Shown: positions 1-64,000 of the stretch, in pieces
How the letters are laid out: every line of letters begins with the position of its first letter
Numbering within the stretch: position 1 is the first letter of the stretch
NCBI GenBank assembly: GCA_022448315.1
Contig: JAKVCA010000018.1
Coordinates: 62,001 to 126,000 of the forward strand
Length of the DNA stretch: 64,000 bases
Reading direction: 5' to 3'
From: Pirellulaceae bacterium
GTDB lineage: Bacteria > Planctomycetota > Planctomycetia > Pirellulales > Pirellulaceae
The notes under the pieces: model-generated
Database searches by the model: none
What the model was told of the DNA's origin: nothing
What the model saw: only the letters and a program-made list of their open reading frames with translations
Translations under genes and position numbers: made by a program

Positions 1-834
1 CTTGGAATTCACTTCACCAAACCAACGCGTGTAAGCGCGACAAAAATCCCAGGCTGATTCGGGATCATCCGTCTGGCGAGTGTCCTGGTTTGCATCTTCA
101 GCCTGATTCTCGTCCATAGTAATCGCCATTTCAGACAACACTATCTGGCTTTGATCTCGGAGATAATAGTTGAGCGAGTCAAGTTCGGCTTGAATCTGCT
201 GCATTGCATCAAGCACATGACCTCGATTCCCCGCGGTTGGCTGAAGTTGGACCAGGGCATCATTGGATACGGAGACCACCTGATCCAGTCTCACGGACGC
301 CTTGAGCAGCCACTGGGCGAAGGAGTCAGAAAATTGATGATTGACACGGTATTCCTCCAGAAACGTCTGAAGCTCCTCGTTTCGCTGATTCAAGGTCCGG
401 ACAACTTCCGAAAGTTGCTGATGAATCCCTGAAATCTGGGCTTCATCCGGCGTCGCCAAACCTTGAGACAGCTTGATGCCATTCGTCAATAGGCGATCCT
501 TCAGACGGCGACTCATGCTTCTCAACATGCACCAGGCCGGCTCCAGCTCTTCTGAAAATGAATCGACATCCAGCAAGTCGAGCCAAGCAGATGGAATTCG
601 TTGCTGACTCAACCGGGGGTCCGTAGCCGTCGCTGCCAACTCCGGGATTTGCTTGGTACACAGAACAATACTGTGAGACTCCGAGACCGCCTCCTGCTTC
701 GGCTCTTCTGCCACTCTCTGAGGTAACCTATTCAATCGGAGGGGCTGCTCAGCAATCAGACGGCTCTGTAACAGGACTGCAAGCCCGATACCGAGGAATA
801 GATTGGTAAAAATAACAACAAGCAAGTAGATCAT
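1..834 (-). CDS. Membrane-anchored coiled-coil protein, partial (3' end outside window)
   Basis: An uninterrupted 278-codon reading frame starts at ATG 834 on the minus strand and runs off the window start, so the C-terminus is missing. Residues about 2-23 are strongly hydrophobic (IYLLVVIFTNLFLGIG) and form a probable N-terminal membrane anchor. The rest is hydrophilic and rich in Gln, Glu and Leu, with stretches that look like coiled coil (for example IHQQLSEVVRTLNQRNEELQ). The visible end is near Trp/Phe-rich sequence (AWDFCRAYTRWFGEVN). I recognise no family in the visible part. A membrane anchor plus coiled coil often precedes an output domain such as GGDEF, but no such domain is in view. 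The absence of any stop over 834 bases supports coding. Confidence 0.75.
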   Translation of the reverse strand, partial: MIYLLVVIFTNLFLGIGLAVLLQSRLIAEQPLRLNRLPQRVAEEPKQEAVSESHSIVLCTKQIPELAATATDPRLSQQRIPSAWLDLLDVDSFSEELEPAWCMLRSMSRRLKDRLLTNGIKLSQGLATPDEAQISGIHQQLSEVVRTLNQRNEELQTFLEEYRVNHQFSDSFAQWLLKASVRLDQVVSVSNDALVQLQPTAGNRGHVLDAMQQIQAELDSLNYYLRDQSQIVLSEMAITMDENQAEDANQDTRQTDDPESAWDFCRAYTRWFGEVNSK

Positions 835-947
835 CGCACGGTCACGTCACGAATCGAGTCGAGAGAGAACAGATGGGACGTGGGGAATCTACGTTACAAA
901 ACCATGTGCCGACGGGACCTCTGCGGTTAACGTGACCGCAGGCGCAT

Positions 948-974
948 AAAAAAACCCGTCCGGAGACGGGTTTT
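948..974 (-). terminator. Rho-independent terminator of sucCD
   Basis: A perfect ten-base stem (AAAACCCGTC / GACGGGTTTT) with a four-base loop is followed on the minus strand by a run of T. It lies 20 bases after the sucD stop. A second hairpin (CTGCGGT / ACCGCAG, 921-941) sits just beyond it. Confidence 0.85.
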
Positions 975-993
975 GAACATTTTCCGGGCTGGA

Positions 994-1869
994 TCACTGT
1001 GCCGCAATCGCTCGCTGAACCGCTTCCCCCATATCAGCGGGGCTATCTGCAACTTCAATCCCTGCATCTCGGAGTGCCGCAATCTTTTCTTCCGCCGTGC
1101 CTTTGCCGCCGGAAATGATGGCGCCAGCATGGCCCATTCTCTTACCAGGGGGTGCCGTGCGACCCGCGATGAACGCAGCAACCGGTTTCGTGACATGTTC
1201 CTTCACAAAAGCCGCCGCCTCCTCTTCGGCGGAACCTCCAATTTCGCCGATCATCAAAATGGCTTCGGTTTCATCATCATCTTGAAACCGACCGAGAACA
1301 TCAATGAATGAGGTCCCAACGATGGGATCACCTCCGAGCCCGACACAGGTGGTTTGCCCCAGCCCGAGCGAGCTCGTCTGCCAGACGGCCTCGTAAGTCA
1401 ATGTGCCACTTCGACTCATCACACCCACTTTGCCACGCTGATGAATATAGCCGGGCATGATGCCAATTTTGCATTCCTCTGCGGTAATCAAACCGGGGCA
1501 ATTCGGTCCGATAAGCACAGCATCACTCGCCCGAACTTTTTCGTAGACGCGGACCATGTCAATCACTGGAACGCCTTCGGTGATCGCCACGATGACCTTT
1601 ATTCCGGCATCGAGCGACTCCAAAATGGCATCCGCGGTGAACGGTGGCGGAACAAAAATCATGGACGCATCCGCGCCCGTTTGATCAACCGCTTCCATGA
1701 CGGTGTCGAAAACGGGCAAGCCTTCCGCCGTCTGGCCTCCTTTGCCGGGAGTCACTCCCGCGACCATCTGCGTGCCATACTCCAAACATCCTCGAGTATG
1801 AAATGCACCCGCTTTGCCCGTAATACCCTGACAAAGCACTTTTGTGTCTCGATTAATCAAGATGCTCAT
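994..1869 (-). CDS. sucD: Succinyl-CoA synthetase alpha subunit
   Basis: Substrate-level phosphorylation step of the TCA cycle: succinyl-CoA + NDP + Pi to succinate + CoA + NTP, acting in the cytoplasm as a heterocomplex with SucC. The 291-residue length is typical. An N-terminal CoA-binding Rossmann domain (about residues 1-125, with [19 protein letters not shown]) is followed by the ligase domain. The active-site His that becomes phosphorylated is H247 in [17 protein letters not shown] (about 121-126) is also conserved in the family. It lies 54 bases downstream of sucC and is very probably co-transcribed from the promoter before sucC. A strong terminator follows. Confidence 0.97.
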
Positions 1870-1923
1870 ATCGGTTTCTATTCCTGAATGGATTGAAGAT
1901 CAATTGATGTTGCCAAGGCAGCG

Positions 1924-3117
1924 TCAGGCGACTGAAGTCGATGCTGCAACCACCTTCTTGGCGGCATCGGTCAGACCATCCGCAGTGATAATATCAACGT
2001 CGCTCTCGGCAATAATCTTCCTGCCCTCTTCAACCTCCGTCCCTTCCAGTCGCACTACCAGAGGCACATTGAATCCAACGGTCTTGTAGGCTTCGACCAA
2101 TGCGTTTGCAATCGTGGTGCACTGCATGATCCCTCCAAAGATATTGACCAGCACTGCGTTCACATTGGGATCACCGAGCAAAATGCGAAAGGCTTCGGTC
2201 ACCTGTTCGGTGTCCGCACCGCCGCCCACATCAAGGAAGTTGGCCGGTTCACCACCATGCAGCTTTATGATGTCCATGGTGCTCATCGCAAGCCCTGCGC
2301 CGTTGACGAGGCAGCCAATCGTTCCATCAAGTTTGACATAACTCAAGCCTGCTTCACCCGCTCGTACCTCAAATTCGTCCTCCTCGGACAAATCTCTCAT
2401 TTCGAGAACGTCAGCGTGCCGGAACATGGCATTGTCATCAAAGTTGATCTTCGCGTCCAACGCCACCATTTCCCCCGATTCCGTGATGACAAGGGGGTTG
2501 ATCTCAGCCAGGCTGCAGTCGTACTTGACATAAACCTCGCACAGCTTCTTGATGAACTTGTCCGCGCTTCGGACCGTTGGGCCCGACAACCCCAGCTTCT
2601 TACACAACTTGCGAACCTGATAGCTGTCGATGCCGACCGCCGGATCAAAGTGCTCTTTGAAGATCTTTTCCGGTGTCTCAGCCGCCACCTTCTCAATCTC
2701 AACACCGCCTTCGTTTGACATCATCAGAGCTGGCTGAGCAGTCGCACGATCCAGGACGATCCCGAGATAAAGTTCACGAGCAATGGCACAGCCCGCCTCG
2801 ACAAAGACCTGGTTAACCGTCTGCCCCTCGGGACCAGTTTGGATCGTGACGAGCTTCTGCCCCAATAGATTACCAGCAACCCGCTTCGCATCTTCCGCAG
2901 AGCGCACAAGCTCAACACCATGTTGCTGGTCATTCCCAATGACCGTCCCCTTCCCGCGGCCTCCCGCGTGAATCTGGGCTTTTACCACCGCGATTTCGCC
3001 GCCGAGCTGTTCGTAGGCCGCGCTAGCCTCGTCGGCAGACGTTGCCACGATTCCTTCCAGCACCGAGACGCCTTCGCGTCTAAAAATATCTTTTGCCTGG
3101 AATTCATGAATTTTCAT
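1924..3117 (-). CDS. sucC: Succinyl-CoA synthetase beta subunit
   Basis: ATP-grasp beta subunit of succinyl-CoA synthetase; it binds the nucleotide and, with SucD, completes the active site. The 397-residue length is usual. The N-terminal ATP-grasp begins [17 protein letters not shown], and the glycine-rich nucleotide loop [10 protein letters not shown] is near residue 52. LAEINPLV (metal binding) and [18 protein letters not shown] are intact, as is the C-terminal flavodoxin-like domain with [14 protein letters not shown]. Start ATG 3117 has a GAGGATCACC ribosome site. It is the first gene of a sucCD operon with a clear promoter 43 bases upstream. Confidence 0.97.
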
Positions 3118-3159
3118 GGTGATCCTCGTAGTAGCTTCGCATCTTCATCACAGGCGCGG

Positions 3160-3188
3160 ATTATCGAAAGAAAATGGGGGCGGGTCAA
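3160..3188 (-). promoter_or_regulatory. Sigma-70-type promoter of sucCD
   Basis: On the minus strand a -35 box TTGACC (3183-3188) and a -10 box GATAAT (3160-3165) are separated by 17 bases, 43 bases before the sucC start. Both boxes match the consensus at five of six positions. Confidence 0.65.
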
Positions 3189-3222
3189 CCAGTCTGGTTT
3201 CTAACTGGCCCGGTAACTCCTC

Positions 3223-3245
3223 AAAAAAGCGGCTCTTTGAGCCGC
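3223..3245 (-). terminator. Rho-independent terminator upstream of the sucC promoter
   Basis: The stem GCGGCTC / GAGCCGC with a three-base loop is followed on the minus strand by TTTTTT. It lies upstream of the sucC promoter and downstream of a different terminator at 3376-3407, so it appears to end a separate short transcript. Confidence 0.7.
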
Positions 3246-3375
3246 CTGATCTAAAGGGTGCGGACCTCGCAATATCCGGAACTGGCTTCCGTGACGGGGC
3301 ACAAGGCCTTCACTAGACAGTAGGGAAAGGCAAAGAAACCTCCTTATCGGAGAAATAGGGGGCCATGACCCCATT
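3223..3375 (-). ncRNA. Candidate small RNA between two terminators
   Basis: This 150-base minus-strand interval lies between the terminator of the NtrC-type gene (3376-3407) and a second good terminator (3223-3245), with no convincing reading frame. It contains a hairpin GGGGTC-AT-GGCCCC (about 3361-3374) and a CTCC-GATAA-GGAG stem. A terminator with no gene before it suggests a small RNA; it could also be a long 3' UTR with a back-up terminator. I found no clear promoter. Together with the sucC promoter this accounts for the whole gap 3118-3443. Confidence 0.3.
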
Positions 3376-3407
3376 AAAAAAACCGCCTGCCCTTTTCGAG
3401 CAAGCGG
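3376..3407 (-). terminator. Terminator of the NtrC-type regulator
   Basis: On the minus strand the stem CCGCTTGC / GCAGGCGG (one T-G pair) with a nine-base loop is followed by seven T. It begins 37 bases after the stop of the regulator gene. Confidence 0.75.
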
Positions 3408-3443
3408 CTTGAATTCACCGTCGTTTATTTGGCAACCTGACGC

Positions 3444-4838
3444 TTAAAAGACCCCGTGAGGACTCTCCAAGCCCAGTCGCTTCATTTTTTTGTAGAGCGT
3501 GGTGCGATTGATTCCCAAGGCGTCAGCCGTCGCATTACGGTTCCAATGATGTTGCTTGAGTGACTGCAGAATGATCTGCCTCTCGGGTCCCTCAAGCGCC
3601 TCTTTCAAGGTCTGAGTCGTCACCGAGTTCGTGGTCGAAACCTGAGCACCCTGCGTCATTTGAGGTGGGAGATCGTTGACTTGAATCGATCTGTTGCGTC
3701 CCAGAAGAACGGCCCTCTCGATAATATTTTGGAGCTCTCGAACATTCCCGGGCCAAGGATATTGTTGCAAGACAGACATCGCGGAAGAATCAATTCCATC
3801 CATGACCTTCCCGGTATCACGACAAACCTGTCTCAGAAAATGGTCCGCGAGGAGAGGGATGTCGGAAACACGTTCACGAAGCGAAGGGAGTTCGAAGCTG
3901 ATCACGTTGATTCGATAGAACAGGTCTTGCCGAAATTGCCCCTCGGCCACAGCAGACGAAAGATCTTCATTCGTCGCAAGGATAACACGTGTGTCCACTT
4001 TTTCGGTTTGAGCTCCGCCGACCGCCTCGAACTCAAACTCCTGAAGGACTCGAAGCAGTTTCACCTGCAGGCCAGCAGAAGCTGTCCCGATTTCGTCGAG
4101 GAAGATCGTCCCGCTGTCCGCCTGCTTGAACTTACCAACTTTATTTGCGGACGCACCCGTGAAAGCGCCCTGAACATGACCAAACAGTTCGCTTTCAAGC
4201 AAGTTCTCAGGGAGAGCTCCGCAAGCGACTTCCACAAAAGGATGATCGTTTCGATTGCTGAGACGGTGAATGGCCCTGGCGATCAGCGACTTTCCAGTGC
4301 CACTCTCACCCGTGATCAGAACAGTCGCGCGAGTATCCGCGACACTTTCGATCATGTCGAAAATTCGATTCATTCGCGAGTCATCGCCAATGATATTCTC
4401 CAAGCCGAAGCGCTCATCAAGTTGTGCGCGAAGATTGGCGTTTTCACGGATAACCTTGCCTTGATGAACCGCCCGATCAAGTGCAACGCTCAACTCTTCG
4501 TCAATGATGGGTTTCGTTAACAGATCGGATGCGCCAGCCCGAAGCGCTTCCACGCCCGTTTCGGCCGAAGCGTAGCCGGTCATCAGCAACACCGGCATGT
4601 CATGACTTTGTTGTTGACAAGCGGCCAGAATCTCAAAACCGTCACCGTCACCATATCTTAGGTCAACCAAAGCGACATCGAATTTGAATTGACCAAGGAA
4701 CCTCTTGGCTTCCGAAACGCTCGCTGCCTCAAACACTTCGTATCCCTGGGTTTTCAACCAAGCTCCCATCGATTCCAGAAGGAGTTGATCGTCATCAACC
4801 AATAACAAACGGGGCAACGGGTTATCCAAATGACTCAT
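3444..4838 (-). CDS. NtrC-family sigma-54-dependent response regulator
   Basis: Two-component activator of sigma-54 promoters. It has three domains in the usual order. The receiver domain (about 10-125) has phospho-acceptor D59 in LVDLRYGDGD and K109 in LLTKPI. The AAA+ ATPase has Walker A GESGTGKS at 177-184 and the sigma-54 contact loop GAFTGA at 224-229. A Fis-type helix-turn-helix lies at the C-terminus (ATADALGINRTTLYKKMKRL). The 464-residue length is standard. No histidine kinase is adjacent, so the partner and signal are unknown. It is divergent from the NarL/LuxR regulator at 5341 across a 502-base gap. Confidence 0.93.
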   Translation of the reverse strand: MSHLDNPLPRLLLVDDDQLLLESMGAWLKTQGYEVFEAASVSEAKRFLGQFKFDVALVDLRYGDGDGFEILAACQQQSHDMPVLLMTGYASAETGVEALRAGASDLLTKPIIDEELSVALDRAVHQGKVIRENANLRAQLDERFGLENIIGDDSRMNRIFDMIESVADTRATVLITGESGTGKSLIARAIHRLSNRNDHPFVEVACGALPENLLESELFGHVQGAFTGASANKVGKFKQADSGTIFLDEIGTASAGLQVKLLRVLQEFEFEAVGGAQTEKVDTRVILATNEDLSSAVAEGQFRQDLFYRINVISFELPSLRERVSDIPLLADHFLRQVCRDTGKVMDGIDSSAMSVLQQYPWPGNVRELQNIIERAVLLGRNRSIQVNDLPPQMTQGAQVSTTNSVTTQTLKEALEGPERQIILQSLKQHHWNRNATADALGINRTTLYKKMKRLGLESPHGVF

Positions 4839-5099
4839 AATTCAGCTCACACGGCGAAAGATGCGGTTTAACGACCTCTCGTTAAACAATGTTGTCATTT
4901 ATCTACGTCACACTTGAAGGTGGGTCAAAGCAACACGGCCACCAAGTTTCCCTAATCCAATCAACTTCTCGACCGACGAAGTCGCATAACCGGATCTTTC
5001 CGCTCCGTCGGACCGTGACCGAATGGGCGAGTCAAGCCTCAATGCGATACGGATCTTCCGGTGTCAGACAGTCGTTAGGGTGGGAATTCATACCGTTCC

Positions 5100-5119
5100 G
5101 AGGCCTATCATTAGGCCTC
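5100..5119. repeat. Perfect 8-base inverted repeat in the gap between two divergent regulators
   Basis: GAGGCCTA-TCAT-TAGGCCTC is a perfect hairpin or dyad 222 bases before the regulator at 5341. It is followed by GGGATTTTTTCCC (5127-5139). It could be a dimer operator or, read on the plus strand, a weak terminator of a leader, since the T run starts about 11 bases later. The rest of the gap 4839-5340 shows no credible gene. Confidence 0.5.
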
Positions 5120-5340
5120 CGTATTCGGGATTTTTTCCCTTATTCGAGGGAAGCAAAAGCTCGATTGTGCCCCTTACATCTGGTAATATTGTCGGGACGC
5201 CCCGATCGTGGCCCTCGGCAAGTTCGGTGCCTTTCGGCAGGTCAAACTGCTGAGAAAGATCTCAAAGGGCTGATTGGGCCTCCTGCCCTTGCGAATACCG
5301 TGGGCAACAACGGGCACTTAATTTCCCATAGGAGAACCCT

Positions 5341-5973
5341 ATGTCGATTCGAGTTGTCATTGCAGATGACCACCCCGTGGTGTGTGAAGGCTTGGTGCGA
5401 TTACTTCACGGACCTGAATTTGAGGTCATTAGCAAGGCCCACACGGGCGTTGGGGTTTTAGAAACCTGCCAGACACTGCAACCCGATGTCTTGGTTCTCG
5501 ATATCCGCATGCCGGACAAAAGCGGTTTAGCCGTGCTCGAGGAACTCAAACAGACTGGTAGTGCCGTCAAAGTCGTTGTGTTGTCCGGACTGGAGAATAC
5601 CACTTACGTGGCCCGGTCACTCGCCCTTGGCGCGACGGACTTTGTTGCCAAGGTGGCGAACGGCGAGGTCATTGTCGATTCGATACGCAGGGCTGCATCA
5701 GGAGAGGGTCCCCGCCCCGACAGTCCAATTCTTGGCGTCAAAGCCTCGATGAGTCGAAAACGCGATGCCGCCGATGACGACATTCCACTGACCAACCGCG
5801 AACTTCAGGTGCTAAGGCATATCGCGTTGGGTTTGAGTAATCGAGAAATTGGCCAGTCGCTCAACATCAGTATTGAGACGGTCAAAGAGCACGTTCAAAA
5901 TATCCTTCGCAAACTGGACACGCCTGACCGAACTGCAGCGGCAGTATGGGCCGTGAAGCGAGGGCTAGTTTGA
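5341..5973 (+). CDS. NarL/FixJ-type response regulator (LuxR helix-turn-helix)
   Basis: DNA-binding response regulator of 210 residues. The receiver domain (1-120) has the acidic pair D9/D10, phospho-acceptor D54 in LVLDIRMPDKSG, and the family Lys in DFVAKVANGE. A LuxR-type helix-turn-helix covers about 145-205 (LTNRELQVLRHIALGLSNRE, then IETVKEHVQNILRKL). Start ATG 5341 is preceded by AGGAGAACCCT. No kinase gene adjoins. The next gene downstream is convergent (xerC), so it is monocistronic. Confidence 0.93.
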   Translation: MSIRVVIADDHPVVCEGLVRLLHGPEFEVISKAHTGVGVLETCQTLQPDVLVLDIRMPDKSGLAVLEELKQTGSAVKVVVLSGLENTTYVARSLALGATDFVAKVANGEVIVDSIRRAASGEGPRPDSPILGVKASMSRKRDAADDDIPLTNRELQVLRHIALGLSNREIGQSLNISIETVKEHVQNILRKLDTPDRTAAAVWAVKRGLV

Positions 5974-6052
5974 CAAGCCCTTGGTCGCCTTTCTGAACTG
6001 CGGGTCACAAATCGCGCCGGAGACTTGGTCCGGTGCAGCGACAACTCCACTT

Positions 6053-6967
6053 TCAACTGGACTTGGAGCGACGCGCCTTTGGATGAGCCCGTTCATAAAC
6101 TTCACGCAACCCGGCTGTACTGACGTGCGTATAGATCTGGGTGGTGATGAGGCTCTTGTGCCCCAATAATTCTTGGACGCTCCGGATGTCCGCCCCCCCG
6201 TCCAAAAGGTGAGTCGCAAAACTGTGTCTTAGCGAGTGAGGAGAGGTCCTCAGATCGAGGCCTGAAAGCTTCAAGTACTTTTCAAGCATCCTCGCCACAC
6301 TACGGGTGGTCAACCTGCGACCAAAGCGATTCGTAAAAATTGGAGAGAGTCCGCCAAGATCAAGGGTTGGATCCAGCTGTCTGACTTTCAGCCAACGCTT
6401 CAGAGCCTTAACTGCAAAAGAACCGAGAGGAGCAAGTCGCTCTCGTTTCCCCTTTCCGCGAACACGGATCAACCCACCGGTCATTTCCAAGTCTTCGTCA
6501 TTGGTCCCGACCGTTTCGCTGACCCGCAAGCCCGCGCTATACATGGTTTCAAGAATCGCCCGATCCCGAAGTCCCATCGACTCGCGTGCTGGAGGAGTTT
6601 CTAACAGTTTTCCGATTTCGTCGGTCGATAAGACGTGAGGCAGATTGCGCTCGGGTCTGGGATTTCGGAGAGGTTTAGCCGGATTGTTATCGGTGTAGCC
6701 TTCTCGTTGGGCGAACTTGAAGAATGACCTTATGGAAGCGAGCCGCCGCGCAACGGAGGACTTGGCGTACCCCGCCTCATGGAGCGCTGAGACATAGCCT
6801 CGAAGATCCAACACCCCGATCGCCGAGGGCTGAGGAGGCTCTGGAAGATCTTCCTGAAGAAACTCGGTTAGACTAGTAAGATCCTCGCGATAGGACTTGA
6901 TCGTCAACTCAGAAGCATTGCGTTCCACATCGAGGTAACGCAGGAAGCGTGAAACCACCTCATGCAT
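6053..6967 (-). CDS. xerC: XerC/XerD-type tyrosine recombinase
   Basis: Site-specific recombinase of 304 residues, the size of the Xer proteins that resolve chromosome dimers at dif. The N-terminal SAM-like core-binding domain covers about 1-90. The catalytic domain keeps all six active residues: R148 (SAGLRVSE), K172 (VRGKGKRERLAP), H244 and R247 (PHSLRHSFATHLLDGGAD), H270 (ELLGHKSL) and nucleophile Y279 (TQIYTHVS). No attachment sites, phage genes or cargo lie nearby, which favours a housekeeping Xer over an integrase. C and D cannot be told apart by eye. Confidence 0.9.
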   Translation of the reverse strand: MHEVVSRFLRYLDVERNASELTIKSYREDLTSLTEFLQEDLPEPPQPSAIGVLDLRGYVSALHEAGYAKSSVARRLASIRSFFKFAQREGYTDNNPAKPLRNPRPERNLPHVLSTDEIGKLLETPPARESMGLRDRAILETMYSAGLRVSETVGTNDEDLEMTGGLIRVRGKGKRERLAPLGSFAVKALKRWLKVRQLDPTLDLGGLSPIFTNRFGRRLTTRSVARMLEKYLKLSGLDLRTSPHSLRHSFATHLLDGGADIRSVQELLGHKSLITTQIYTHVSTAGLREVYERAHPKARRSKSS

Positions 6968-7197
6968 GTCTGGCTCCCTGGTTTAGAGCATTCCGGCAGA
7001 ATGGAGAGGTCACCCCGGTCTTGACCCTCGCACTGGATCAAAGATGAACATTCGCAGCCTGAAAGATGTAAGCGCTGGTGAGGATCGTCGCCCAGTTCGC
7101 CCCCTACGACTCACGTGGTGAGGAAATCGGACTCTTCAAACCTAGCATGCGATCGCCATCAAATTTCTGAGACAATGGCAGAATTCCAGAAGCTGCC

Positions 7198-7458
7198 TTA
7201 TTGGTCCTGATCCATTCCCGGATCACCTGTCTTGAGCATTCCCAGACGATTTCTTTCTGAGGCTTCTGATTCCTCGTTTTCAGCATTTCGAACCTTTTGG
7301 CTAAGCACTGCAGCGTCATACCAGCTGAAGCTCAGTTCGTTATCCGATGCAAAACGCCCCAGCGTTCTCAGTGCTTCGGCTCGGCTCTCATCGTCATACA
7401 GGAATATGTAACGCTCTTCCCCTTTGACCAAGGCCAACACGTTAATGTCTTGAGACAC
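7198..7458 (-). CDS. Small conserved protein of unknown function
   Basis: A small soluble protein of 86 residues. I chose the GTG at 7458 because a GGGGGAGAGAGC ribosome site directly precedes it; an upstream ATG at 7479 would add seven residues. The compact N-terminal part (SQDINVLALVKGEERYIFLY, then a Leu/Ala helix and LSFSWYDAAVLSQKVR) looks like one small alpha/beta domain. The C-terminal ~25 residues are polar and probably disordered. I remember similar short proteins in planctomycetes but cannot name a function. Its neighbours (xerC downstream, a lipoprotein upstream) give no strong hint. Confidence 0.7.
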   Translation of the reverse strand: MSQDINVLALVKGEERYIFLYDDESRAEALRTLGRFASDNELSFSWYDAAVLSQKVRNAENEESEASERNRLGMLKTGDPGMDQDQ

Positions 7459-7535
7459 GCTCTCTCCCCCTGAGCCCAACCGTTCACCTGCAAGATTCTC
7501 TATTCGCGGCGTTTGCTGCCGCCGACATACTGTTC

Positions 7536-8450
7536 CTATCGGCTGTCGCCTGTATCAAAAACCAGTTCAGATTGACCAACTCCTCCTCTTGCTGCCAACA
7601 TCTCGGTAAGATGTACGTAACAGCAAAAGCGGGTAAAGTCTTCCGATCGTTCAAGATAGCTCCGCCAGCCACCCGTCCTGGTATCTTGCTGCCAGTTGTA
7701 ATATGCCTGCAGCTTGGAAATGAGCTCCCGATCCGAACCGTCGTAAAGACGAACCTGCTCAATCAATGGCCCATGGTAAGGTCGATAAGGAGGGCGATTG
7801 GCCAGGGGTGGTGAAGGAACGAATCCCTTGGGATCAGGCCAATCTTTTGGAAAACCCACTTTCATCTCAGAATCAGCCGGTAATTCGGCTGTTTGGTTCA
7901 CGATCGGTTCTTGAGTCTTCATCTGCTCACGCGCAAGTTCGAATTCGGCTTGCCATACGAGATTGTCCGGAATGAATTCCTCTTCTTCGCTACCCCACGG
8001 CAACCCGTAGCCGGCAGGAATCCGATGAAAACTCGCATTGGCGGCATACCAATCGATGGCGAGCCCAAGCCGCGGCGGATTGTATGGGCTGTAGACGGTA
8101 ATCGAACCGACAACCAGAACGTCCACTCCCAGATCCTGAGCCAACTCCTGAAAGTCTGTGGAGCTATCGAGCGAGAGCTGGTTATCCAGCAGGTATTGCT
8201 CAACGACCCCGACAGGCATCACCTTAAAGCCAGGGATTTTCTGGAGTTCAGACTGGTAGATCTCAGCAACGACAAAACCATCAACCGTAGGCTCATTACT
8301 TTGATTGAAGAATGGCAGAACCGCGACTTGGTGAAGTTGCGGAAAGGGGTTGTAGATTACTGGACGATACCCCAGCGCCGGCCATTGCTGACAACCCGTC
8401 AACAACGACACTCCAATGCATAAAACGAGCCAACGTAGTTGAAGGCGCAT
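7536..8450 (-). CDS. Lipoprotein with TolB-N/CsgG-like domain
   Basis: Predicted membrane-attached lipoprotein of 304 residues. I placed the start at ATG 8450 because it gives a proper type II signal: MRLQLRWLVLC followed by lipobox LLTGC (Cys about 20). A longer frame reaches 8531. After the Cys, residues about 40-130 (HQVAVLPFFNQSNEPTVDGF, then ELAQDLGVDVLVVGSITVYS) resemble the fold shared by the TolB N-terminal domain, CsgG and LpoB: a short strand, a helix, and an 'is it present in this compartment' beta element. The C-terminal ~100 residues are Pro-rich and match nothing I know. Its role is unknown; related proteins act at the cell envelope. Confidence 0.75.
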   Translation of the reverse strand: MRLQLRWLVLCIGVSLLTGCQQWPALGYRPVIYNPFPQLHQVAVLPFFNQSNEPTVDGFVVAEIYQSELQKIPGFKVMPVGVVEQYLLDNQLSLDSSTDFQELAQDLGVDVLVVGSITVYSPYNPPRLGLAIDWYAANASFHRIPAGYGLPWGSEEEEFIPDNLVWQAEFELAREQMKTQEPIVNQTAELPADSEMKVGFPKDWPDPKGFVPSPPLANRPPYRPYHGPLIEQVRLYDGSDRELISKLQAYYNWQQDTRTGGWRSYLERSEDFTRFCCYVHLTEMLAARGGVGQSELVFDTGDSR

Positions 8451-8643
8451 AATGACGTTCCCGCGATGTGCCCCCTGCTTCCAAAATAAACACGACATGA
8501 CTCGACGGTCCACGATGCCATCACGGCGCACGTAAATCCTTGAGCCGGGTCGCCCCTTGGAAGCATCGGCAGATCGTCAAACCCGGCTGACGATTAAATG
8601 GAGGCCGAGGTTCGCAAATTGGGAAATGCTGGCATTTGAGCTT

Positions 8644-9057
8644 TCAGGCTCGGTCCGGTTCGTAGCCGATCGATGGATCACCCACCACCGCCAGTTCGAT
8701 TTGATGGCCATCGGGATCATGAATGAAGACTTGCGGAATCCCTCCGGCATTGATCTTGAAGATGTAGGGGATCCCCTCTGCATTCAGACGCGACTGAATC
8801 TCTTCGCAATCCGCCACACGAAATGCAATGTGATCCCCTTTTGAGTCAATGGTTCGCACCTCATTCAGATAGGCCGCATTTTCTATGATATGAATCTGAA
8901 TCCCATATCCATACAGCCAAGCGCCCCGAAAATTGAAGGGCGGACGGTTGAGCTCCGTGAACCCGAGCAGGTCCCTATAAAACCGCACACTTGCCCCCAC
9001 GTCGCACGTTGTACGAGAGATATGGTGGAACCCTTGGATTTGTATTGGTTCAGACAT
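8644..9057 (-). CDS. VOC superfamily (glyoxalase/dioxygenase-like) protein
   Basis: A protein of 137 residues, the size of a single two-module vicinal-oxygen-chelate protein. Recognisable features are the first metal-binding strand GFHHISRTTCDVGASVRFYR, the second-module strand KGDHIAFRVAD, and the closing VFIHDPDGHQIELA, which supplies the conserved Glu. These keep the usual His and Glu ligand positions, so metal binding is likely. The substrate (methylglyoxal adduct, catechol or antibiotic) cannot be inferred. It stands alone, with a 193-base gap before the lipoprotein gene downstream. Confidence 0.85.
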   Translation of the reverse strand: MSEPIQIQGFHHISRTTCDVGASVRFYRDLLGFTELNRPPFNFRGAWLYGYGIQIHIIENAAYLNEVRTIDSKGDHIAFRVADCEEIQSRLNAEGIPYIFKINAGGIPQVFIHDPDGHQIELAVVGDPSIGYEPDRA

Positions 9058-9262
9058 TGCCAGTCACTCGCTGAAGTCCATGGGCAAAACCGCTTCGGGC
9101 CAAAAGGCACAGGATATCAGGATGCGTAAGGTAATCCAGCAACCTCACGCGACTTCATGCCAAGCAGAGAGCCGAAAAATCCACTCTGTCGCGAGTCGAA
9201 CTGCGATTTGACACCAGCGTCAACGTTCCTCCATCTGCTAGCCACCAGAACAAAATAAGTAA

Positions 9263-9321
9263 TTTACGGACATTTTCTTGATCAGGCAGTTTTTGCGGAC
9301 GATACAAACTTTGCGGACGAT
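9263..9321 (+). promoter_or_regulatory. Repeated TTTGCGGACGAT motifs before a lipoprotein gene
   Basis: TTTGCGGACGAT occurs twice exactly (9292-9303 and 9310-9321, an 18-base step). A related TTTACGGACAT lies at 9263-9273. They sit 110-170 bases before the lipoprotein start at 9432 and could be tandem regulator-binding sites. The rest of the gap 9058-9431 holds nothing I can support. Confidence 0.4.
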
Positions 9322-9431
9322 TCTGCGCCAGCATCGAACGCGAAGAACTTAGATCGTGATCAGAAAACCATCCTATGGGTCACTTCCCCCCGTGTCGTGC
9401 CAAGGAATCCCCAACTGGCAGGAGAATCAAT

Positions 9432-10043
9432 ATGACTCGTTGGCTCAGTCTTTTATTGCCGGCACTCTATGTGCTACCAGGCTTGGGTTGCGCCTCCTAC
9501 TACTATGGCGGCGATACTGCTTATTCGCACCAAAGCCTTCCTTATTTGGGCCATCAGGACTGTGAAGGAGTGGGTTGCACGGATCACCAAGCGGTTCCTT
9601 CAAACCCCTTACAACATGTGGCTCATGTCAGTCGGAGTCTGTCATTGGGATACGCTGGATCATACTTCGGTATGCCGCAAGGTTATCCATACGATTGCGA
9701 TACTTGCAATTACGCGGGTGGCCGACCTTTAGGCTTTTTGGCCGGGGCATCCAACCTTTGGGGACATCGCGACTATGAAGCCGGTTATGGTTGCGATTCA
9801 TGTATGGCCGGGCAAGCTTTGATCGAACATGAGGCTGAAGAGGTTGGTTCTGTCGATGTCCAAGAGGGCGAATCGATTATGGTTCCGATGCCCACTCCGT
9901 CCATTGCACCCGAAGATGAAGACGCCCCTGGTCCACTGCCCGGCCCGGAGACCAGCGCATTCAACTCACCTAAAAACAGCCCCAGATCTGTCGCTGAAAA
10001 CCGAACCGAGTGGAGAAACAATTCTCAAAAGAAGGTTCGATAG
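9432..10043 (+). CDS. Cysteine-containing lipoprotein of unknown function
   Basis: Secreted lipoprotein of 203 residues. The start at ATG 9432 follows GGAGAATCAAT and gives a type II signal, MTRWLSLLLPALYVLPGLGC, with the lipid-attachment Cys at about 20. The mature part is Tyr/Gly/His-rich and carries CxxC pairs (YDCDTCNYAGG and YGCDSCMAG) that could bind metal or form disulphides. The last ~70 residues are acidic and Pro-rich, so probably disordered. I do not recognise the family. It has its own terminator directly downstream. Confidence 0.75.
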   Translation: MTRWLSLLLPALYVLPGLGCASYYYGGDTAYSHQSLPYLGHQDCEGVGCTDHQAVPSNPLQHVAHVSRSLSLGYAGSYFGMPQGYPYDCDTCNYAGGRPLGFLAGASNLWGHRDYEAGYGCDSCMAGQALIEHEAEEVGSVDVQEGESIMVPMPTPSIAPEDEDAPGPLPGPETSAFNSPKNSPRSVAENRTEWRNNSQKKVR

Positions 10044-10080
10044 CGAACGGATGAAAGCACCGACAGAAGTGACTCGACCA

Positions 10081-10107
10081 GCCGCCCGATGAGGGCGGCT
10101 TTTTTTA
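10081..10107 (+). terminator. Terminator of the lipoprotein gene
   Basis: GCCGCCC-GATGA-GGGCGGC is followed by eight T on the plus strand, 37 bases after the stop at 10043. Confidence 0.9.
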
Positions 10108-10175
10108 TGCGTTTTTTTATGCGATCCGGAGTGGACGACACCGATCCCCGTTCGATGCGACCGCCGGACGAAAGC

Positions 10176-10216
10176 TCGCCGTGTTTTGAATCGCCGTGTT
10201 TTGAATCGCCGTGTTT
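10176..10216. repeat. Short 15-base tandem repeat in an intergenic gap
   Basis: The unit TCGCCGTGTTTTGAA occurs twice exactly (10176-10190, 10191-10205) with an 11-base partial third copy to 10216. It lies in the gap 10044-10538 between a terminator and the aldehyde dehydrogenase gene. I see no gene in this gap and no clear promoter. Confidence 0.8.
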
Positions 10217-10538
10217 CAGCTCGAATCTTCAGAAAAGTTGGAGCTGCAAAGCCACACCGTAGAAACAAGGACCTCAAGTGGAAGAAGTCCTACTCTCATG
10301 ACCTTCGAATCAAGTTCATTGAGAGCATTCAATCCCCTCGCTGCGATTTGATTGAGCGCGCCAAGTTGAATTTGTTAGACTCTGTAGTCGCGCTGTCAGG
10401 ATTCCGATTCACGGTCGATCATTCCTGTGCCGCACGATTCCCAAGCTTCAAGGCAGTCCCAAGCGTCAGGGCAGTTGGCCCCGACTTCCTGAGCCTTGAC
10501 CCTCTCGTTAGTTTCCGGAATGACACAGGAGTGACAAA

Positions 10539-12032
10539 GTGGCTACGGCAGAACAGATCCAATTGCTACCAGAAGTTGAAGCGTTCATTTCTCAGGGACT
10601 TATCGGGGCGTGGATCGACGGTCGTGCCCGTGAGGGCTCAGACGGTACTTTCACAACCCTGAACCCCGGTAACGGTCAAAAAATCTCAGAGATCGCCGCA
10701 TGCTCTCCGGTCGATGTCAATCGCGCGGTTGATGTTGCTTTGGAAACATTCAACCATTCGGAGTGGAGCAAGATGCCGGCAAACGAACGCGGCGTGTTGC
10801 TCCATCGTTTGGCCGAGGCAGTCGAGTCGAAGAAGCATGTTTTCGCTCAGCTCGAAGCCCTTGATGCGGGAAAAGTCCTCTCTCAAGCCGAAGGTGATGT
10901 TCAAAATTTCATCGATACGATTCGGTACTTTACAGACCTTGCGCAGCACGCCCAGCTAAGAAACGTTTTGGCCGTTCGAGGCCATGATGCGTGGACCGTC
11001 CGACATCCATGGGGACCCTGTGGATTCATTGTGCCGTGGAACTTCCCGTTCCTTCTCGTCGGTTGGGGCATTGGTCCGGCGTTGGCAGCGGGTAATACGG
11101 TCGTCATCAAGCCTGCTGAAGATACGCCTCTAACGGCCCTTTATCTTGGGCAAGTTGCCAAGGAAGCAGGAATCCCTGACGGGGTAATCAATATCGTTTC
11201 CGGCTATGGAGAGACCGCAGGCGCGGCGCTCGCCGGCAATCCGAAACTCAAACGCATGTCTTTCACGGGCTCTCCAGAAGTCGGCCGGATGGTTGCAGAA
11301 GCCTGTGGACGCAACCTCGTACCGGTGAAATGTGAACTCGGTGGCAAGGGAGCCGCAGTCATCTTTGATGATGTCAACATTCCTGAAACGGCCAAGAAAC
11401 TTGTTGAAGCGATCACCTTCCATACAGGTCAGGTTTGTTGTGACGCCACGCGTTGGCTGGTCCATGAAAACATCTATGACGAGTTCATTGACGAGTGTGT
11501 GGTTCGACTGAATCGGATCAAGGTTGGCTATCAATTGGACCGTGGCACCCAAATGGGTCCAGTCGTGAATGAAAAACAAAGGCAACGCATTATTGGATAC
11601 CTGGACAAGGGCACGAAGAGTGGCGCCGACTTTGTCCTTGAAGGCGGGGCCTGTGAGGTCGAGGGGAGCGGAGAGGGGTATTATGTGAAACCCGCGCTGC
11701 TTGCGGGGCCATTGGACAACGTTGCCGCGCGTGAAGAAATTTTTGGACCGGTCGCCTACTTGGGCAAATTCCAGTCGGAAAGCGAGGGAATTGAACGGGC
11801 CAACGACACGGACTACGGTCTGGCCAATAGTGTCTGGACAGCCGACCTTGCGCGAGCCCAACGTGTCGCCGAAGCGTTCAACGCCGGCAATGGCTGGATC
11901 AATGCACATAACGTGATTGCCCACGGCATTCCCTACGCGGGCGTCAACAACAGCGGAATGGGAGGAGGTGTCCTCTCACCTGAAACCTATTTTGATTACC
12001 TCAGAAGCATTTCGGTCGTTCGGCCACTCTAG
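10539..12032 (+). CDS. NAD(P)+-dependent aldehyde dehydrogenase
   Basis: Cytoplasmic ALDH superfamily enzyme of 497 residues. The start is GTG 10539 with AGGAG seven bases upstream. The cofactor-binding stretch FIVPWNFPFLLVGWGIGPAL and KPAEDTPL are intact. The general-base Glu is in CELGGKG and the nucleophilic Cys is in FHTGQVCCDATR. The family-typical EEIFGPV and a C-terminal NSGMGGG are also present. The overall look is of the betaine-aldehyde or general ALDH1-like group, but the substrate cannot be assigned by eye. It is monocistronic, with a strong hairpin after the stop and a non-coding gap before it. Confidence 0.92.
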   Translation: MATAEQIQLLPEVEAFISQGLIGAWIDGRAREGSDGTFTTLNPGNGQKISEIAACSPVDVNRAVDVALETFNHSEWSKMPANERGVLLHRLAEAVESKKHVFAQLEALDAGKVLSQAEGDVQNFIDTIRYFTDLAQHAQLRNVLAVRGHDAWTVRHPWGPCGFIVPWNFPFLLVGWGIGPALAAGNTVVIKPAEDTPLTALYLGQVAKEAGIPDGVINIVSGYGETAGAALAGNPKLKRMSFTGSPEVGRMVAEACGRNLVPVKCELGGKGAAVIFDDVNIPETAKKLVEAITFHTGQVCCDATRWLVHENIYDEFIDECVVRLNRIKVGYQLDRGTQMGPVVNEKQRQRIIGYLDKGTKSGADFVLEGGACEVEGSGEGYYVKPALLAGPLDNVAAREEIFGPVAYLGKFQSESEGIERANDTDYGLANSVWTADLARAQRVAEAFNAGNGWINAHNVIAHGIPYAGVNNSGMGGGVLSPETYFDYLRSISVVRPL

Positions 12033-12055
12033 TAGTTGCCTCCAAGCCTCCCATT

Positions 12056-12092
12056 CAAGATCAGCGGTCTGAAAATCGGCCCGCTGATCTTG
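12056..12092 (+). terminator. Strong hairpin after the aldehyde dehydrogenase gene
   Basis: A perfect 12-base stem (CAAGATCAGCGG / CCGCTGATCTTG) with a 13-base loop starts 23 bases after the stop. It is followed by AGATTCTGTTTT, so the T run is weak but present. Confidence 0.65.
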
Positions 12093-12282
12093 AGATTCTG
12101 TTTTAAAACAAGCGCGGGATTGCAAGCACTTTTGTTTCTTTTTCGGGCAAAGAAGCAACTCCATGCTTCACGTCTCAGCGAGGTAAATCACGGCAGCCTT
12201 TCACTTACACCGTGCGGTTGGCGATGATTCAGACCACCGCCATATTGTCAAGGCGAGATCGCAAGGCGGGATAAAACTCTCT

Positions 12283-12310
12283 TTGTCGCGACCTGGACAG
12301 GACGTATAAT
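12283..12310 (+). promoter_or_regulatory. Possible promoter of the DUF2617 gene
   Basis: TTGTCG (12283-12288) and a perfect TATAAT (12305-12310) are 16 bases apart, about 215 bases before the GTG start at 12525. Two small dyads follow (for example ATTTCA/TGAAAT near 12420-12440). Nothing else is visible in the gap 12033-12524. Confidence 0.45.
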
Positions 12311-12524
12311 CGAACTCGCTGGAGAACACATGAGATCAACGTTTCCAGTGCTGGCCGAACTCGATCGCGAAAAAACAAATTCCTATAGTCGCGACGCCCG
12401 GCGACCTTTTTATTTTTTTAATTTCATGGGATCCTGAAATCAGGTTCTTTGGCGAATGAACGACTTTTCTTTCGGTCATTCACCCCGCACTGATTAACAC
12501 CTCCAACAACTAAGGACCGAAAGC

Positions 12525-13070
12525 GTGCTATCCGTTCGCCCCAAAGTTGCTGAGCTGGCATATCATGTTTATGGCAGGCCTCTTCATCCCGAGCTATTTG
12601 AAGTCCACGCTCATCGCAAAATCGAGCGTGATTGCTATAACTTGTCCGTCGATATAACAACCTCGGGTCACGTCATTCGCTTCTCGTCTGACCCGTTGGT
12701 TTTGACCGAAGTCACCGCCTCCGCGCAGCACCCCCTGCCACAACGTCGGTGCCTGGTTGAAGGCCAACTGAGCAAAACCCATCGAGAAAGCTTGAATTAT
12801 CGAGAGTCCATTGTTTACGACGCGCAATTCAGTGTGGAGTCTGTCCCCTCGGCGCTCTTTGTCCAGCTTCAAGAAGAATTGCAGCAATTTGGAGCCGAGA
12901 ACTCGATCGTTCACAATTTTGATTCGAGCGGGCGAATTTCAATGGGTGGCTTCAGCTTCATTCACCTTCAATGCCGTGCCCAATCGGTCCAACTCAAGTC
13001 TGTGCACACCTTCCCAGATGACCACATCGTGGTGAAATCCATCTCCAGCTTCCGTATTCAAGAGCAATAA
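12525..13070 (+). CDS. DUF2617 family protein
   Basis: Soluble protein of 181 residues beginning at GTG 12525, with AAGGA about eight bases upstream. The sequence (LSVRPKVAELAYHVYGRPLH, ELFEVHAHRKIERDCYNLSV, and a His/Asp-rich end HTFPDDHIVVKSISSFRIQ) agrees with my memory of DUF2617, a small family found in actinobacteria and planctomycetes. No function is known. It has no signal or membrane segment. It is convergent with the alpha/beta hydrolase gene, 89 bases away. The family assignment is from memory and moderately sure; the coding call is firm. Confidence 0.75.
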   Translation: MLSVRPKVAELAYHVYGRPLHPELFEVHAHRKIERDCYNLSVDITTSGHVIRFSSDPLVLTEVTASAQHPLPQRRCLVEGQLSKTHRESLNYRESIVYDAQFSVESVPSALFVQLQEELQQFGAENSIVHNFDSSGRISMGGFSFIHLQCRAQSVQLKSVHTFPDDHIVVKSISSFRIQEQ

Positions 13071-13159
13071 CCGAGACGCGTCGGCCCGAAGGAATTTTCG
13101 AGGGATGCCTAAGTAAATGGCTTGGCGTTCCTGGTTCAATCGAAAAACGGCAATGGGAG

Positions 13160-13963
13160 CTAGTCAACAAGGGTCTCGAGAAACTTCTCGATCGCTTCAT
13201 TGACGGCCGCCGGGTTCTCAAAAGGAGCCATGTGACCGGCCGACGAAATCACCGACAGATTGGCCATCGGCATCTGCTCGGTAAACGTCTCCATTTCGTC
13301 CACTCTTGAAATTTCATCTTCGACCCCACAGATCGCCAACGTGGGAATATCAATCTGGGGCAGCCAGCGAGTGACGTCGATTCGAGAAGCCATCGCTCGT
13401 TGTGCGGTTGAAATGGCCTCAGGCGAAGTCTCTGCCATGACTCGCCGGAGCATTTCCACTCGATCAGGAAATTGTTCAAACGTCTGAGGAGCCATCAGGC
13501 GGGGCAGCATGGCGTCCGCAACAAAATGAGAGCCACGCGCCAGCACATCAAACGCCATACGGCGTCGACCTCGCGCTACCTCCTCGGTATCTGCTGCTGC
13601 TCTCGTGTCACAAAGAATCAAACCCGCCAGCATCTGACGGTGGCGTTTCCAGAATTGCCACGCCACATAGCCCCCCATGCTTAAGCCACAGAAAATGACA
13701 GGTTTCTCAAATCCAAGAGCCGTGAGTGCGGCTGCGCAATCATCCGCATAGTCGGCCATCGTGCAATTTCCCGAACCTCCCGTACTCTGACCAAAGCCTC
13801 GAAGATCAAATGCGACCACCCTCGTCCGCGTCGAGAAATATTCAATCTGGTACTTCCACATGCTGTGATCCAAGGGAAATCCGTGAGCCAGCGCAAGAAT
13901 CGGTCCTTTGTCTCCAGCCAAATGGACCGCAATTTTTGCATGGCCCAGATCCACCTTTTTCAT
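13160..13963 (-). CDS. Alpha/beta hydrolase
   Basis: Cytoplasmic serine hydrolase of 267 residues. It has the oxyanion-region HGFPLDHSMWK (from 27), nucleophile S95 in the elbow GLSMGG (93-98), the acid in ICGVEDEIS (about residue 208), and the catalytic His in SAGHMAPFENP near the C-terminus. The overall pattern resembles 3-oxoadipate enol-lactonase and related esterases, but the substrate is unknown. The next gene downstream is convergent. Upstream on the same strand is the DUF2752 membrane protein, 49 bases away, so the two may share a transcript. Confidence 0.9.
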   Translation of the reverse strand: MKKVDLGHAKIAVHLAGDKGPILALAHGFPLDHSMWKYQIEYFSTRTRVVAFDLRGFGQSTGGSGNCTMADYADDCAAALTALGFEKPVIFCGLSMGGYVAWQFWKRHRQMLAGLILCDTRAAADTEEVARGRRRMAFDVLARGSHFVADAMLPRLMAPQTFEQFPDRVEMLRRVMAETSPEAISTAQRAMASRIDVTRWLPQIDIPTLAICGVEDEISRVDEMETFTEQMPMANLSVISSAGHMAPFENPAAVNEAIEKFLETLVD

Positions 13964-14012
13964 TGGATTACCTCGTGAACGCTCGACCGCGGATCTTGAA
14001 AAGTCAGGGTCC

Positions 14013-14528
14013 TCAAGTCACCATCTTGATGAGCCACTGTGCAAAGAGCAGCACGACCATGACCAATACGGGAACGAAAAAAACATTGGCATTCAGTTCG
14101 GTTTGTTTTTTGAGGATTCGCATCACCTGGACAAAACGCCATGGGATCTGCCCTACCACCAACGCGAACACCAAGAAACTAACGGGATTGAATGCCCACG
14201 CACGCGTCCATTGCCCATGAGCAATGGAGATGAAACCACGCGTCATCCCGCAGCCTGGACATGGAATACCTAAAACCGTTTTGGTCATGCATAGCTCTGG
14301 AAGCGGAATGCTCATCCCGGGCAGGAAAACATGCTGGTCTCCCGTGGAACGCATCGCCACCGAGAGAAAGACAACCACAACACAAAAAGCGGCGACAAGC
14401 CCATGGTAAACCAATAACCTGCGACCACCATCTCCCAAGAGACCTCCGCCGGAATCAGGAGTCTCGCGCATGGAAACTCCGAAGAGCTCGTGAGACTCTG
14501 CTTCGTGACCCGCCAATGACTCAACCAT
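14013..14528 (-). CDS. DUF2752 membrane protein
   Basis: Small integral membrane protein, about 171 residues from ATG 14528. The open frame extends to 14636, but that start would overlap the preceding gene by 64 bases. The DUF2752 signature LGIPCPGCGMTRGFISIAHG is clear: a CPGCGxTR motif with a Cys pair, followed by an amphipathic region and two hydrophobic segments (VSFLVFALVVGQIPW and FFVPVLVMVVLLFAQWLI). Another hydrophobic segment precedes it (LVAAFCVVVVFLSVAM), giving about three membrane spans. The function of the family is unknown. It lies 44 bases after the ThuA-DUF1080 gene on the same strand. Confidence 0.82.
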   Translation of the reverse strand: MVESLAGHEAESHELFGVSMRETPDSGGGLLGDGGRRLLVYHGLVAAFCVVVVFLSVAMRSTGDQHVFLPGMSIPLPELCMTKTVLGIPCPGCGMTRGFISIAHGQWTRAWAFNPVSFLVFALVVGQIPWRFVQVMRILKKQTELNANVFFVPVLVMVVLLFAQWLIKMVT

Positions 14529-14572
14529 TTCTGGAGTCTCTATGGAGGCCAACCGTTGCTTACGACTTTCGA

Positions 14573-16285
14573 TCAAGGCAATTCTCGGATTCGAATTTTT
14601 CGGAATTGAATGGGCGAACCTTCGCTTTCGAGGCAAAGGTACCCCTCCGCGGGCTGACAGTCTGTCCCGCCAGAAACCTCATGACCATTGACCCATAGTC
14701 GAACCTCACCGTTGATCGCTCGGATGTAATACTGGTTCCATTCTCCATGACCGTTTGCTTTATGTTTCCGCGGAAAACTTCGACTGCCGTTCGGAGAGAG
14801 TGGCGGAAAAGGTTTCATTTGAACACGCACGGGGAAAACATCGCCATTGGTTCCAAACCAGTCTGTTGCTCCACCTCCGGCCCGAATTCTTTCGGTATAT
14901 CCATGGTCGAGAATTTGCACCTCAATGCCGTCAGGCAAGCCAGGACGCCCTGCCTCGGTAAGTCGCTTGATGGATTCGGGAGTCACCCAGACGAAAACAC
15001 CACTGTTCCCAGCCTTTTTCTCATGCATCCATTCCACCACAAGCTCAAAATTCTTGTAGGTTTTTCCTGTGCTTAAAACGCTTACTGGCTGGCCTGTGCA
15101 GTAAAGCGTCCCGTCTCGCCAAGACCAAGTCTCCTCTCCACTGTTGACTGACTTGAAGTCTTTCGCGGCCAGAGATCTCCACCCGGGCCCCTGATCATCG
15201 ATCACGGCTCGAATTTGAGGGGTCCTCTGCTTGTCCATCTTCGGCATGGCAAAGGCAGGGTCCGTGGGTTTCATACCCACTTCCAATCCCTTCCCTCCCA
15301 CGGGTCCTGGATCGTATTGCCCCGACAGGGCCATATCACTTTCGGGATCAATTTGATCCTCCATCTTCAGACACCAGAAACAAGCATTGGCAAGGAAGCG
15401 TCGAAAGTCCTCGACTTTGAACGCGTCGCCATGCCCCATCGTCGTCGTGAAAACACGGGCGTCGCGGCCTGAAGTTGTCTTGTAGGGCTTGGTCCACGCG
15501 ATGGGTATCGCCGGCTTATCTGTCACCGGCGTAGCCGTCGGGGACCAATCACCGAGAGGTTGCCCCAGCAGAAGCGGTCGACAATCACCTCTCAGCGATT
15601 CGCTGATACCGTAAACGTCGTCGGGCAACCAGAAACTGCGATTCACCCCTGTAAAGACCGGATGATGCACCTCACTGGAAACCGCATCGCATCGGGTGCT
15701 CTCTTTCAAATTGGTTCCGTAGTGGCTGACCCAGGTCTCACCCAAGACCGCCCTACCCCAGCCTCCCTTGGGTGCTTCACTACTGGAGTCATAGCGTGCA
15801 TACGGGCTATTCGGATTTTTTGTGTAACGAAATGGGTGAGTTGCATTTCGTATCCCGAGAATCGGCTTGCCCGACTCGGTGTATTCAACGAAATACTTCA
15901 TCTGATCATCGGGTAACTCACGCCAACGCAGAAACGCGACCATCAGGTCGGCCGTCTCCAATGCCTTCATCCCGGGAATGTTGTTTTTGACTCGCGGATC
16001 GATCGCTCCCGATTCCGGATCCATGGCAAACAAAACAGTGCATTTGAAACCTTGCCTCGACAGGATCCTTGCCATGAGGGGCATCGACAGCTCTGACCGG
16101 TACGAGCTCTCCGCGGCAATAAACACAATGTGCTTGCCAGCGCCAACTCCACCTTGCCCCTCGTAGGTCAACAGGTCCTGAGCATCAACGGGATTCATTT
16201 GCAAACTGAGCACTGCCAAACAACATGCCCACCCGTATTTGACGAACCTGTACGGAGACATTCGAAAACGACAGAACGTTGTCAT
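14573..16285 (-). CDS. Secreted ThuA-like/DUF1080 fusion protein (sugar metabolism)
   Basis: Exported two-domain protein of 570 residues. I use ATG 16285, which has GGGAG about ten bases upstream; a TTG precedes it. An N-terminal signal segment (KYGWACCLAVLSLQM) ends near AQD. A ThuA-like glutamine-amidotransferase-fold domain covers about 45-300 (KHIVFIAAESSYRSELSMPL, then MGHGDAF...FLANACFWC). A C-terminal DUF1080 domain, the family now named 3-keto-disaccharide hydrolase, covers about 375-570 (WRDGTLYCTG, ELVVEWMHEKKAGNSGVFVW, DGIEVQILDHG, EWNQYYIRAINGEVRLWVNG). Planctomycetes often fuse or pair these domains in polysaccharide breakdown. The substrate is unknown. Confidence 0.9.
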   Translation of the reverse strand: MTTFCRFRMSPYRFVKYGWACCLAVLSLQMNPVDAQDLLTYEGQGGVGAGKHIVFIAAESSYRSELSMPLMARILSRQGFKCTVLFAMDPESGAIDPRVKNNIPGMKALETADLMVAFLRWRELPDDQMKYFVEYTESGKPILGIRNATHPFRYTKNPNSPYARYDSSSEAPKGGWGRAVLGETWVSHYGTNLKESTRCDAVSSEVHHPVFTGVNRSFWLPDDVYGISESLRGDCRPLLLGQPLGDWSPTATPVTDKPAIPIAWTKPYKTTSGRDARVFTTTMGHGDAFKVEDFRRFLANACFWCLKMEDQIDPESDMALSGQYDPGPVGGKGLEVGMKPTDPAFAMPKMDKQRTPQIRAVIDDQGPGWRSLAAKDFKSVNSGEETWSWRDGTLYCTGQPVSVLSTGKTYKNFELVVEWMHEKKAGNSGVFVWVTPESIKRLTEAGRPGLPDGIEVQILDHGYTERIRAGGGATDWFGTNGDVFPVRVQMKPFPPLSPNGSRSFPRKHKANGHGEWNQYYIRAINGEVRLWVNGHEVSGGTDCQPAEGYLCLESEGSPIQFRKIRIRELP

Positions 16286-16542
16286 CAAGATAAACTCCCA
16301 TCCACAGAAGGCTCAAAACCCACGCAAAAGCGTCCCTTCAACCGATTGCCGGCCTCGACAGGGGAAGTTACTCCAACAGGGATGCCCTCAGGGAGTGAAC
16401 TCAATTCCAGCAATGGCCCGTTAGTGTAACCCAATAGCGTCTCGCGGGGATTATCCGGGGGCACCGTTTTTATGGATCTTAGTTCTCTTCAAGAATGCCG
16501 TAACGGAAGGTCCCTATCGGAAAATTGGATCAAGAAATAAAA

Positions 16543-16569
16543 AAAGCCAGCGGGAGTCCCACTGGCTTT
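16543..16569 (-). terminator. Terminator of the Gly/Met-repeat protein gene
   Basis: On the minus strand a 12-base stem (AAAGCCAGTGGG / CCCGCTGGCTTT, one T-G pair) with a three-base loop runs into a T tract, 21 bases after the stop at 16590. The rest of the gap 16286-16589 shows no gene. Confidence 0.85.
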
Positions 16570-16589
16570 GTAGCGTCTCTAACTTTCTC

Positions 16590-17378
<789 letters not shown>

Positions 17379-17811
17379 AGGTGAGGTTCTCCTCCCAGTG
17401 GATAGGGACGCTGTCAAGTGAACCGATCGTTGCCCCCACAACAAATCAGCCGAGCCAGCCCGTGAGATTTATTCTTAGTCAAGGATGAAAAGGACGTCTA
17501 GTACTTTGCCTATCGTCTACGCAAATCACCCATGACTCCATCCAGAATAGTCAGGGCAATACCGAAGTCTACACTAATTTCTATGGTTTTCCTGCGGTTT
17601 TCCGAGGGTTTTGACTTTAACGAATGGAGTGATCGCAGCACCGCAACACGAGATAGGAGTTCGGCAAAGGGCATCGTTCCCCAAGGCAAGGAGGCCCAAG
17701 TTTCGCTGCAAGGGGATCGCCTTCGTCGATTCTCACGGGATCAACCGCACAACTCTCGAGCGGATTGCCGGAAAAACGAGATTTTGTGGGGAGGAACCTG
17801 CTTCGCCCCGA
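17379..17811. other. Intergenic gap without a recognisable gene
   Basis: Between the Gly/Met-repeat gene and the pyrophosphatase terminator. Open frames here have no ribosome site, no domain and unbiased composition, so I call nothing in it. Only the region just before 17378 is likely to hold the promoter of the repeat-protein gene. Confidence 0.6.
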
Positions 17812-17832
17812 CAAAAACCCTCCGAAAGGGCT
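17812..17832 (-). terminator. Terminator of the pyrophosphatase gene
   Basis: On the minus strand CCCT-TTCG-GAGGG followed by TTTTTG, 29 bases after the stop of hppA. The stem is short but has a UUCG-type loop and a T run. Confidence 0.6.
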
Positions 17833-17860
17833 GCCTCAAAAAGATAAGGGCGACTTCCAC

Positions 17861-20506
17861 CTAGAAAATCCCTAACGCCATGAGGCTGTAACGAACAACG
17901 AATCCTGCGGCAACCACACTGACAATGCTCATCAGTTTGATCAAGATATTCAAGCTGGGGCCACTGGTATCCTTGAAGGGATCGCCTACCGTGTCACCCA
18001 CGACGGCGGCTTTGTGAGCGTCAGATCCCTTTCCACCCAGATGGCCGGCTTCGATATACTTTTTCGCGTTATCCCAGGCACCTCCCGCATTCGCCATGAA
18101 AATGGCCACACAAAATCCACAGGTCAGTGTCCCAACGAGGAGTCCCATCACGCCGCCGACTCCCAAAAGGCCTCCAACAACGATCGGCGTCAAGATCCCG
18201 AGTAACGAAGGCATAATCATCTCGCGTTGAGCCGCCTGTGTACTGATTTCGACGGGGCTCGCATAATCTGGCGTATCGGTCCCCTCCATGATCCCAGGTT
18301 TCTCTCTAAATTGTCGACGCACCTCTTCGACCATCCCGTAGGCAGCTCTGCCGACCGCTTGCATGGTCATCGCACAGAAGACAAACGTCGCCATACACCC
18401 TAGAAAGACGCCAATCAGAACTTTTGGGTTCAGCAAGGAAACATTGTAGAAATTGGCGAAATCTGGAAGCGAGGCTGTTTTCACGTTGATCAAGTCCCGA
18501 TCCGTTGCTGTGAAATACGCTCGCAACTGACCGTCTTCTCTCTCCTCAACGGTGACCAAGGGCTGCGATTCGTCGGTGGGCTCAATGGAGACAGGAATAT
18601 CATTGGATGCCACGTCGTATCCGCGCCAGACGTCGCGAATTCGGGGATCACTAACGTCACCAGGCATCGCGAGGAAACCTGTTCGATCACCATTTGCATC
18701 TTGGTAAATCACGAACCCATCGGTCACTTTGTATGGCTGTTCGGCCGCAAGAACCAGATTGGGATCCTGTGTCCAGCGATCGTAGCCGGTTCGAACCTGC
18801 TCAACATAAGCGGCCAGCAAAGCGAGGGCCGTCAACGCTGCCGACCCAATCGCGAAACCCTTACCCGTTGCCGCCGTTGTATTTCCGAGACTGTCGAGTG
18901 CGTCTGTCCTCTCGCGAACGACCGGTTCCAGGCCTGACATCTCAGCATTCCCGCCTGCGTTATCGGCGATGGGACCGTAAGCATCGGTCGCCAACGTGAT
19001 GCCCAACGTACTCAACATCCCCACGGCCGCGATACCGACGCCGTATAACCCGAGGGAGAAATATTCCACGTCGACGAAGTTGAATTGATTGGCCGCCCCA
19101 AATGCGAGCAGGGTTCCCACGCTCACCACGATGATGGGCACCCAAACACTTTTCATGCCGTCGGCAACACCACCAATAATGACCGTTGCTGGCCCTGTTT
19201 CCGCCTGCCCGGCGAGGGCTTGCGTCGGCTTGAACTCATCACTGGTCGAATACTCGGTCCACTTACCAATCAGCCAACCCGCACCCAGCCCGACAACGAT
19301 ACTCCCGGCAATGCCGATGAACGCTGAACTGAGCAACAGGTAAGTCGCGATGATCGCCAAAATGCTGACACCGAGAGTCGCTGCCATAATCCCCTTACCG
19401 AGCACTTTAAGCAGGGCACTCTGACTCGCATCCTCACCGGTCTTCACCGTGTAGATGCTGGCGATGGAGACAAAGATCCCAAGGGACGCGAGAATGAGGG
19501 GCAAAAACAATGCGGCGACCTTCCAGCCCATCACATCGGAACTGTCAAAGCCTTCCACATTCATCGAAAGCATCTGAGGAGAGAAAGCGGCGACCCCAAG
19601 AGCTGCCGTCGCAAGGATTGATCCACAGTACGATTCGTAGAGATCCGCCCCCATCCCTGCAACGTCGCCCACGTTATCGCCGACGTTATCAGCAATGGTT
19701 GCCGGATTACGAGGATCATCCTCGGGAATCCCCTGCTCCACTTTCCCCACGAGATCCGCGCCCACATCAGCCGCTTTCGTAAAGATCCCTCCTCCAACGC
19801 GAGCAAACAAGGCTTGACTGCTGGCCCCCATGAGCGAGCAAAGCATCGTCACCGTCACCCCATCAAGGTCAAGGTTCACAACCCACCGAAGAATTGCAAA
19901 CCAAAAACACATGTCCAAAAGGCCAAGGCCGACAACCGTAAGCCCCATCACGGCCCCGGAGCGGAAAGCGACCTGCAGTCCCGCGTTTAAAGATTTCTGA
20001 GCCCCTGCCGCCGTCCGACTACTCGCGAGCGTCGCGGTTTTCATACCAATAAAACCGGCGAGCCCCGAGTAAAATCCGCCAGTAAGAAAAGCCAACGGGA
20101 CGAACGTCGCCTGAATTCCAATGTAAGCCGCGAAGGCCAAGACGCCTGCCATAATGACGAAGAATACGGCGACCACTTTATACTGCTGCCGCAGGTAGGC
20201 GCCCGCCCCCTGGCGTACATACTCAGCAATTTCGATCATCCGCTCGTTGCCCGGTTCAGCCGCTTTCATTCCTTTGAAAAAAGTTACCGCCTGAACCAAG
20301 GCGGCGATCGAACCCAAAAGCGTAAGAACCCACAACCCAAACTCGGTCATAAACGTTGATCCACCATCGCCGGTGGATTCCGCAGACTGGGCATATGCCA
20401 CGGACGTACCAGTGGCGATAAAACAGGCGAGAACAACGGCAAAAACAGCTCCAACAAACAATCGACCGCGTTTCCGCGAACGCCGTCCAAGCGTATGCAA
20501 ATTCAT
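17861..20506 (-). CDS. hppA: Membrane-bound ion-translocating pyrophosphatase, extended
   Basis: Integral membrane enzyme that couples PPi hydrolysis to cation export. The 881 residues exceed the usual 650-770. Core motifs are intact: [20 protein letters not shown] (247-266), the Mg-PPi site DNVGDNVGD (273-281), and [14 protein letters not shown] (837-850). Family knowledge places two diagnostic features. A545/G548 in [10 protein letters not shown] (541-550) is the K+-dependent pattern, since K+-independent enzymes have Lys at 545. The gating Glu is E291 in DLYES, three residues after D288, the Na+-pumping spacing; plant H+ enzymes have it seven after. Oddities are an N-terminal signal-like segment ([10 protein letters not shown], then a hydrophobic stretch to AYA, about 8-40) and a hydrophilic insertion of about 110 residues (575-688). 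Ion specificity is inferred, not shown. Confidence 0.95.
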
Positions 20507-21028
20507 CCTAGTTGCCTTTGCTTCATTTCAATCCTTGAAAGGATTTCCCGGACAAGGGAGAGTGTGAGAGAGAGTGCAAGGGTCCGAACTCGAGAGGCCT
20601 TGTCATCGCGTCCAGCACACGCGAGTTGAGGAGTCAGGCTGCTCAATTCCATCTCAGAGCCTTGGTAATGACTTATTCCATTAAGTTTCATGGATCGATC
20701 GACTCGACATGCGTCAGTCTAGGAGAATGAATCCTTGGCGAAACACCCGCAAACTCAAGTCTATGAACGGGTTTTTCCGAATCATGCCTGAAAACAATGT
20801 GAAGATCGCATGACGAAGGAAGTCTAACCCCTGAGGAATCGTAAAACAATCCGGTTTCACACACACTGAGAAGGAATTTGCCCCCTTGTCAAATCGTTAG
20901 GGAGGGAAAGTTAACCTCTCCAGGAAAACTGGAGAATTTAAGTCCTTAAACGCAAAGGGGATCCCCACCCAATCCGCAATCTTCTTGTTTCCAAATCGAA
21001 CCTCGTTGCCGACCATCCTGAACTTGAC
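20507..21028. other. Intergenic gap with one weak hairpin
   Basis: Holds the presumed promoter of hppA near its 20506 end, not located. A stem TCTCCAG/CTGGAGA with a five-base loop (20917-20935) lies about 95 bases after the stop of the binding-protein gene but has no T run. No gene is visible. Confidence 0.55.
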
Positions 21029-23089
21029 TTATTGAAGCGGTCGCCGGCGCACGAGATGGATGGGGTGCACATCCTCACAATTGGGGTACCAGCCCACAAA
21101 TCGCTTATCGACGAGGTTCCGTGAAACATAGTTGTAGATCGGCAAAAAGGGTAAATGTTCCACTACGAGCGCTTCGGCCCGAGCCAGCTCCCGCATCCTT
21201 TGAGCTTCAGGCAGATTCACGGAATCGATCACCATGGCGTCGTACTCGGAGTCGCTCCAGCCGGTGTGGTTGTTCTCATTTCCCGTCGTCCACAGTTCGA
21301 GGAATGTCTGGGGGTCCTGATAATCCCCAATCCAACCACCCCGCACGATATCAAAATCCATTTGCTTCATTCGGCTCAAGTAGGTCCCCCACTCGGCGTT
21401 TACCAGCTCAACATCGACGTCAAGCTGATTTCGCCAAGTCTGCTGAACGTACTCGGCAATGGCGCGGTGATTGTCGGCCGTATTGTAGAGCAGCTCAATT
21501 CTGGGGAATGGCTTTCCGCCTGGGCCATACCCCGCATCCTGCAACCACTTTCTCGCCACTTGGCGTTTCAGTTCGCGTTGGGATTTCGTGGTCAACGGCC
21601 AATCCAAACCGATTGCTCCCTCTTCGAAAGCAGCATTCAACATGTCCTTCAGGTCTTCAGATAAGTCATCGACTTTCAGATTGACTAGACCGCCTGCTGG
21701 CGGGCGTGGTGATGGGCGAAGATAGCCTCGCATCCCGGGCGGGCAAAGGACCTCGCTGGGGCGTTCTCCAGCCCCCGTAATCTTGTCGCATATTTGCTTC
21801 CGGTCGATAACCAAGGACAACGCCTTTCGGACCCGCGCATCATCAAAGGGTGCCTTGGTCGTATTGAAACGATAAAAATATGTGGTCATCTGCGGGGCCA
21901 CTTGAAAATCATCCCTTGTGGCGAGCTGAGGCACCAAGGCGGTCGGTATCAGCGTGCACCAATCGATCTGACCATTCAAATAAGCGTTGAGTGCAGTGGT
22001 TTCCTTATCCACGCTGAGGAAATCGACGCGGTTTAATCGAACCACCTTGTGATTCCAGTATTGATCGTTCTTTCTCAATCGGATGCGGTCTCTGATCCGC
22101 CTCAACTCAAGTACGAACGGACCGTTACTCACCATATTGCCGGGCTTGGTCCAGTCGGTATCTCCATGGGTTTCAATACAGTGTCTCGGAACGGGACAGA
22201 GCGAGTAGAACGCAACCAACTCTGAGAAAAACGATGTTGGCTGCGCGAGCACCACCTCCAACGTGAAATCATCGATCGCGCGTATTCCCACTTCGCTTTC
22301 AAAATCTGGCAGGACCCAAAGCACGGTCACGCTGTCGAATGGACGCCCCGGTCCGCGCTTGACCTCTTCGATCTGGCTGCCTGTATTGAGCTGGTAAACC
22401 ACATAATCTTCCGGTCCAAGTTCAAGGTTCGCGTCGAGTTCTTCTCGGACCTCAACCGACTCTCCTCGATGGATTTCAATCCCGGCCAGCTCAAACCGCT
22501 TCATCGTCCCATGGGGGTACATCTGTTCGGGCTTCGGTCGGTTGCGCAATTCAAGCTCGACGGTCTGACCGACCCGAATTCTCGCCTGATTAAAGTCTCG
22601 GGCACCCGTAACGTGATAGAGGTGACTTGCATATTGCGAAGCGGTCTCGGGATGCAAGAGTCGCCTCCACGACCAAACAAAATCGTGAGCCGTGATGGGC
22701 TCTCCATCGGACCAACTGGCGTCTTCGCGCAGATAAAACGTATAAGTTCGACGATCCTCGGATAGCTCATGCCTCAATGCCATTGCAGGTGCAGGCCCCA
22801 AGGGTGTGTTCCCCTGTGGATCGACCTGGGGCTGCCTTACCAGCTCGCCGCGCCGATCGAACTCAACGCCAAGAGGCATTTTACGGTAGAGCCCTTCAAA
22901 TAACGCGTAAGCCAGCCGCCCCTCCGGTTGTCCATTGGCCAGATGAGGATCAAGTGTTTGCGGTTCGGATCCGTTGGCCAGGGTAAAGTCGGCCGTCGGC
23001 AATGTCCCGACCGATAGACAAGCGGCTAACGCACAGACCAACAATAGCAGAAGGACTCCCCCGGCGCTCCATCTTATTGTTTCCCGCAT
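21029..23089 (-). CDS. Oligopeptide-type ABC transporter substrate-binding lipoprotein
   Basis: Extracytoplasmic solute-binding protein of family 5 (OppA/DppA-like), 686 residues, longer than the usual 500-600. It has a type II signal with lipobox LAAC (about residues 14-24, VCALAAC). Family landmarks are SEPQTLDPHLANG and ALFEGLYRK near the N-terminus, TFYLREDASWSDGEPITAHDFVWSWRR (shown in parts), and VRKALSLVIDRKQICDKI. The C-terminal region contains FDIVRGGWIGDYQDPQTFLE. A ~100-residue insertion around 150-260 contains FELAGIEIHRGESVEV. No permease or ATPase genes adjoin, so its transporter is elsewhere. The ligand is unknown, probably a peptide. Confidence 0.92.
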   Translation of the reverse strand: MRETIRWSAGGVLLLLLVCALAACLSVGTLPTADFTLANGSEPQTLDPHLANGQPEGRLAYALFEGLYRKMPLGVEFDRRGELVRQPQVDPQGNTPLGPAPAMALRHELSEDRRTYTFYLREDASWSDGEPITAHDFVWSWRRLLHPETASQYASHLYHVTGARDFNQARIRVGQTVELELRNRPKPEQMYPHGTMKRFELAGIEIHRGESVEVREELDANLELGPEDYVVYQLNTGSQIEEVKRGPGRPFDSVTVLWVLPDFESEVGIRAIDDFTLEVVLAQPTSFFSELVAFYSLCPVPRHCIETHGDTDWTKPGNMVSNGPFVLELRRIRDRIRLRKNDQYWNHKVVRLNRVDFLSVDKETTALNAYLNGQIDWCTLIPTALVPQLATRDDFQVAPQMTTYFYRFNTTKAPFDDARVRKALSLVIDRKQICDKITGAGERPSEVLCPPGMRGYLRPSPRPPAGGLVNLKVDDLSEDLKDMLNAAFEEGAIGLDWPLTTKSQRELKRQVARKWLQDAGYGPGGKPFPRIELLYNTADNHRAIAEYVQQTWRNQLDVDVELVNAEWGTYLSRMKQMDFDIVRGGWIGDYQDPQTFLELWTTGNENNHTGWSDSEYDAMVIDSVNLPEAQRMRELARAEALVVEHLPFLPIYNYVSRNLVDKRFVGWYPNCEDVHPIHLVRRRPLQ

Positions 23090-23516
23090 CAGTCACCCAA
23101 TCGTTTACTCTAGATGTTGCGTGGCAAAACGTGGCTTAGAAGAATTCCGCGTGGAACAAGGTCGCAGGGAAGCCCCCGAGTTCCAATCTTCGAAGATCCA
23201 CCGCTGTAAATATAGGGCGTGCGTCAAGTCCTCCCCCGACACCGGACATCAGGGTTTCTGATGAATTGCCCACATCAAGATCTCGTTCTAACATGATAGC
23301 GAGTAACGTGAAGCGGGCGTGCTCGACGTGCATGATCATGTGTCTCGTTTTTTACGAACGGACAACGCCGCAAGTTTGCGTGGATGGCCTTCCATCGATG
23401 GCGATTCCTCATCGCCCGCTCGAATCCAAAACTTTTTGGACGCTGCGGGACTGCAAAGCATCGCGTGACCTGGAGTATTCAAGTCATCGAGGGCCGAGTC
23501 AACGCTCGGGGAAAAA
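23090..23516. other. Divergent intergenic gap, nothing recognised
   Basis: Between two genes that run outward (binding protein on minus, SHD1 protein on plus). It should hold both promoters, but I could not pick boxes with any confidence. No open frame here has coding support. Confidence 0.5.
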
Positions 23517-24632
23517 ATGGGGCCTAAACGAAATCCGACAGAGCCTGCCAAACCTGATCGAGATGCAAACGCACCTATCGACCCCAACTTGGAGCGATTC
23601 ATTCCGTCCCTTTTGAATGGCAAATTCCTCGCCGCATGCTTCATGGCGATTCTTTTGATGATGGTCATGCCGGAAACCACATGGGGACGCATGTGGACGA
23701 CCCGGGATGGCCGAACTTACGAAGGTCTCTTTTCTGGGATGGTCGATCGTGTTGTTGAAATCGACGCGAACGGCCGAATCATCCGACTCTCGTGGGACGA
23801 CTTGAGCAAAGCCGACCAACAATATGTTCAGCAAGTCACATCGGGAACCTATCAACCGGCGGGAACAATAGGCGTAACTGACAACCGAGCGGAACTGTTC
23901 ATTGATACCCGGACTTGGACCGACGATGAGGGAACGCAGATCCAAGGAAGATTCGGCGGAATCGATGGCCAGACCATCAAGATTGTCGGAAACGACAAAA
24001 CCACTCTCTGGGAGCAAAAGCGTCTCAGCGTCGCCGACCAGATCTACGTGAGGCAAATCAAGAAGGCGCTCGATCCGGCCTTTCATGGTCAATACTGGGT
24101 GATCCAAGGCAGAAATTCGTTTCGGGGAACCTTTGTCCAAGCCGAGGGGGCGAATGTTTTACTTTGGCAGGCTCTAAAAGATGACGGTGTGCTCGTCCCA
24201 TTTAATCAGATTTCATCACAGGATCAGATGTTTACCTGTGAAACACTGGACCTGCGGAAACGTCGCGAAGCAACGCTCAAGGGAGCAAGTTATCGGCCTT
24301 GGAGAAATACGGCAGAATCTTGGATGATGCCTGCGAGGCTCAAAGGTCTGCAGAAAGACGTGGTCATTCTGGAGCAGGAACACGATGACTTTTTTGTCAA
24401 GCTATCCGAATTGTCTGCAGACGACCAAACCTACGTCCAGCAGTTTTTCAAGTCACCGTCGACCGCGTCCAGCACCCCAAGCACTTGGAAACAAGCCCCC
24501 TCAAATTCCTTTTCAATTCAGGGCATCAATCTTGCCGCCATCGGCATGAGCGTCTTCGCACTCGCTGTGCTGACATTGCTGATCGCGATTTCCATCAAAT
24601 ACGTCCGCGAATCCTACCACCGCGACGATTGA
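23517..24632 (+). CDS. Membrane protein with SHD1-like repeats
   Basis: A 371-residue protein with a hydrophobic segment near the N-terminus (about 36-53, LAACFMAILLMMVMPE) and another close to the C-terminus (INLAAIGMSVFALAVLTLLIAI, about 338-360). Between them are repeated ~60-residue units of the SLA1-homology-1 type. The first is the clearest (MWTTRDGRTYEGLFSGMVD, ending LSWDDLSKADQQYVQ). Others end RLSVADQIYVRQI, ISSQDQMFTC and LSADDQTYVQQF, and share the pattern 'W/F..DG..EG.f......v.l......v.l..LS..DQ.YV'. SHD1 is common in secreted planctomycete proteins, with unknown role. Repeat number (four) is my reading. The start ATG 23517 has GGGG upstream. Confidence 0.8.
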   Translation: MGPKRNPTEPAKPDRDANAPIDPNLERFIPSLLNGKFLAACFMAILLMMVMPETTWGRMWTTRDGRTYEGLFSGMVDRVVEIDANGRIIRLSWDDLSKADQQYVQQVTSGTYQPAGTIGVTDNRAELFIDTRTWTDDEGTQIQGRFGGIDGQTIKIVGNDKTTLWEQKRLSVADQIYVRQIKKALDPAFHGQYWVIQGRNSFRGTFVQAEGANVLLWQALKDDGVLVPFNQISSQDQMFTCETLDLRKRREATLKGASYRPWRNTAESWMMPARLKGLQKDVVILEQEHDDFFVKLSELSADDQTYVQQFFKSPSTASSTPSTWKQAPSNSFSIQGINLAAIGMSVFALAVLTLLIAISIKYVRESYHRDD

Positions 24633-24672
24633 AATCCGGATTAACACTCTGGCTTGCTCAACCAGAGCGCGC

Positions 24673-24704
24673 AAAAAACGCTGCCGCGGAAGTTCGCAGC
24701 AGCG
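24673..24704 (-). terminator. Terminator, mainly for the small lipoprotein gene
   Basis: A ten-base stem (CGCTGCTGCG / CGCGGCAGCG on the minus strand) with a six-base loop is followed by TTTTTT, 33 bases after the stop at 24738. On the plus strand a T run also follows at about 24712-24718, so it may end the SHD1 gene transcript as well. Confidence 0.85.
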
Positions 24705-24737
24705 CTTTGATGTTTTTTAAGTTTCGAGCCTGACTGA

Positions 24738-24971
24738 CTAGTTGCCAAGCATCTCTTGCTCTTCTTCGTACTGCTTCATGGCGGCAACTTCATTGCTCAG
24801 TTTGAATTCAGGACCCTTTTCGTAGTACTGAATGTCATCCTTGAGGTAGTAAGGACTCGGAAGTGTCTGACCGCCATAGGAGACTTGACACCCCGTCATC
24901 GCAACGGGAGCCAGTGCAGCTACCGTGTACAGCATTCCCACAATCCAAGGCTTGGAAAAATTTGTCTTCAT
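24738..24971 (-). CDS. Small lipoprotein of unknown function
   Basis: A 77-residue protein from ATG 24971 (GGAGCG about nine bases upstream); a longer frame reaches 25019. It has a typical type II signal: MKTNFSKPW, a hydrophobic stretch, and lipobox AMTGC with Cys about 28. The mature part is short and polar, with Tyr pairs (SPYYLKDDIQYYEKGPEF) and a Glu-rich helix at the end (AAMKQYEEEQEMLGN). I do not recognise it. It has its own terminator. Confidence 0.75.
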   Translation of the reverse strand: MKTNFSKPWIVGMLYTVAALAPVAMTGCQVSYGGQTLPSPYYLKDDIQYYEKGPEFKLSNEVAAMKQYEEEQEMLGN

Positions 24972-25296
24972 CTTTGGATTCGCTCCACGTGCCAGGGTCG
25001 AGGCACCATCTGAGTTCATTCGGCATCCCAGTCCGGTTAACCGGTATGATCGTTATCGGCCGAACCGACGGATGTCATTGAAAGAAATCAATAAATTTCA
25101 GATTTGTTTCCGACACTGAAACGAAGAGGCGTGTCGACTTTCGACATCGATTCTGTCGCATCAAACAAGACAGGCCGGTATGCTACATAAACATCGCCCA
25201 TGCCCACGGCATAGGTTTAGGCGGCCTGCGTCAAATTGGACGCATTTTCCAAAATGGCATTCAGAGGAGCCTCATTCCTCAGGAGAAAATCTTCCG
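24972..25296. other. Divergent intergenic gap, nothing recognised
   Basis: Lies between the small lipoprotein (minus) and the CHAT protein (plus). It holds only a TTTCAG/CTGAAA dyad near 25099-25120. No gene is supported; the promoters of both genes must be here but no boxes are convincing. Confidence 0.5.
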
Positions 25297-28200
25297 ATGC
25301 TCTCGAACATCCATGCCCGAGACCGCGAAAAGGTCGCCATTAATCAACGACCTGAGAAACGAAAAACGCTCTTGTCAGTGCTTGCACCTTTAGTGCTAGC
25401 AATTTGGTTCCTGTCGACACCAGATCAAACCTTGGAAGCTCAGCAGCGATCAGTCAGGTATCCAGGTGACATCTATTACTCGGGCTTCGCCAACTATTAT
25501 CGAGGCGATCTCCGTGATGCAGCGAAGATTTTTGATCGAGCGAGGGCAACGGGCTACCGAGGCGCAACGAGTCGGTGGGTCGACTCCGTCTGCTACCACA
25601 CCATGATGGGGGAGTGCCTTTACCAGTTGGGAGAAATCGATGCTGCACTGGTGCAATATGACAATGCGCTCAGCTATGTCCTGGCCGATCCAACCTGGTT
25701 GAGTCGAGTTGATTTCCAAGGCCAACAGGTCACTCCCAGAGACTGGACCCAAGCTCGAATCACCTGGGGGAATCCTGGTCGACAACTTGGAAATTTCCCT
25801 GACACGATGTCGGTACTGACCGGCAATAACGATGGTCAACAGGTGCTCCAGCAGGGGGGCGTTTTTCAACGACCCGAACTGCGACAATTCAATGTCGCAG
25901 AAATTGCGAAATGCATAACCTTGGCCATTCAACGTCGCAACCAGATCCTTGGGCCACTGGGCAAGCATGACCCCATGGTCAGCAAACTGGTCTCGGCGCT
26001 AAGTCGCAACCAGTCTTCCATCAATCATTGGGGCAAAGCCTGGGCCTCGATTCCTCTAGCCATGGCGTTGCGGGGGCAAGGCAATCTGGATCAAGCCGCA
26101 GGTCTTCTTCAAACATCGGCACTTATCGGAGGCTATTATCACCCCTTGAGTTCCCACGCACTGCTCGAACTGGGAAAGATCAAACTGCTCCAAGCAAAGC
26201 CACAGGATGCTGCAGCATTCTTAATGGAGGCGACGTTTCCAGCTGCCGCTTACGACCAACAGGATGTCCTTGAAGAAGCATTCCGCTGGGGAACCACCGT
26301 TCACCTGATGTCCAAGGTTGGTGGGGTTTACGCGCCGCTCGAACCGGCCGCACAATGGGCGCGAACTCGCGGGTCTCAACAGCTTAAAGCGTCTCTTCCG
26401 CTACTGGCGGCCAGTTGCAGTCTACAACGATCTGATCCAGTGACTGCAAAAGGACTGCTGACTCAAAGTAAGCGGTTTTTCGGTCGAACTGATCTTGCGA
26501 GGTCCCCATGGTTTGCAAGACTTGCTTACGCCCAAGCTCACGCAGAATTTCAGTCGGGTGAGCTGACACAGGGCATGAGCAGCTTGGGCACCTCCATGGA
26601 CCTGCTACGCAATTCGGGCATCTGGATGTTTCGTCTGGCGTTGGTCGACCGATTCTTCAAGAGCAATTCCATTTCTGAACGGGTCGCAGACGAACTCTAC
26701 ACTTTGCTGCTGCGTGAACCGACGGCCGCCGATTGGCAGATCGATCCAATGGAGACGCTGTCCCTCGTCCTGACACCCCATCCTGGACCTTACGAACGGT
26801 GGATGGCGATTGCCATCGCGAGACAAGAAACAGACCGGGCGATTGAAATTGCAGATCGTCTTCGTCGGCATGTCTTCTATTGCAGTCTTCCACTGGGAGG
26901 TCGAGCATTGGCATTGCGCTGGATGGTGTCGGCACCCGATGATGCGCTCAATCGAGATCTCCTCGCAGCAAGGCAAAAAATGCTGCTCCGGTACCCAGCC
27001 CTTGTGGAACTGCAAAGGAAAGCGAATGCGCTCGGAGCAGCCTTGAACGCCCTTCCGGTAAATCCCGATGACGCTTCAGACGAGCGTCGTGAACAGAAAC
27101 AACTTCTTCAACAACTTGCATCTGTTTCGACCGCACAGGAAGCGATGATCGGCGATTTGTCACTCCGTCGAGAACACTCGGAATTCGTGTTCCCCCCAAT
27201 TACAACGATTCCTGATATCCAACAGAAACTTGGAGAGAAACAACTGGTTTGGATGTTTGTTGAATCCAGCCTTGGTGTTTACGCCTGTATGATCACCCAA
27301 AGCGAATCTTCTCTAAAACCGATTCCCGAAGCAAAAAACATACGCGGAGAACTCACTCAACTGTACCGCAATCTTGGCATCTACGACCGCAATTCCTCTT
27401 TGGACGCGGAGACGCTCAGTAGTAAAGATTGGCACGAATCGATTGTTTCACTTCGAAATATCCTGGCACCCACTCGAGACAAAGAATTCTGGACTCAGTT
27501 TGACGAAATTGTCGTGATCCCCGACGGCCTGCTTTGGTATCTCCCCTTTGAAATGCTGCCTCTTGGCGACGATGCCGAAGAAACCCTGCTTTCACAGGCG
27601 ACCATTCGATACGCGCCGACTCTGGGAACGTCGGTGACTGACAAGGAAGTGGCAAAAACCGATCGTCCTCTTGGCGTGGTGACTGGACGCCTCTTCCCCA
27701 AAGATACCCCAGAGGTCGCGCAGGAATGGTTCAAGGAAATCGAGACTGAAAATCCAAATGCGGTCCAATTCGAAACACGCCTGCCTGGCCCCAGCGGATT
27801 GATCGGTGGACTTTGCGACACGATTCTGGTCCTCGATGACCTTGATGGCAAAAGCAGCGGACTCTATGGATGGGCTCCCATGCAGTTGGACAACGGGGAA
27901 AATGGATCTTCACTCTACAACTGGATGATGCTCCCGTGGGAAGGTCCGGCAACCCTGGTTCTTCCCGGCTTTCACACGGCAGCAGAAAAAGGTTTTCGAC
28001 AAAATGCCACTGGACAGGAAATCTATTCTGCAATCTGTGGACTCATGGCGAGTGGTTGCGATACTGTTTTGATCAGTCGCTGGCGGATGGCAGGGCAAAC
28101 CAGTTTTGAACTCATGCGAGAATTTGTCAGGGAACTGCCCAACGATTCCGCGGCAGCCGCTTGGCAAAGGAGTATCGTCCTGGCTCGCGAACAACCGTTG

Positions 28201-28362
28201 AACCCCAGTGCGGAACCGAGACTCAAAGAGGGTCGCGAAGCCTTCCCTCCCGACAGTCGCCACCCGGCGTTCTGGGCAGGCTACCTACTGGCGGATCGTG
28301 GAGCGAATGGTGAGAAGATTGCCGAAGAGGGTGATGAAGGGGATGACGAAAAAGAAGAATAA
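25297..28362 (+). CDS. TPR-like/CHAT-domain protein, putative caspase-like protease
   Basis: A 1021-residue protein from ATG 25297, preceded by AGGAG eleven bases upstream; an open frame to 25180 exists. An N-terminal hydrophobic segment (about 28-46, LLSVLAPLVLAIWF) suggests a membrane anchor or uncleaved signal. The middle (about 60-560) is helical, with TPR-like pairs such as YYRGDLRDAAKIFDRARATG and LYQLGEIDAALVQYDNALSY. The C-terminal CHAT domain (about 640-1015) has the strand VVIPDGLLWYLPFEMLPLG and both catalytic positions: H893 in LPGFHTAAEKG and C921 in MASGCDTVLISRW, 28 apart, as in the separase/caspase fold. The domain ends RHPAFWAGYLLAD. It is active in principle; substrates are unknown. 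The C-terminus is acidic. Confidence 0.9.
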   Translation: MLSNIHARDREKVAINQRPEKRKTLLSVLAPLVLAIWFLSTPDQTLEAQQRSVRYPGDIYYSGFANYYRGDLRDAAKIFDRARATGYRGATSRWVDSVCYHTMMGECLYQLGEIDAALVQYDNALSYVLADPTWLSRVDFQGQQVTPRDWTQARITWGNPGRQLGNFPDTMSVLTGNNDGQQVLQQGGVFQRPELRQFNVAEIAKCITLAIQRRNQILGPLGKHDPMVSKLVSALSRNQSSINHWGKAWASIPLAMALRGQGNLDQAAGLLQTSALIGGYYHPLSSHALLELGKIKLLQAKPQDAAAFLMEATFPAAAYDQQDVLEEAFRWGTTVHLMSKVGGVYAPLEPAAQWARTRGSQQLKASLPLLAASCSLQRSDPVTAKGLLTQSKRFFGRTDLARSPWFARLAYAQAHAEFQSGELTQGMSSLGTSMDLLRNSGIWMFRLALVDRFFKSNSISERVADELYTLLLREPTAADWQIDPMETLSLVLTPHPGPYERWMAIAIARQETDRAIEIADRLRRHVFYCSLPLGGRALALRWMVSAPDDALNRDLLAARQKMLLRYPALVELQRKANALGAALNALPVNPDDASDERREQKQLLQQLASVSTAQEAMIGDLSLRREHSEFVFPPITTIPDIQQKLGEKQLVWMFVESSLGVYACMITQSESSLKPIPEAKNIRGELTQLYRNLGIYDRNSSLDAETLSSKDWHESIVSLRNILAPTRDKEFWTQFDEIVVIPDGLLWYLPFEMLPLGDDAEETLLSQATIRYAPTLGTSVTDKEVAKTDRPLGVVTGRLFPKDTPEVAQEWFKEIETENPNAVQFETRLPGPSGLIGGLCDTILVLDDLDGKSSGLYGWAPMQLDNGENGSSLYNWMMLPWEGPATLVLPGFHTAAEKGFRQNATGQEIYSAICGLMASGCDTVLISRWRMAGQTSFELMREFVRELPNDSAAAAWQRSIVLAREQPLNPSAEPRLKEGREAFPPDSRHPAFWAGYLLADRGANGEKIAEEGDEGDDEKEE

Positions 28363-28417
28363 TCATCTTTCACCTGCTCCAAAGCGAAACATGGCCGGCG
28401 ACGAGATTGAAACGATC

Positions 28418-31204
28418 TTAGAAATTTGAGTCGTTCGGTGCAGGTAAGGTAAGCAACGCATCAAAATCATCGTAACCTTGCTCCGAGGCCGAAAATTCCT
28501 TCGGTGGCCAGAATTCGCCACCGACAATCAACGTGGCAATTTCCTCCGCTCGTTCCAGTGCAGACTGAAAGACTTCCGGGCCCCAGGCAGCAACCTTGAA
28601 CCCATTCTTATCCGAGTCTCGACTCAGGACGACATAACCCACGTCGACCTTCACCTTGTTAGGATCGCTTCCGCGGAGCATCCAGTAATAAAGTGGCAAT
28701 TGCAGGTCAATCCAATCACGTTTTTTCTGGCGATGGGTCTCTTCAGGTGCAAGACCTGCGTCCGAACTCTTGTAATCCAGAAGCATCCATCGATCTTCTT
28801 CCGGATGGTAGTCCAACCGGTCAAAACGACCGTGGATAGCCACGGGCCCCAACTCTGTTTTCAATTGCAGGGCAATGTCGGACTGCTCCACCTCCTGGAT
28901 TCTCCATCCGCTTGCGGCCCATTCGGCCTGAGCCATGGAAAAGTCTTGCAACCGTCGGTGAGCATGCTCGAACTGCATGTCCAGTGCTGGAAGGTGGCTG
29001 TGCTCGAAGCGTTCGCGAACGATTTCATCAAGCAACATGGAAAGTTGTTTCGAAATGACACTTTCCTGTTCCGAGTGACGCACCTTGGATTTGCCAAATC
29101 GTTTCAGAACCTCATGGATCAGATCACCAAACTGCCCCGGCCCAAGCTCCGTTTCCAGATCATCGGATGTTCGCAAACGCAGATATTTAGACAAGTAAAA
29201 CCGATAAGGACACCGAAGGTAACGTCCAAAATCGGTTGGTGACAACGTCCACGGTGATTCGGGCGAGACAGGTATGGGCAATCCGAGAACAGCAGGACTT
29301 TCTTCGGTGCTGCCTCGCTGAGTTCGTTCCTCAACGGAGGTAACGCGGAAAGTCAGTGGCTCGGAATCAAAACACTGCAACGCTCTGCTGACGACAGAAT
29401 CCTCTTCATCGTGAAACAGAAGTCGCGAGGGGATCAGCGGTTCGTTTTCCGCATTCCTTCGACCGACGATAAGACGAAGTTTCTCCTTGCTGCAAATGAG
29501 CAAGTTCAGGTAGTAGGCATCCCGAGCAAACCTTCGGGAGCTGTGCATGATCCCAAGTCGTTTTCGCAGTGAGTTGGGCAGAAACAGGTCGTTTTTTTCT
29601 GAAGACGGCACGACCCCCTCGTTGAACCCACATACAACGACGTGAGAACCATCATCCCAGGGGAGGTCCAGCCAACCCATCATGGGAATTGCCTCACCAG
29701 GACTGTCACCCGTCAGACGCTCTCCCCGGATAATGCGAATGGCCCATCGCATCGCGTGTGTGGACCGAACCTTGGGCTGCATCTCCCGAGGAAGTTGCTC
29801 AAAACCGCATAGGGCATCTCGAAGTTTTGAGAGGCCTGTCAGGGTTGCTCTCTCGTGAGAATTCTCACGGTCCAATTCGCAACCTTGCCACCAAGAGTTC
29901 AGACATTCCAGCCACGCGGCCCCCCAATCCCCGAGGCGTCGTTCTTGGCTGGTACTTACCTGCGCACACCACTGATCGACAAACTTCAGCAACGCTGAAA
30001 CCATCGCGCCGCGAGGACCGCCATAAACCCCCGTCATCAAAGCGGGAAGATGTTCTCCGTGGTACTCATCAAGCACGTTGAGCCACGTTGAATGACCTAA
30101 CTGTCGCGAAAGCTGTGCGAAAACGGCAGGGTGCCTCACCAAGGATGCAAGCGCCGAATAAGACCGGAACTCAACCCAATCGACGAGGGACTGTAGCCAA
30201 AGCCCGATGGGTAACTGTTCCAGTGGACGACCAACAGACTCATGCAATGACAGATCGAAGGCCTCAGCATGGCGCACCAGATACGGTGAAAGCGAATCAT
30301 CGGGCACGCCGATGGTCAGCGCTTCTACCGTCAGATCAGGGTCACATTGTTCAAAAAAATTCATCACGGCCAACGCTTGATCGTCCGGAGTATCGGTCAC
30401 GACCAATTCGGTTGCACCCAAGGTAATCGCGGGCGCTTCCCAGAATTGCAAATCGAGGCAACCATAACGATCAAAAGAACGGGGCTCCTCAGGATTGCCA
30501 AACTTCAAAAGGGTCAATTTCGAGGCAATCTGATCGAGCATGGCCCGCATGGAACCATTCAGATCCACAGCCCCAATGATCAATACCTCTTGATCGGTAT
30601 GGCATTCTCGAAACTGAATGGCCATGGATCGGGCCGTCTGACGATCCCAGAAACCCAACTCATCAAGAATTGCGAGATATTGTGTCTGTATTTTCTCCAA
30701 GACGGCCCAGCGGCGTTGATCGGGCAGATCTCCTCCCTCCAGCCCCACTTTGATGACGTCGGCGAAGCTGAGAATGTCACTTGCCAACTCTCGATGCAGA
30801 GATTGCATGAGTTGGGCCAACTCGAGCCAACCGAAGAAATCGCTGGGCTCCGGTGGTGTCGCCAGCAAGTCTTGAAGATCCTCTGGAGAAAGCCGTTTGA
30901 GCGCATGCTGCCAAGCCAACAACTGCACTTCGTTTTCGGCAAAAGGGCGTTTCGGTTGGTAAAGCAACTCCGGGAGTCCTCCAACCGTAGAAATCCGTGG
31001 AGGGACAAAACTCCAGCCCCTGGCTTCACTGAACAGCACAAGTCTCTGAAGCAAACGGCGAGCACCTACGCCACTCGGCAAGACGGCCACAAGTCGCCCC
31101 AGATCAAAATGTCCATTCTGAACATGGTGATCGGCAAGGTAGCGAACGACGGAATCAAGAATGGGCTGACGCCAATTCAGTGTGTGCTGCTTAAATGTTG
31201 CCAT
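28418..31204 (-). CDS. AddB-like PD-(D/E)XK nuclease, orphan
   Basis: A 928-residue protein of the AddB/RecC-like group that processes DNA ends. The N-terminal half carries a degenerate helicase core: the P-loop position reads LPSGVGARRLL without GK[ST]. The C-terminal PD-(D/E)XK nuclease is recognisable from FGDLIHEVLKRFG, then the catalytic WMLLDYKSSDAGL (D and K of the motif) and PLYYWMLRG. I see only one of the four Cys that bind Fe-S in AddB (CPYRFYLSKYLRL), so the cluster is probably absent. The partner AddA is not adjacent: the neighbours are threonine synthase and the CHAT protein. Nuclease activity is likely; helicase activity is not. Confidence 0.85.
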   Translation of the reverse strand: MATFKQHTLNWRQPILDSVVRYLADHHVQNGHFDLGRLVAVLPSGVGARRLLQRLVLFSEARGWSFVPPRISTVGGLPELLYQPKRPFAENEVQLLAWQHALKRLSPEDLQDLLATPPEPSDFFGWLELAQLMQSLHRELASDILSFADVIKVGLEGGDLPDQRRWAVLEKIQTQYLAILDELGFWDRQTARSMAIQFRECHTDQEVLIIGAVDLNGSMRAMLDQIASKLTLLKFGNPEEPRSFDRYGCLDLQFWEAPAITLGATELVVTDTPDDQALAVMNFFEQCDPDLTVEALTIGVPDDSLSPYLVRHAEAFDLSLHESVGRPLEQLPIGLWLQSLVDWVEFRSYSALASLVRHPAVFAQLSRQLGHSTWLNVLDEYHGEHLPALMTGVYGGPRGAMVSALLKFVDQWCAQVSTSQERRLGDWGAAWLECLNSWWQGCELDRENSHERATLTGLSKLRDALCGFEQLPREMQPKVRSTHAMRWAIRIIRGERLTGDSPGEAIPMMGWLDLPWDDGSHVVVCGFNEGVVPSSEKNDLFLPNSLRKRLGIMHSSRRFARDAYYLNLLICSKEKLRLIVGRRNAENEPLIPSRLLFHDEEDSVVSRALQCFDSEPLTFRVTSVEERTQRGSTEESPAVLGLPIPVSPESPWTLSPTDFGRYLRCPYRFYLSKYLRLRTSDDLETELGPGQFGDLIHEVLKRFGKSKVRHSEQESVISKQLSMLLDEIVRERFEHSHLPALDMQFEHAHRRLQDFSMAQAEWAASGWRIQEVEQSDIALQLKTELGPVAIHGRFDRLDYHPEEDRWMLLDYKSSDAGLAPEETHRQKKRDWIDLQLPLYYWMLRGSDPNKVKVDVGYVVLSRDSDKNGFKVAAWGPEVFQSALERAEEIATLIVGGEFWPPKEFSASEQGYDDFDALLTLPAPNDSNF

Positions 31205-31328
31205 GCTCTCGTCTCATGTTTCTCAAAAACCGTGAGGACTGACTTGGAGAATGGTCGTTTTTCGAGAGTGAGGACACTTCAGAAACGTTCACGGAGAAGC
31301 GTTCACGGGATTGGAAAGAAGGCAAGAT

Positions 31329-32555
31329 TCAGCCGTTTAAATCTGCCTCAACCTGCTCCCAGCTTTCAAAATCAGGCAGGCCAATTTCCATTGCCTCAAC
31401 ATATTTCTGGACCGCGCCTGTATTGAAAATCACCACCCTCTCGTTCGGATCAAGCTGGCCAGTTTCCACCATTTTCTGGGCCGCCCCAACACATGCTGCG
31501 GCCTCGGGGCAAAGTGCGATCCCTTCGGAAACCATTGCCTCACGCTGCCAATATCGGAGTCCGTTTTCATCATAAGCCACGGCCGCACCGCCGCTTTCTC
31601 GAACGGCGTCAAGAATCATGAAATCCCCCACCGCAACTGGCACGCGAAGTCCACTCGCCAAGGTTTGGGCATTTTCGAAGGGCTTAGCAAATCGCTCCTC
31701 TTGTTCATAAGCTCTTGCGATAGGGCAACAACCGGTCGACTGGACAGAGATCATCTTTGGAAACACGTCCGAGTCCAACCAACCCATTCCATTCAATTCC
31801 TGGAATGCTTTCCACATCCCGATCAGACCCGTCCCACCCCCTGTGGGATAGAAAATGGAATCTGGCAAACGCCAGTCGAGCTGCTCGGCCAATTCCAATC
31901 CCATCGTCTTCTTTCCCTCGATACGATACGGTTCCTTCAACGTTGAGAGATCAAACCAGTCGAATTTTGATTGGCCTTCCTTGACGAGTCGTCCACAATC
32001 GTTGATCAAACCATCGATCAAGTACACCTCGGCGCCATACCATTTGGCTTCAAGCTGATTAACGATCGGCGTATCTTTCGGCATGAAGACAACACATTTG
32101 AGTCCTGCCCTTGCGGCGTACGCAGCGGCCGCCCCACCCGCATTCCCTGCGGTGGGTAACGCCAGGCACTCAATTCCGAACTTCTTGGCCATGGTCACCG
32201 CCATGGCCATGCCTCGACTCTTAAAACTCCCCGTCGGTAATTGCGATTCGTCTTTGATCCAAAGTTGTTCCAGCCCAATTTTACGTCCGAGCTCAGGGCA
32301 ATCCAGCAAAGGCGTCATCCCTTCGCCGAGAGTTACCTCGCAGGTCTCTGTTCCCAGAGGCGAAAGTTCCCGATAACGCCACATGGTTGGATCTCGATCG
32401 GCAAGGGTATCCTTGGACAGAGCCCCGGCCACTCGCTCAAGATCATACTTGACCCAGAGTGGACGATCTTTGTGCAACGTATAGACCTGCCCCGGTTCAA
32501 ACCGGGTTCCATCGATCGCGCTCTCCAGATGGGACACATAATGTTCGTGAGTCAT
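31329..32555 (-). CDS. thrC: Threonine synthase
   Basis: PLP enzyme converting O-phosphohomoserine to threonine. From ATG 32555 it has 408 residues, typical for the shorter thrC class; a frame to 32633 extends further without a ribosome site. The PLP Lys is K112 in KDESQLPTGSFKSRG, and the phosphate-binding loop is PTAGNAGGAAAAYA. YPTGGGTGLIGMWKAF and VSEGIALCPEAAACVGA near the C-terminus are conserved. No other threonine genes adjoin; upstream is a 350-base gap. Because the threonine synthase fold is shared with related PLP enzymes, a threonine dehydratase-like role is a minor alternative. Confidence 0.9.
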   Translation of the reverse strand: MTHEHYVSHLESAIDGTRFEPGQVYTLHKDRPLWVKYDLERVAGALSKDTLADRDPTMWRYRELSPLGTETCEVTLGEGMTPLLDCPELGRKIGLEQLWIKDESQLPTGSFKSRGMAMAVTMAKKFGIECLALPTAGNAGGAAAAYAARAGLKCVVFMPKDTPIVNQLEAKWYGAEVYLIDGLINDCGRLVKEGQSKFDWFDLSTLKEPYRIEGKKTMGLELAEQLDWRLPDSIFYPTGGGTGLIGMWKAFQELNGMGWLDSDVFPKMISVQSTGCCPIARAYEQEERFAKPFENAQTLASGLRVPVAVGDFMILDAVRESGGAAVAYDENGLRYWQREAMVSEGIALCPEAAACVGAAQKMVETGQLDPNERVVIFNTGAVQKYVEAMEIGLPDFESWEQVEADLNG

Positions 32556-32905
32556 CGTTGTACTTTTCTTTTGCTTGAGTCGTGCCAACAGGACCCATTG
32601 TAGGTGGCTCTGCCATCGCAGCGAGCGGGGCAAACAAGGTTGGTCAATCCTGCCCGTCTTCGTCCGTGCTGATACAGGCTGAGTGTCGCTCGATCGACAG
32701 AAGTTAAAATGAGTCTGAAGCTGCCCAATTTATGTTATTTTAGGCGCGTTGTTGATCGGCCCCCGAGGCAGTTTCTCCTCGCTGCGACGTCGAATAGACT
32801 AAGGTGTTTGAATCAAGATGGTCGTCACCACTACCGTTTCCGTAGGAATTCGAGCCTGCATTCTCCCGAGTTCATCGATAAGATGCCCTTGGACCTGAGC
32901 GAGCC
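32556..32905. other. Divergent intergenic gap, nothing recognised
   Basis: Contains the presumed promoters of thrC (minus) and of the next small membrane protein (plus). I see AT-rich stretches near 32730-32745 but no boxes I would defend and no credible gene. Confidence 0.45.
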
Positions 32906-33511
32906 ATGAACCCAGATTCAGAATCGCAAAACGCGAGCGAAATCACGCCACCCGAACCTGAGGAAACATCCTCGGGTACAGGAGACGACATTCTGGAAGA
33001 GGGTGTCGAAATCGTCGATGTCGAAATCATCGATGCCGAAGTGGTCTCCGAACCCTTGATTATCGATGCCATTCCCATCACCTCGAGTCCGTTTTCGACG
33101 ACCCGGAAGCCCTCGAATCATCCCGGCATGGGAGGCAATTCACCATTTGCCGCTGAGGTCACTCCAGAAAAGCCAGATACCCTCATTCCAGATCGCTTTG
33201 CCGAAAGCTATACGGCTCGCGGCGCCGCGACCGCAGCGGTAGGTTTGGGAATCCTCGGGTTGATTGCCTCGTTTTTCACGGGCTGGGGCATGGTTCCATG
33301 TCTTCTTGGTGTGACCATGAGCTTCTGGGGAACGACCTCATCATTTCGACAACGCGCCGTTGTTGGGCTGGCTTTGAGTTTGGGAGCTATCGTACTATGT
33401 CTATTCATGTCTTTTGTTCGTCCCCTGTCAGTAACTCGAAACCCTGAAACTCATTTTTCGGGCCTGCATACTCCCTCAAGCATTTGGATACCGCTTCCGC
33501 CACGCAGATGA
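32906..33511 (+). CDS. Small membrane protein with acidic N-terminus
   Basis: A 201-residue protein. The first ~85 residues are acidic, Ser/Pro-rich and probably disordered (DDILEEGVEIVDVEIIDAEV). Two or three hydrophobic segments follow (ARGAATAAVGLGILGLIASF, WGMVPCLLGVTMSFWG and VVGLALSLGAIVLCLFMSFV, about 105-170), then a short polar tail. I recognise no domain; the segments loosely resemble DUF4190-type membrane pairs. The start ATG 32906 has a weak ribosome site (GAGCGAGCC). A plus-strand DUF423 gene follows 64 bases later. Confidence 0.6.
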   Translation: MNPDSESQNASEITPPEPEETSSGTGDDILEEGVEIVDVEIIDAEVVSEPLIIDAIPITSSPFSTTRKPSNHPGMGGNSPFAAEVTPEKPDTLIPDRFAESYTARGAATAAVGLGILGLIASFFTGWGMVPCLLGVTMSFWGTTSSFRQRAVVGLALSLGAIVLCLFMSFVRPLSVTRNPETHFSGLHTPSSIWIPLPPRR

Positions 33512-33575
33512 CTTACCCAATGGCAAGGGCGCCACGATTGCAGTAAACACTTCCCTGTCAGAGAAGAAACCATTC

Positions 33576-34001
33576 ATGAAACCACGATGGGCCCTTTTGA
33601 GCGGCGTCATGATCTCAGCCACAGGCGTCGCGTTGGGCGCGTTTGGCGCGCACGGCCTGAAACAGGTCATCGGGGACTGGTACACAGATGCTTCCGTTGC
33701 ATCAACGAGATTGGAGAATTGGGAGACTGGTGTCCGGTATCAGATGTTTCACGGGCTCGCGTTACTCCTGATCGGCCTTGCCTTACTCAAAGCCAATCTT
33801 TTTACCCTCCGATGCTCCGCCAACTGTTTCCTGCTGGGCTCCGTTGTTTTTTCGGGCAGCCTCTACTGTCTCGTCTTGACGGGACAAACTTATTGGGGTG
33901 CGGTAACGCCTATCGGTGGACTTCTTCAGTTGACAGGGTGGCTGTTGGCAGGCTTGGGGTTTTGGCACCTTACGGCTCCAAAATCCCAGTTGATGGATTG
34001 A
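33576..34001 (+). CDS. DUF423 membrane protein
   Basis: An inner membrane protein of 141 residues with about four membrane segments. The DUF423 pattern is clear: LLSGVMISATGVALGAFGAH at the start, the central RYQMFHGLALLLIGLALL, and a C-terminal TPIGGLLQLTGWLLAGLGFW. The E. coli member is YgdD and the function is unknown. A short insertion (WYTDASVASTRLENWETG) precedes the YQMFHG motif. The start ATG 33576 lies after AAGAAACC. It is probably expressed alone or with the preceding small membrane protein. Confidence 0.9.
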   Translation: MKPRWALLSGVMISATGVALGAFGAHGLKQVIGDWYTDASVASTRLENWETGVRYQMFHGLALLLIGLALLKANLFTLRCSANCFLLGSVVFSGSLYCLVLTGQTYWGAVTPIGGLLQLTGWLLAGLGFWHLTAPKSQLMD

Positions 34002-34247
34002 AATTGGAGGCAAGATTTCGTGAGAGTGACTTCCGAGCCACTCATGTTTCATGAACTCGCTTGTCCGGTAAAATAAGCCAGAGAAACTGGGATGCCCCGC
34101 CGTGATGTGAGGCCTCGTATACCGAAGCAAATCGAGGCTCAATCCACGAAAAGATGCCGGTCCGGCACTTTTTGTCTGAAGACGTATTCCGTCGTCAAAT
34201 CGCTCCGATCAGCAGCACAACCCACCCCCTGAGTCCGAAAGAATGAC

Positions 34248-35441
34248 ATGCAACTAGGGTACTGCACGAACGTCCATGCCGGCGCCGACCTCGAAACCAC
34301 TCGGGCGAACCTTGAAGAGCATGCTGTCGCTGTTAAACAGCTTTTCTCTCCTGACCAACCTATGGGCATCGGCCTCTGGCTTTCATCCGAGGCCACCCAA
34401 AGCCTCGGAGACCAAGAGCTCAAGACCTTCAAGAACTGGCTGGATCAAGAGGGTTTGATTCCCTTCACGTTCAATGGCTTTCCTTTTGGAGATTTCCACC
34501 AGCCAGTCGTCAAACATGCCGTCTACCTGCCAACGTGGTCTGAACAGGACCGGCTTGACTACACGACCCGGCTGTTTCAATGCATGGATACTCTGTTACC
34601 TGAGGGCATGCGGGGGAGCATCTCCACGTTGCCTCTTGGGTGGGGGAATCTGGCGGTGGAAGATTCGTTTCTGGAAAACTGCGGTGTAAATCTTGCCCGG
34701 CTCGCCGAGCAACTGGAGTCGCTTGAAGAACGAACGGGGCGTCTCATTCAAATCTGCCTTGAGCCCGAACCAGGTTGCGCGATCGACACGGCCGATGATC
34801 TCGTCGATTTTTTTGAGAGATTTCTGTTGGCGGGTGACACGTCAAGCCGTGAACGGCACCTTCGATATCTAGGTGTCTGCCACGACATTTGCCATTCCGC
34901 AGTGATGAACGAGTCACAGAGCCACGCCATCACTTGCTATCAAGAACACGAAATCATCATCGGGAAGGTTCAGGTCTCTGCCGCAATTCAGTTTGTCCTG
35001 CCGTCAAAGGGGTCACCGAGCCACGAAAACTTGATGTCTCAACTTGGAGAGTTCGCGGAAGATCGTTACCTACACCAGACCACGGTGAAGTCCGAAGGCA
35101 CGGATGAAGCGATGCGATTTTATGACGACCTGCCGCTCGCCATGCACGCTTGCGGACTCGAAGACGAATCCACCCAATGGCGAACGCATTTTCATGTCCC
35201 CATCTACCGCAAGCACTTGGGCCTACTGGAATCCACCCAAGACGAGATCCGTGAATTCTTAATGGCGATCTCGGAGACCAAATATCCGGTCAACCACTTC
35301 GAAGTCGAAACGTATGCCTGGGGCGTCCTGCCGACCGATCATCAAGTCGATCGATTGGCAGAAGGTATTGCCCAAGAGCTGGACTGGTTCCAAAACCTGC
35401 ACTACTCGTCTGGGTTAGGTCGAAAGCCAAATGAGAAATAG
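34248..35441 (+). CDS. eboE: EboE-like TIM-barrel protein
   Basis: A 397-residue xylose-isomerase-like TIM-barrel protein matching EboE of the ebo cluster, which in cyanobacteria moves secondary-metabolite precursors across the membrane. Landmarks are MQLGYCTNVHAGADLETTRA at the start, LPLGWGN, QICLEPEPGCAID, CHDICHSAV, the metal-site-like HFHVPIY, and FEVETYAWGVLP near the end. The other ebo genes (A-D, F) are not nearby, so it is either an orphan or scattered. Its 3' end overlaps the convergent DUF3352-like gene by 40 bases. Identification is by pattern; the role here is open. Confidence 0.85.
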   Translation: MQLGYCTNVHAGADLETTRANLEEHAVAVKQLFSPDQPMGIGLWLSSEATQSLGDQELKTFKNWLDQEGLIPFTFNGFPFGDFHQPVVKHAVYLPTWSEQDRLDYTTRLFQCMDTLLPEGMRGSISTLPLGWGNLAVEDSFLENCGVNLARLAEQLESLEERTGRLIQICLEPEPGCAIDTADDLVDFFERFLLAGDTSSRERHLRYLGVCHDICHSAVMNESQSHAITCYQEHEIIIGKVQVSAAIQFVLPSKGSPSHENLMSQLGEFAEDRYLHQTTVKSEGTDEAMRFYDDLPLAMHACGLEDESTQWRTHFHVPIYRKHLGLLESTQDEIREFLMAISETKYPVNHFEVETYAWGVLPTDHQVDRLAEGIAQELDWFQNLHYSSGLGRKPNEK

Positions 35442-37282
35442 TGAAAGCCTGACTCATCAGACGTCATGACGCCTCCGCTGGACGTCAGAAACTTTTCGAT
35501 GACGTCGAACGACGGAAGGTCAACATTGTTCAAGCGGTCACCCAGCCTACCGAGAAACGGATCATCATCCCCGGCTTCCATGATGCGTTGTCGATTCTCT
35601 TCGTTGACCCCAAGTTCATAGAAGTTTCGAAGAACTTCCTGAGGACGTGCATACATCAGCATGCCGGCTCGCGAACTCCCTGTTTGCCGTTCCACTTCTG
35701 CCAAGACATCGAGAAACTCTCCGTTCGACTCCAAGGCATCAGCCCGACCGTCCGAGGTTTGAATCGCCATTTCAATCGTTTCGATGGAATCGCAGACCAC
35801 GAGATAGTCTTCAATGAAAGCAAATCCCGGTTCGGGTCGACGCAAGTTCTGTGACTCGAAAGGATCTTCATCCTCAGAGCCCTGTCGTCCCCGATCGTCC
35901 CGTCGTTCCCGATTCTCTTGAGCACGGCGACGAGCCCCTGGCCCCGGCAATTGATAAATGGTGATACCACGGACTTTCTTTTCCTTGAGCTCAGGAAAAT
36001 TATCTTGCTCAAACATTGTCTCAATGGTCTCTTTGGCCGCATCGATATCCAACATTTGGATGCCAAAAAGGTTGGTTTGACTGTTTAAACGGGCCGGAGG
36101 AATGATGTAACTCATGTAGACCACTCGGCCACTGAGATTACCAATGATGTCTTCCACGAAGTCGATGCCAAGATTCTCGTTGAGATTGTTCTCAATGGCG
36201 ATATTCAACGCATCAGGATCATTCTGACTGACACGGTTGAAGAGTTCCTCGAAAGCATCAAATGTTTTGGGAACATCCCAATTCAAAGTCATGTAAGTGA
36301 CGGTGTCATCTGGCACAAAAGTCGGAGGGACGATTTCTCCAGATTCCATTGCCAGCATTTTCATCACGCCCTCGCGAGGAGACGCCAGATAAAGGTGCAT
36401 GTGTGACATTCCGTCAAAATCGTCCACACCAAGCATGGTGCTTCCGCCGATCCCAAGAAAATCTGTCACGCCAATCGAGCGGGCAAATGCCATCGCCACT
36501 GCCCCAGCTGCTCCTGATTGAGTCGCTTCAAATATGCCAATGGGATCGGCAAAATAGACAACATCCGGGCGTGCATCGGACGTTCCACGGCAGCGATTCA
36601 TAATGGTGACGAACTTGCGATTGTTGGAGAAAACCTTATCCCGATTTGTCGGCTTCAGGTTCCACCTCAACAAAATCTCTTTAACGAGGTCTGGATTATT
36701 CGACGCCCCGTACGTTCCCTCCCGCTCAAAGTAGACCAGTCTTTCTTCTGGGTCGGCCGCATTGATCGTCTTCAAACTCGTCTCGCCAACATCCTCGACG
36801 TCTTGTTCGACACCTGCATCGAATAAGAGTGCTTCGCCTGACTCTTCCGCAATCTTGGCCAAGTCAACACTCTCGCCGACATCCAGCAACATCACGAAGG
36901 AGAAAGGGACGTCCGAATCCGGGGTCTCAACGATCGCGAAACAGAATTCGCCTTGGGGGAGTTCCATCACTTCATCGAGCGATAGACCAATCTGATCCCG
37001 TAACTGCTCGAATTCTTCCGCGGCAAAGTCATACATCTCTGCTGCAAATGGCTGCATGTCTTCGTCTTCGAGCATACGGCCCATACCTGTATCCTGCATC
37101 TTTGCGGTGAAGTCCTGAATGTCCGGGATACGGACATAGACCAACGTGTTGTCGGGCAAGAGTTCGGGAGCGGGTCGCCGCTGGGCCAATGCCTCTCCTC
37201 CCCTGGCAAAAATCGCCGAAAATATGACCAGAAGGGCGATGACCGGAAGCCGTTTGGGCCAAGTGCCTCGAAGATTCGACAC
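35402..37282 (-). CDS. Secreted DUF3352-like protein
   Basis: A 626-residue exported protein. A signal peptide (KRLPVIALLVIFSAIFARGG, ending near ALAQ) precedes a mature region that starts LPDNTLVYVRIPDIQDFTA. That opening, the internal SRGG-like repeat pattern and the length resemble DUF3352 proteins, whose function is unknown. A basic and acidic low-complexity stretch (about 460-490, RRRAQENRERRDDRGRQGSE) splits two similar halves. There are no catalytic motifs I recognise. Its end overlaps EboE by 40 bases in the convergent orientation. Confidence 0.75.
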   Translation of the reverse strand: MSNLRGTWPKRLPVIALLVIFSAIFARGGEALAQRRPAPELLPDNTLVYVRIPDIQDFTAKMQDTGMGRMLEDEDMQPFAAEMYDFAAEEFEQLRDQIGLSLDEVMELPQGEFCFAIVETPDSDVPFSFVMLLDVGESVDLAKIAEESGEALLFDAGVEQDVEDVGETSLKTINAADPEERLVYFEREGTYGASNNPDLVKEILLRWNLKPTNRDKVFSNNRKFVTIMNRCRGTSDARPDVVYFADPIGIFEATQSGAAGAVAMAFARSIGVTDFLGIGGSTMLGVDDFDGMSHMHLYLASPREGVMKMLAMESGEIVPPTFVPDDTVTYMTLNWDVPKTFDAFEELFNRVSQNDPDALNIAIENNLNENLGIDFVEDIIGNLSGRVVYMSYIIPPARLNSQTNLFGIQMLDIDAAKETIETMFEQDNFPELKEKKVRGITIYQLPGPGARRRAQENRERRDDRGRQGSEDEDPFESQNLRRPEPGFAFIEDYLVVCDSIETIEMAIQTSDGRADALESNGEFLDVLAEVERQTGSSRAGMLMYARPQEVLRNFYELGVNEENRQRIMEAGDDDPFLGRLGDRLNNVDLPSFDVIEKFLTSSGGVMTSDESGFHYFSFGFRPNPDE

Positions 37283-37728
37283 GCTAAATTCTCCTCAGAG
37301 CTGGATTTTCCGCCGTTTTGCAGTTCACGCAGTGTGGACCATAACCGAGCAGGAAGGTGGGGTCCCCCAGTCGCATGGCGGACTTTGACGGTTCATTGAA
37401 CATTCATACCAAGGAAAACGACCGAAAGTTTTAGGAATATCCTCGAATTTCATCGTTTGTTGGGTCTTCATCGGTCCATCATGGCCCGATCGCGGTTCTT
37501 ACATTGACGGTTGGGGCGGTGATTCAAGGGCCCGAGGGATTCATCGACTCGCAAAACGCGTTAACCGATAGATAATTTACGCCTGAGAACCAACTGTTTT
37601 GAGGTTAGAATGGAGGTTGTTCTCCCTGCCAAGCCCGGAAACGTTGGGTTGCTCGATATGTCACGCCCGTCTTTAGCCATATGGAACGAGGCAGGTCACG
37701 GGTACGATTCATTTCTTAAGAAAAGTAG
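37283..37728. other. Divergent gap with an imperfect hairpin
   Basis: Contains an inverted repeat GAGAACCAAC / GTTGTTCTC (37585-37624, one bulge, 20-base loop) about 105 bases before the BON-domain gene. No gene is supported elsewhere in it. Confidence 0.5.
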
Positions 37729-38334
37729 ATGAGGCCGGTCATGCGTCCAAACGTTCTTTTTTTGCTGACTATCGCCCTCACCTCAGGGCTCTTGATCGGA
37801 TCAGCGACGGCTCAGACCGGAACAGGTAATGCTGGAGGTGGAGAAGGCGGTCAAAGCTTGAGTCCTCCAGAACTCGGATTGGCCGATGCTTTTGGTGCGA
37901 ATGAAGTGTTTTCTGACGACCGTCGAGTGACGGGTCAATCTGCCGGAGCCGATTCACCTCAGGCTGCTGGAGCGAGGGCATTTGCATTCGGAGGATCGCA
38001 GCAAGGACGGAACATTTTCAGTCAATTTTTCGGCGGCCAGCAGCAGACTCAATCCGGCCGAAGAATTTTACGAGCTCCATTGCGTGCGGACTTCTCGGTC
38101 ATTCGACCCGACAACTCCATGGTCGCGGTCAATCTCCAAAAACGATTCGTGCATATCAAACCGCTGATGAAGGTGGGGAACGACATTCGAGTGCAGATCT
38201 CAGATCGAGTCGCCACCCTATCGGGAACGGTCAATACGGCTTCAGAAAAAGACTGGGCGGAAAGGATCACTCGCCTGGAACCCGGGATCTCGTCGGTTCG
38301 CAACGAACTGAAAATCCTGCAGCCTGCCCCGTAA
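37729..38334 (+). CDS. Secreted BON-domain protein
   Basis: A 201-residue exported protein with a signal peptide (FLLTIALTSGLLIGSATAQ) and a Gly/Gln-rich linker of about 95 residues. A single C-terminal BON domain covers about 125-197: VHIKPLMKVGNDIRVQISDR, then VATLSGTVNTASEKDWAERI and LEPGISSVRNEL. BON domains bind membranes or lipids (as in OsmY and secretins). An ATG at 37741 is an alternative start four codons in. It is followed by a strong terminator. Confidence 0.8.
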   Translation: MRPVMRPNVLFLLTIALTSGLLIGSATAQTGTGNAGGGEGGQSLSPPELGLADAFGANEVFSDDRRVTGQSAGADSPQAAGARAFAFGGSQQGRNIFSQFFGGQQQTQSGRRILRAPLRADFSVIRPDNSMVAVNLQKRFVHIKPLMKVGNDIRVQISDRVATLSGTVNTASEKDWAERITRLEPGISSVRNELKILQPAP

Positions 38335-38370
38335 AAGATCCTAAATACTTGAAACATCTAAATAACAAGG

Positions 38371-38406
38371 CCCCGCGTGATGGGATCTCACGCGGGGCTT
38401 TTTTCG
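38371..38406 (+). terminator. Terminator of the BON-domain gene
   Basis: A perfect ten-base stem (CCCCGCGTGA / TCACGCGGGG) with a seven-base loop, then CTTTTTT. It lies 37 bases after the stop, between two convergent genes. Confidence 0.92.
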
Positions 38407-38467
38407 TTTCATTTCGAATACGAGCGATCGCCTTAGACGACCCACGCCTTAGACAACCCACGGGCAC

Positions 38468-39664
38468 CTAGCGGCGGGCCCGAGCATGCTTCAGTGGCAA
38501 CCACGCGCCGTTTTCCGCACTGCTCGCAACACATTGCTGAATGAAATACATTCCCTCGATGCCATCATTGACGTTGGGGAAAACGGTATCTGTTTTCTCG
38601 AAGTCCTGCCCTGACGCACGCAAACACATGCTGTCGTACGCAGAGCGATACACATTCGCAAAGGCCTCGAAAAAGGCCTCGGGATGGCCACTGGGTAATC
38701 GACACGCCGTTTGCCCACTATCATTCATAAAAGGAGCGTTCGGATCTCTCGTGTAAATCTTATGAGGCTCGCCATTCTGTCGAACCATCATTTGATTCGG
38801 GTCCTCCTGTCGCCACTGAAGCGCTCCCTTTGTGCCATCGATTTCGATAAACAGATCATTTTCTCGTCCGTGACTGATCTGGGATGCCGTCACGGTCCCG
38901 AGCCCACCGTTTTCGAAACGAATCACGGCAGTCCCGTAGTCATCAAGGGCCCGACCCGACTCGAAGGTTTTGAGATGGCAGGAGATTTCCTCTGGCAGCA
39001 GACCGGTCATGTAACGACCGAGGTTGTAGGCATGGGTCGCAATATCGCCAAAACACCCCGCCGCGCCACTTTTCGAGGGGTCCGTCCTCCATGCAGCCTG
39101 CTTTTGATCAGACTCTTCAAGTCGCGTTCGCAACCAGCCTTGTATGTAGTTGCTCCGAATCGCCTGAATCTCACCGAGTTCGCCATTGAGAATCATCTCT
39201 CGGGCCTGACGGACCAAGGGGTAACCCGTGTAGTTATGACTGACGGCGAACACGACGCCCGATTCATCCACCACTTTGCCAAGTTCTTCGGCCTGAGTTA
39301 GATCGAATGTCATCGGCTTATCACAAATGACGTTAAAACCGGCCTCGGCCGCCGCCTTTGCAATTTCGAAATGCGTGTGATTGGGTGTTGCGACAGAAAC
39401 AAAATCGACTCGTTGATCTTCCGGAAGCTCATTTTCTGTTTCAAGCAATTCCGCGACGGAGCCATAAGCCCGATCTTCGGAAATGTCATAGTCCGGTGCC
39501 GAAGCTTTCGCCCGCTCTGGGTTGGATGACAAGGCGCCTGCAACCAATTCGGCCCGATTATCAAGAATGGCGGCGGTCGCATGGACTCGTCCAATAAAAG
39601 ACCCCTGTCCACCACCGATCAAGGCCATTCGAAGTTTTCGATTTAAGGGTGCGTTTGTTGCCAT
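38468..39664 (-). CDS. Gfo/Idh/MocA-family oxidoreductase
   Basis: A cytoplasmic NAD(P)-dependent sugar or cyclitol dehydrogenase of 398 residues. The Rossmann domain starts LRMALIGGGQGSFIGRVHA (GGGxxxxxG). The family EKP-like motif is CDKPMTFDL. The C-terminal substrate domain has GAAGCFGDIATHAYNLGRYM, with the conserved Asp and His that catalyse hydride transfer. It has no Tat signal, unlike the relative at 58782. The substrate is unknown. The start ATG 39664 has GAGAGGGAACC. Confidence 0.9.
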   Translation of the reverse strand: MATNAPLNRKLRMALIGGGQGSFIGRVHATAAILDNRAELVAGALSSNPERAKASAPDYDISEDRAYGSVAELLETENELPEDQRVDFVSVATPNHTHFEIAKAAAEAGFNVICDKPMTFDLTQAEELGKVVDESGVVFAVSHNYTGYPLVRQAREMILNGELGEIQAIRSNYIQGWLRTRLEESDQKQAAWRTDPSKSGAAGCFGDIATHAYNLGRYMTGLLPEEISCHLKTFESGRALDDYGTAVIRFENGGLGTVTASQISHGRENDLFIEIDGTKGALQWRQEDPNQMMVRQNGEPHKIYTRDPNAPFMNDSGQTACRLPSGHPEAFFEAFANVYRSAYDSMCLRASGQDFEKTDTVFPNVNDGIEGMYFIQQCVASSAENGAWLPLKHARARR

Positions 39665-39859
39665 GGTTCCCTCTCTTCACCAAGGGGCACTTAAATTGGG
39701 ATTAAAGATTCTGGGTTTGAGCTGCAATGCCAGAACGAACTTTGTGCGATTTGATTTGCGCGATAAGAACCGTACTGAGGCGTCCGTACAATGTCCAATC
39801 CAACATTGTGTCGATTCTCAACGCATTTTTCCATGACGGCGGTAAATTTACCTACACCG

Positions 39860-40816
39860 TTACTGGTCACCACTCGGAGCATCAACCAGAGCTTTCAGGG
39901 CATCAAGTGAAGCCAAAATTTCCTCGCTGGAAACCTCCACCCATCCCGCGGACTTGTGGAGGATGATCGAGAGCTTAAAGCTCTCGAAGGCCTCGGCGAG
40001 ATCTTCAGGAAGATCTTTCAGATTCTCAAAGGGTCGAACAAACTCAATGGCGTTGTCCACTTCGCCCGCATAAACCGATGCGCCTGAAGGATCGACGTCC
40101 CCGCCTTCGAAGTGCTGTTCTTCCTCGCCGAAATCAGGCTTTTCAGTGCGCGGCCCGGCGGTCGACTCATCAAAATTTTGAGGAACGGTTTCCGGTTGCT
40201 CTTGCAACGCAGGCTCAAAATCTTCGTCGAGGTCGGCGGCAACCACATCTTCTTCCGCTGGCCTTTGCTCTGGCAACGAGCCAAGGGTCTCCCAACGTTG
40301 ATTTCTCATCTTGGAAACACTCCAAGACTCCTTGACTGCACCCTCCAGCCACATCTCGGCATCATCCCAATCCAGGGCCGCCTGAAAATGCGTCCAAAAC
40401 AGCCCCGGATAACTCTCTTGAGACTCGGAAAACCGTTGATAAACTCGTCGGAGTCGACCGACATGTTGCCCGGTCACACTCCCCACAAGTTGCGCCCACG
40501 CCTCATCGGAATAGGTCGTTGCCGGCGCACTGGCATCAATCAATGCCTGCCGCCATTCATAAATGATTTGGCCTTTGTCCCAATTGGTTCGACTGACAAG
40601 CTGATTCCACTGACCGACGAAGGGCTCAGAGGCGGCCTGATCGAATGCGAACGGATCCGTATTGGCAGCAGATTCCGACGTGGTGGGGGGCTCTGATTTT
40701 TGAGCAAAATCACCCTCAACCGTGGTGCGATTGGCGTCACTGAATTCAGCATTCGCATCAGAAATACCCGAATCCATATCTCGACCTGGTTCAGAAAAGG
40801 AATCTGACGAATCCAT
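39860..40816 (-). CDS. Acidic protein with an unrecognised conserved core
   Basis: A 318-residue soluble protein from ATG 40816, which has AGGAG six bases upstream; the open frame runs on to 40936. The N-terminal ~75 and C-terminal ~130 residues are acidic and disordered. The core (about 75-200) is helical and Trp-rich: FVGQWNQLVSRTNWDKGQII, then SVTGQHVGRLRRVYQRFSES and WSVSKMRNQRWETLGS. The core has a ParB-like flavour (helices with a Q-x-V-x-R segment), but I cannot assign it. It stands alone, 195 bases downstream of a Gfo/Idh/MocA gene start. Confidence 0.7.
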   Translation of the reverse strand: MDSSDSFSEPGRDMDSGISDANAEFSDANRTTVEGDFAQKSEPPTTSESAANTDPFAFDQAASEPFVGQWNQLVSRTNWDKGQIIYEWRQALIDASAPATTYSDEAWAQLVGSVTGQHVGRLRRVYQRFSESQESYPGLFWTHFQAALDWDDAEMWLEGAVKESWSVSKMRNQRWETLGSLPEQRPAEEDVVAADLDEDFEPALQEQPETVPQNFDESTAGPRTEKPDFGEEEQHFEGGDVDPSGASVYAGEVDNAIEFVRPFENLKDLPEDLAEAFESFKLSIILHKSAGWVEVSSEEILASLDALKALVDAPSGDQ

Positions 40817-41049
40817 CTTGGCTCCTGTAGGCTTGGGTTCCGTTTCACCAGAGCAGGCTACCAACTGGGGGAGATGTTGAAAGTAAAACATTCGGGATTG
40901 CTGCAAACGCAAGCGAAATCCAGACTTGCAGGCCAACCCCCACCGTTTGAAGTTCGTGGAAAACGTGTCACAAATTAAGTTGCCGGATAGCGCGTCCCAA
41001 TGGCTTTGCGTGAAAGGCGGGCGAGGAGCGGTTTAAGCTGTAGGGGTCG

Positions 41050-41159
41050 GAAAATCTATGCGTGCAAGGTTCGAACTTGCAGATGTCGCTGGTGGAGTCG
41101 CGGCGAGCGTCCCAAAAGTGTCGGCGTGCCGCGCGAGCGCTCTCGCATCATCGATTTTC
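41050..41159 (-). ncRNA. Candidate structured RNA with cloverleaf-like folding
   Basis: In the gap 40817-41222 I see nested stems. A closing stem pairs GAAAATC (41050-41056) with GATTTTC (41153-41159), seven perfect pairs, extended by ATGCG/CGCAT (41058-41062, 41144-41148). Inside are GCAAG/CTTGC (41064-41068, 41076-41080) with a seven-base loop that reads TTCGAAC on the minus strand, like a tRNA T-arm, and CGCGGC/GCCGCG (41099-41104, 41128-41133). There is no D-arm, no anticodon arm and no CCA, so it is not a normal tRNA. Minus is favoured by the T-loop-like sequence. There is no homologue I know. Confidence 0.35.
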
Positions 41160-41172
41160 GAATTCACTCACT

Positions 41173-41193
41173 TGCCCAGTGGAACCCTGGGCA
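41173..41193 (-). terminator. Hairpin after the PfkB-family gene
   Basis: A perfect seven-base stem (TGCCCAG / CTGGGCA) with a seven-base loop lies 29 bases after the stop at 41223. There is no T run, so it is a weak terminator or a part of the adjacent RNA-like structure. Confidence 0.35.
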
Positions 41194-41222
41194 CGAACAT
41201 GCGACTGAATCAAAAAGACAGG

Positions 41223-42278
41223 TCAGGGCAATCCAGAAAATAGATCCGGGCATCGTGTACGCCACTCGTGTAATTGCGCAAACACTTGTGGCGGAGACGC
41301 GGTCCCGGTCGTCCCCAACTGCATCACGGTGATCGAGGCCACCAGATTCCCAATCCAACCCGCTTCTTCGTGAGTCGCTCCGACACAAAGTGCAGCAACC
41401 ATTCCGGCCGTCACACTATCGCCTGCCCCAGTCGAATCAACAGGTCCCTCAATTGGAAATGCTGGAAGCTGCTTGGGGAGCGGATCGCTGATCCACATTC
41501 CATCCTGGCCCAGCGTCACCGTTACGGGTGCGCCATTGCGACTGCGTAACCGAGGGAGCCCCTTTTTGATTTCACTGAAATCGACTCGATCCGTGGGCCC
41601 TGTAGGAACGTGCCCCATCACCTCGTAATGGTTTGGTTTAATCCAGACGCCTCGAAATTCGTCGATATGAAAACGGCTGTCTGCCCAAAACAGGGTGGAA
41701 GTCGCGTGACTCGCGAGTCGCTGGAACCACTCCCGCACCAACGGCGTGACGGTTTCACAGCTCTCATTTTCAACCTGATCCACAAGGATCAACGCGTCCA
41801 ACTCCGGCAATCGACGCTCCACTTGTTCCAGGACGGCTTGAGTCACTTTTTCGGGAGTTGCTCTGCGATTACGAATGTCATAGCGAGAGTGCTCTGCCGA
41901 AAGCCCTTGACGGCCACGATCTACCGGCTTGATGTAAACGGGCGTCAGCAAATCGTGACATGTCACCAACCCCTCGGTGCCGCAACCCAACTCGTTCAAC
42001 AAATTTCGCAACTGCCAGCCATACCCATCCTCGCCCGTCACTCCAAACGCAAACAATTTTTCCACACCCAAAGCAGATAAATTGTTGATGACGGTCCCAG
42101 CGGCACCTGCCTGACTACGTATTGCCTCCACCTGGTGGGCCACCTTTCCAGTCTCGACACTTGGCTCCGCAAGTTTCGGATCGACGACCAGGTAGTGATC
42201 AAGAAAGAAATCGCCGAGAACTCCGATTCTCGCCGAGGACAATTTTTCGACAAGCTCTTTGAGACGCTCTGGCTTCAT
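41223..42278 (-). CDS. PfkB-family (RfaE/HldE-like) sugar kinase
   Basis: A 351-residue carbohydrate kinase related to the kinase half of HldE (RfaE). The start at ATG 42278 overlaps the stop of the upstream gene as ATGA, pointing to translational coupling; a GTG 9 bases earlier is possible. The first PfkB segment is VLGDFFLDHYLVVDP, followed by the GAAGTVINNLSALG signature. The C-terminal anion hole is DSTGAGDS, with D as catalytic base. In HldE this kinase acts on heptose-7-phosphate, but the sugar here is not known. It lacks the nucleotidyltransferase half. Confidence 0.88.
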   Translation of the reverse strand: MKPERLKELVEKLSSARIGVLGDFFLDHYLVVDPKLAEPSVETGKVAHQVEAIRSQAGAAGTVINNLSALGVEKLFAFGVTGEDGYGWQLRNLLNELGCGTEGLVTCHDLLTPVYIKPVDRGRQGLSAEHSRYDIRNRRATPEKVTQAVLEQVERRLPELDALILVDQVENESCETVTPLVREWFQRLASHATSTLFWADSRFHIDEFRGVWIKPNHYEVMGHVPTGPTDRVDFSEIKKGLPRLRSRNGAPVTVTLGQDGMWISDPLPKQLPAFPIEGPVDSTGAGDSVTAGMVAALCVGATHEEAGWIGNLVASITVMQLGTTGTASPPQVFAQLHEWRTRCPDLFSGLP

Positions 42279-43246
42279 GAAGACCACCGTTTCATGATCT
42301 CATCGTAAAGGGCGGGAAAAGTGAGGCGATGATCCCCCTGGACATAATAGCTTTGCCCTCCGTCGGCGACGGTCCTCACCAGAATCGTCTTGAAGGGGCG
42401 AAAATAGTATCGCGGATCGTTTTTAGGTGCCTCGGCGGAAAGATCCTCACCCAAATCTGGCAGATCGAAAACTGCGGTTGTAAAGTTCCGAATTTCCTCT
42501 CCCCGTTGCTGTGCGACATTTCGGGCCATGGCCAACGCTTTCAAGTAAACTTCGGGGCCCATGACGGCTGAGCCGTAATTCATAAACACCCCGCCTTCCA
42601 ACCTGGTGATGGCTTGGGTGAAGATCAAGAAGTCCTGATAAGACGTCGCACCTGCCGCTGCCCCGTCAAAATTGGGATGCTCGTGGACAATGTCTTGGCC
42701 AACGCTGATGTGAATGGTGACGGGCACCTGCAACCGATAACCCGCGGCCAGAACACTTAGGGAACGAAATGGGAACTCCTCTTCCTCAATCATTCGTCCC
42801 ACCGACTCACCAAAACCTAGTCCATCTTGAAAGCCTCGAGAAACGGCTTCATTCAATCGACCTGTTTCTTCCCACAGGCCAAACTGCCCTTCCCGGATGT
42901 ATCGGGCGACACTCTCACAGGTCTGCCCAATCATCGCCACTTCGAAATCGTGGATCGCGCCCGCCCCGTTGAATGCGAGGTGAGAAATCAGGCCTTTTTC
43001 CATAAGATCGATCAGCAGTGGCGAGTTCCCCTGACGTAAAACGTGCGCACCGCAAGAGAGCATCGTCGTCCTGCCTTCGCGATGGGCGTCGATCAGACGC
43101 TCTGCGAGGATGGGAAGTGCTTTGTGCTCGAAAGGCTCTCGATCGCTATGACGATGAATCGCCATGCTCGGATAATCGAGATCATGCGTTCGCTCACGAA
43201 GAGGTCGAATCTTCAATTTCGTGCGATCAAAGGCTGGAAAAGGCAC
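42275..43246 (-). CDS. Deoxyhypusine-synthase-like protein of unknown function
   Basis: A 323-residue soluble protein. The stretch SHLAFNGAGAIHDFEVAMIG resembles the deoxyhypusine synthase pattern 'NGA.AIHD.E.A', and VPVTIHISVGQDIVHEHPNF looks like a nucleotide-binding segment. GGVFMNYGSAVMGPEVYLKA is a further conserved-looking block. Bacterial deoxyhypusine-synthase-like proteins are of doubtful function, as hypusine is not made. Here it lies between an SDR and a sugar kinase, which suggests a sugar or nucleotide-sugar role. The family call is tentative. The stop overlaps the kinase start (ATGA). Confidence 0.6.
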   Translation of the reverse strand: MPFPAFDRTKLKIRPLRERTHDLDYPSMAIHRHSDREPFEHKALPILAERLIDAHREGRTTMLSCGAHVLRQGNSPLLIDLMEKGLISHLAFNGAGAIHDFEVAMIGQTCESVARYIREGQFGLWEETGRLNEAVSRGFQDGLGFGESVGRMIEEEEFPFRSLSVLAAGYRLQVPVTIHISVGQDIVHEHPNFDGAAAGATSYQDFLIFTQAITRLEGGVFMNYGSAVMGPEVYLKALAMARNVAQQRGEEIRNFTTAVFDLPDLGEDLSAEAPKNDPRYYFRPFKTILVRTVADGGQSYYVQGDHRLTFPALYDEIMKRWSS

Positions 43247-43314
43247 TTTGGTTTCTCCGATATTCCACGGGCATCTGAAGAATTCAAACGGCTCAAGACC
43301 TCACAACAGACGAC

Positions 43315-44208
43315 TCAGACTGACTCACTTTGGCGAGCGACAATCGCTGAAAGTCCTGCCTGGTAGGACGGGTATAGCGGCGTGAACCCAGTCAGTTGAA
43401 CGAGCGCTCCGTTCGAAACACGTTTGCTTCCTGCGCCACGTTGCGACTTGGGAGAATCTGGAGCTGGCGACTGGAACTTGGGGTTGGGTGCTCCGTAAAG
43501 TTGAGCAAGACACCGGTAGTACTCTTCTCGCAAGACAGGATGCCCATCGGAAACATTGAGACAGTACTGACCGGAAAACTCAAGCATCTTATCCACGACC
43601 CGAACGGCGTCATCGACGTGGATCAGATTCAAATAGCCGGTCGAGAATCCACGGATCGCTTCTCCGGCCACAAGACTAGCCCGGTTGGGGACGCGATCTG
43701 GTCCATAGATTCCGGCAAGTCGCAGGATACTGACAGCTCCATCAACCGCTTGCCTCTTAAGATAGTCTTCACATGCCAAGCTCGCCTTACCCCCTTCGCG
43801 ACTGGGACTGCACACCGTCGACTCATCGACCCAATCGCTTTCGGAGGCACCATATACCCCCGTCGTGCTTATGTAGATCAGCGAACCTGGGGGCTTCCGG
43901 AAACAGTCCAACGCATTCTTCAAGCCGTCCACATAGACGTCGTGAATGGACTCTGGACCTACTCGATCAAAGCCCAAAGACATCAGAACGCGATCTGCAT
44001 GAACGGCTTGCGGCAACGTCTCCTTGTTTTTGACATCTGCCACATGGGGCACCCACCCCTTTTTGTTCATTTGTTCAGCTTTGGTCGTTGAACGCGTCAC
44101 CACGTGAACTTCATGTCCCTGACGATTCCATAAGTTCGCGACTCGAGAGCCCAAATAGCCACATCCAAAAATCCACCGCTGTTCACGTTCTTTGGATCGC
44201 TCCGTCAT
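43315..44208 (-). CDS. NAD(P)-dependent epimerase/dehydratase-like SDR
   Basis: A 297-residue extended SDR-type protein. The Rossmann fold begins IFGCGYLGSRVANLW (GxGxxG). STTGVYG and SILRLAGIYGPDR are typical of sugar epimerase-type SDRs; the usual YxxxK is replaced by a less standard pattern (CEDYLKRQ), so the catalytic Tyr is uncertain. The C-terminal LNLIHVDDAVRVV is conserved in the family. It is the first gene of a probable run with the deoxyhypusine-synthase-like gene (68 bases apart) and the kinase. Confidence 0.85.
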   Translation of the reverse strand: MTERSKEREQRWIFGCGYLGSRVANLWNRQGHEVHVVTRSTTKAEQMNKKGWVPHVADVKNKETLPQAVHADRVLMSLGFDRVGPESIHDVYVDGLKNALDCFRKPPGSLIYISTTGVYGASESDWVDESTVCSPSREGGKASLACEDYLKRQAVDGAVSILRLAGIYGPDRVPNRASLVAGEAIRGFSTGYLNLIHVDDAVRVVDKMLEFSGQYCLNVSDGHPVLREEYYRCLAQLYGAPNPKFQSPAPDSPKSQRGAGSKRVSNGALVQLTGFTPLYPSYQAGLSAIVARQSESV

Positions 44209-44392
44209 TCTCTCTCACCTCGTTGAACAACCATGTCAAAAAAATTGCGTTTGCTCGTCATGGCTTGATCGCACCGAATCTTGCATGTGGCCGTCGCATA
44301 ATGGTTAATCACAAGACCATACCTTCCAAGGCACGTCTTTGATGCCGAGCAACTTTTACTCAATCCATGTCGAATTGGGGGACATCCGAGGA

Positions 44393-45646
44393 TCATTCGC
44401 TTCTGGTAGCCGCAACCAAAAAACTGGGATTCATGGCTTGGAGTCGATAGGTATCAAGCTGCGATGTGCCCTTGGAAACATTGACGAGAATCACGTCGAC
44501 ATCCCCTGCAACCTCAGACAACGCGGCCTGCACACCGGCAAGTCTCTCGGGACTTCCGACATTGACCACAATTCTTCCGCCTGTCACGAGACGTTGAAAT
44601 GCGCAACGCGTGATTTGCACAACACTGCGACCGGTACCGTCTACAAAGATGGAAGTAGGGTCGGGCAGATCGTTCCACGCTTCGGGAGCGATCCCGTGAA
44701 TCGGCTTGAGATGAAAAACGCCAAACCTTTTGGCATTTTCCGTGATCAGCTCATAGTCCTCCGCATTCGATTCAATCGCGTACACCTCACCTTGCCATGC
44801 CATCCTTGCGGCCTCAATTCCAACACTGCCGCTACCCGCTCCGACATCCCAGACCACGGCCTTGGGCGTAATGGCCATCTCCGCGAGAGCGATCGCACGA
44901 ATTTCGGCGGGGGTCACCAGGTCACGTGTCGGCTGGGCCTGCAAGAAGAGACTATCCGGGTTTCCAAACACGCGTCGTCCTTGAGGCAGAACGGCAGATT
45001 CTGGCAAATCCGGCTTTCGAATGAGAATCATGACATTCAGGGGACTGAAAGACATGCTCACCACTTCTGACAATTCACCTTGAGTAACCCTTTCGTGTGG
45101 CGACCCTAAGTCTTCGCAGACATATGCCGAAAAGTAATCGATGCCTTTATCTAACAATTCACCCGCCACCTTCGCCGGCGGCCACTCCTCGGTTGTAAAG
45201 AGGCCAACTTTCTGCGCCGTCCGAATCCGATCCAGCATTTTTCCATGCGGAGTAGTGGCAAGATTGGTCAGGTACGCTTCATCCCAACTCTCTTTGACTC
45301 GAGCGAACGCAAGCTGCATGGTGGACACATGGGGAACCACCTTGAAGCGATCCTTACCAAGGCGGTCAAATAAGAATCGAGCGGTTCCAAAAAACAATGG
45401 ATCCCCCAAAGCCAACACGACCACTCGCTGATCCTGAGCTTGAGAAAGTCGCTCTACGGCTTCGTCCAGGTCCCCCTTGAGAACCACCTGTTCTGCATCC
45501 GGTGTTGCGGCGAGGGCTAAAGTCGGCGGCGTGCCGACCACCAGTTCCGCCTCGCTTAATAGCGTCCGCGCCCCTGAACTCAGACCCTCGATCCCATCAT
45601 CACCGATTCCGATGATGTGAATTTTGTTATCGCCGTTATCCGCCAT
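44393..45646 (-). CDS. cobL: Precorrin-6Y C5,15-methyltransferase (CbiE-CbiT fusion)
   Basis: A two-domain cobalamin-pathway enzyme of 417 residues from ATG 45646, with GGAATGACTTAC upstream; ATG 45655 is an alternative. The N-terminal CbiE methyltransferase domain (about 1-200) has IHIIGIGDDGIEGLS and the SAM-binding ALGDPLFFGTARFL. The C-terminal CbiT domain (about 225-417) is a Rossmann methyltransferase with VVWDVGAGSGSVGIEAARM. CobL catalyses two SAM-dependent methylations plus decarboxylation of precorrin-6. No other cobalamin genes are in the window, so the pathway is dispersed. Confidence 0.93.
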   Translation of the reverse strand: MADNGDNKIHIIGIGDDGIEGLSSGARTLLSEAELVVGTPPTLALAATPDAEQVVLKGDLDEAVERLSQAQDQRVVVLALGDPLFFGTARFLFDRLGKDRFKVVPHVSTMQLAFARVKESWDEAYLTNLATTPHGKMLDRIRTAQKVGLFTTEEWPPAKVAGELLDKGIDYFSAYVCEDLGSPHERVTQGELSEVVSMSFSPLNVMILIRKPDLPESAVLPQGRRVFGNPDSLFLQAQPTRDLVTPAEIRAIALAEMAITPKAVVWDVGAGSGSVGIEAARMAWQGEVYAIESNAEDYELITENAKRFGVFHLKPIHGIAPEAWNDLPDPTSIFVDGTGRSVVQITRCAFQRLVTGGRIVVNVGSPERLAGVQAALSEVAGDVDVILVNVSKGTSQLDTYRLQAMNPSFLVAATRSE

Positions 45647-46036
45647 GTAAGTCATTCCGGAATGGTGGGAATAATGGACTCTGACGGTGGATCCCGGCCG
45701 CACCGCCTTCGCTCTACCGACAAAACCTGGGTCCCAGTCCCCGATCATGTCACGTTCGATCCCTCACGGACTGAGGCGGTCGATTGTAGGAAAAAATTCT
45801 CGAAAGACCACTCGAAACCGGCGGATAAACCACCGGCTATCGGTGTCGAACCTGCGGAACTTGGGTATGATCCAAAAGTTCGTTGGCCGACGAATCCTAG
45901 TAATAACTCGGAGCGCCGAGATTGGATCGCGGAAAGGCAAACCGCGGACGGACGACTTCGAAATCATTTTTTGACCGTAAAACTTTTTATAAACGGGGCA
46001 AGCTCTGTTGCGTAAAGAGGAACTCAGGGAGATGGC
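45647..46036. other. Divergent intergenic gap, nothing recognised
   Basis: Should hold the promoters of cobL and of the dehydrogenase at 46037. No boxes, hairpins or credible genes were found by eye. Confidence 0.45.
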
Positions 46037-47029
46037 ATGTCGAAAGTTTTAGTGACCCCTCACATGCTTGTGCGTCAGCCGGGCCCCTACTTGGATATCC
46101 TCGAGAACGCAGGACTTGAGGTAGTGTATCCCAATGAAGGCGCCGACACCCTGGAAGAAGACGTCATCATGGATGCCCTCTCGGGCGACATTCATGCAAT
46201 GCTTGCAGGGACCGAACCCCTGAATCAACGCGTCCTTTCAAACTCGAATCTCAAAGTGGTCGCTCGGCAGGGCGTCGGCTTCGACTCCGTTGACCTTGAA
46301 ACGGCGACACAGCGTGGTATTGCGGTCACCATTACGCCTGGAACGCTGGAGGATTCGGTCGCTGAATTAACTTTAGGAATGTTGCTCGCTTTAACGCGCG
46401 ACATTTTGGGCCATGACCGTGAAGTTCGTGAAGGAAACTGGCTTCGCAAGGCCGGTCCTCGCCTCGCGGGAAAGATCTTCGGCATTGTCGGTCTCGGACG
46501 AATTGGTCGCACTGTTGCCCGTCGTGTTCAAGCGATTGAAATGAAAGTGATCGCCTTTGACCCGAACCTGACCACGGAGCAGGCGAAAGAACTGAATGTC
46601 GAGAAAATGGAACACTTCGATGACTTTCTTCGCAAGCTGGATGTTCTAAGTCTACACATCCCCTGCACAAACCAAACACGGAACCTTGTGGACGAACATG
46701 CATTGAAACAGATGAAGAAGGAATCGATCCTGCTGAACTTGGGTCGAGGTGGGATTGTTGATGAAACGGCCCTCTGCGAGGCCCTGCATGCGGGAGACCT
46801 TTTCGCCGCCGGACTTGATGTCTTTGAACAAGAGCCGCTTCCGCTTTCCAGCCCTCTGCTTCAAGCACCTCACCTGCTCCTGAGTTCTCATATGGGTGGC
46901 ATCGATGCGGAATCCACACGGCTTGCCAGTTGCCTTGCTGCTCAGTGCATCGCAGATCTTTTTCAGGGGAAGTGGCCCGATCATTGCCTTGTGAATCCTG
47001 AGGTCAAGCCACGATGGGAATGGGCATGA
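46037..47029 (+). CDS. D-isomer-specific 2-hydroxyacid dehydrogenase
   Basis: An NAD-dependent dehydrogenase of 330 residues resembling the catalytic and cofactor domains of 3-phosphoglycerate dehydrogenase. The Rossmann motif is FGIVGLGRIGRTVARR (about 150-165). The catalytic Arg follows LLNLGRGGIVDE, the Glu is in LDVFEQEP and the His in SSHMGG. It lacks the C-terminal ACT domain of serine-pathway SerA, so another 2-hydroxyacid, for example in glycerate or sugar-acid metabolism, is possible. The start ATG 46037 has GGGAGATGGC. Confidence 0.9.
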   Translation: MSKVLVTPHMLVRQPGPYLDILENAGLEVVYPNEGADTLEEDVIMDALSGDIHAMLAGTEPLNQRVLSNSNLKVVARQGVGFDSVDLETATQRGIAVTITPGTLEDSVAELTLGMLLALTRDILGHDREVREGNWLRKAGPRLAGKIFGIVGLGRIGRTVARRVQAIEMKVIAFDPNLTTEQAKELNVEKMEHFDDFLRKLDVLSLHIPCTNQTRNLVDEHALKQMKKESILLNLGRGGIVDETALCEALHAGDLFAAGLDVFEQEPLPLSSPLLQAPHLLLSSHMGGIDAESTRLASCLAAQCIADLFQGKWPDHCLVNPEVKPRWEWA

Positions 47030-47198
47030 CCCTTCAAACATCCTCCCGCCGCCGAACCGCGTCCTGCGCCCCGCGCGACCGCGCACCCCTCCTGTCGTAC
47101 CGAGCGTCCCCGACTTTCGCGTCTCTATCCCGCCCGAGCGTTTACCCCCCCGTTGCCCTGCTTCACACCGCCAAGCCCCTTGAAGCGACAGATTTACC

Positions 47199-49220
47199 AT
47201 GTCCTTGAGCCCCTATGAAATTCTAGGTCCTGACCAAAGGATCGCCGCTCGCCTGCCACAATACGAACTTCGCCCCCAACAACTCGAGATGGCGGATCGA
47301 GTCGCCAACGCCATAGAGATGAGTCATCATTTGGTCGTCGAAGCAGGGACGGGCGTCGGGAAGAGTTTTGGTTACCTTGTCCCTGCAATTCTCGCGGCCA
47401 CGGCAAATCAGGGAAGCGATGAAGCCTCACCGGATAAGAAGATCGTTGTCTCCACCCATACCATTTCTCTGCAGGAACAGCTTCTCGCCAAGGATATTCC
47501 ATTTCTTAACAGCGTTATTCCTCGCGAGTTCAGTGCCGTTCTGGTCAAGGGACGCCGCAATTATTTGAGCCAACGGCGATTGAGCCATGCGTTGAGAAGG
47601 GCCACTACCCTCTTTTCACGTGACGAAGAACTCGAGCAACTCGAACAGATTCGACAGTGGGAACTTGAGACTCACGATGGCTCCCGCTCCGAACTCCCCT
47701 TCACGCCTCGAGGCTCCATCTGGGATGAAGTTGCCAGCGACAACAGCAATTGCCTGGGGAAAAATTGCCCGACCTACAAAGACTGCTATTACTATCGCGA
47801 TCGACGACGTGCTCAGCACGCCCAGATCCTCGTCGTCAATCACGCGTTGTTCTTCAGCGATCTCGCTTTAAGGGAGCATGGAGTCAGCCTGTTGCCGGAA
47901 TACCATACGGCCATTCTTGACGAAGCGCATACCCTCGAAGCGGTTGCCGCAGAGCACCTTGGAATTCAGGTCACGAGCGGACAGGTCGAATACGTCCTCA
48001 ACAAACTTTACAACGACCGGACTCAAAAAGGCTTGCTGGTTCACGACAAATATATTCGAGAGCAGCGACTGGTTGCCAATTGCTATTCGAGTGCTGCAGA
48101 ACTCTTCGAGGAGCTTCGAGAATGGCACTCGCGCAAACTGGCTAACATTCGAAACTTCAATGGACGAGTCCGCGAGCCGATCCCCGTTGAGAATCATTTG
48201 ACAGCGGACCTGACGAATCTGGCTAAATCACTTCGCCGACTTGCGGATCAGCTCGACGATGACTCCGATCGGCAAAACTTCATCTCAGCTCACGACCGCT
48301 GCATTGTTCTCGCTCAGGATCTGCTCGGCTGGCTGGAGCAATCTGAAGAAGGCCTCGTCCATTGGATTGTAAGTCGTTCTGGTCGTGGAGGACGGCACCG
48401 CACTGAGCTCTCGGCATCTCCCATTGACGTCAGCGCCGCACTACAAAAACAACTATTTTCCTGTACGCCCAGTGTCGTCATGACGAGTGCCACGTTGTCG
48501 GTCGGTCCCACCGACTCGTTTGACTTTTTCAAAACACGAGTGGGGGTGACCCAAGCCGAAAGCGTGCAACTTGACAGCCCGTTTGATTACCAAAAACAGG
48601 CGGAAATCGTGATCGTCCCCGACATGCCGGATCCCGGTCGGGCCACTCTCTTTGAAGCTCAGCTCGTCCGCGCAATCGAACATTACGTCGGCCAAACCGA
48701 TGGGCACGCATTCGTCCTGTTCACCAGTTACGACCTGCTGAATAAGGTTCAACGCGGATTGACTCCATGGTTGGCACGCCACGATTTGGCACTTTATTCC
48801 CAGAGCGATGGATTACCTCGCAGTCAATTGCTTGATCGCTTCAAGACCAATCCCCGGGGTGTATTACTTGGTACCGATAGCTTCTGGCAGGGGGTTGACG
48901 TACCCGGCGACGCCCTGAGAAACGTCATCATCACCAAGTTGCCATTTAGCGTCCCAGACCACCCGCTCATCGAAGCGAAGCTGGAGGCAATTCGGGAAGC
49001 GGGAGGAAACCCGTTTCGAGACTACCAGTTGCCCGAGGCAATCATAAAACTGAAGCAGGGGTTTGGAAGACTGATCCGAACGCAGCAAGATGAGGGAATG
49101 GTCGTGATTCTTGACCCTCGCATCAAAACCAAAAGCTACGGGAGATTGTTCCTCGAGTCGCTGCCTCACTGCGACGTCATCGAGGATTCAATTGATCGCT
49201 TTGAGCAATCCAGTTTTTGA
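47199..49220 (+). CDS. dinG: DinG/XPD-like ATP-dependent helicase
   Basis: A 673-residue superfamily 2 helicase of the Rad3/XPD/DinG type, 5'-3' polarity in the family. Walker A is VEAGTGVGKSFGYL (about 48-61), Walker B/DEAH is ILDEAHTLE. The Cys set expected for a 4Fe-4S cluster between motifs I and II is present in SNCLGKNCPTYKDCYYY (three Cys seen; the fourth may be elsewhere). Motif III TSATLS, motif V GTDSFWQGVD and motif VI QGFGRLIRTQQDEG are intact. Such enzymes resolve R-loops and recombination intermediates. The start has a weak ribosome site. Confidence 0.92.
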   Translation: MSLSPYEILGPDQRIAARLPQYELRPQQLEMADRVANAIEMSHHLVVEAGTGVGKSFGYLVPAILAATANQGSDEASPDKKIVVSTHTISLQEQLLAKDIPFLNSVIPREFSAVLVKGRRNYLSQRRLSHALRRATTLFSRDEELEQLEQIRQWELETHDGSRSELPFTPRGSIWDEVASDNSNCLGKNCPTYKDCYYYRDRRRAQHAQILVVNHALFFSDLALREHGVSLLPEYHTAILDEAHTLEAVAAEHLGIQVTSGQVEYVLNKLYNDRTQKGLLVHDKYIREQRLVANCYSSAAELFEELREWHSRKLANIRNFNGRVREPIPVENHLTADLTNLAKSLRRLADQLDDDSDRQNFISAHDRCIVLAQDLLGWLEQSEEGLVHWIVSRSGRGGRHRTELSASPIDVSAALQKQLFSCTPSVVMTSATLSVGPTDSFDFFKTRVGVTQAESVQLDSPFDYQKQAEIVIVPDMPDPGRATLFEAQLVRAIEHYVGQTDGHAFVLFTSYDLLNKVQRGLTPWLARHDLALYSQSDGLPRSQLLDRFKTNPRGVLLGTDSFWQGVDVPGDALRNVIITKLPFSVPDHPLIEAKLEAIREAGGNPFRDYQLPEAIIKLKQGFGRLIRTQQDEGMVVILDPRIKTKSYGRLFLESLPHCDVIEDSIDRFEQSSF

Positions 49221-49476
49221 ATCAACGGTTGTTCTCGAAACCTGCGGTCAGCATCTCCCGTCCGCTGATGGATTTTCCCCGAACGCATTTTGCCTGCTTC
49301 ACTTTTCATCATAGGTGATCTTGATGGCTTCAAAATTGAATCATCGCTCGTTGCTCATCCGTGCCAGTGCCGTGCTATCTGCGACCGAATGGTTCCAAAC
49401 TCTAGGTTGTTTTACACTTGCCTCGCTGCTCAAGAACGAATTCGAATGATTTCCAAGTGGGGCATGGAGCGACTCA

Positions 49477-49743
49477 TTGGGAGCTTCAACCTGGTCGAAG
49501 CGACCCGCCACCTACAAGGCGTGGGTCTGCATTTTTGTTGGGCCGTATAGCAAGCACATGCCGGTCAATACGCAAGGGAAGCAGCTTGAGGCAACTCAAC
49601 AGGTCCTCGCCCAAGCCGAGATCAAATTGGCAGCACACGGGGTTTCAGGATTCATAAAAGATCACGAAAAGAAGCCATTGCAAAAGTGCCGACCTCGTAA
49701 GCTGACCGACAAGCCGCCGAGGAACAGCTGGGGCGTTGGTTGA
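49477..49743 (+). CDS. Possible small protein with TTG start
   Basis: An 88-codon frame in the 683-base gap 49221-49903. The TTG at 49477 has GGAG seven bases upstream. The sequence TYKAWVCIFVGPYSKHMPVN, followed by a long amphipathic helix (KQLEATQQVLAQAEIKLAAH), reads like a real soluble domain, but the C-terminal 30 residues are Lys/Arg/Pro-rich and random-looking. It could be a small gene or a decayed fragment. I do not recognise it. The rest of the gap holds nothing supported other than the hisF promoter. Confidence 0.35.
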   Translation: MGASTWSKRPATYKAWVCIFVGPYSKHMPVNTQGKQLEATQQVLAQAEIKLAAHGVSGFIKDHEKKPLQKCRPRKLTDKPPRNSWGVG

Positions 49744-49768
49744 CCCTTTTTTCAGGCCGGCTTAAAGT
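49740..49768 (+). promoter_or_regulatory. Promoter of hisF and perhaps of the PilT operon
   Basis: TTGACC (49740-49745), a 17-base spacer and TAAAGT (49763-49768) lie 135 bases before the hisF start. The spacing is ideal and the -35 box matches five of six. Confidence 0.5.
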
Positions 49769-49903
49769 ATCCGGATTAGGAAGCTGGGCAAACTAAGACG
49801 ATATCTTCCCGGGTCGCTCAGGTTCGCAAGGTTCTTCATTTCGGGGCCGGGATCCGGCAAGATCCCTTTCCACTTTTCTCATCTCCGTTGGTTTAACTGA
49901 ACT

Positions 49904-50671
49904 ATGCTCGCAAAGCGTGTGATTCCATGCCTCGACGTCAACGCGGGTCGTGTGGTGAAGGGGACCAACTTCATCAATTTACGAGATGCAGGGGATCCGG
50001 TTGAGGTCGCCGCCCGCTACGAAAGGGAAGGCGCGGACGAGCTTGTATTTCTGGACATTACAGCGAGCCATGAAGATCGTGATATCATGATCGATGTTGT
50101 GCAGAGAACGGCAGAACAGATCTTCATGCCGTTGACGGTCGGAGGCGGCATCAGGAATCTAGAGGATATCCGAGCTTTACTCTCGGCTGGCTGTGATAAA
50201 GTGTCGATCAATTCTGCGGCGTGTAAAAACCCGGCATTTATTCGCGAGGCCGCATTAAGATTCGGACGCCAGTGTATCGTGGTCAACATCGACCCGAAGC
50301 GAATCCCCTCAAAGGGAGGAGAACGCTGGGAAGTCCATATCAACGGGGGGCGAATCCCGACGGGCCGCGAAGCTGTCAGTTGGGCGAAAGAGGTCGAAAA
50401 ACTCGGTGCAGGCGAGATTGTTTTGACCAGTATGGACCGCGATGGGACCAAGGACGGTTATGATGTTGAAATGACCGCCGCCGTCAGTGAGGCCGTTTCC
50501 ATTCCCGTTGTTGCCAGTGGGGGTGCAGGAAAACCTGAACATCTGGCAGATGCAATTACAATAGGAAAAGCAGACGCGGCACTCGCGGCAAGCATTTTTC
50601 ATTTTGGCGAATACACCATTCGGGGTACCAAAGAGCTGATGGCTCAGCAACACATCCCGGTTCGATTGTAG
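49904..50671 (+). CDS. hisF: Imidazole glycerol phosphate synthase cyclase subunit
   Basis: A cyclase of histidine biosynthesis, 255 residues, a (beta/alpha)8 barrel working with the amidotransferase HisH on PRFAR. Catalytic acids are D11 in [16 protein letters not shown], and a second Asp in [14 protein letters not shown]. Phosphate sites VGGGIRN and [10 protein letters not shown] are intact. No other his gene is adjacent; it is 55 bases upstream of the PilT gene and may be co-transcribed with it, which is unusual. Confidence 0.97.
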
Positions 50672-50726
50672 AGGACCATCCATCCTCCTCTGCAACAGCG
50701 AGAACACCCACGGAGATCAGATCCTT

Positions 50727-51932
50727 ATGGCGACGACTGACACCAATCCCAACGAAAGTGACACTTCGAATCCCGGGAACAATTCCGAATCGACTCCAAG
50801 CGATCTTAAGACGCGTCTTCTGCAAGAGCGTCCCGAACTCGAAGTCGACAAATTCTTTCGAGCTCTGGTGAAACTTGAAGGCAGTGACCTTCACATGAAA
50901 GTGGGCAACGCGCCCATCATTCGGGTGAACGGAACGCTGAAGCCGTTAAACCGGCCTCCCATCGAGGTTGAAGAAATGGTTGAGCTTCTTTTCCCGATGA
51001 TGAATGACCGAACTCGAAAGATTTTCGAGGACGAAGGCGGCTGTGACTTTGCTCATGTGGTCGAGGTCGACGGCGTTGACTGGCGGTTTCGCGTCAACAT
51101 GCTCCAACAGCTTGGCAGGATCGGCTTGGTCGCTCGCCGCGTCAACAACTTCATCCCCGATTTCGAAGGGCTCAATCTGCCGCCGGTCATCGAAAGTCTG
51201 TGCCACTACGATCAGGGAATGGTGCTGCTTGCGGGAGTGACCGGCTCCGGTAAAAGTACGACCATTGCCTCCATGCTGAACTATGTGAATCGAAACTATC
51301 GCAAGCACATCCTGACACTCGAAGATCCGATTGAGTTTGTTTTCAAGGAAGAGAAGTGTCTGATCAACCAACGAGAAGTCGGCCACGACGTCTTGGATTT
51401 CAGCATCGCGATGAAGCATGCGGTTCGAGAAGATCCGGATATCATCCTCGTGGGCGAAATGCGTGACGAAGAGACGTTTTTGACGGCGATCCATGCGGCT
51501 GAAACAGGTCACCTGGTTTTCGGAACAATTCACGCTTCCAGCGCTCCGAGTACCATCGGACGTATTCTGGACCTCTTCCCCGAGGAAATGCATGGGGCGA
51601 TTCGCAGCGCAATGGCCATGAACATGAAAGCCATCATCGCTCAGAAACTCCTCCCCTCCATTGCCGAAGGCGTGGGTCGAGTCCCAACATGCGAGGTGAT
51701 GACTCTGAATCCGACGATCAAAAAATTGATCCTGGAGGAAGACGATAATAAACTTCCCGATGCCATTCGAATTGGTGCGGAAGAAGGTATGCAGGACTTC
51801 ACCATGAGTCTCAAATCTTTGATCGACAAGGAACTGATCGATCGCCCCACAGCCTTCCAGGTCGCACCAAACAAAGATGCACTCAAAATGGCGCTCAAAG
51901 GAATCAACGTTTCTCAACCGGGCATTCTTTAA
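50727..51932 (+). CDS. pilT: PilT-type ATPase
   Basis: A hexameric type IV pilus retraction-type ATPase, 401 residues. The N-terminal PAS-like domain includes SDLHMKVGNAPIIRVNG, typical of PilT. Walker A is GVTGSGKS (170-177), the Asp box is LTLEDPIEFV, Walker B is DIILVGEMRD with Glu 244, and the His box is GHLVFGTIHASSA (H269). All catalytic elements are intact. The N-terminal ~35 residues are an acidic extension, and the C-terminus extends by about 40 residues. It is the first of a tight operon: its stop shares one base with the next start (TAATG). Confidence 0.93.
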   Translation: MATTDTNPNESDTSNPGNNSESTPSDLKTRLLQERPELEVDKFFRALVKLEGSDLHMKVGNAPIIRVNGTLKPLNRPPIEVEEMVELLFPMMNDRTRKIFEDEGGCDFAHVVEVDGVDWRFRVNMLQQLGRIGLVARRVNNFIPDFEGLNLPPVIESLCHYDQGMVLLAGVTGSGKSTTIASMLNYVNRNYRKHILTLEDPIEFVFKEEKCLINQREVGHDVLDFSIAMKHAVREDPDIILVGEMRDEETFLTAIHAAETGHLVFGTIHASSAPSTIGRILDLFPEEMHGAIRSAMAMNMKAIIAQKLLPSIAEGVGRVPTCEVMTLNPTIKKLILEEDDNKLPDAIRIGAEEGMQDFTMSLKSLIDKELIDRPTAFQVAPNKDALKMALKGINVSQPGIL

Positions 51933-53755
51933 TGTTTCAAACTCGAATGATCCCGGCCAGTCTGTTTCTGGTTGGATTGACACCGTGGCTTGCCTTCGGG
52001 CAAGAGTCCTGGCCCAACTTTTTTGTTGAGCCCGGCTCAGACCCTCACGACATGCTGCGAGGGCCAGGTTTTTACCTGGCCATGTACAAGCTGATTTCGA
52101 TTACGCTTGTCACCGTCGTCTGGGTCAAACTCGCGGCCTTGGTGAATTCGGACACGCAAATTTTTGGGGCCCGAACGGAACTGACCCCTGAAGTCTGGAA
52201 CCCGATTGTCGTCTTCGCGTTTTTCGTCAGTTTTCTGTTCATCCTTTCCTTCCCTCTTTTCCTGCTGAGTTTTCCGCTCTTTGCAGCGGCATCCATTGCA
52301 CCCTCCGTGGTTTACCTCTTTCTACGCAATGGAAAAATCTCCAAAGAAGAGCGATCCCGGATCAAAATGGAAGTTGCAGCCCGCAATGCGGGAAAAAAAG
52401 GAAAGGGAGGTGGCCCGGAAGTCATCATGGCGCCCGTGATGGCAGAGGAAGGCCCCCCCGTCGAATTCAAGCCCTCGGCACGTGACCAAAGTAGCCAGCA
52501 AGCTTGCCTGATTTCACTCCGGCAAAACATGGCCTACCCAACGTTGAAGTCGATTTATACCGACGCCATCACGCGACGTTTCGACCAGATCCTGATGAAT
52601 TACACCCGTGATCAGGTCTCCATTCGCTACCAGGTTGATGGGATCTGGCATGACATGCCAGCCATGGACCGCGAACTCGGCGATGCGATGCTCTATGGGA
52701 TGAAACAACTCGCCGGCATGAATCCGGAAGACCGCAAAAACAAACAGACAGGCTCGTTCAACGTCTCCATTCCGGGTGGGAAGAGCCGATCCCAGATTAC
52801 GTCTCAGGGCGTAAAGACGGGAGAAAAGGTCCTGATCAAGCTGATCGGTGAGAAAAAGAAGATCATGTCACTCAACGAATGTGGCATGATTCCTTCGGTC
52901 GAAGAACGACTCAAAGGCCACCTCAATGGGTCCGGTATCGTACTCGCCTCCTGCCTTCCTGGAGACGGCACGACCACGAACTGGAATGCGGTGCTCGAAA
53001 GTTCAGATCGAATTCTCAGAGACTTCAATGCGATCGTGCCTAAATCAAACGATCATGAGAACGACACTTACGTCGAGAACATTGACTTTACCTATTATGA
53101 ATCGGGCGAAGGTCAGGAGTACTCCACTCTCAAAAGCCTGCTGCTGAAACAACCCGAAGCCCTTGTACTGCCCGAACCGAAAGACCCGCAGGTCCTTGAT
53201 CGTCTGGCGGATGAGGTGGCCAACGAAAACCGTTTTGTCATCACGCGAATGGCAGCTCGTTCTTCGGCTGAAGCCATCGTACGAATTCTCACACTCAAGG
53301 TGGATCGAAGTAAATTTGCGAAGGCACTTTCCGCCGTCGTTTACCATCGCCTGGTAAGAAGGCTTTGTGACCACTGCAAGCAACCTTACCAACCCGCCCC
53401 ACAATTATTGGCCAAACTGGGACTGAAACCCGGTCAGATTGACGTGCTCTACCGAGAATGGCAACCGCCTCCACCCGAAGAATTGGTGGATGAAAAGGGT
53501 CGCCCAATCGAACCCCCTGTCTGCCCGGTTTGCGGTGGTCTTGGTTACCTCGATCGGATCGCCATTTTCGAGGTACTTGATGTCGAAGACTCCATTCGAA
53601 ATGCGATCGTCAATCAACCTCGAGTTGAGACCATCGCCAAAGCGATGCGGCAAGCGGGCCACAAAGGCCTTCAGGATGAAGGCATTAAGCTTGTTCTCGC
53701 TGGCGTAACCAGCCTGAATGAGCTTCAACGTGTCCTGAAAGCCTCACAGTCATAA
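51932..53755 (+). CDS. Membrane-anchored degenerate GspE/PilB-like protein
   Basis: A 607-residue protein related to secretion ATPases. It is unusual in starting with hydrophobic segments: a signal-like stretch (about 6-24), one near 48-70, and two within 90-131 (VVFAFFVSFLFILSFPLFLL). A cytoplasmic ATPase-like domain follows. The P-loop position reads LPGDGTTT (342-349) and lacks the Lys; the Walker B equivalent is EALVLPEPKD (409-418) without the catalytic Glu. So ATP hydrolysis is not expected. The zinc module typical of GspE/PilB is intact: C479, C482 and C531, C534. It is close in sequence to the next gene. Its role may be to dock or gate PilT or a membrane complex. Confidence 0.85.
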   Translation: MFQTRMIPASLFLVGLTPWLAFGQESWPNFFVEPGSDPHDMLRGPGFYLAMYKLISITLVTVVWVKLAALVNSDTQIFGARTELTPEVWNPIVVFAFFVSFLFILSFPLFLLSFPLFAAASIAPSVVYLFLRNGKISKEERSRIKMEVAARNAGKKGKGGGPEVIMAPVMAEEGPPVEFKPSARDQSSQQACLISLRQNMAYPTLKSIYTDAITRRFDQILMNYTRDQVSIRYQVDGIWHDMPAMDRELGDAMLYGMKQLAGMNPEDRKNKQTGSFNVSIPGGKSRSQITSQGVKTGEKVLIKLIGEKKKIMSLNECGMIPSVEERLKGHLNGSGIVLASCLPGDGTTTNWNAVLESSDRILRDFNAIVPKSNDHENDTYVENIDFTYYESGEGQEYSTLKSLLLKQPEALVLPEPKDPQVLDRLADEVANENRFVITRMAARSSAEAIVRILTLKVDRSKFAKALSAVVYHRLVRRLCDHCKQPYQPAPQLLAKLGLKPGQIDVLYREWQPPPPEELVDEKGRPIEPPVCPVCGGLGYLDRIAIFEVLDVEDSIRNAIVNQPRVETIAKAMRQAGHKGLQDEGIKLVLAGVTSLNELQRVLKASQS

Positions 53756-53783
53756 TTTGTTTCATATTTGATGGAAAACTCCG

Positions 53784-55103
53784 ATGAGTGACAAAGCTCA
53801 ACCCGTAGAACTTCCGCCGATCACGCTTTTCGCAGATGGGCCAACCGAAGAAATTCGCGAAGCCAACATGGAAGCCGTGACTCCATCACCCGGCTTTCCC
53901 GATTGCTGCTTCTTGTTGGTAGAAGCGATCGTCAAACGAGCCGACATCATCCTCATGGACTACACGCGAGATCAGGTGACCGTTCGATTTCAAATCGACG
54001 GAGTCTGGCACGACCTGCCTCCACGGGATCGAGCGTCGGGTGATCTCATGTTGGCCACACTGAAGAAATTGGCCAATCTAGATTTTCAAGAGCGTCGCAA
54101 CCGTCAAAAAGGAGAGTTTGGTGCGGAATGGATGACCAAAACCCATCGATTTGAAATCACCAGTCAGGGAGTGCGCACCGGTGAGCGTGTCGTTCTTCGG
54201 ACTGATCGCCCCAAAAAGAAACTCGAGAAACTTGAGGACCTCGGAATTCGCCCCAAATTGCTGGCCGCATTTCAAGAACTGAGTGAGGCCTCTGAGGGAT
54301 TGATCTTGTTCAGCTCTTTGCCCGGGGATGGAAAATCAACGCTTTGGCGGTGCGGTCTCAATAGCGTCGATCGCTTCACTCGCGATTATTATTCCATTGA
54401 AAGTCAGGATGCGCTGGAACCTGAGATCATCAATGTCGCCCAAATCACGTTCGACCCGAATATTGATGAGACTCCCTTGGATAAATTACCCCAACTTCTG
54501 CTTCGCCAACCGGACGTCATGTGCCTGCCCGATCTGGTCAGTGGCGAAGTCGTCAATGAGGTCTGCACAACGATACGTGACCAGCAGAAACAATTCTATG
54601 GATACATCCCCTCGCGAAGTGCACTGGAAGCCATTTTGCGAGTTCTATCTCTAAAGCCGGACCCCGCTGCATTCGCGGAATCTCTTTCGGCCGTCCTGCA
54701 CGAGCGAATTGTTAGAAAACTATGCGAGGACTGTCGGCAGCCCTACGATCCTTCCCCGCAGATGCTGGCGAAGCTTGGTATTCCGACAGGAAGAGTTCAA
54801 AAGTTCTATGATGAGTGGCGACCACCTCCACCCGAGGAACAGGTCGACGAGAAAGGCAATCCCATAGAAATTCCGGTTTGTCCCAAGTGCAACGGCATTG
54901 GTTACTATGGCCGGACGGGCATTTTCGAACTTCTCGTCATCACTGAAGAAATTCGAGAGGTGATCCGCAAAAAACCTTCTTTGGATGCTTTAACCGCGGC
55001 GGCATCGAAAGGTGGTCACATCTCGTTGAAGGACGAGGGGATTGTTTTGGTTGCCAAAGGGACCACCAGTATTCAAGAGCTCCAACGCGTCCTTAAAAAG
55101 TAG
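53784..55103 (+). CDS. Soluble GspE/PilB-like protein with partial active site
   Basis: A 439-residue paralogue of the preceding protein, without its membrane segments; the two share the ATPase-like core and the spacer RPPPPEEQVDEKGNPIEIPV. It keeps a P-loop Lys in LPGDGKSTLW (179-188). The Walker B equivalent (DVMCLPD, 244-250) lacks the usual Glu, so hydrolysis may be slow or absent. The zinc Cys are C314, C317, C366 and C369. The N-terminal domain of GspE is short. The two proteins could form a mixed hexamer. It lies 28 bases after the upstream gene. Confidence 0.85.
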   Translation: MSDKAQPVELPPITLFADGPTEEIREANMEAVTPSPGFPDCCFLLVEAIVKRADIILMDYTRDQVTVRFQIDGVWHDLPPRDRASGDLMLATLKKLANLDFQERRNRQKGEFGAEWMTKTHRFEITSQGVRTGERVVLRTDRPKKKLEKLEDLGIRPKLLAAFQELSEASEGLILFSSLPGDGKSTLWRCGLNSVDRFTRDYYSIESQDALEPEIINVAQITFDPNIDETPLDKLPQLLLRQPDVMCLPDLVSGEVVNEVCTTIRDQQKQFYGYIPSRSALEAILRVLSLKPDPAAFAESLSAVLHERIVRKLCEDCRQPYDPSPQMLAKLGIPTGRVQKFYDEWRPPPPEEQVDEKGNPIEIPVCPKCNGIGYYGRTGIFELLVITEEIREVIRKKPSLDALTAAASKGGHISLKDEGIVLVAKGTTSIQELQRVLKK

Positions 55104-55112
55104 TATTGTGCC

Positions 55113-55769
55113 ATGATGACACTCATCCTGATTTTCGTTTTCTTTGCGGTCCTTGCCGCAAGTTGGTTCATGGGACTGTGGAGCAACCTGCTTACCCTGG
55201 TGGTGTTGCTGCTGTCGGGACTCATTGCAACGAACTATTTTGAGCCGTTGGCCTCCTATTTGGACAAACCGGTCGTCGGCGGTCCGCCTGCCATCAGCGC
55301 GATGGCCACCTACACCTATCTGCTCGATTTCATTTGCTTCTGGTCATTGTTTCTGGTCAGTCTTTTCGGCCTCAGAATCACGACAGACATCCTCTCGAGG
55401 CACCGGATTCGATTCAATTACTGGGTTGAGATCGTTGGACGATCCGTCCTTTCCCTGTGGGTGGCATGGATCTTTGTTTCCATCGTTGCGTTCTCGCTGC
55501 AATTGTCACCCTTGCCCGCGGCCACCGTTCAAGCCACCCCCAACTCTCGAATGATGCTCATCGGACCGGACAGGATCTGGATCGGTTTCATGCAAAGTCG
55601 GTCACGCGGAGCTTTGGCTCGAGGCAGGTTTTCGGAAACGGGCCGACACGAAGATGACGTGGATGGAAACTATGAGCCCTTCGATTCACAAGCCGATCTG
55701 ATCTACAAGTATCACACACGGCGAGAACAACTCGAAAATCAGAAAGGCGCACTCCGGGTCAACCGCTAA
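55113..55769 (+). CDS. CvpA-like membrane protein
   Basis: An inner membrane protein of 218 residues, nine bases after the GspE-like gene. About four hydrophobic segments lie in the first ~135 residues: LILIFVFFAVLAASWFMGLW, LLTLVVLLLSGLIATNYF, FICFWSLFLVSLFGL and LSLWVAWIFVSIVAFSL. The GLWSNLLTLVVLLLSGLIA-type opening resembles CvpA (colicin V production) proteins. The C-terminal ~80 residues are soluble and polar, with an Arg/Glu-rich end. It is the last gene of the operon. CvpA function is poorly understood; it affects envelope transport in other bacteria. Confidence 0.8.
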   Translation: MMTLILIFVFFAVLAASWFMGLWSNLLTLVVLLLSGLIATNYFEPLASYLDKPVVGGPPAISAMATYTYLLDFICFWSLFLVSLFGLRITTDILSRHRIRFNYWVEIVGRSVLSLWVAWIFVSIVAFSLQLSPLPAATVQATPNSRMMLIGPDRIWIGFMQSRSRGALARGRFSETGRHEDDVDGNYEPFDSQADLIYKYHTRREQLENQKGALRVNR

Positions 55770-55993
55770 ATTGAATCGGAGCCTCGCGAGTGAAAAAAGC
55801 GTCGAAGTTGTTTGATGGGCGATCGGTTCGAAGAAGATTGGCCGAACATGCAATGACCTTTTGACGTAAACAAAACGGGACCAACACACCCCCTTCGTCC
55901 AGCAATTGCGAGACAATAGTTCAGCAGACATCGTGAACTGTTATCCCAAGCATCCCGGATATTTTTAGAACCCGATCTGAAGCGAAGCCAGTT

Positions 55994-56779
55994 ATGTCCG
56001 AAACGCCCGCTCTTCCCCGCGCCGATCAGCCGACAGAAATGGATCATTACGTGCCGATTTCCGGCATGGCGATCGCGGCATTCGTCCTCTCTCTTTTCTC
56101 TCCAATCGCGCTTTATAATCCGGGTCTGGCGGTCGTTGCGATGGCTCCAGTGATCTTGGGCCTGCTTGCCAGCATCAGAATTTTCCGGTCGGCGCATCCA
56201 GTCAAGGGGCGCAGCCTCGCGGTCGCAAGCTTGACGCTTTCCATGTTTTTCATCAGTACATCCGTCATCGGCCACACCATGATGCGGAACCACCTGTCTC
56301 ATCAAGGACAAGTCCATTTCAGTGAATGGCTCGAACTGGTCGCTGAAGGAAAATTGCGTGAGGCCCATGAACTTCATCGCCAATATTCCGATCGGCAATT
56401 GCCGGGCACTGATCTGGAGGCCATCTACACCAAGGAGGTGGATGATAGTTCGACCGACGAAGAGCAAGCGGAACTGGTGGCAGTCATGTTGTCACGTGAT
56501 TTTTCACCCAAACAAGAGCTTGAGTCTTTTTTTGACAATCCACCGGTCTCAGATATTGTCGCGCATGCCAACGATGCCATCTTTGAATTCGTCAGCGTCC
56601 AAGAGGCGATTTTCAAACGACCTGATTCCGAAATCGCGATGGTCTACCGCATGACCTATCCTCAGGGGGGAGTCAATCGAGAGACGGAGTTCATGGTGCG
56701 CATGATGCGGTCACGCTATGAAGGTGGAGAATTCCATTGGCATGTTTTTGACATCAATTTCCCGCCGAGAGAGCAATAA
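55994..56779 (+). CDS. Membrane protein of unknown function (DUF4190-like N-terminus)
   Basis: A 261-residue protein. Two hydrophobic regions lie near the start (ISGMAIAAFVLSLFSPIALY, about 22-42, then VVAMAPVILGLLASI), typical of the short membrane pairs in DUF4190 proteins. A third follows (VASLTLSMFFISTSVIGHT, about 77-95). The remaining ~165 residues are acidic and soluble, ending FHWHVFDINFPP. The soluble domain is not one I know. It lies 224 bases after the CvpA-like gene, so it is probably not part of that operon. Confidence 0.7.
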   Translation: MSETPALPRADQPTEMDHYVPISGMAIAAFVLSLFSPIALYNPGLAVVAMAPVILGLLASIRIFRSAHPVKGRSLAVASLTLSMFFISTSVIGHTMMRNHLSHQGQVHFSEWLELVAEGKLREAHELHRQYSDRQLPGTDLEAIYTKEVDDSSTDEEQAELVAVMLSRDFSPKQELESFFDNPPVSDIVAHANDAIFEFVSVQEAIFKRPDSEIAMVYRMTYPQGGVNRETEFMVRMMRSRYEGGEFHWHVFDINFPPREQ

Positions 56780-57135
56780 TCCGCTTCGATCAATTTAAGA
56801 ACGGCCCGTCCTGCTACACGACAAGAATGACGGCATTCACGCACGATGCCCGCTGCCTCCGTTCTTGAGTTTAATTTCTCCAATTCAGACATTTCAAAAC
56901 GGCCCAAGCCCCGGAAGAAACGGACCCTCGTACTTCCCGGAATCGTCCGTCTTTTTGAAGTTGGAACTCTTCCGATTTCACCGCAGGTCAGCGATCTAGG
57001 AATACGTCGCGATCGTTTCGGTGATGGGGTATCATGCCGTTCTCAAAGTTGACCACCTGATGGACAGGTTGGGTCCAGAAATCCGCAACTGCCCTGAAAG
57101 AGTCGACTCTCGTTCATTCCATCAAGACATGCAGA
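56780..57135. other. Intergenic gap before the sulfatase, nothing recognised
   Basis: No supported gene, hairpin or promoter. A GACCACCTGATGGACAGGTTGG stretch (about 57048-57070) has partial dyad symmetry but is weak. Confidence 0.45.
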
Positions 57136-58626
57136 ATGTATGGCTTCGTCATGATTAAAAAACTCCTCTTTTCGATCACCCTCGGAATGACTCTGCCCTC
57201 TCTGGGAGTCAACGCATTCGAACAACGTCCGCCCAACATTGTTTTCTTTCTCGTAGATGACTTGGGCTACATGGATGTCGGCTGCAACAACCCGAAGACT
57301 TTTTACGAGACTCCCAACATCAATCGCCTCGCTGCGACCGGCATGCGATTCACTCAAGGCTACGCGGCGAATCCGGTATGCAGTCCAACGAGGTATAGCA
57401 TCATGACCGGGAAATATCCGTCGCGAGTGGACTCGACAAATTATTTTAGCGGTAGGCGATCCTCGACTTATCTTCCCGCCCCTCTGAACGACGTCATGGG
57501 CCTCGAAGAAACAACGCTCGCCGAAGCGTTTAAGGCGGAGGGCTACGCGACAATGTTCGCAGGCAAATGGCATTTGGGCCCGACGGAGGAGTTCTGGCCC
57601 GAAAATCAGGGATTCGACATCAACCGCGGAGGTATTGTGCGTGGCGGGCCTTACGGAGGCAAGAAGTACTTCTCGCCGTACGGAAATCCGCGGCTCAGCG
57701 ACGGCCCTGACGGTGAGCATTTACCTGACCGCTTGGCCAGTGAGGTGAGTGATTTCATGGAGGCTCATCAAGACGAGCCTTTCCTGACCTATCTCGCTTT
57801 TTACTCGGTTCATACGCCATTGATGGGTCGCCCGGATCTGGTCGACAAGTACAAAGAAAAAGCGGCCTCGCTCAAACAGGAAGAAGGGCCCGACTTTGCG
57901 GACGAAGAGCAAGTCTTTCCCAAGGCAGGAAAAAGGCAGGTGCGCATTCGTCAAAACCAGGCCGTTTACGCAGCCATGGTGGAGGCGATGGACCAGGCGG
58001 TTGGCAAGGTCCTCGACAAACTCGACGAACTCGAACTCACGGACAATACCATCGTGGCATTCATGAGTGACAACGGCGGATTAAGTACATCCGAGGGTTC
58101 TCCAACAAGCAATCTTCCTTTTCGTGGCGGAAAAGGGTGGTTATATGAGGGTGGCATTCGAGAACCTTACTTGATCCGATGGCCGGGACATACAAAACCG
58201 GGCAGCACCTGCGACGCTCCGGTAATCAGCACAGATTTTATGCCAACGCTCCTTGATGCTGCAGGTTTACCCCTGCTACCCCAGAAACATATGGATGGCG
58301 TCAGTCTCGTTCCATTATTGAACGGGGAAAAAACGCTGAACCGCAAAGCCCTTTATTGGCACTACCCACACTATTCCAACCAAGGTGGGATTCCCGGAGG
58401 TGCAATTCGGGTGGGAGAATGGAAGTTGATCGAACGATACGAAGATGGTCAAGCTCACCTCTACCACCTCGAAGATGACCCCGGTGAACGAATAGATCTG
58501 GCCCAAAAACACCCAGCGCGTGTTTCGCAGATGCGTGAAGCTCTCCATCGGTGGTACCAGCGTGTTGATGCCAAGTTTCTTTCCGCGAAACCCAATGGCC
58601 CCAAACCATGGCGACCCGGGGAGTGA
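57136..58626 (+). CDS. Secreted sulfatase (arylsulfatase family)
   Basis: A type I formylglycine sulfatase of 496 residues that removes sulfate esters, probably from algal polysaccharides. A signal peptide (IKKLLFSITLGMTLPSLG) starts about residue 7; an ATG at 57151 is an alternative start. The metal Asp pair is D41/D42 in FFLVDDLGYMD. The modified Cys is C82 in NPVCSPTRYSIMTGKYPSR, with R86. MFAGKWHLG and a metal-binding MSDNGG are also intact. A maturation enzyme is not in the window. Next to it, convergently, is a Tat-signalled Gfo/Idh/MocA protein. Confidence 0.93.
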   Translation: MYGFVMIKKLLFSITLGMTLPSLGVNAFEQRPPNIVFFLVDDLGYMDVGCNNPKTFYETPNINRLAATGMRFTQGYAANPVCSPTRYSIMTGKYPSRVDSTNYFSGRRSSTYLPAPLNDVMGLEETTLAEAFKAEGYATMFAGKWHLGPTEEFWPENQGFDINRGGIVRGGPYGGKKYFSPYGNPRLSDGPDGEHLPDRLASEVSDFMEAHQDEPFLTYLAFYSVHTPLMGRPDLVDKYKEKAASLKQEEGPDFADEEQVFPKAGKRQVRIRQNQAVYAAMVEAMDQAVGKVLDKLDELELTDNTIVAFMSDNGGLSTSEGSPTSNLPFRGGKGWLYEGGIREPYLIRWPGHTKPGSTCDAPVISTDFMPTLLDAAGLPLLPQKHMDGVSLVPLLNGEKTLNRKALYWHYPHYSNQGGIPGGAIRVGEWKLIERYEDGQAHLYHLEDDPGERIDLAQKHPARVSQMREALHRWYQRVDAKFLSAKPNGPKPWRPGE

Positions 58627-58781
58627 TCATCTTCACCTTTTAAAACTGAATGAGAATAACGGTGAGTTTTACCCTGACGTCGAGTTCGTGACGCTCAGAA
58701 ACGGGTTTGATGAAACGAAAAAATCGTGCCAACTCATGGAGAGATGACACGACCAGGTTTCACATCTTCAGCACTGGAATT

Positions 58782-60161
58782 TTACGCCTCGATCTCGTAG
58801 CCAGACCGTTGCTCTCGAGATTGCCAAGCATTCGCTTCTTCGTCCCCCATGATCTGCTCCGATCCGGGATTCCATTTGAGATCGCGGCCAAGGCGGATTG
58901 CAATGTTGGCAAGGTGGCAGGTGGTGAGGGCTCGATGATGAGAATAAACATCGGAGACGGGCAACCCACCATCTCGACAGCACTCCATAAAATTCCCCAT
59001 ATGGTTATCAAGCCGCTTTCCTTTACGAAGTTTGACGAAAATGTCTTGAGCGATGGGTGTTTCTCCAAGGGCCTCTACGGGAGCGCCGGTCAGTTTTCCG
59101 CGGTTGACGAAGAACCGGCCCTTGTCTCCCTCGAACATGATGCCATTGTCAAATCCCAGATCAGAAGCATTATTTTTGATCAACATCTCAACACCATTTG
59201 CGAACCGACATCGAACGGTGAAGCGGGTTGCCGTATTGAATGAGTCATCACGGCCTGGACGCCCTTGATTAAGTTTCACGGGATGATCCACCTCAACCAC
59301 CTCCACCGACTCGGGACCGCTCTGGTCCATCCCGATGGCCCACTGGGCAATATCAACGTGGTGAGCGCCCCAGTCGGTCATTTTGCCGCCCGAGTATTCG
59401 TACCACCAGCGAAAATCGTGGTGCCCTCGCTGTCGGCGATAATCAACTTTGGGCGCCTGCCCCAACCACATCTCCCAGTTGAGCCCATTGGGTACCTCCT
59501 CCACAGGAAAAGGGCCACCGGTCGGTGCGCCACCGATCGCAATCGTAACTCGCTTGATCTTCCCGATGCGACCTTCCTGACATAGTGCCACCGCGGTTAG
59601 AAACCGGTTGGCATTTTCACTGCGTTGCTGTGTTCCAACCTGCAGGACTCGCCCCGTCTCCTTCACCACATTGCGAAGCATTTTGCCCTCGTCAATCGTC
59701 AAAGTCAGCGGTTTTTGGCAGTAAACGTCCTTACCCGCTTTGAGGGCCGCGATCGCAATTCGGGTATGCCAGTGATCCGGTGTGCTGATGGTGACAAGGT
59801 CAATATCATTTCGGTCCAGTAACTTGCGATAGTCTTCGTAGATTTCAGACTTACCACCGGCAATTTGCTCATTCAGACGTTCCGCGTGCGACCGGTCTAC
59901 ATCACAGTTTGCAACAATATCGCCGTAGCGTTTGGCATTATTCGCATCCCCGCGTCCCATCCCCCCATTGCCGATGCACCCCACTCGAGGCCGATCGTTT
60001 TTCGCCAAGGTTTCATTCGCCATGGTTCTCGAAGACCAGGACCAGTAAGGCAACGTGACGGTCGAACAAGCTGCGGCCACTTTCAGGAAGTGACGACGAC
60101 TTTCCTGGAAAGCTGAACTCTGGGCCTGGTGTGAAGTTGAGTTTCTTTGTGCGGCCATCAT
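58782..60161 (-). CDS. Tat-exported Gfo/Idh/MocA-family oxidoreductase
   Basis: A 459-residue oxidoreductase with a twin-arginine signal (SRRHFLKVAAACSTV, about 21-35). The Rossmann motif is VGCIGNGGMGRGDANNA. The family EKP-like motif is CQKPLTLTIDEGKML. The conserved catalytic block GGKMTDWGAHHVDIAQWAIG is intact. In planctomycetes this export-type group is very abundant and often linked to sugar breakdown. It is convergent with the sulfatase, but the substrate is unknown. The start at ATG 60161 adjoins a second ATG three bases in. Confidence 0.92.
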   Translation of the reverse strand: MMAAQRNSTSHQAQSSAFQESRRHFLKVAAACSTVTLPYWSWSSRTMANETLAKNDRPRVGCIGNGGMGRGDANNAKRYGDIVANCDVDRSHAERLNEQIAGGKSEIYEDYRKLLDRNDIDLVTISTPDHWHTRIAIAALKAGKDVYCQKPLTLTIDEGKMLRNVVKETGRVLQVGTQQRSENANRFLTAVALCQEGRIGKIKRVTIAIGGAPTGGPFPVEEVPNGLNWEMWLGQAPKVDYRRQRGHHDFRWWYEYSGGKMTDWGAHHVDIAQWAIGMDQSGPESVEVVEVDHPVKLNQGRPGRDDSFNTATRFTVRCRFANGVEMLIKNNASDLGFDNGIMFEGDKGRFFVNRGKLTGAPVEALGETPIAQDIFVKLRKGKRLDNHMGNFMECCRDGGLPVSDVYSHHRALTTCHLANIAIRLGRDLKWNPGSEQIMGDEEANAWQSREQRSGYEIEA

Positions 60162-60425
60162 GCATTACTCCTATGGGGCATCTCGGTCAGTGAAACGATA
60201 GAAATGGTTGTGAATGCGACGGCAGTGTCCTGTCAGAACAGCATTCCAACGAAGGTGAGTCGAATCAACTTTTGGGCATGCTCTCGAAAAAACTGGGACG
60301 CTCCCGCCCATTCAGGAATTTGCCGAGACAAAACGGGCTGCATTATAACGAACTCAGCAAATCAAATTTCAGTCTTGGGCGCGTCCTCTGATCATCGGAC
60401 CGATGCGGCTGTTTTGTGACCTTCA

Positions 60426-60455
60426 TTGACACTTGTTAACCAGTCCTCTTAGAAT
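60426..60455 (+). promoter_or_regulatory. Promoter of the thioredoxin gene
   Basis: A perfect TTGACA (60426-60431) and TAGAAT (60450-60455) with an 18-base spacer lie 50 bases before the ATG at 60505. The upstream in-frame ATG at 60433 falls inside this promoter, which argues for the later start. The rest of the gap 60162-60425 shows nothing supported. Confidence 0.65.
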
Positions 60456-60504
60456 TCGTGATTACCTAGCTACTCAACGACTTTTCTCGATGGAGAACCT
60501 ACGG

Positions 60505-60831
60505 ATGGCCGACGTCGCCGAATTCACCGATGCAAATTTTGAAGCAGAAGTTCTTAAATCAGACACCCCAGTGGTCGTCGATTTTTGGGCACCTTGGTGC
60601 GGACCCTGTCGCGCGTTAGCGCCTGTAATTCATGAGTTGGCCGAGGAAAACTCAGGAACCGCGAAAGTTGGCAAACTTGATACTGATCAAAACCCTTCGA
60701 TTGCGATGAACTACGGCATTCAGAGCATTCCGACGATTATTGTGTTTAAAAATGGTGAGGCGGTTCAGAAAGCGATGGGCGTCCAACCGAAAAGTAAATT
60801 GCAAGAGATGATCGATTCCGCAAAGGGTTAA
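60505..60831 (+). CDS. trxA: Thioredoxin
   Basis: A cytoplasmic disulphide reductase of 108 residues, the standard thioredoxin size. The active site is WAPWCGPCR, with the usual CGPC. The cis-Pro is in SIPTIIVF. FKNGEAVQKAMGVQPKSKL matches the C-terminal half of the fold. I chose ATG 60505 because GGAGA precedes it by nine bases and because the open frame upstream covers the promoter. A strong terminator follows. Confidence 0.97.
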   Translation: MADVAEFTDANFEAEVLKSDTPVVVDFWAPWCGPCRALAPVIHELAEENSGTAKVGKLDTDQNPSIAMNYGIQSIPTIIVFKNGEAVQKAMGVQPKSKLQEMIDSAKG

Positions 60832-60865
60832 CCGCCTACAGCGAAATTAAATGGACCGAGCAGAC

Positions 60866-60893
60866 AAGGGGGAATCGAATTCCCCCTTTTTTT
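60866..60893 (+). terminator. Terminator of trxA
   Basis: A perfect stem (AAGGGGGAAT / ATTCCCCCTT, two-base CG centre) followed by T, 35 bases after the stop. Confidence 0.92.
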
Positions 60894-61181
60894 GTCCGTG
60901 GTGAAATCACACCCCAAATGAATTCTTCGCCTCTTGGGTTTGGCAAAATTCGCCGCCTCAAGATCATCGGAATCCGGGTGATCGCAAATCTCCTCCTTGA
61001 GACAGACCCTTGCGAACGCAACGCTCCAAAGTGCTACAGTACATTTCCGCATCACGAAAAAGTCAAACAGGCCCCAAAGAAAGATTAAGAACCATTAGCG
61101 GTCACAGAAAGAAAGAATGAGCCCCTTTATCGCGTGAAGTGTCCTTAAAACAATCGATCCCGCCCCCTCGACAGACCTCGG

Positions 61182-61210
61182 TTGAGCGGTTTGGACGGCA
61201 TTGCTATAGT
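61182..61210 (+). promoter_or_regulatory. Promoter of the FabZ-like/ACP/ketosynthase cluster
   Basis: TTGAGC (61182-61187), a 17-base spacer and TATAGT (61205-61210). It lies about 300 bases before the FabZ-like start, so a long leader would follow. The rest of the gap 60894-61512 has no supported gene. Confidence 0.5.
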
Positions 61211-61512
61211 ATTGAGTTTGATTCGCCAAGGTTCGGTTGCTCTGGGAGCCTACGGGGCTCGGACCAAGCACCCGCATCGAGCAAAGGTTCGCAGGGGGTC
61301 TTGAGAAACCCAAAACCCAAGGCCTCATGGGCAGTTGCCGCATCCGAAAGGTGCCAGCAGGTAGATTTTACGCCGATGAGTTTCCTTGACCACTTTTGTT
61401 TTTAGGCAGGCACCCGCTCTTGAGTTCTAACGGAAACTCGAAATCAGCGGTGGAGATCGCTTGAAGTGATCCCGGGAATTCACCCGGGCGTAAGATCAGA
61501 AGAGGCTGGGAA

Positions 61513-62007
61513 ATGCCGCTACCACAACTGGATCGCATACTTGAGATTGTGCCGGGAGAATCCATACGGGCGATCAAGTGTTTATCCCTATCAGAAGATT
61601 ACCTTCAGGATCACTTCCCGAGGTTCCCGGTCATGCCGGGCGTCTTGATGCTAGAAGCCCTGTATCAGGCAAGTTCATGGCTTGTCCTCGCGACACACGA
61701 CTTTGACATTCCCAACGTCGTTTTGCGAGAAGCCCGCAATGTGAAGTACCAAGACTTTGTTGCCCCTGGCCGACAGCTGCTGGTCGAGGCCTCGATTTTC
61801 AAAACGAATGGATCCTTGATCACACTAAAGACGCAAGGCAGCATGGAGGGGCACACTGCTGTTTCAGGAAGGCTCATTTTGGAACGAGTTGCAGCCGACC
61901 AGGTAAGCGGCGCGATGGAAGCTGTTGTCCCACGTACCCGAGCCGCCCTGCGGCAACAATATTCTCTGCTGCTCAGCGGACATACCAATACGCAACAGAC
62001 CACGTAA
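61513..62007 (+). CDS. FabZ-like 3-hydroxyacyl-ACP dehydratase
   Basis: A hotdog-fold enzyme of 164 residues that would remove water from 3-hydroxyacyl-ACP. The active-site block is HFPRFPVMPGVLMLEAL with catalytic H34 and E48 in the FabZ arrangement. NVKYQDFVAPGRQLLVEA matches the second half. A ~25-residue C-terminal tail is longer than usual. The start ATG 61513 has GAGGCTGGGAA upstream. It heads a run with an ACP, a second dehydratase-like gene and a ketosynthase. Confidence 0.9.
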   Translation: MPLPQLDRILEIVPGESIRAIKCLSLSEDYLQDHFPRFPVMPGVLMLEALYQASSWLVLATHDFDIPNVVLREARNVKYQDFVAPGRQLLVEASIFKTNGSLITLKTQGSMEGHTAVSGRLILERVAADQVSGAMEAVVPRTRAALRQQYSLLLSGHTNTQQTT

Positions 62008-62114
62008 CTCGTAAACCAGAACAGATTTCCCCTATTCAGGGGTTTATTTTCGAGTAACTTAACACGTAACCACACACGCTGGTTTTTGTCAGAAAACATT
62101 TGGAGAAGTAACGA

Positions 62115-62504
62115 ATGGCTTACACTCAAGAAGAGGTCTTCGAAAAGGTCAAAGCCGCCTTGATGGACGCACTACAAGTCGATGACGACGAAGTCACGGC
62201 CGATGCAACAATGGTTGGTGACTTGGGCGCCGAATCGATCGACTTTTTGGACATTGTCTACAAACTCGAGCGGGCTTTCGATATCGAAATCCCCCGAGAA
62301 GAGCTGTTCCCGGATGACATTTTGACCAGCAGTGAACTTGTTCAGGATGGCAAAGTTACTCCCGAAGGCCTTGAGCAGCTGAAGGCGCGAATGCCGTTCG
62401 CCGATTTGACGCGGTTCGAAACCAACCCCTTGGTACAGGACTTCGCAAATCTGCTCACCGTATCCGATCTCTGTCGTTACGTTGAAACCAAAGTAAACGG
62501 CTAG
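62115..62504 (+). CDS. Acyl carrier protein with extra segment
   Basis: A 129-residue ACP; ordinary ones have about 78. The phosphopantetheine site is S41 in DLGAESIDFLDIVYKLERAF. The first ~70 residues are the normal fold; residues about 75-110 are an insertion (SSELVQDGKVTPEGLEQLKA), then DLCRYVETKVNG closes helix 4. The start has GGAGAAGTAACG. ACPs of this length occur in dedicated (non-housekeeping) synthases. It lies 107 bases after the FabZ-like gene. Confidence 0.92.
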   Translation: MAYTQEEVFEKVKAALMDALQVDDDEVTADATMVGDLGAESIDFLDIVYKLERAFDIEIPREELFPDDILTSSELVQDGKVTPEGLEQLKARMPFADLTRFETNPLVQDFANLLTVSDLCRYVETKVNG

Positions 62505-62558
62505 GCTTGGGAACTTCGTCCTTCACTTCTTTGGTTTTAGTCGAGAATCACCTGTTCC

Positions 62559-63107
62559 ATGCGCTGGTTTTGGATTGACTGCTTCACCGAGTTCGTGAGT
62601 CGGACGCGAGCTACAGCGATTAAGAATGTGACCCTCTCCGAGCCACATGTGGTGGACTACGTCCCGAGTTTTTCGCAGTTGTCACAGTCTCTCGTTGTTG
62701 AGGGCATTGCACAGACTGGCGGACTCCTCGTCGGTCAAGCGAAAAATTTTGAGGCTCGAGTGGTGCTTGCCAAACTGGCCAAGGCAAGGTTTTTAAGGCC
62801 TGCCTTGCCCGGAGAGACGCTGACCTACAACGTCTCCATCCAAAGTCTGCAACCGGATGGTGCCATTGTTTCTGGGAAGAGCCACATCGGCGACGAGCTT
62901 CAGGCAGAAATTGACATCATGTTTGCCTGCCTCGATGACCGATTTCAGGGAGTTGAACTTTTCGAACCCGCTGCCTTTTTGCGCTTGCTTCGGTCGATGA
63001 AAATCTTTGAAGTCGGCGTGAATGAAGATGGGTCAAAAATTGAAGTTCCGCCGCACCTGCTTGAGGCGGAACAGCAGAGCTTCCCGCCCACTCCCGCCCA
63101 CTCCTAG
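62559..63107 (+). CDS. FabA/FabZ-like protein lacking the catalytic His
   Basis: A 182-residue hotdog protein in the same cluster. It aligns by eye with FabZ-type dehydratases: MRWFWIDCFTEFVSRTRATA, then IKNVTLSEPHVVDYVPSF, SLVVEGIAQTGGLLVG and LAKLAKARFLRPALPGE. Where active enzymes have HDHFPG, this reads VDYVPSF, so the His is replaced by Tyr, while the Glu of VVEGIAQTGG is kept. It may be inactive and structural, or handle another substrate. The start codon is ATG with a weak ribosome site. Confidence 0.85.
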   Translation: MRWFWIDCFTEFVSRTRATAIKNVTLSEPHVVDYVPSFSQLSQSLVVEGIAQTGGLLVGQAKNFEARVVLAKLAKARFLRPALPGETLTYNVSIQSLQPDGAIVSGKSHIGDELQAEIDIMFACLDDRFQGVELFEPAAFLRLLRSMKIFEVGVNEDGSKIEVPPHLLEAEQQSFPPTPAHS

Positions 63108-63253
63108 ATGAAAGCCTACGATAACAATCGATTCATCAGGACTTTGAAGTGTCCACCGATGAACACTCACCTCGAAACTGACGGGTGGCCGATTTTTAAC
63201 TCCTCACTGCGTCTTTTATTCCCCCTAGTCAACAGAAATAACGAGGGCCTACG

Positions 63254-64000
63254 ATGCGACGCCGAGTTGTGATCACCGGCATTGGGTGCATCAACCCGAT
63301 GGGCAACGACGTGGAAACCATGTGGTCCGGCCTTAAAGAGAGCCAGTCGGGCGTTGGCTACACCAGCATCTTTGACGCCAGTCGATTTCCAACCCGCATC
63401 TCAGCTGAAATCAAAAACTGGGAGTTGTCTGACGCGGGTGAAGATGAGGAGCGGTGGAAGTTTTGCGGTAGACACTCTCGATTTGCGATTGGTGCCGCCA
63501 AACAAGCCGTCGAGGCCTCCGGGTTTCTCGATTCTTTGAAAGATCCCACACGCTTTGGGGTCTATCTTGGAAGCGGTGAAGGCAATCAGGATTTCAACTC
63601 TTTCACACACATGATGACCGCTGCGTTGGGCGAGGACGGAGAACTCGACCTCGTCAAATTCACGGAAGCGGGCCTCTCAACCCTGAACCCTCTCGTCGAA
63701 CTCGAGCAGGAACCGAGTATGCCCGCAAGCCACTTGGCTGGGCTGTTTGATGCTCAAGGGCCGAATGCAAACTGCCTGACCGCCTGTGCGGCAAGCAGTC
63801 AGGCAATTGGTGAGGCGACGGAGATTATTCGGCGCGGAGATGCTGACGTCATGCTTTCGGGCGGAACTCACAGCATGATCCACCCCTTTGGTGTCACTGG
63901 ATTCAACCTCCTGACCGCTTTATCAACGAGCAACGACGAACCGACGAAGGCCTCCCGCCCATTTGATCGACTTCGAGATGGCTTTGTCCTCGGGGAAGGC
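63254..64000 (+). CDS. Beta-ketoacyl-ACP synthase (FabF-like), partial
   Basis: A ketosynthase whose 3' end lies outside the window; 249 codons are visible without a stop. It begins RRRVVITGIGCINPMGNDVE, the KAS II start. The acylated Cys is C178 in NANCLTACAASSQAIG, within the fold. Compared with FabF it has an insertion of about 15 residues before that Cys. The His pair is beyond the visible end. The start ATG 63254 has GAGGGCC. It is the last gene seen of the cluster; more KS genes may follow. Confidence 0.9.
   Translation, partial: MRRRVVITGIGCINPMGNDVETMWSGLKESQSGVGYTSIFDASRFPTRISAEIKNWELSDAGEDEERWKFCGRHSRFAIGAAKQAVEASGFLDSLKDPTRFGVYLGSGEGNQDFNSFTHMMTAALGEDGELDLVKFTEAGLSTLNPLVELEQEPSMPASHLAGLFDAQGPNANCLTACAASSQAIGEATEIIRRGDADVMLSGGTHSMIHPFGVTGFNLLTALSTSNDEPTKASRPFDRLRDGFVLGEG

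Follow-up and report, generated by a model that had tools for sequence, protein, structure and literature searches.

We wanted to investigate why an apparently complete PilT motor is encoded next to two GspE-like proteins with damaged ATP sites and a CvpA-like membrane protein. For this purpose, we analyzed the window, that is the whole stretch of 64,000 nucleotides (C37:62001-126000 of the genome). Throughout, Emem denotes the membrane-type GspE-like protein, Esol the soluble one and E the GspE-like protein generally.

The locus and its neighbourhood

The tight order PilT, Emem, Esol, CvpA-like, described earlier in a sequence-only reading, was borne out. There are four intact ORFs, each running from ATG to a stop codon, with gaps of -1, 28 and 9 bases. 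The set of four was incomplete, as hisF and a DUF4190-like gene are part of the same conserved neighbourhood.

49904..50671, + strand: hisF, conserved upstream neighbour, 55-base gap to PilT
50727..51932, + strand: PilT-family ATPase (TIGR01420), all catalytic elements, conserved C-terminal tail
51932..53755, + strand: Emem, GspE/PilB-fold protein, membrane domain at the N-terminus, ATPase motifs degenerate
53784..55103, + strand: Esol, soluble paralogue of Emem with a GDGKST P-loop and four Cys
55113..55769, + strand: CvpA-like membrane protein, PF02674 at 29.0 bits (cut-off 29.3)
55994..56779, + strand: DUF4190-like protein, PF13828 at 26.5 bits, under the cut-off of 35

HisF was detected immediately 5' of PilT in 12/12 loci of family f8, which were selected on PilT, and in other loci, also where E sits elsewhere (L154, L155, L158); its presence at the locus is probably only syntenic. 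In much of the order the DUF4190-like gene closes the neighbourhood, and it holds the same place in 11/11 f8 loci with enough sequence; it was not found downstream of E in L106-L118. A scan for promoters and terminators returned no more sites than shuffled sequences did.

PilT is intact, Emem and Esol are degenerate

The window PilT scored 392.5 bits against TIGR01420 (PilT/PilU family), above the curated cut-off of 319.1. As had been read from the sequence, it has every catalytic element: Walker A K176, the LEDPIE motif, Walker B E244 and His box H269. The K, E and H were intact in 82/82 loci, which come from 81 genomes (G172 counted twice) and comprise 57 loci of the order or of named MAGs, 5 of f21/f22 and 20 distant ones. 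The C-terminal tail (ALKMALKGI...) is conserved and is this protein's own. A second PilT, 42% identical to that of the window, is encoded elsewhere in the genome (C46:57797). In a phylum-wide profile search for the window-type PilT the scores graded into canonical PilT, and no count is given.

Emem carries the P-loop GDGTTT, in which T347 stands at the Lys position, exactly as first noted, and it has no His box. Its LPEPKD aligns to VGEIRD of canonical GspE, so the Walker B Glu is present (E415). The earlier statement that both paralogues lack this Glu therefore holds for Esol, where the position is Asp (D250 in LPDLVS), but not for Emem. Esol is indeed a soluble paralogue with GDGKST (K184), and its His box is lost. 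The four-Cys zinc module was found in both proteins, at 479, 482, 531 and 534 in Emem and at 314, 317, 366 and 369 in Esol.

The three or four membrane segments expected for Emem were recovered ahead of the core, as three by hydropathy and as four helices at 51-158 in the AlphaFold model (mean pLDDT 81.9). The closest solved fold to this model was the PilB core 5it5_A (Z 33.7, rmsd 3.1, 380 aligned), together with 5tsh_A (Z 33.5) and 5zfr_A (Z 33.4). Against T2SSE PF00437 (cut-off 24.9) Emem scored 114.7 bits and Esol 148.8 bits. Scores with TIGR02533/TIGR02538 were 129.2/117.7 bits for Emem, far under the equivalog cut-offs of 630.25/675.65, and 161.1/133.2 bits for Esol, also under them. GspE models gave Emem 129-147 bits and the PilT family 14.

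Conservation of gene order

The earlier reading hung on conservation of the gene order, and the order was found to be conserved. PilT adjoins a GspE-like gene in 68/73 genomes of the order examined, and this neighbourhood is more than chance. Matches at 1e-40 occur in 178/196 order genomes, their orthology being unchecked individually; the checked number is 68/73. The order PilT-E-CvpA was present in 20/20 distant loci, which were chosen on full-length E alone, and PilT, E and CvpA were the sole same-strand families found in all 20. A further set of 20 loci was selected on PilT; E and a CvpA match stood alongside in only 5 of them, so this PilT can exist with no E in its vicinity. The CvpA match of L207, also one of the PilT-chosen loci, was weak (21 bits). 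PilT and E were also unlinked in some genomes (G346 and G430 of f21, G041 of f10, and G160).

In most order loci the identity to the window was about 33-43% for E and 66-83% for PilT, so E evolves much faster. E was nevertheless an uninterrupted ORF in all 30 loci L026-L055, the 30 best-scoring matches of the order-wide search, and its invariant columns were retained.

Loss of catalysis in E across the order

We compared 74 GspE-like proteins of the order, which include three named MAGs (L014-L016, inside the order on trees). The set excludes the partial L021, L029 as a duplicate of the L119 position, and L057 as a repeat of the window. The P-loop Lys was absent in 74/74 and the His-box His in 73/74, while the four Cys were kept in 70/74 and the Walker B Glu in 20/74. 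Leu stood at the Lys position in 60/74, which is explained in part by shared descent. In the distant degenerate proteins the Lys was likewise absent (15/15) and the four Cys were kept (15/15). Only 2/77 order proteins had the Lys, which suggests, from the sequences, a late regain; the Esol of L014 has it, as does that of the window (GDGKTT and GDGKST, respectively). Loss of catalysis with kept structure beside a working PilT, proposed at first for the window, thus holds across the order.

E was catalytically intact in sequence in 19/19 proteins from a different part of the class and in 5/20 distant loci. Intact Lys and Glu, named earlier as a sign of sequencing error if found in close relatives, do therefore occur in relatives, but in that other part of the class and in distant lineages and not in the order; sequencing error is thus not the explanation. 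Sequencing error or a pseudogene is ruled out, as the Lys is missing in 74/74 order proteins, all of them full ORFs.

Gene trees joined the degenerate E of the order with distant lineages (support 95/95, and 90 with motif columns removed). Repeats of the window were skipped in the main tree and 14 loci were left out of it. This grouping needs one loss of catalysis, but it conflicts with class membership. A tree with the class held together was not rejected (AU p = 0.47) and would need two losses. Long-branch attraction may play a part.

The two paralogues arose by a local duplication

On the tree Esol clusters (support 98/89) with the soluble-type proteins that occur singly in further genomes of the family. 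Two paralogues side by side were met in just 3 genomes; in the majority of the relatives examined the locus has a single GspE-like gene. The pair is a local, lineage-specific duplication, and the idea that two copies are an essential feature is not supported.

CvpA and the membrane domain of E

The CvpA-like ORF scored 29.0 bits against PF02674, with a Pfam gathering cut-off of 29.3. Helices were predicted at 2-18, 22-51, 68-94 and 103-131, followed by a less certain tail (mean pLDDT of the model 73.8). A fold search with this model gave no solved match (best E 1.2), which excludes nothing. A CvpA relative lies downstream of E in 20/20 distant loci. The CvpA profile was trained on the same distant sequences that it then found, and 10 of the 20 were checked against Pfam: 10/10 matched PF02674, 3 of them above its cut-off. 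Identity of the other 10 rests on BLAST linkage.

The CvpA gene was absent genome-wide in 22/22 genomes with only soluble-type E, while it was seen in 29/31 membrane-type rows of the tree. One of the two remaining rows ends too early to tell and one is a true absence. This contrast between soluble-only E without CvpA and membrane-type E nearly always with CvpA is new here, and we count the link among our observations and not among our deductions. The membrane domain was lost 4 times on the tree, each time together with CvpA. With so few independent events the sign test gave p = 0.25, in a dataset where L030 was scored as CvpA-positive though its contig ends before that position. Membrane-type E without CvpA was observed in G140 and, in genus g83, in G112 and G179, which had no match at all; in G116 of the same genus, also membrane-type, the only match was weak and elsewhere in the genome. 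Three genomes of genus g103 had no adjacent CvpA and carry it elsewhere. Given the membrane-type proteins that lack CvpA, the association holds in one direction only.

Pilus genes elsewhere in the genome

No match to PilC/GspF (PF00482), secretin (PF00263) or prepilin peptidase (PF01478) was detected in the window, in agreement with what had been said of the vicinity; the profile matches for all three lie elsewhere in the genome. Canonical GspE/PilB and PilT genes are also present elsewhere, and this rules out the operon as the only pilus ATPase set. PF00482 was present in 38/38 genomes tested, all of which carry a relative of E; the result does not discriminate for or against a pilus client, and it offers no case of the operon in a genome lacking the platform.

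Proposed function and alternatives

The reading that we favour, at a probability of roughly one half, is that an active PilT docks on a GspE-fold ring fixed in the membrane and largely without catalysis, that CvpA is the membrane partner, and that the whole probably serves a pilus whose genes lie elsewhere. The operon would then specify one inner-membrane ATPase assembly with PilT as its working motor. Emem would be a subunit of GspE/PilB fold, in the order one without a normal ATP site, anchored beside the CvpA-like protein by membrane helices at its own N-terminus; rather than being a second motor, it may form a ring that docks or gates PilT. The ancestral machine probably had both a PilT motor and a membrane-anchored GspE motor, because E of other lineages still has every catalytic residue. 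A duplication in this family gave the membrane form (Emem) and the soluble form (Esol), and relatives that lost CvpA mostly retain soluble forms only. As client we consider a type IV pilus or a type II-like filament likely, with its platform and secretin specified by genes elsewhere. Genes, motifs, conservation and duplication were observed directly; the physical complex, the docking role and the client we infer. We counted in favour the adjacency (68/73 in the order, with CvpA 20/20 in distant loci), the intact PilT (82/82) beside an E that has lost the P-loop Lys but kept the four Cys, the retained core fold of E (Z 33.7), the absence of CvpA from 22/22 soluble-only genomes, the joint losses of CvpA and membrane domain, and PF00482 in 38/38 genomes. 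We counted against it the genomes with PilT and E unlinked, the PilT-chosen loci with E and CvpA in only 5/20, membrane-type E without CvpA, the Walker B Glu in 20/74, the sign test (p = 0.25) and the failure of the ubiquitous PF00482 to single out a pilus client.

A separate PilT-driven envelope machine of the phylum, pilin-free and based in the membrane on the GspE-fold ring and CvpA, is conceivable, albeit not very probable. The lack of PilC, secretin and prepilin-peptidase matches in the window and the other PilT and GspE/PilB set would fit such a machine, as would a PilT only about 40% identical to the other copy and with its own conserved tail, and the three same-strand families common to all 20 distant loci, whose neighbours were unscanned for pilus genes. 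The presence of PF00482 in 38/38 genomes speaks against it, and PilT and PilB/GspE homologues of known function work on type IV filaments. A closely related proposal sees here not an accessory of a pilus but an independent machine, in which PilT acts on a GspE-fold pseudo-ATPase ring fixed in the membrane and CvpA is the channel or anchor; we think it unlikely. If it were true, the ring subunit would have changed from an ATPase into a non-ATPase within a single phylum, perhaps on more than one occasion.

Mere synteny, in which a PilT paralogue downstream of hisF and a GspE relative undergoing drift share a transcript and no function, would account for the unlinked genomes (some of f21 and f10, and G160) and for the faster change of E. 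It seems to us quite unlikely, given that the two genes remain neighbours throughout the order and in distant lineages, that E is uninterrupted in 30/30 loci with invariant columns, and that CvpA and the membrane domain were lost together in 4/4 events. Highly doubtful is a two-motor system throughout, with Emem and Esol binding or hydrolysing ATP through an unusual site. The P-loops of Esol in the window and in L014 would suit it, as would E415 of Emem and the Glu kept in 20/74, whereas Lys and His are missing from 74/74 and 73/74, Esol has neither Walker B Glu nor His box, and Lys in only 2/77 suggests a late regain.

Relation to known systems

The window PilT resembles the PilT/PilU retraction ATPases of type IVa pili in scoring above the family cut-off and in having all catalytic residues. 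Emem shares its core fold and four-Cys module with the extension ATPases PilB/GspE/PilF but has no P-loop Lys or His box and scores 129 where 630 bits are needed. PilB and GspE have a soluble N-terminal domain, and at that place Emem has its own membrane helices. PilU is described as a second ATPase dependent on PilT (PMC6762196, PMC6821130). Emem differs from PilT/PilU in being GspE/PilB-like, membrane-anchored and mostly non-catalytic, and the window PilT differs in its own tail. The CvpA-like protein is, like CvpA, small, with about four membrane helices; its Pfam score falls just short of the cut-off. E. coli CvpA is reported as an inner-membrane protein tied to colicin V export and deoxycholate resistance (PMC6705877). 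The window gene differs in lying in an ATPase operon, and most distant-locus relatives have about 150-400 extra residues.

Pili-like fibres on crateriform structures of planctomycetes have been described (PMC5394234), and PMC8303584 compares structures of its strains to type IV pilus machinery. The term 'PilT' is absent from the main texts of both. These fibres may be a candidate client structure for the operon.

Searching the literature by operon parts, we found no paper on the operon and, as the sequence-only reading had supposed, no named system with this set. The operon is kept in many lineages of the phylum, and no published description of it was found. Annotated motor ATPases of pili and secretion systems are usually taken to be active. 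Here orthologous E is intact in one part of the class and degenerate across the order in the same operon, which makes a non-ATPase role of a GspE ring open to comparison. That CvpA depends on the membrane domain of E offers a partner hypothesis for a widespread, poorly understood membrane family. If the pseudo-ATPase ring machine were true, the locus would provide a natural series of a secretion motor becoming a scaffold, and a molecular partner for CvpA.

Gene arrangement

The genome that carries the window, at C37:62001-126000, comprises 5.03 Mb in 126 contigs. The closest named relatives found were planctomycete MAGs, and we take its order to be, probably, Pirellulales. The locus is arranged as follows:

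49904-50671, hisF, 55 bases upstream of PilT
50727-51932, PilT
51932-53755, Emem, a GspE-like protein of membrane type
53784-55103, Esol, its soluble paralogue
55113-55769, CvpA-like ORF
55994-56779, DUF4190-like gene, 224 bases downstream of the CvpA-like ORF
57136-58626, immediately downstream, sulfatase-like candidate ORF with the motif CSPTR, presumably a sulfatase signature

The ORFs for PilT, Emem, Esol and the CvpA-like protein follow each other with spacings of -1, 28 and 9 bases, as the sequence-only reading had given them.

Motifs of PilT and of the GspE-like proteins

The window PilT scored above the TIGR01420 cut-off and contains K176, E244 and H269, so the earlier claim that it has every catalytic element was correct. 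A second PilT in the genome (C46:57797) is 42% identical to it. We observed a conserved C-terminal tail of this PilT lineage (L-K-M-x-L-K-G-I and variants; window positions 51879-51929), absent from the two other PilT-like proteins of the same genome that were compared.

Both GspE-like proteins were supposed to lack the Walker B Glu. This was true of Esol, which has Asp250 at that position, but not of Emem, which keeps it (E415). In the P-loop Emem has Thr347 in place of Lys, while Esol has K184; the His box is absent from both and the four Cys are retained in both. An AlphaFold model, built for Emem from 17 aligned sequences and with a mean pLDDT of 81.9, predicts four helices at residues 51-158 preceding the core, and the closest solved structure to this core was that of the T. 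thermophilus PilB core (5it5_A, Z 33.7, rmsd 3.1 over 380 residues).

Conservation within the order

Emem was matched at 1e-40 in 178 of the 196 order genomes; these are match counts, with orthology checked for only part of them. Family f8, whose proteins are strongly diverged, had given weak or no matches in this search. PilT adjoins a GspE-like gene (E) in 68 of the 73 order genomes with loci examined, including all 12 f8 loci, which show the order hisF-PilT-E. In f8, among loci with sufficient sequence, CvpA was found in 9/11 and the DUF4190-like gene in 11/11. Of the five remaining genomes, G002 is cut by a contig end, and in G160, G041, G050 and G060 PilT and E are separate or no PilT of this kind is nearby. 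At L154, L155 and L158 hisF still adjoins this PilT although the GspE-like gene is located elsewhere.

The K, E and H of PilT were conserved in 82/82 loci, inside the order and beyond. For E we counted motifs in 74 order proteins, a set that excludes the Esol copies of two-copy genomes. None of the 74 has the P-loop Lys, which is replaced by Leu in 60. At the Walker B position 39 carry Asp and 20 retain Glu; one has the His-box His, and 70 have the four Cys. One ATPase is therefore constant and the one beside it has a dead P-loop across the order, which bears out the proposal of a degenerate E beside a working PilT.

The gene adjacency raised by the sequence-only reading stood for PilT and E, and not for the two paralogues, which occur together at the locus in only three genomes (the window, L014 and G172, loci L029/L119). 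In a core-domain tree of 56 rows the three Emem formed a single clade (100/98), the three Esol clustered, at 98/89, with 15 soluble-type proteins that are single copies in genomes of that family, and the two groups were joined (97/94). This tree is explained by an ancestral duplication after which many genomes lost the membrane copy. Only two of the 77 order proteins examined have the P-loop Lys, namely Esol of the window and L014:9899-11215, where it was apparently regained in a protein without the Walker B Glu and His box.

CvpA and the membrane domain

No genome-wide match to CvpA of this family was detected in 22/22 genomes with soluble-type E only: 16 f1 genomes, four f10 genomes and the two that carry L015 and L016. 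Among the 31 membrane-type rows of the tree CvpA was seen in 29; the L030 contig ends too early, and G140 has no match genome-wide. In genus g83 (f8, outside that tree) G179 and G112 gave no CvpA match, and the only one in G116 is weak and lies elsewhere in the genome; in genus g103 CvpA was not adjacent but elsewhere in the genome (3/3). The tree has four losses of the membrane domain; CvpA was lost in each of them, and five times overall (sign test, p = 0.25, with significance unreachable for so few events). Membrane-type E without CvpA occurs; since CvpA without membrane-type E was never seen among the genomes searched, we read CvpA as probably acting together with, or upon, the membrane domain of E. 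Passages of PMC6705877 associate E. coli CvpA with colicin V export and deoxycholate resistance.

At L089 and L091-L105 the CvpA-like protein after E has about 350-660 residues as called, with a membrane part and a long C-terminal region, which contained no further Pfam domain above the cut-off in the 9 of 16 scanned.

Relatives beyond the order

The Emem profile search revealed relatives that have the membrane domain, both in distant families and elsewhere in the class (families f21 and f22). In 20 distant loci selected for full-length E, PilT preceded E and a CvpA-family gene followed it in 20/20; Pfam confirmed CvpA in 10/10 of those scanned, 3 of which pass its cut-off. This kind of PilT extends more widely: at 20 additional loci selected on PilT, E and a CvpA match stand with it in five. 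PilT and E are apart in G346 and G430 of f21.

Lys, Glu and His were all present in E of f21/f22 (19/19 proteins) and of 5/20 distant loci, four of these five also having the Asp-box Asp; the P-loop Lys was missing in the other 15. Given these intact proteins, the ancestor of the dead E was most likely a catalytically active, membrane-anchored GspE. Catalysis may have been lost once or twice: the trees place the dead forms of the order and of the distant loci together, and a constraint keeping the class together was not rejected (AU, p = 0.47).

Both forms stand side by side in G059 (f8; L160:9593-11272 and L147:1384-7936), with the gene row intact membrane-type GspE-like, weak CvpA-like, hisF, PilT, degenerate GspE-like, CvpA and DUF4190-like.

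Possible function

In our best model an active PilT would be docked on a membrane-fixed, mostly non-catalytic ring of GspE fold, together with CvpA. PilU (PMC6762196, PMC6821130) is the known precedent of a second ATPase relying on PilT; unlike PilU, E belongs to the PilB/GspE branch. The families are known ones in combination. For the loss of catalysis and the CvpA link we found no published description, nor one of the operon, in open-licence literature on planctomycete pili and secretion, PilT-GspE-CvpA, pseudo-ATPases and GspE pseudoenzymes, represented partly by titles and the beginnings of abstracts. CvpA and PilT appeared together in papers that are, by their titles, on Pectobacterium comparative genomics, and these gave no description of the operon.

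Planctomycetes bear pili-like fibres (PMC5394234, PMC8303584), and these are possible client structures. The genome encodes GspE/PilB genes, PF00482 proteins, secretins and one prepilin peptidase. Like the second PilT, all of these lie outside the window, in agreement with the statement that no PilC, secretin or prepilin peptidase is near. PF00482 was present in 38/38 genomes tested, all of which have an E relative; a pilus client is therefore available in every one of these genomes, and the presence of PF00482 speaks neither for nor against it.
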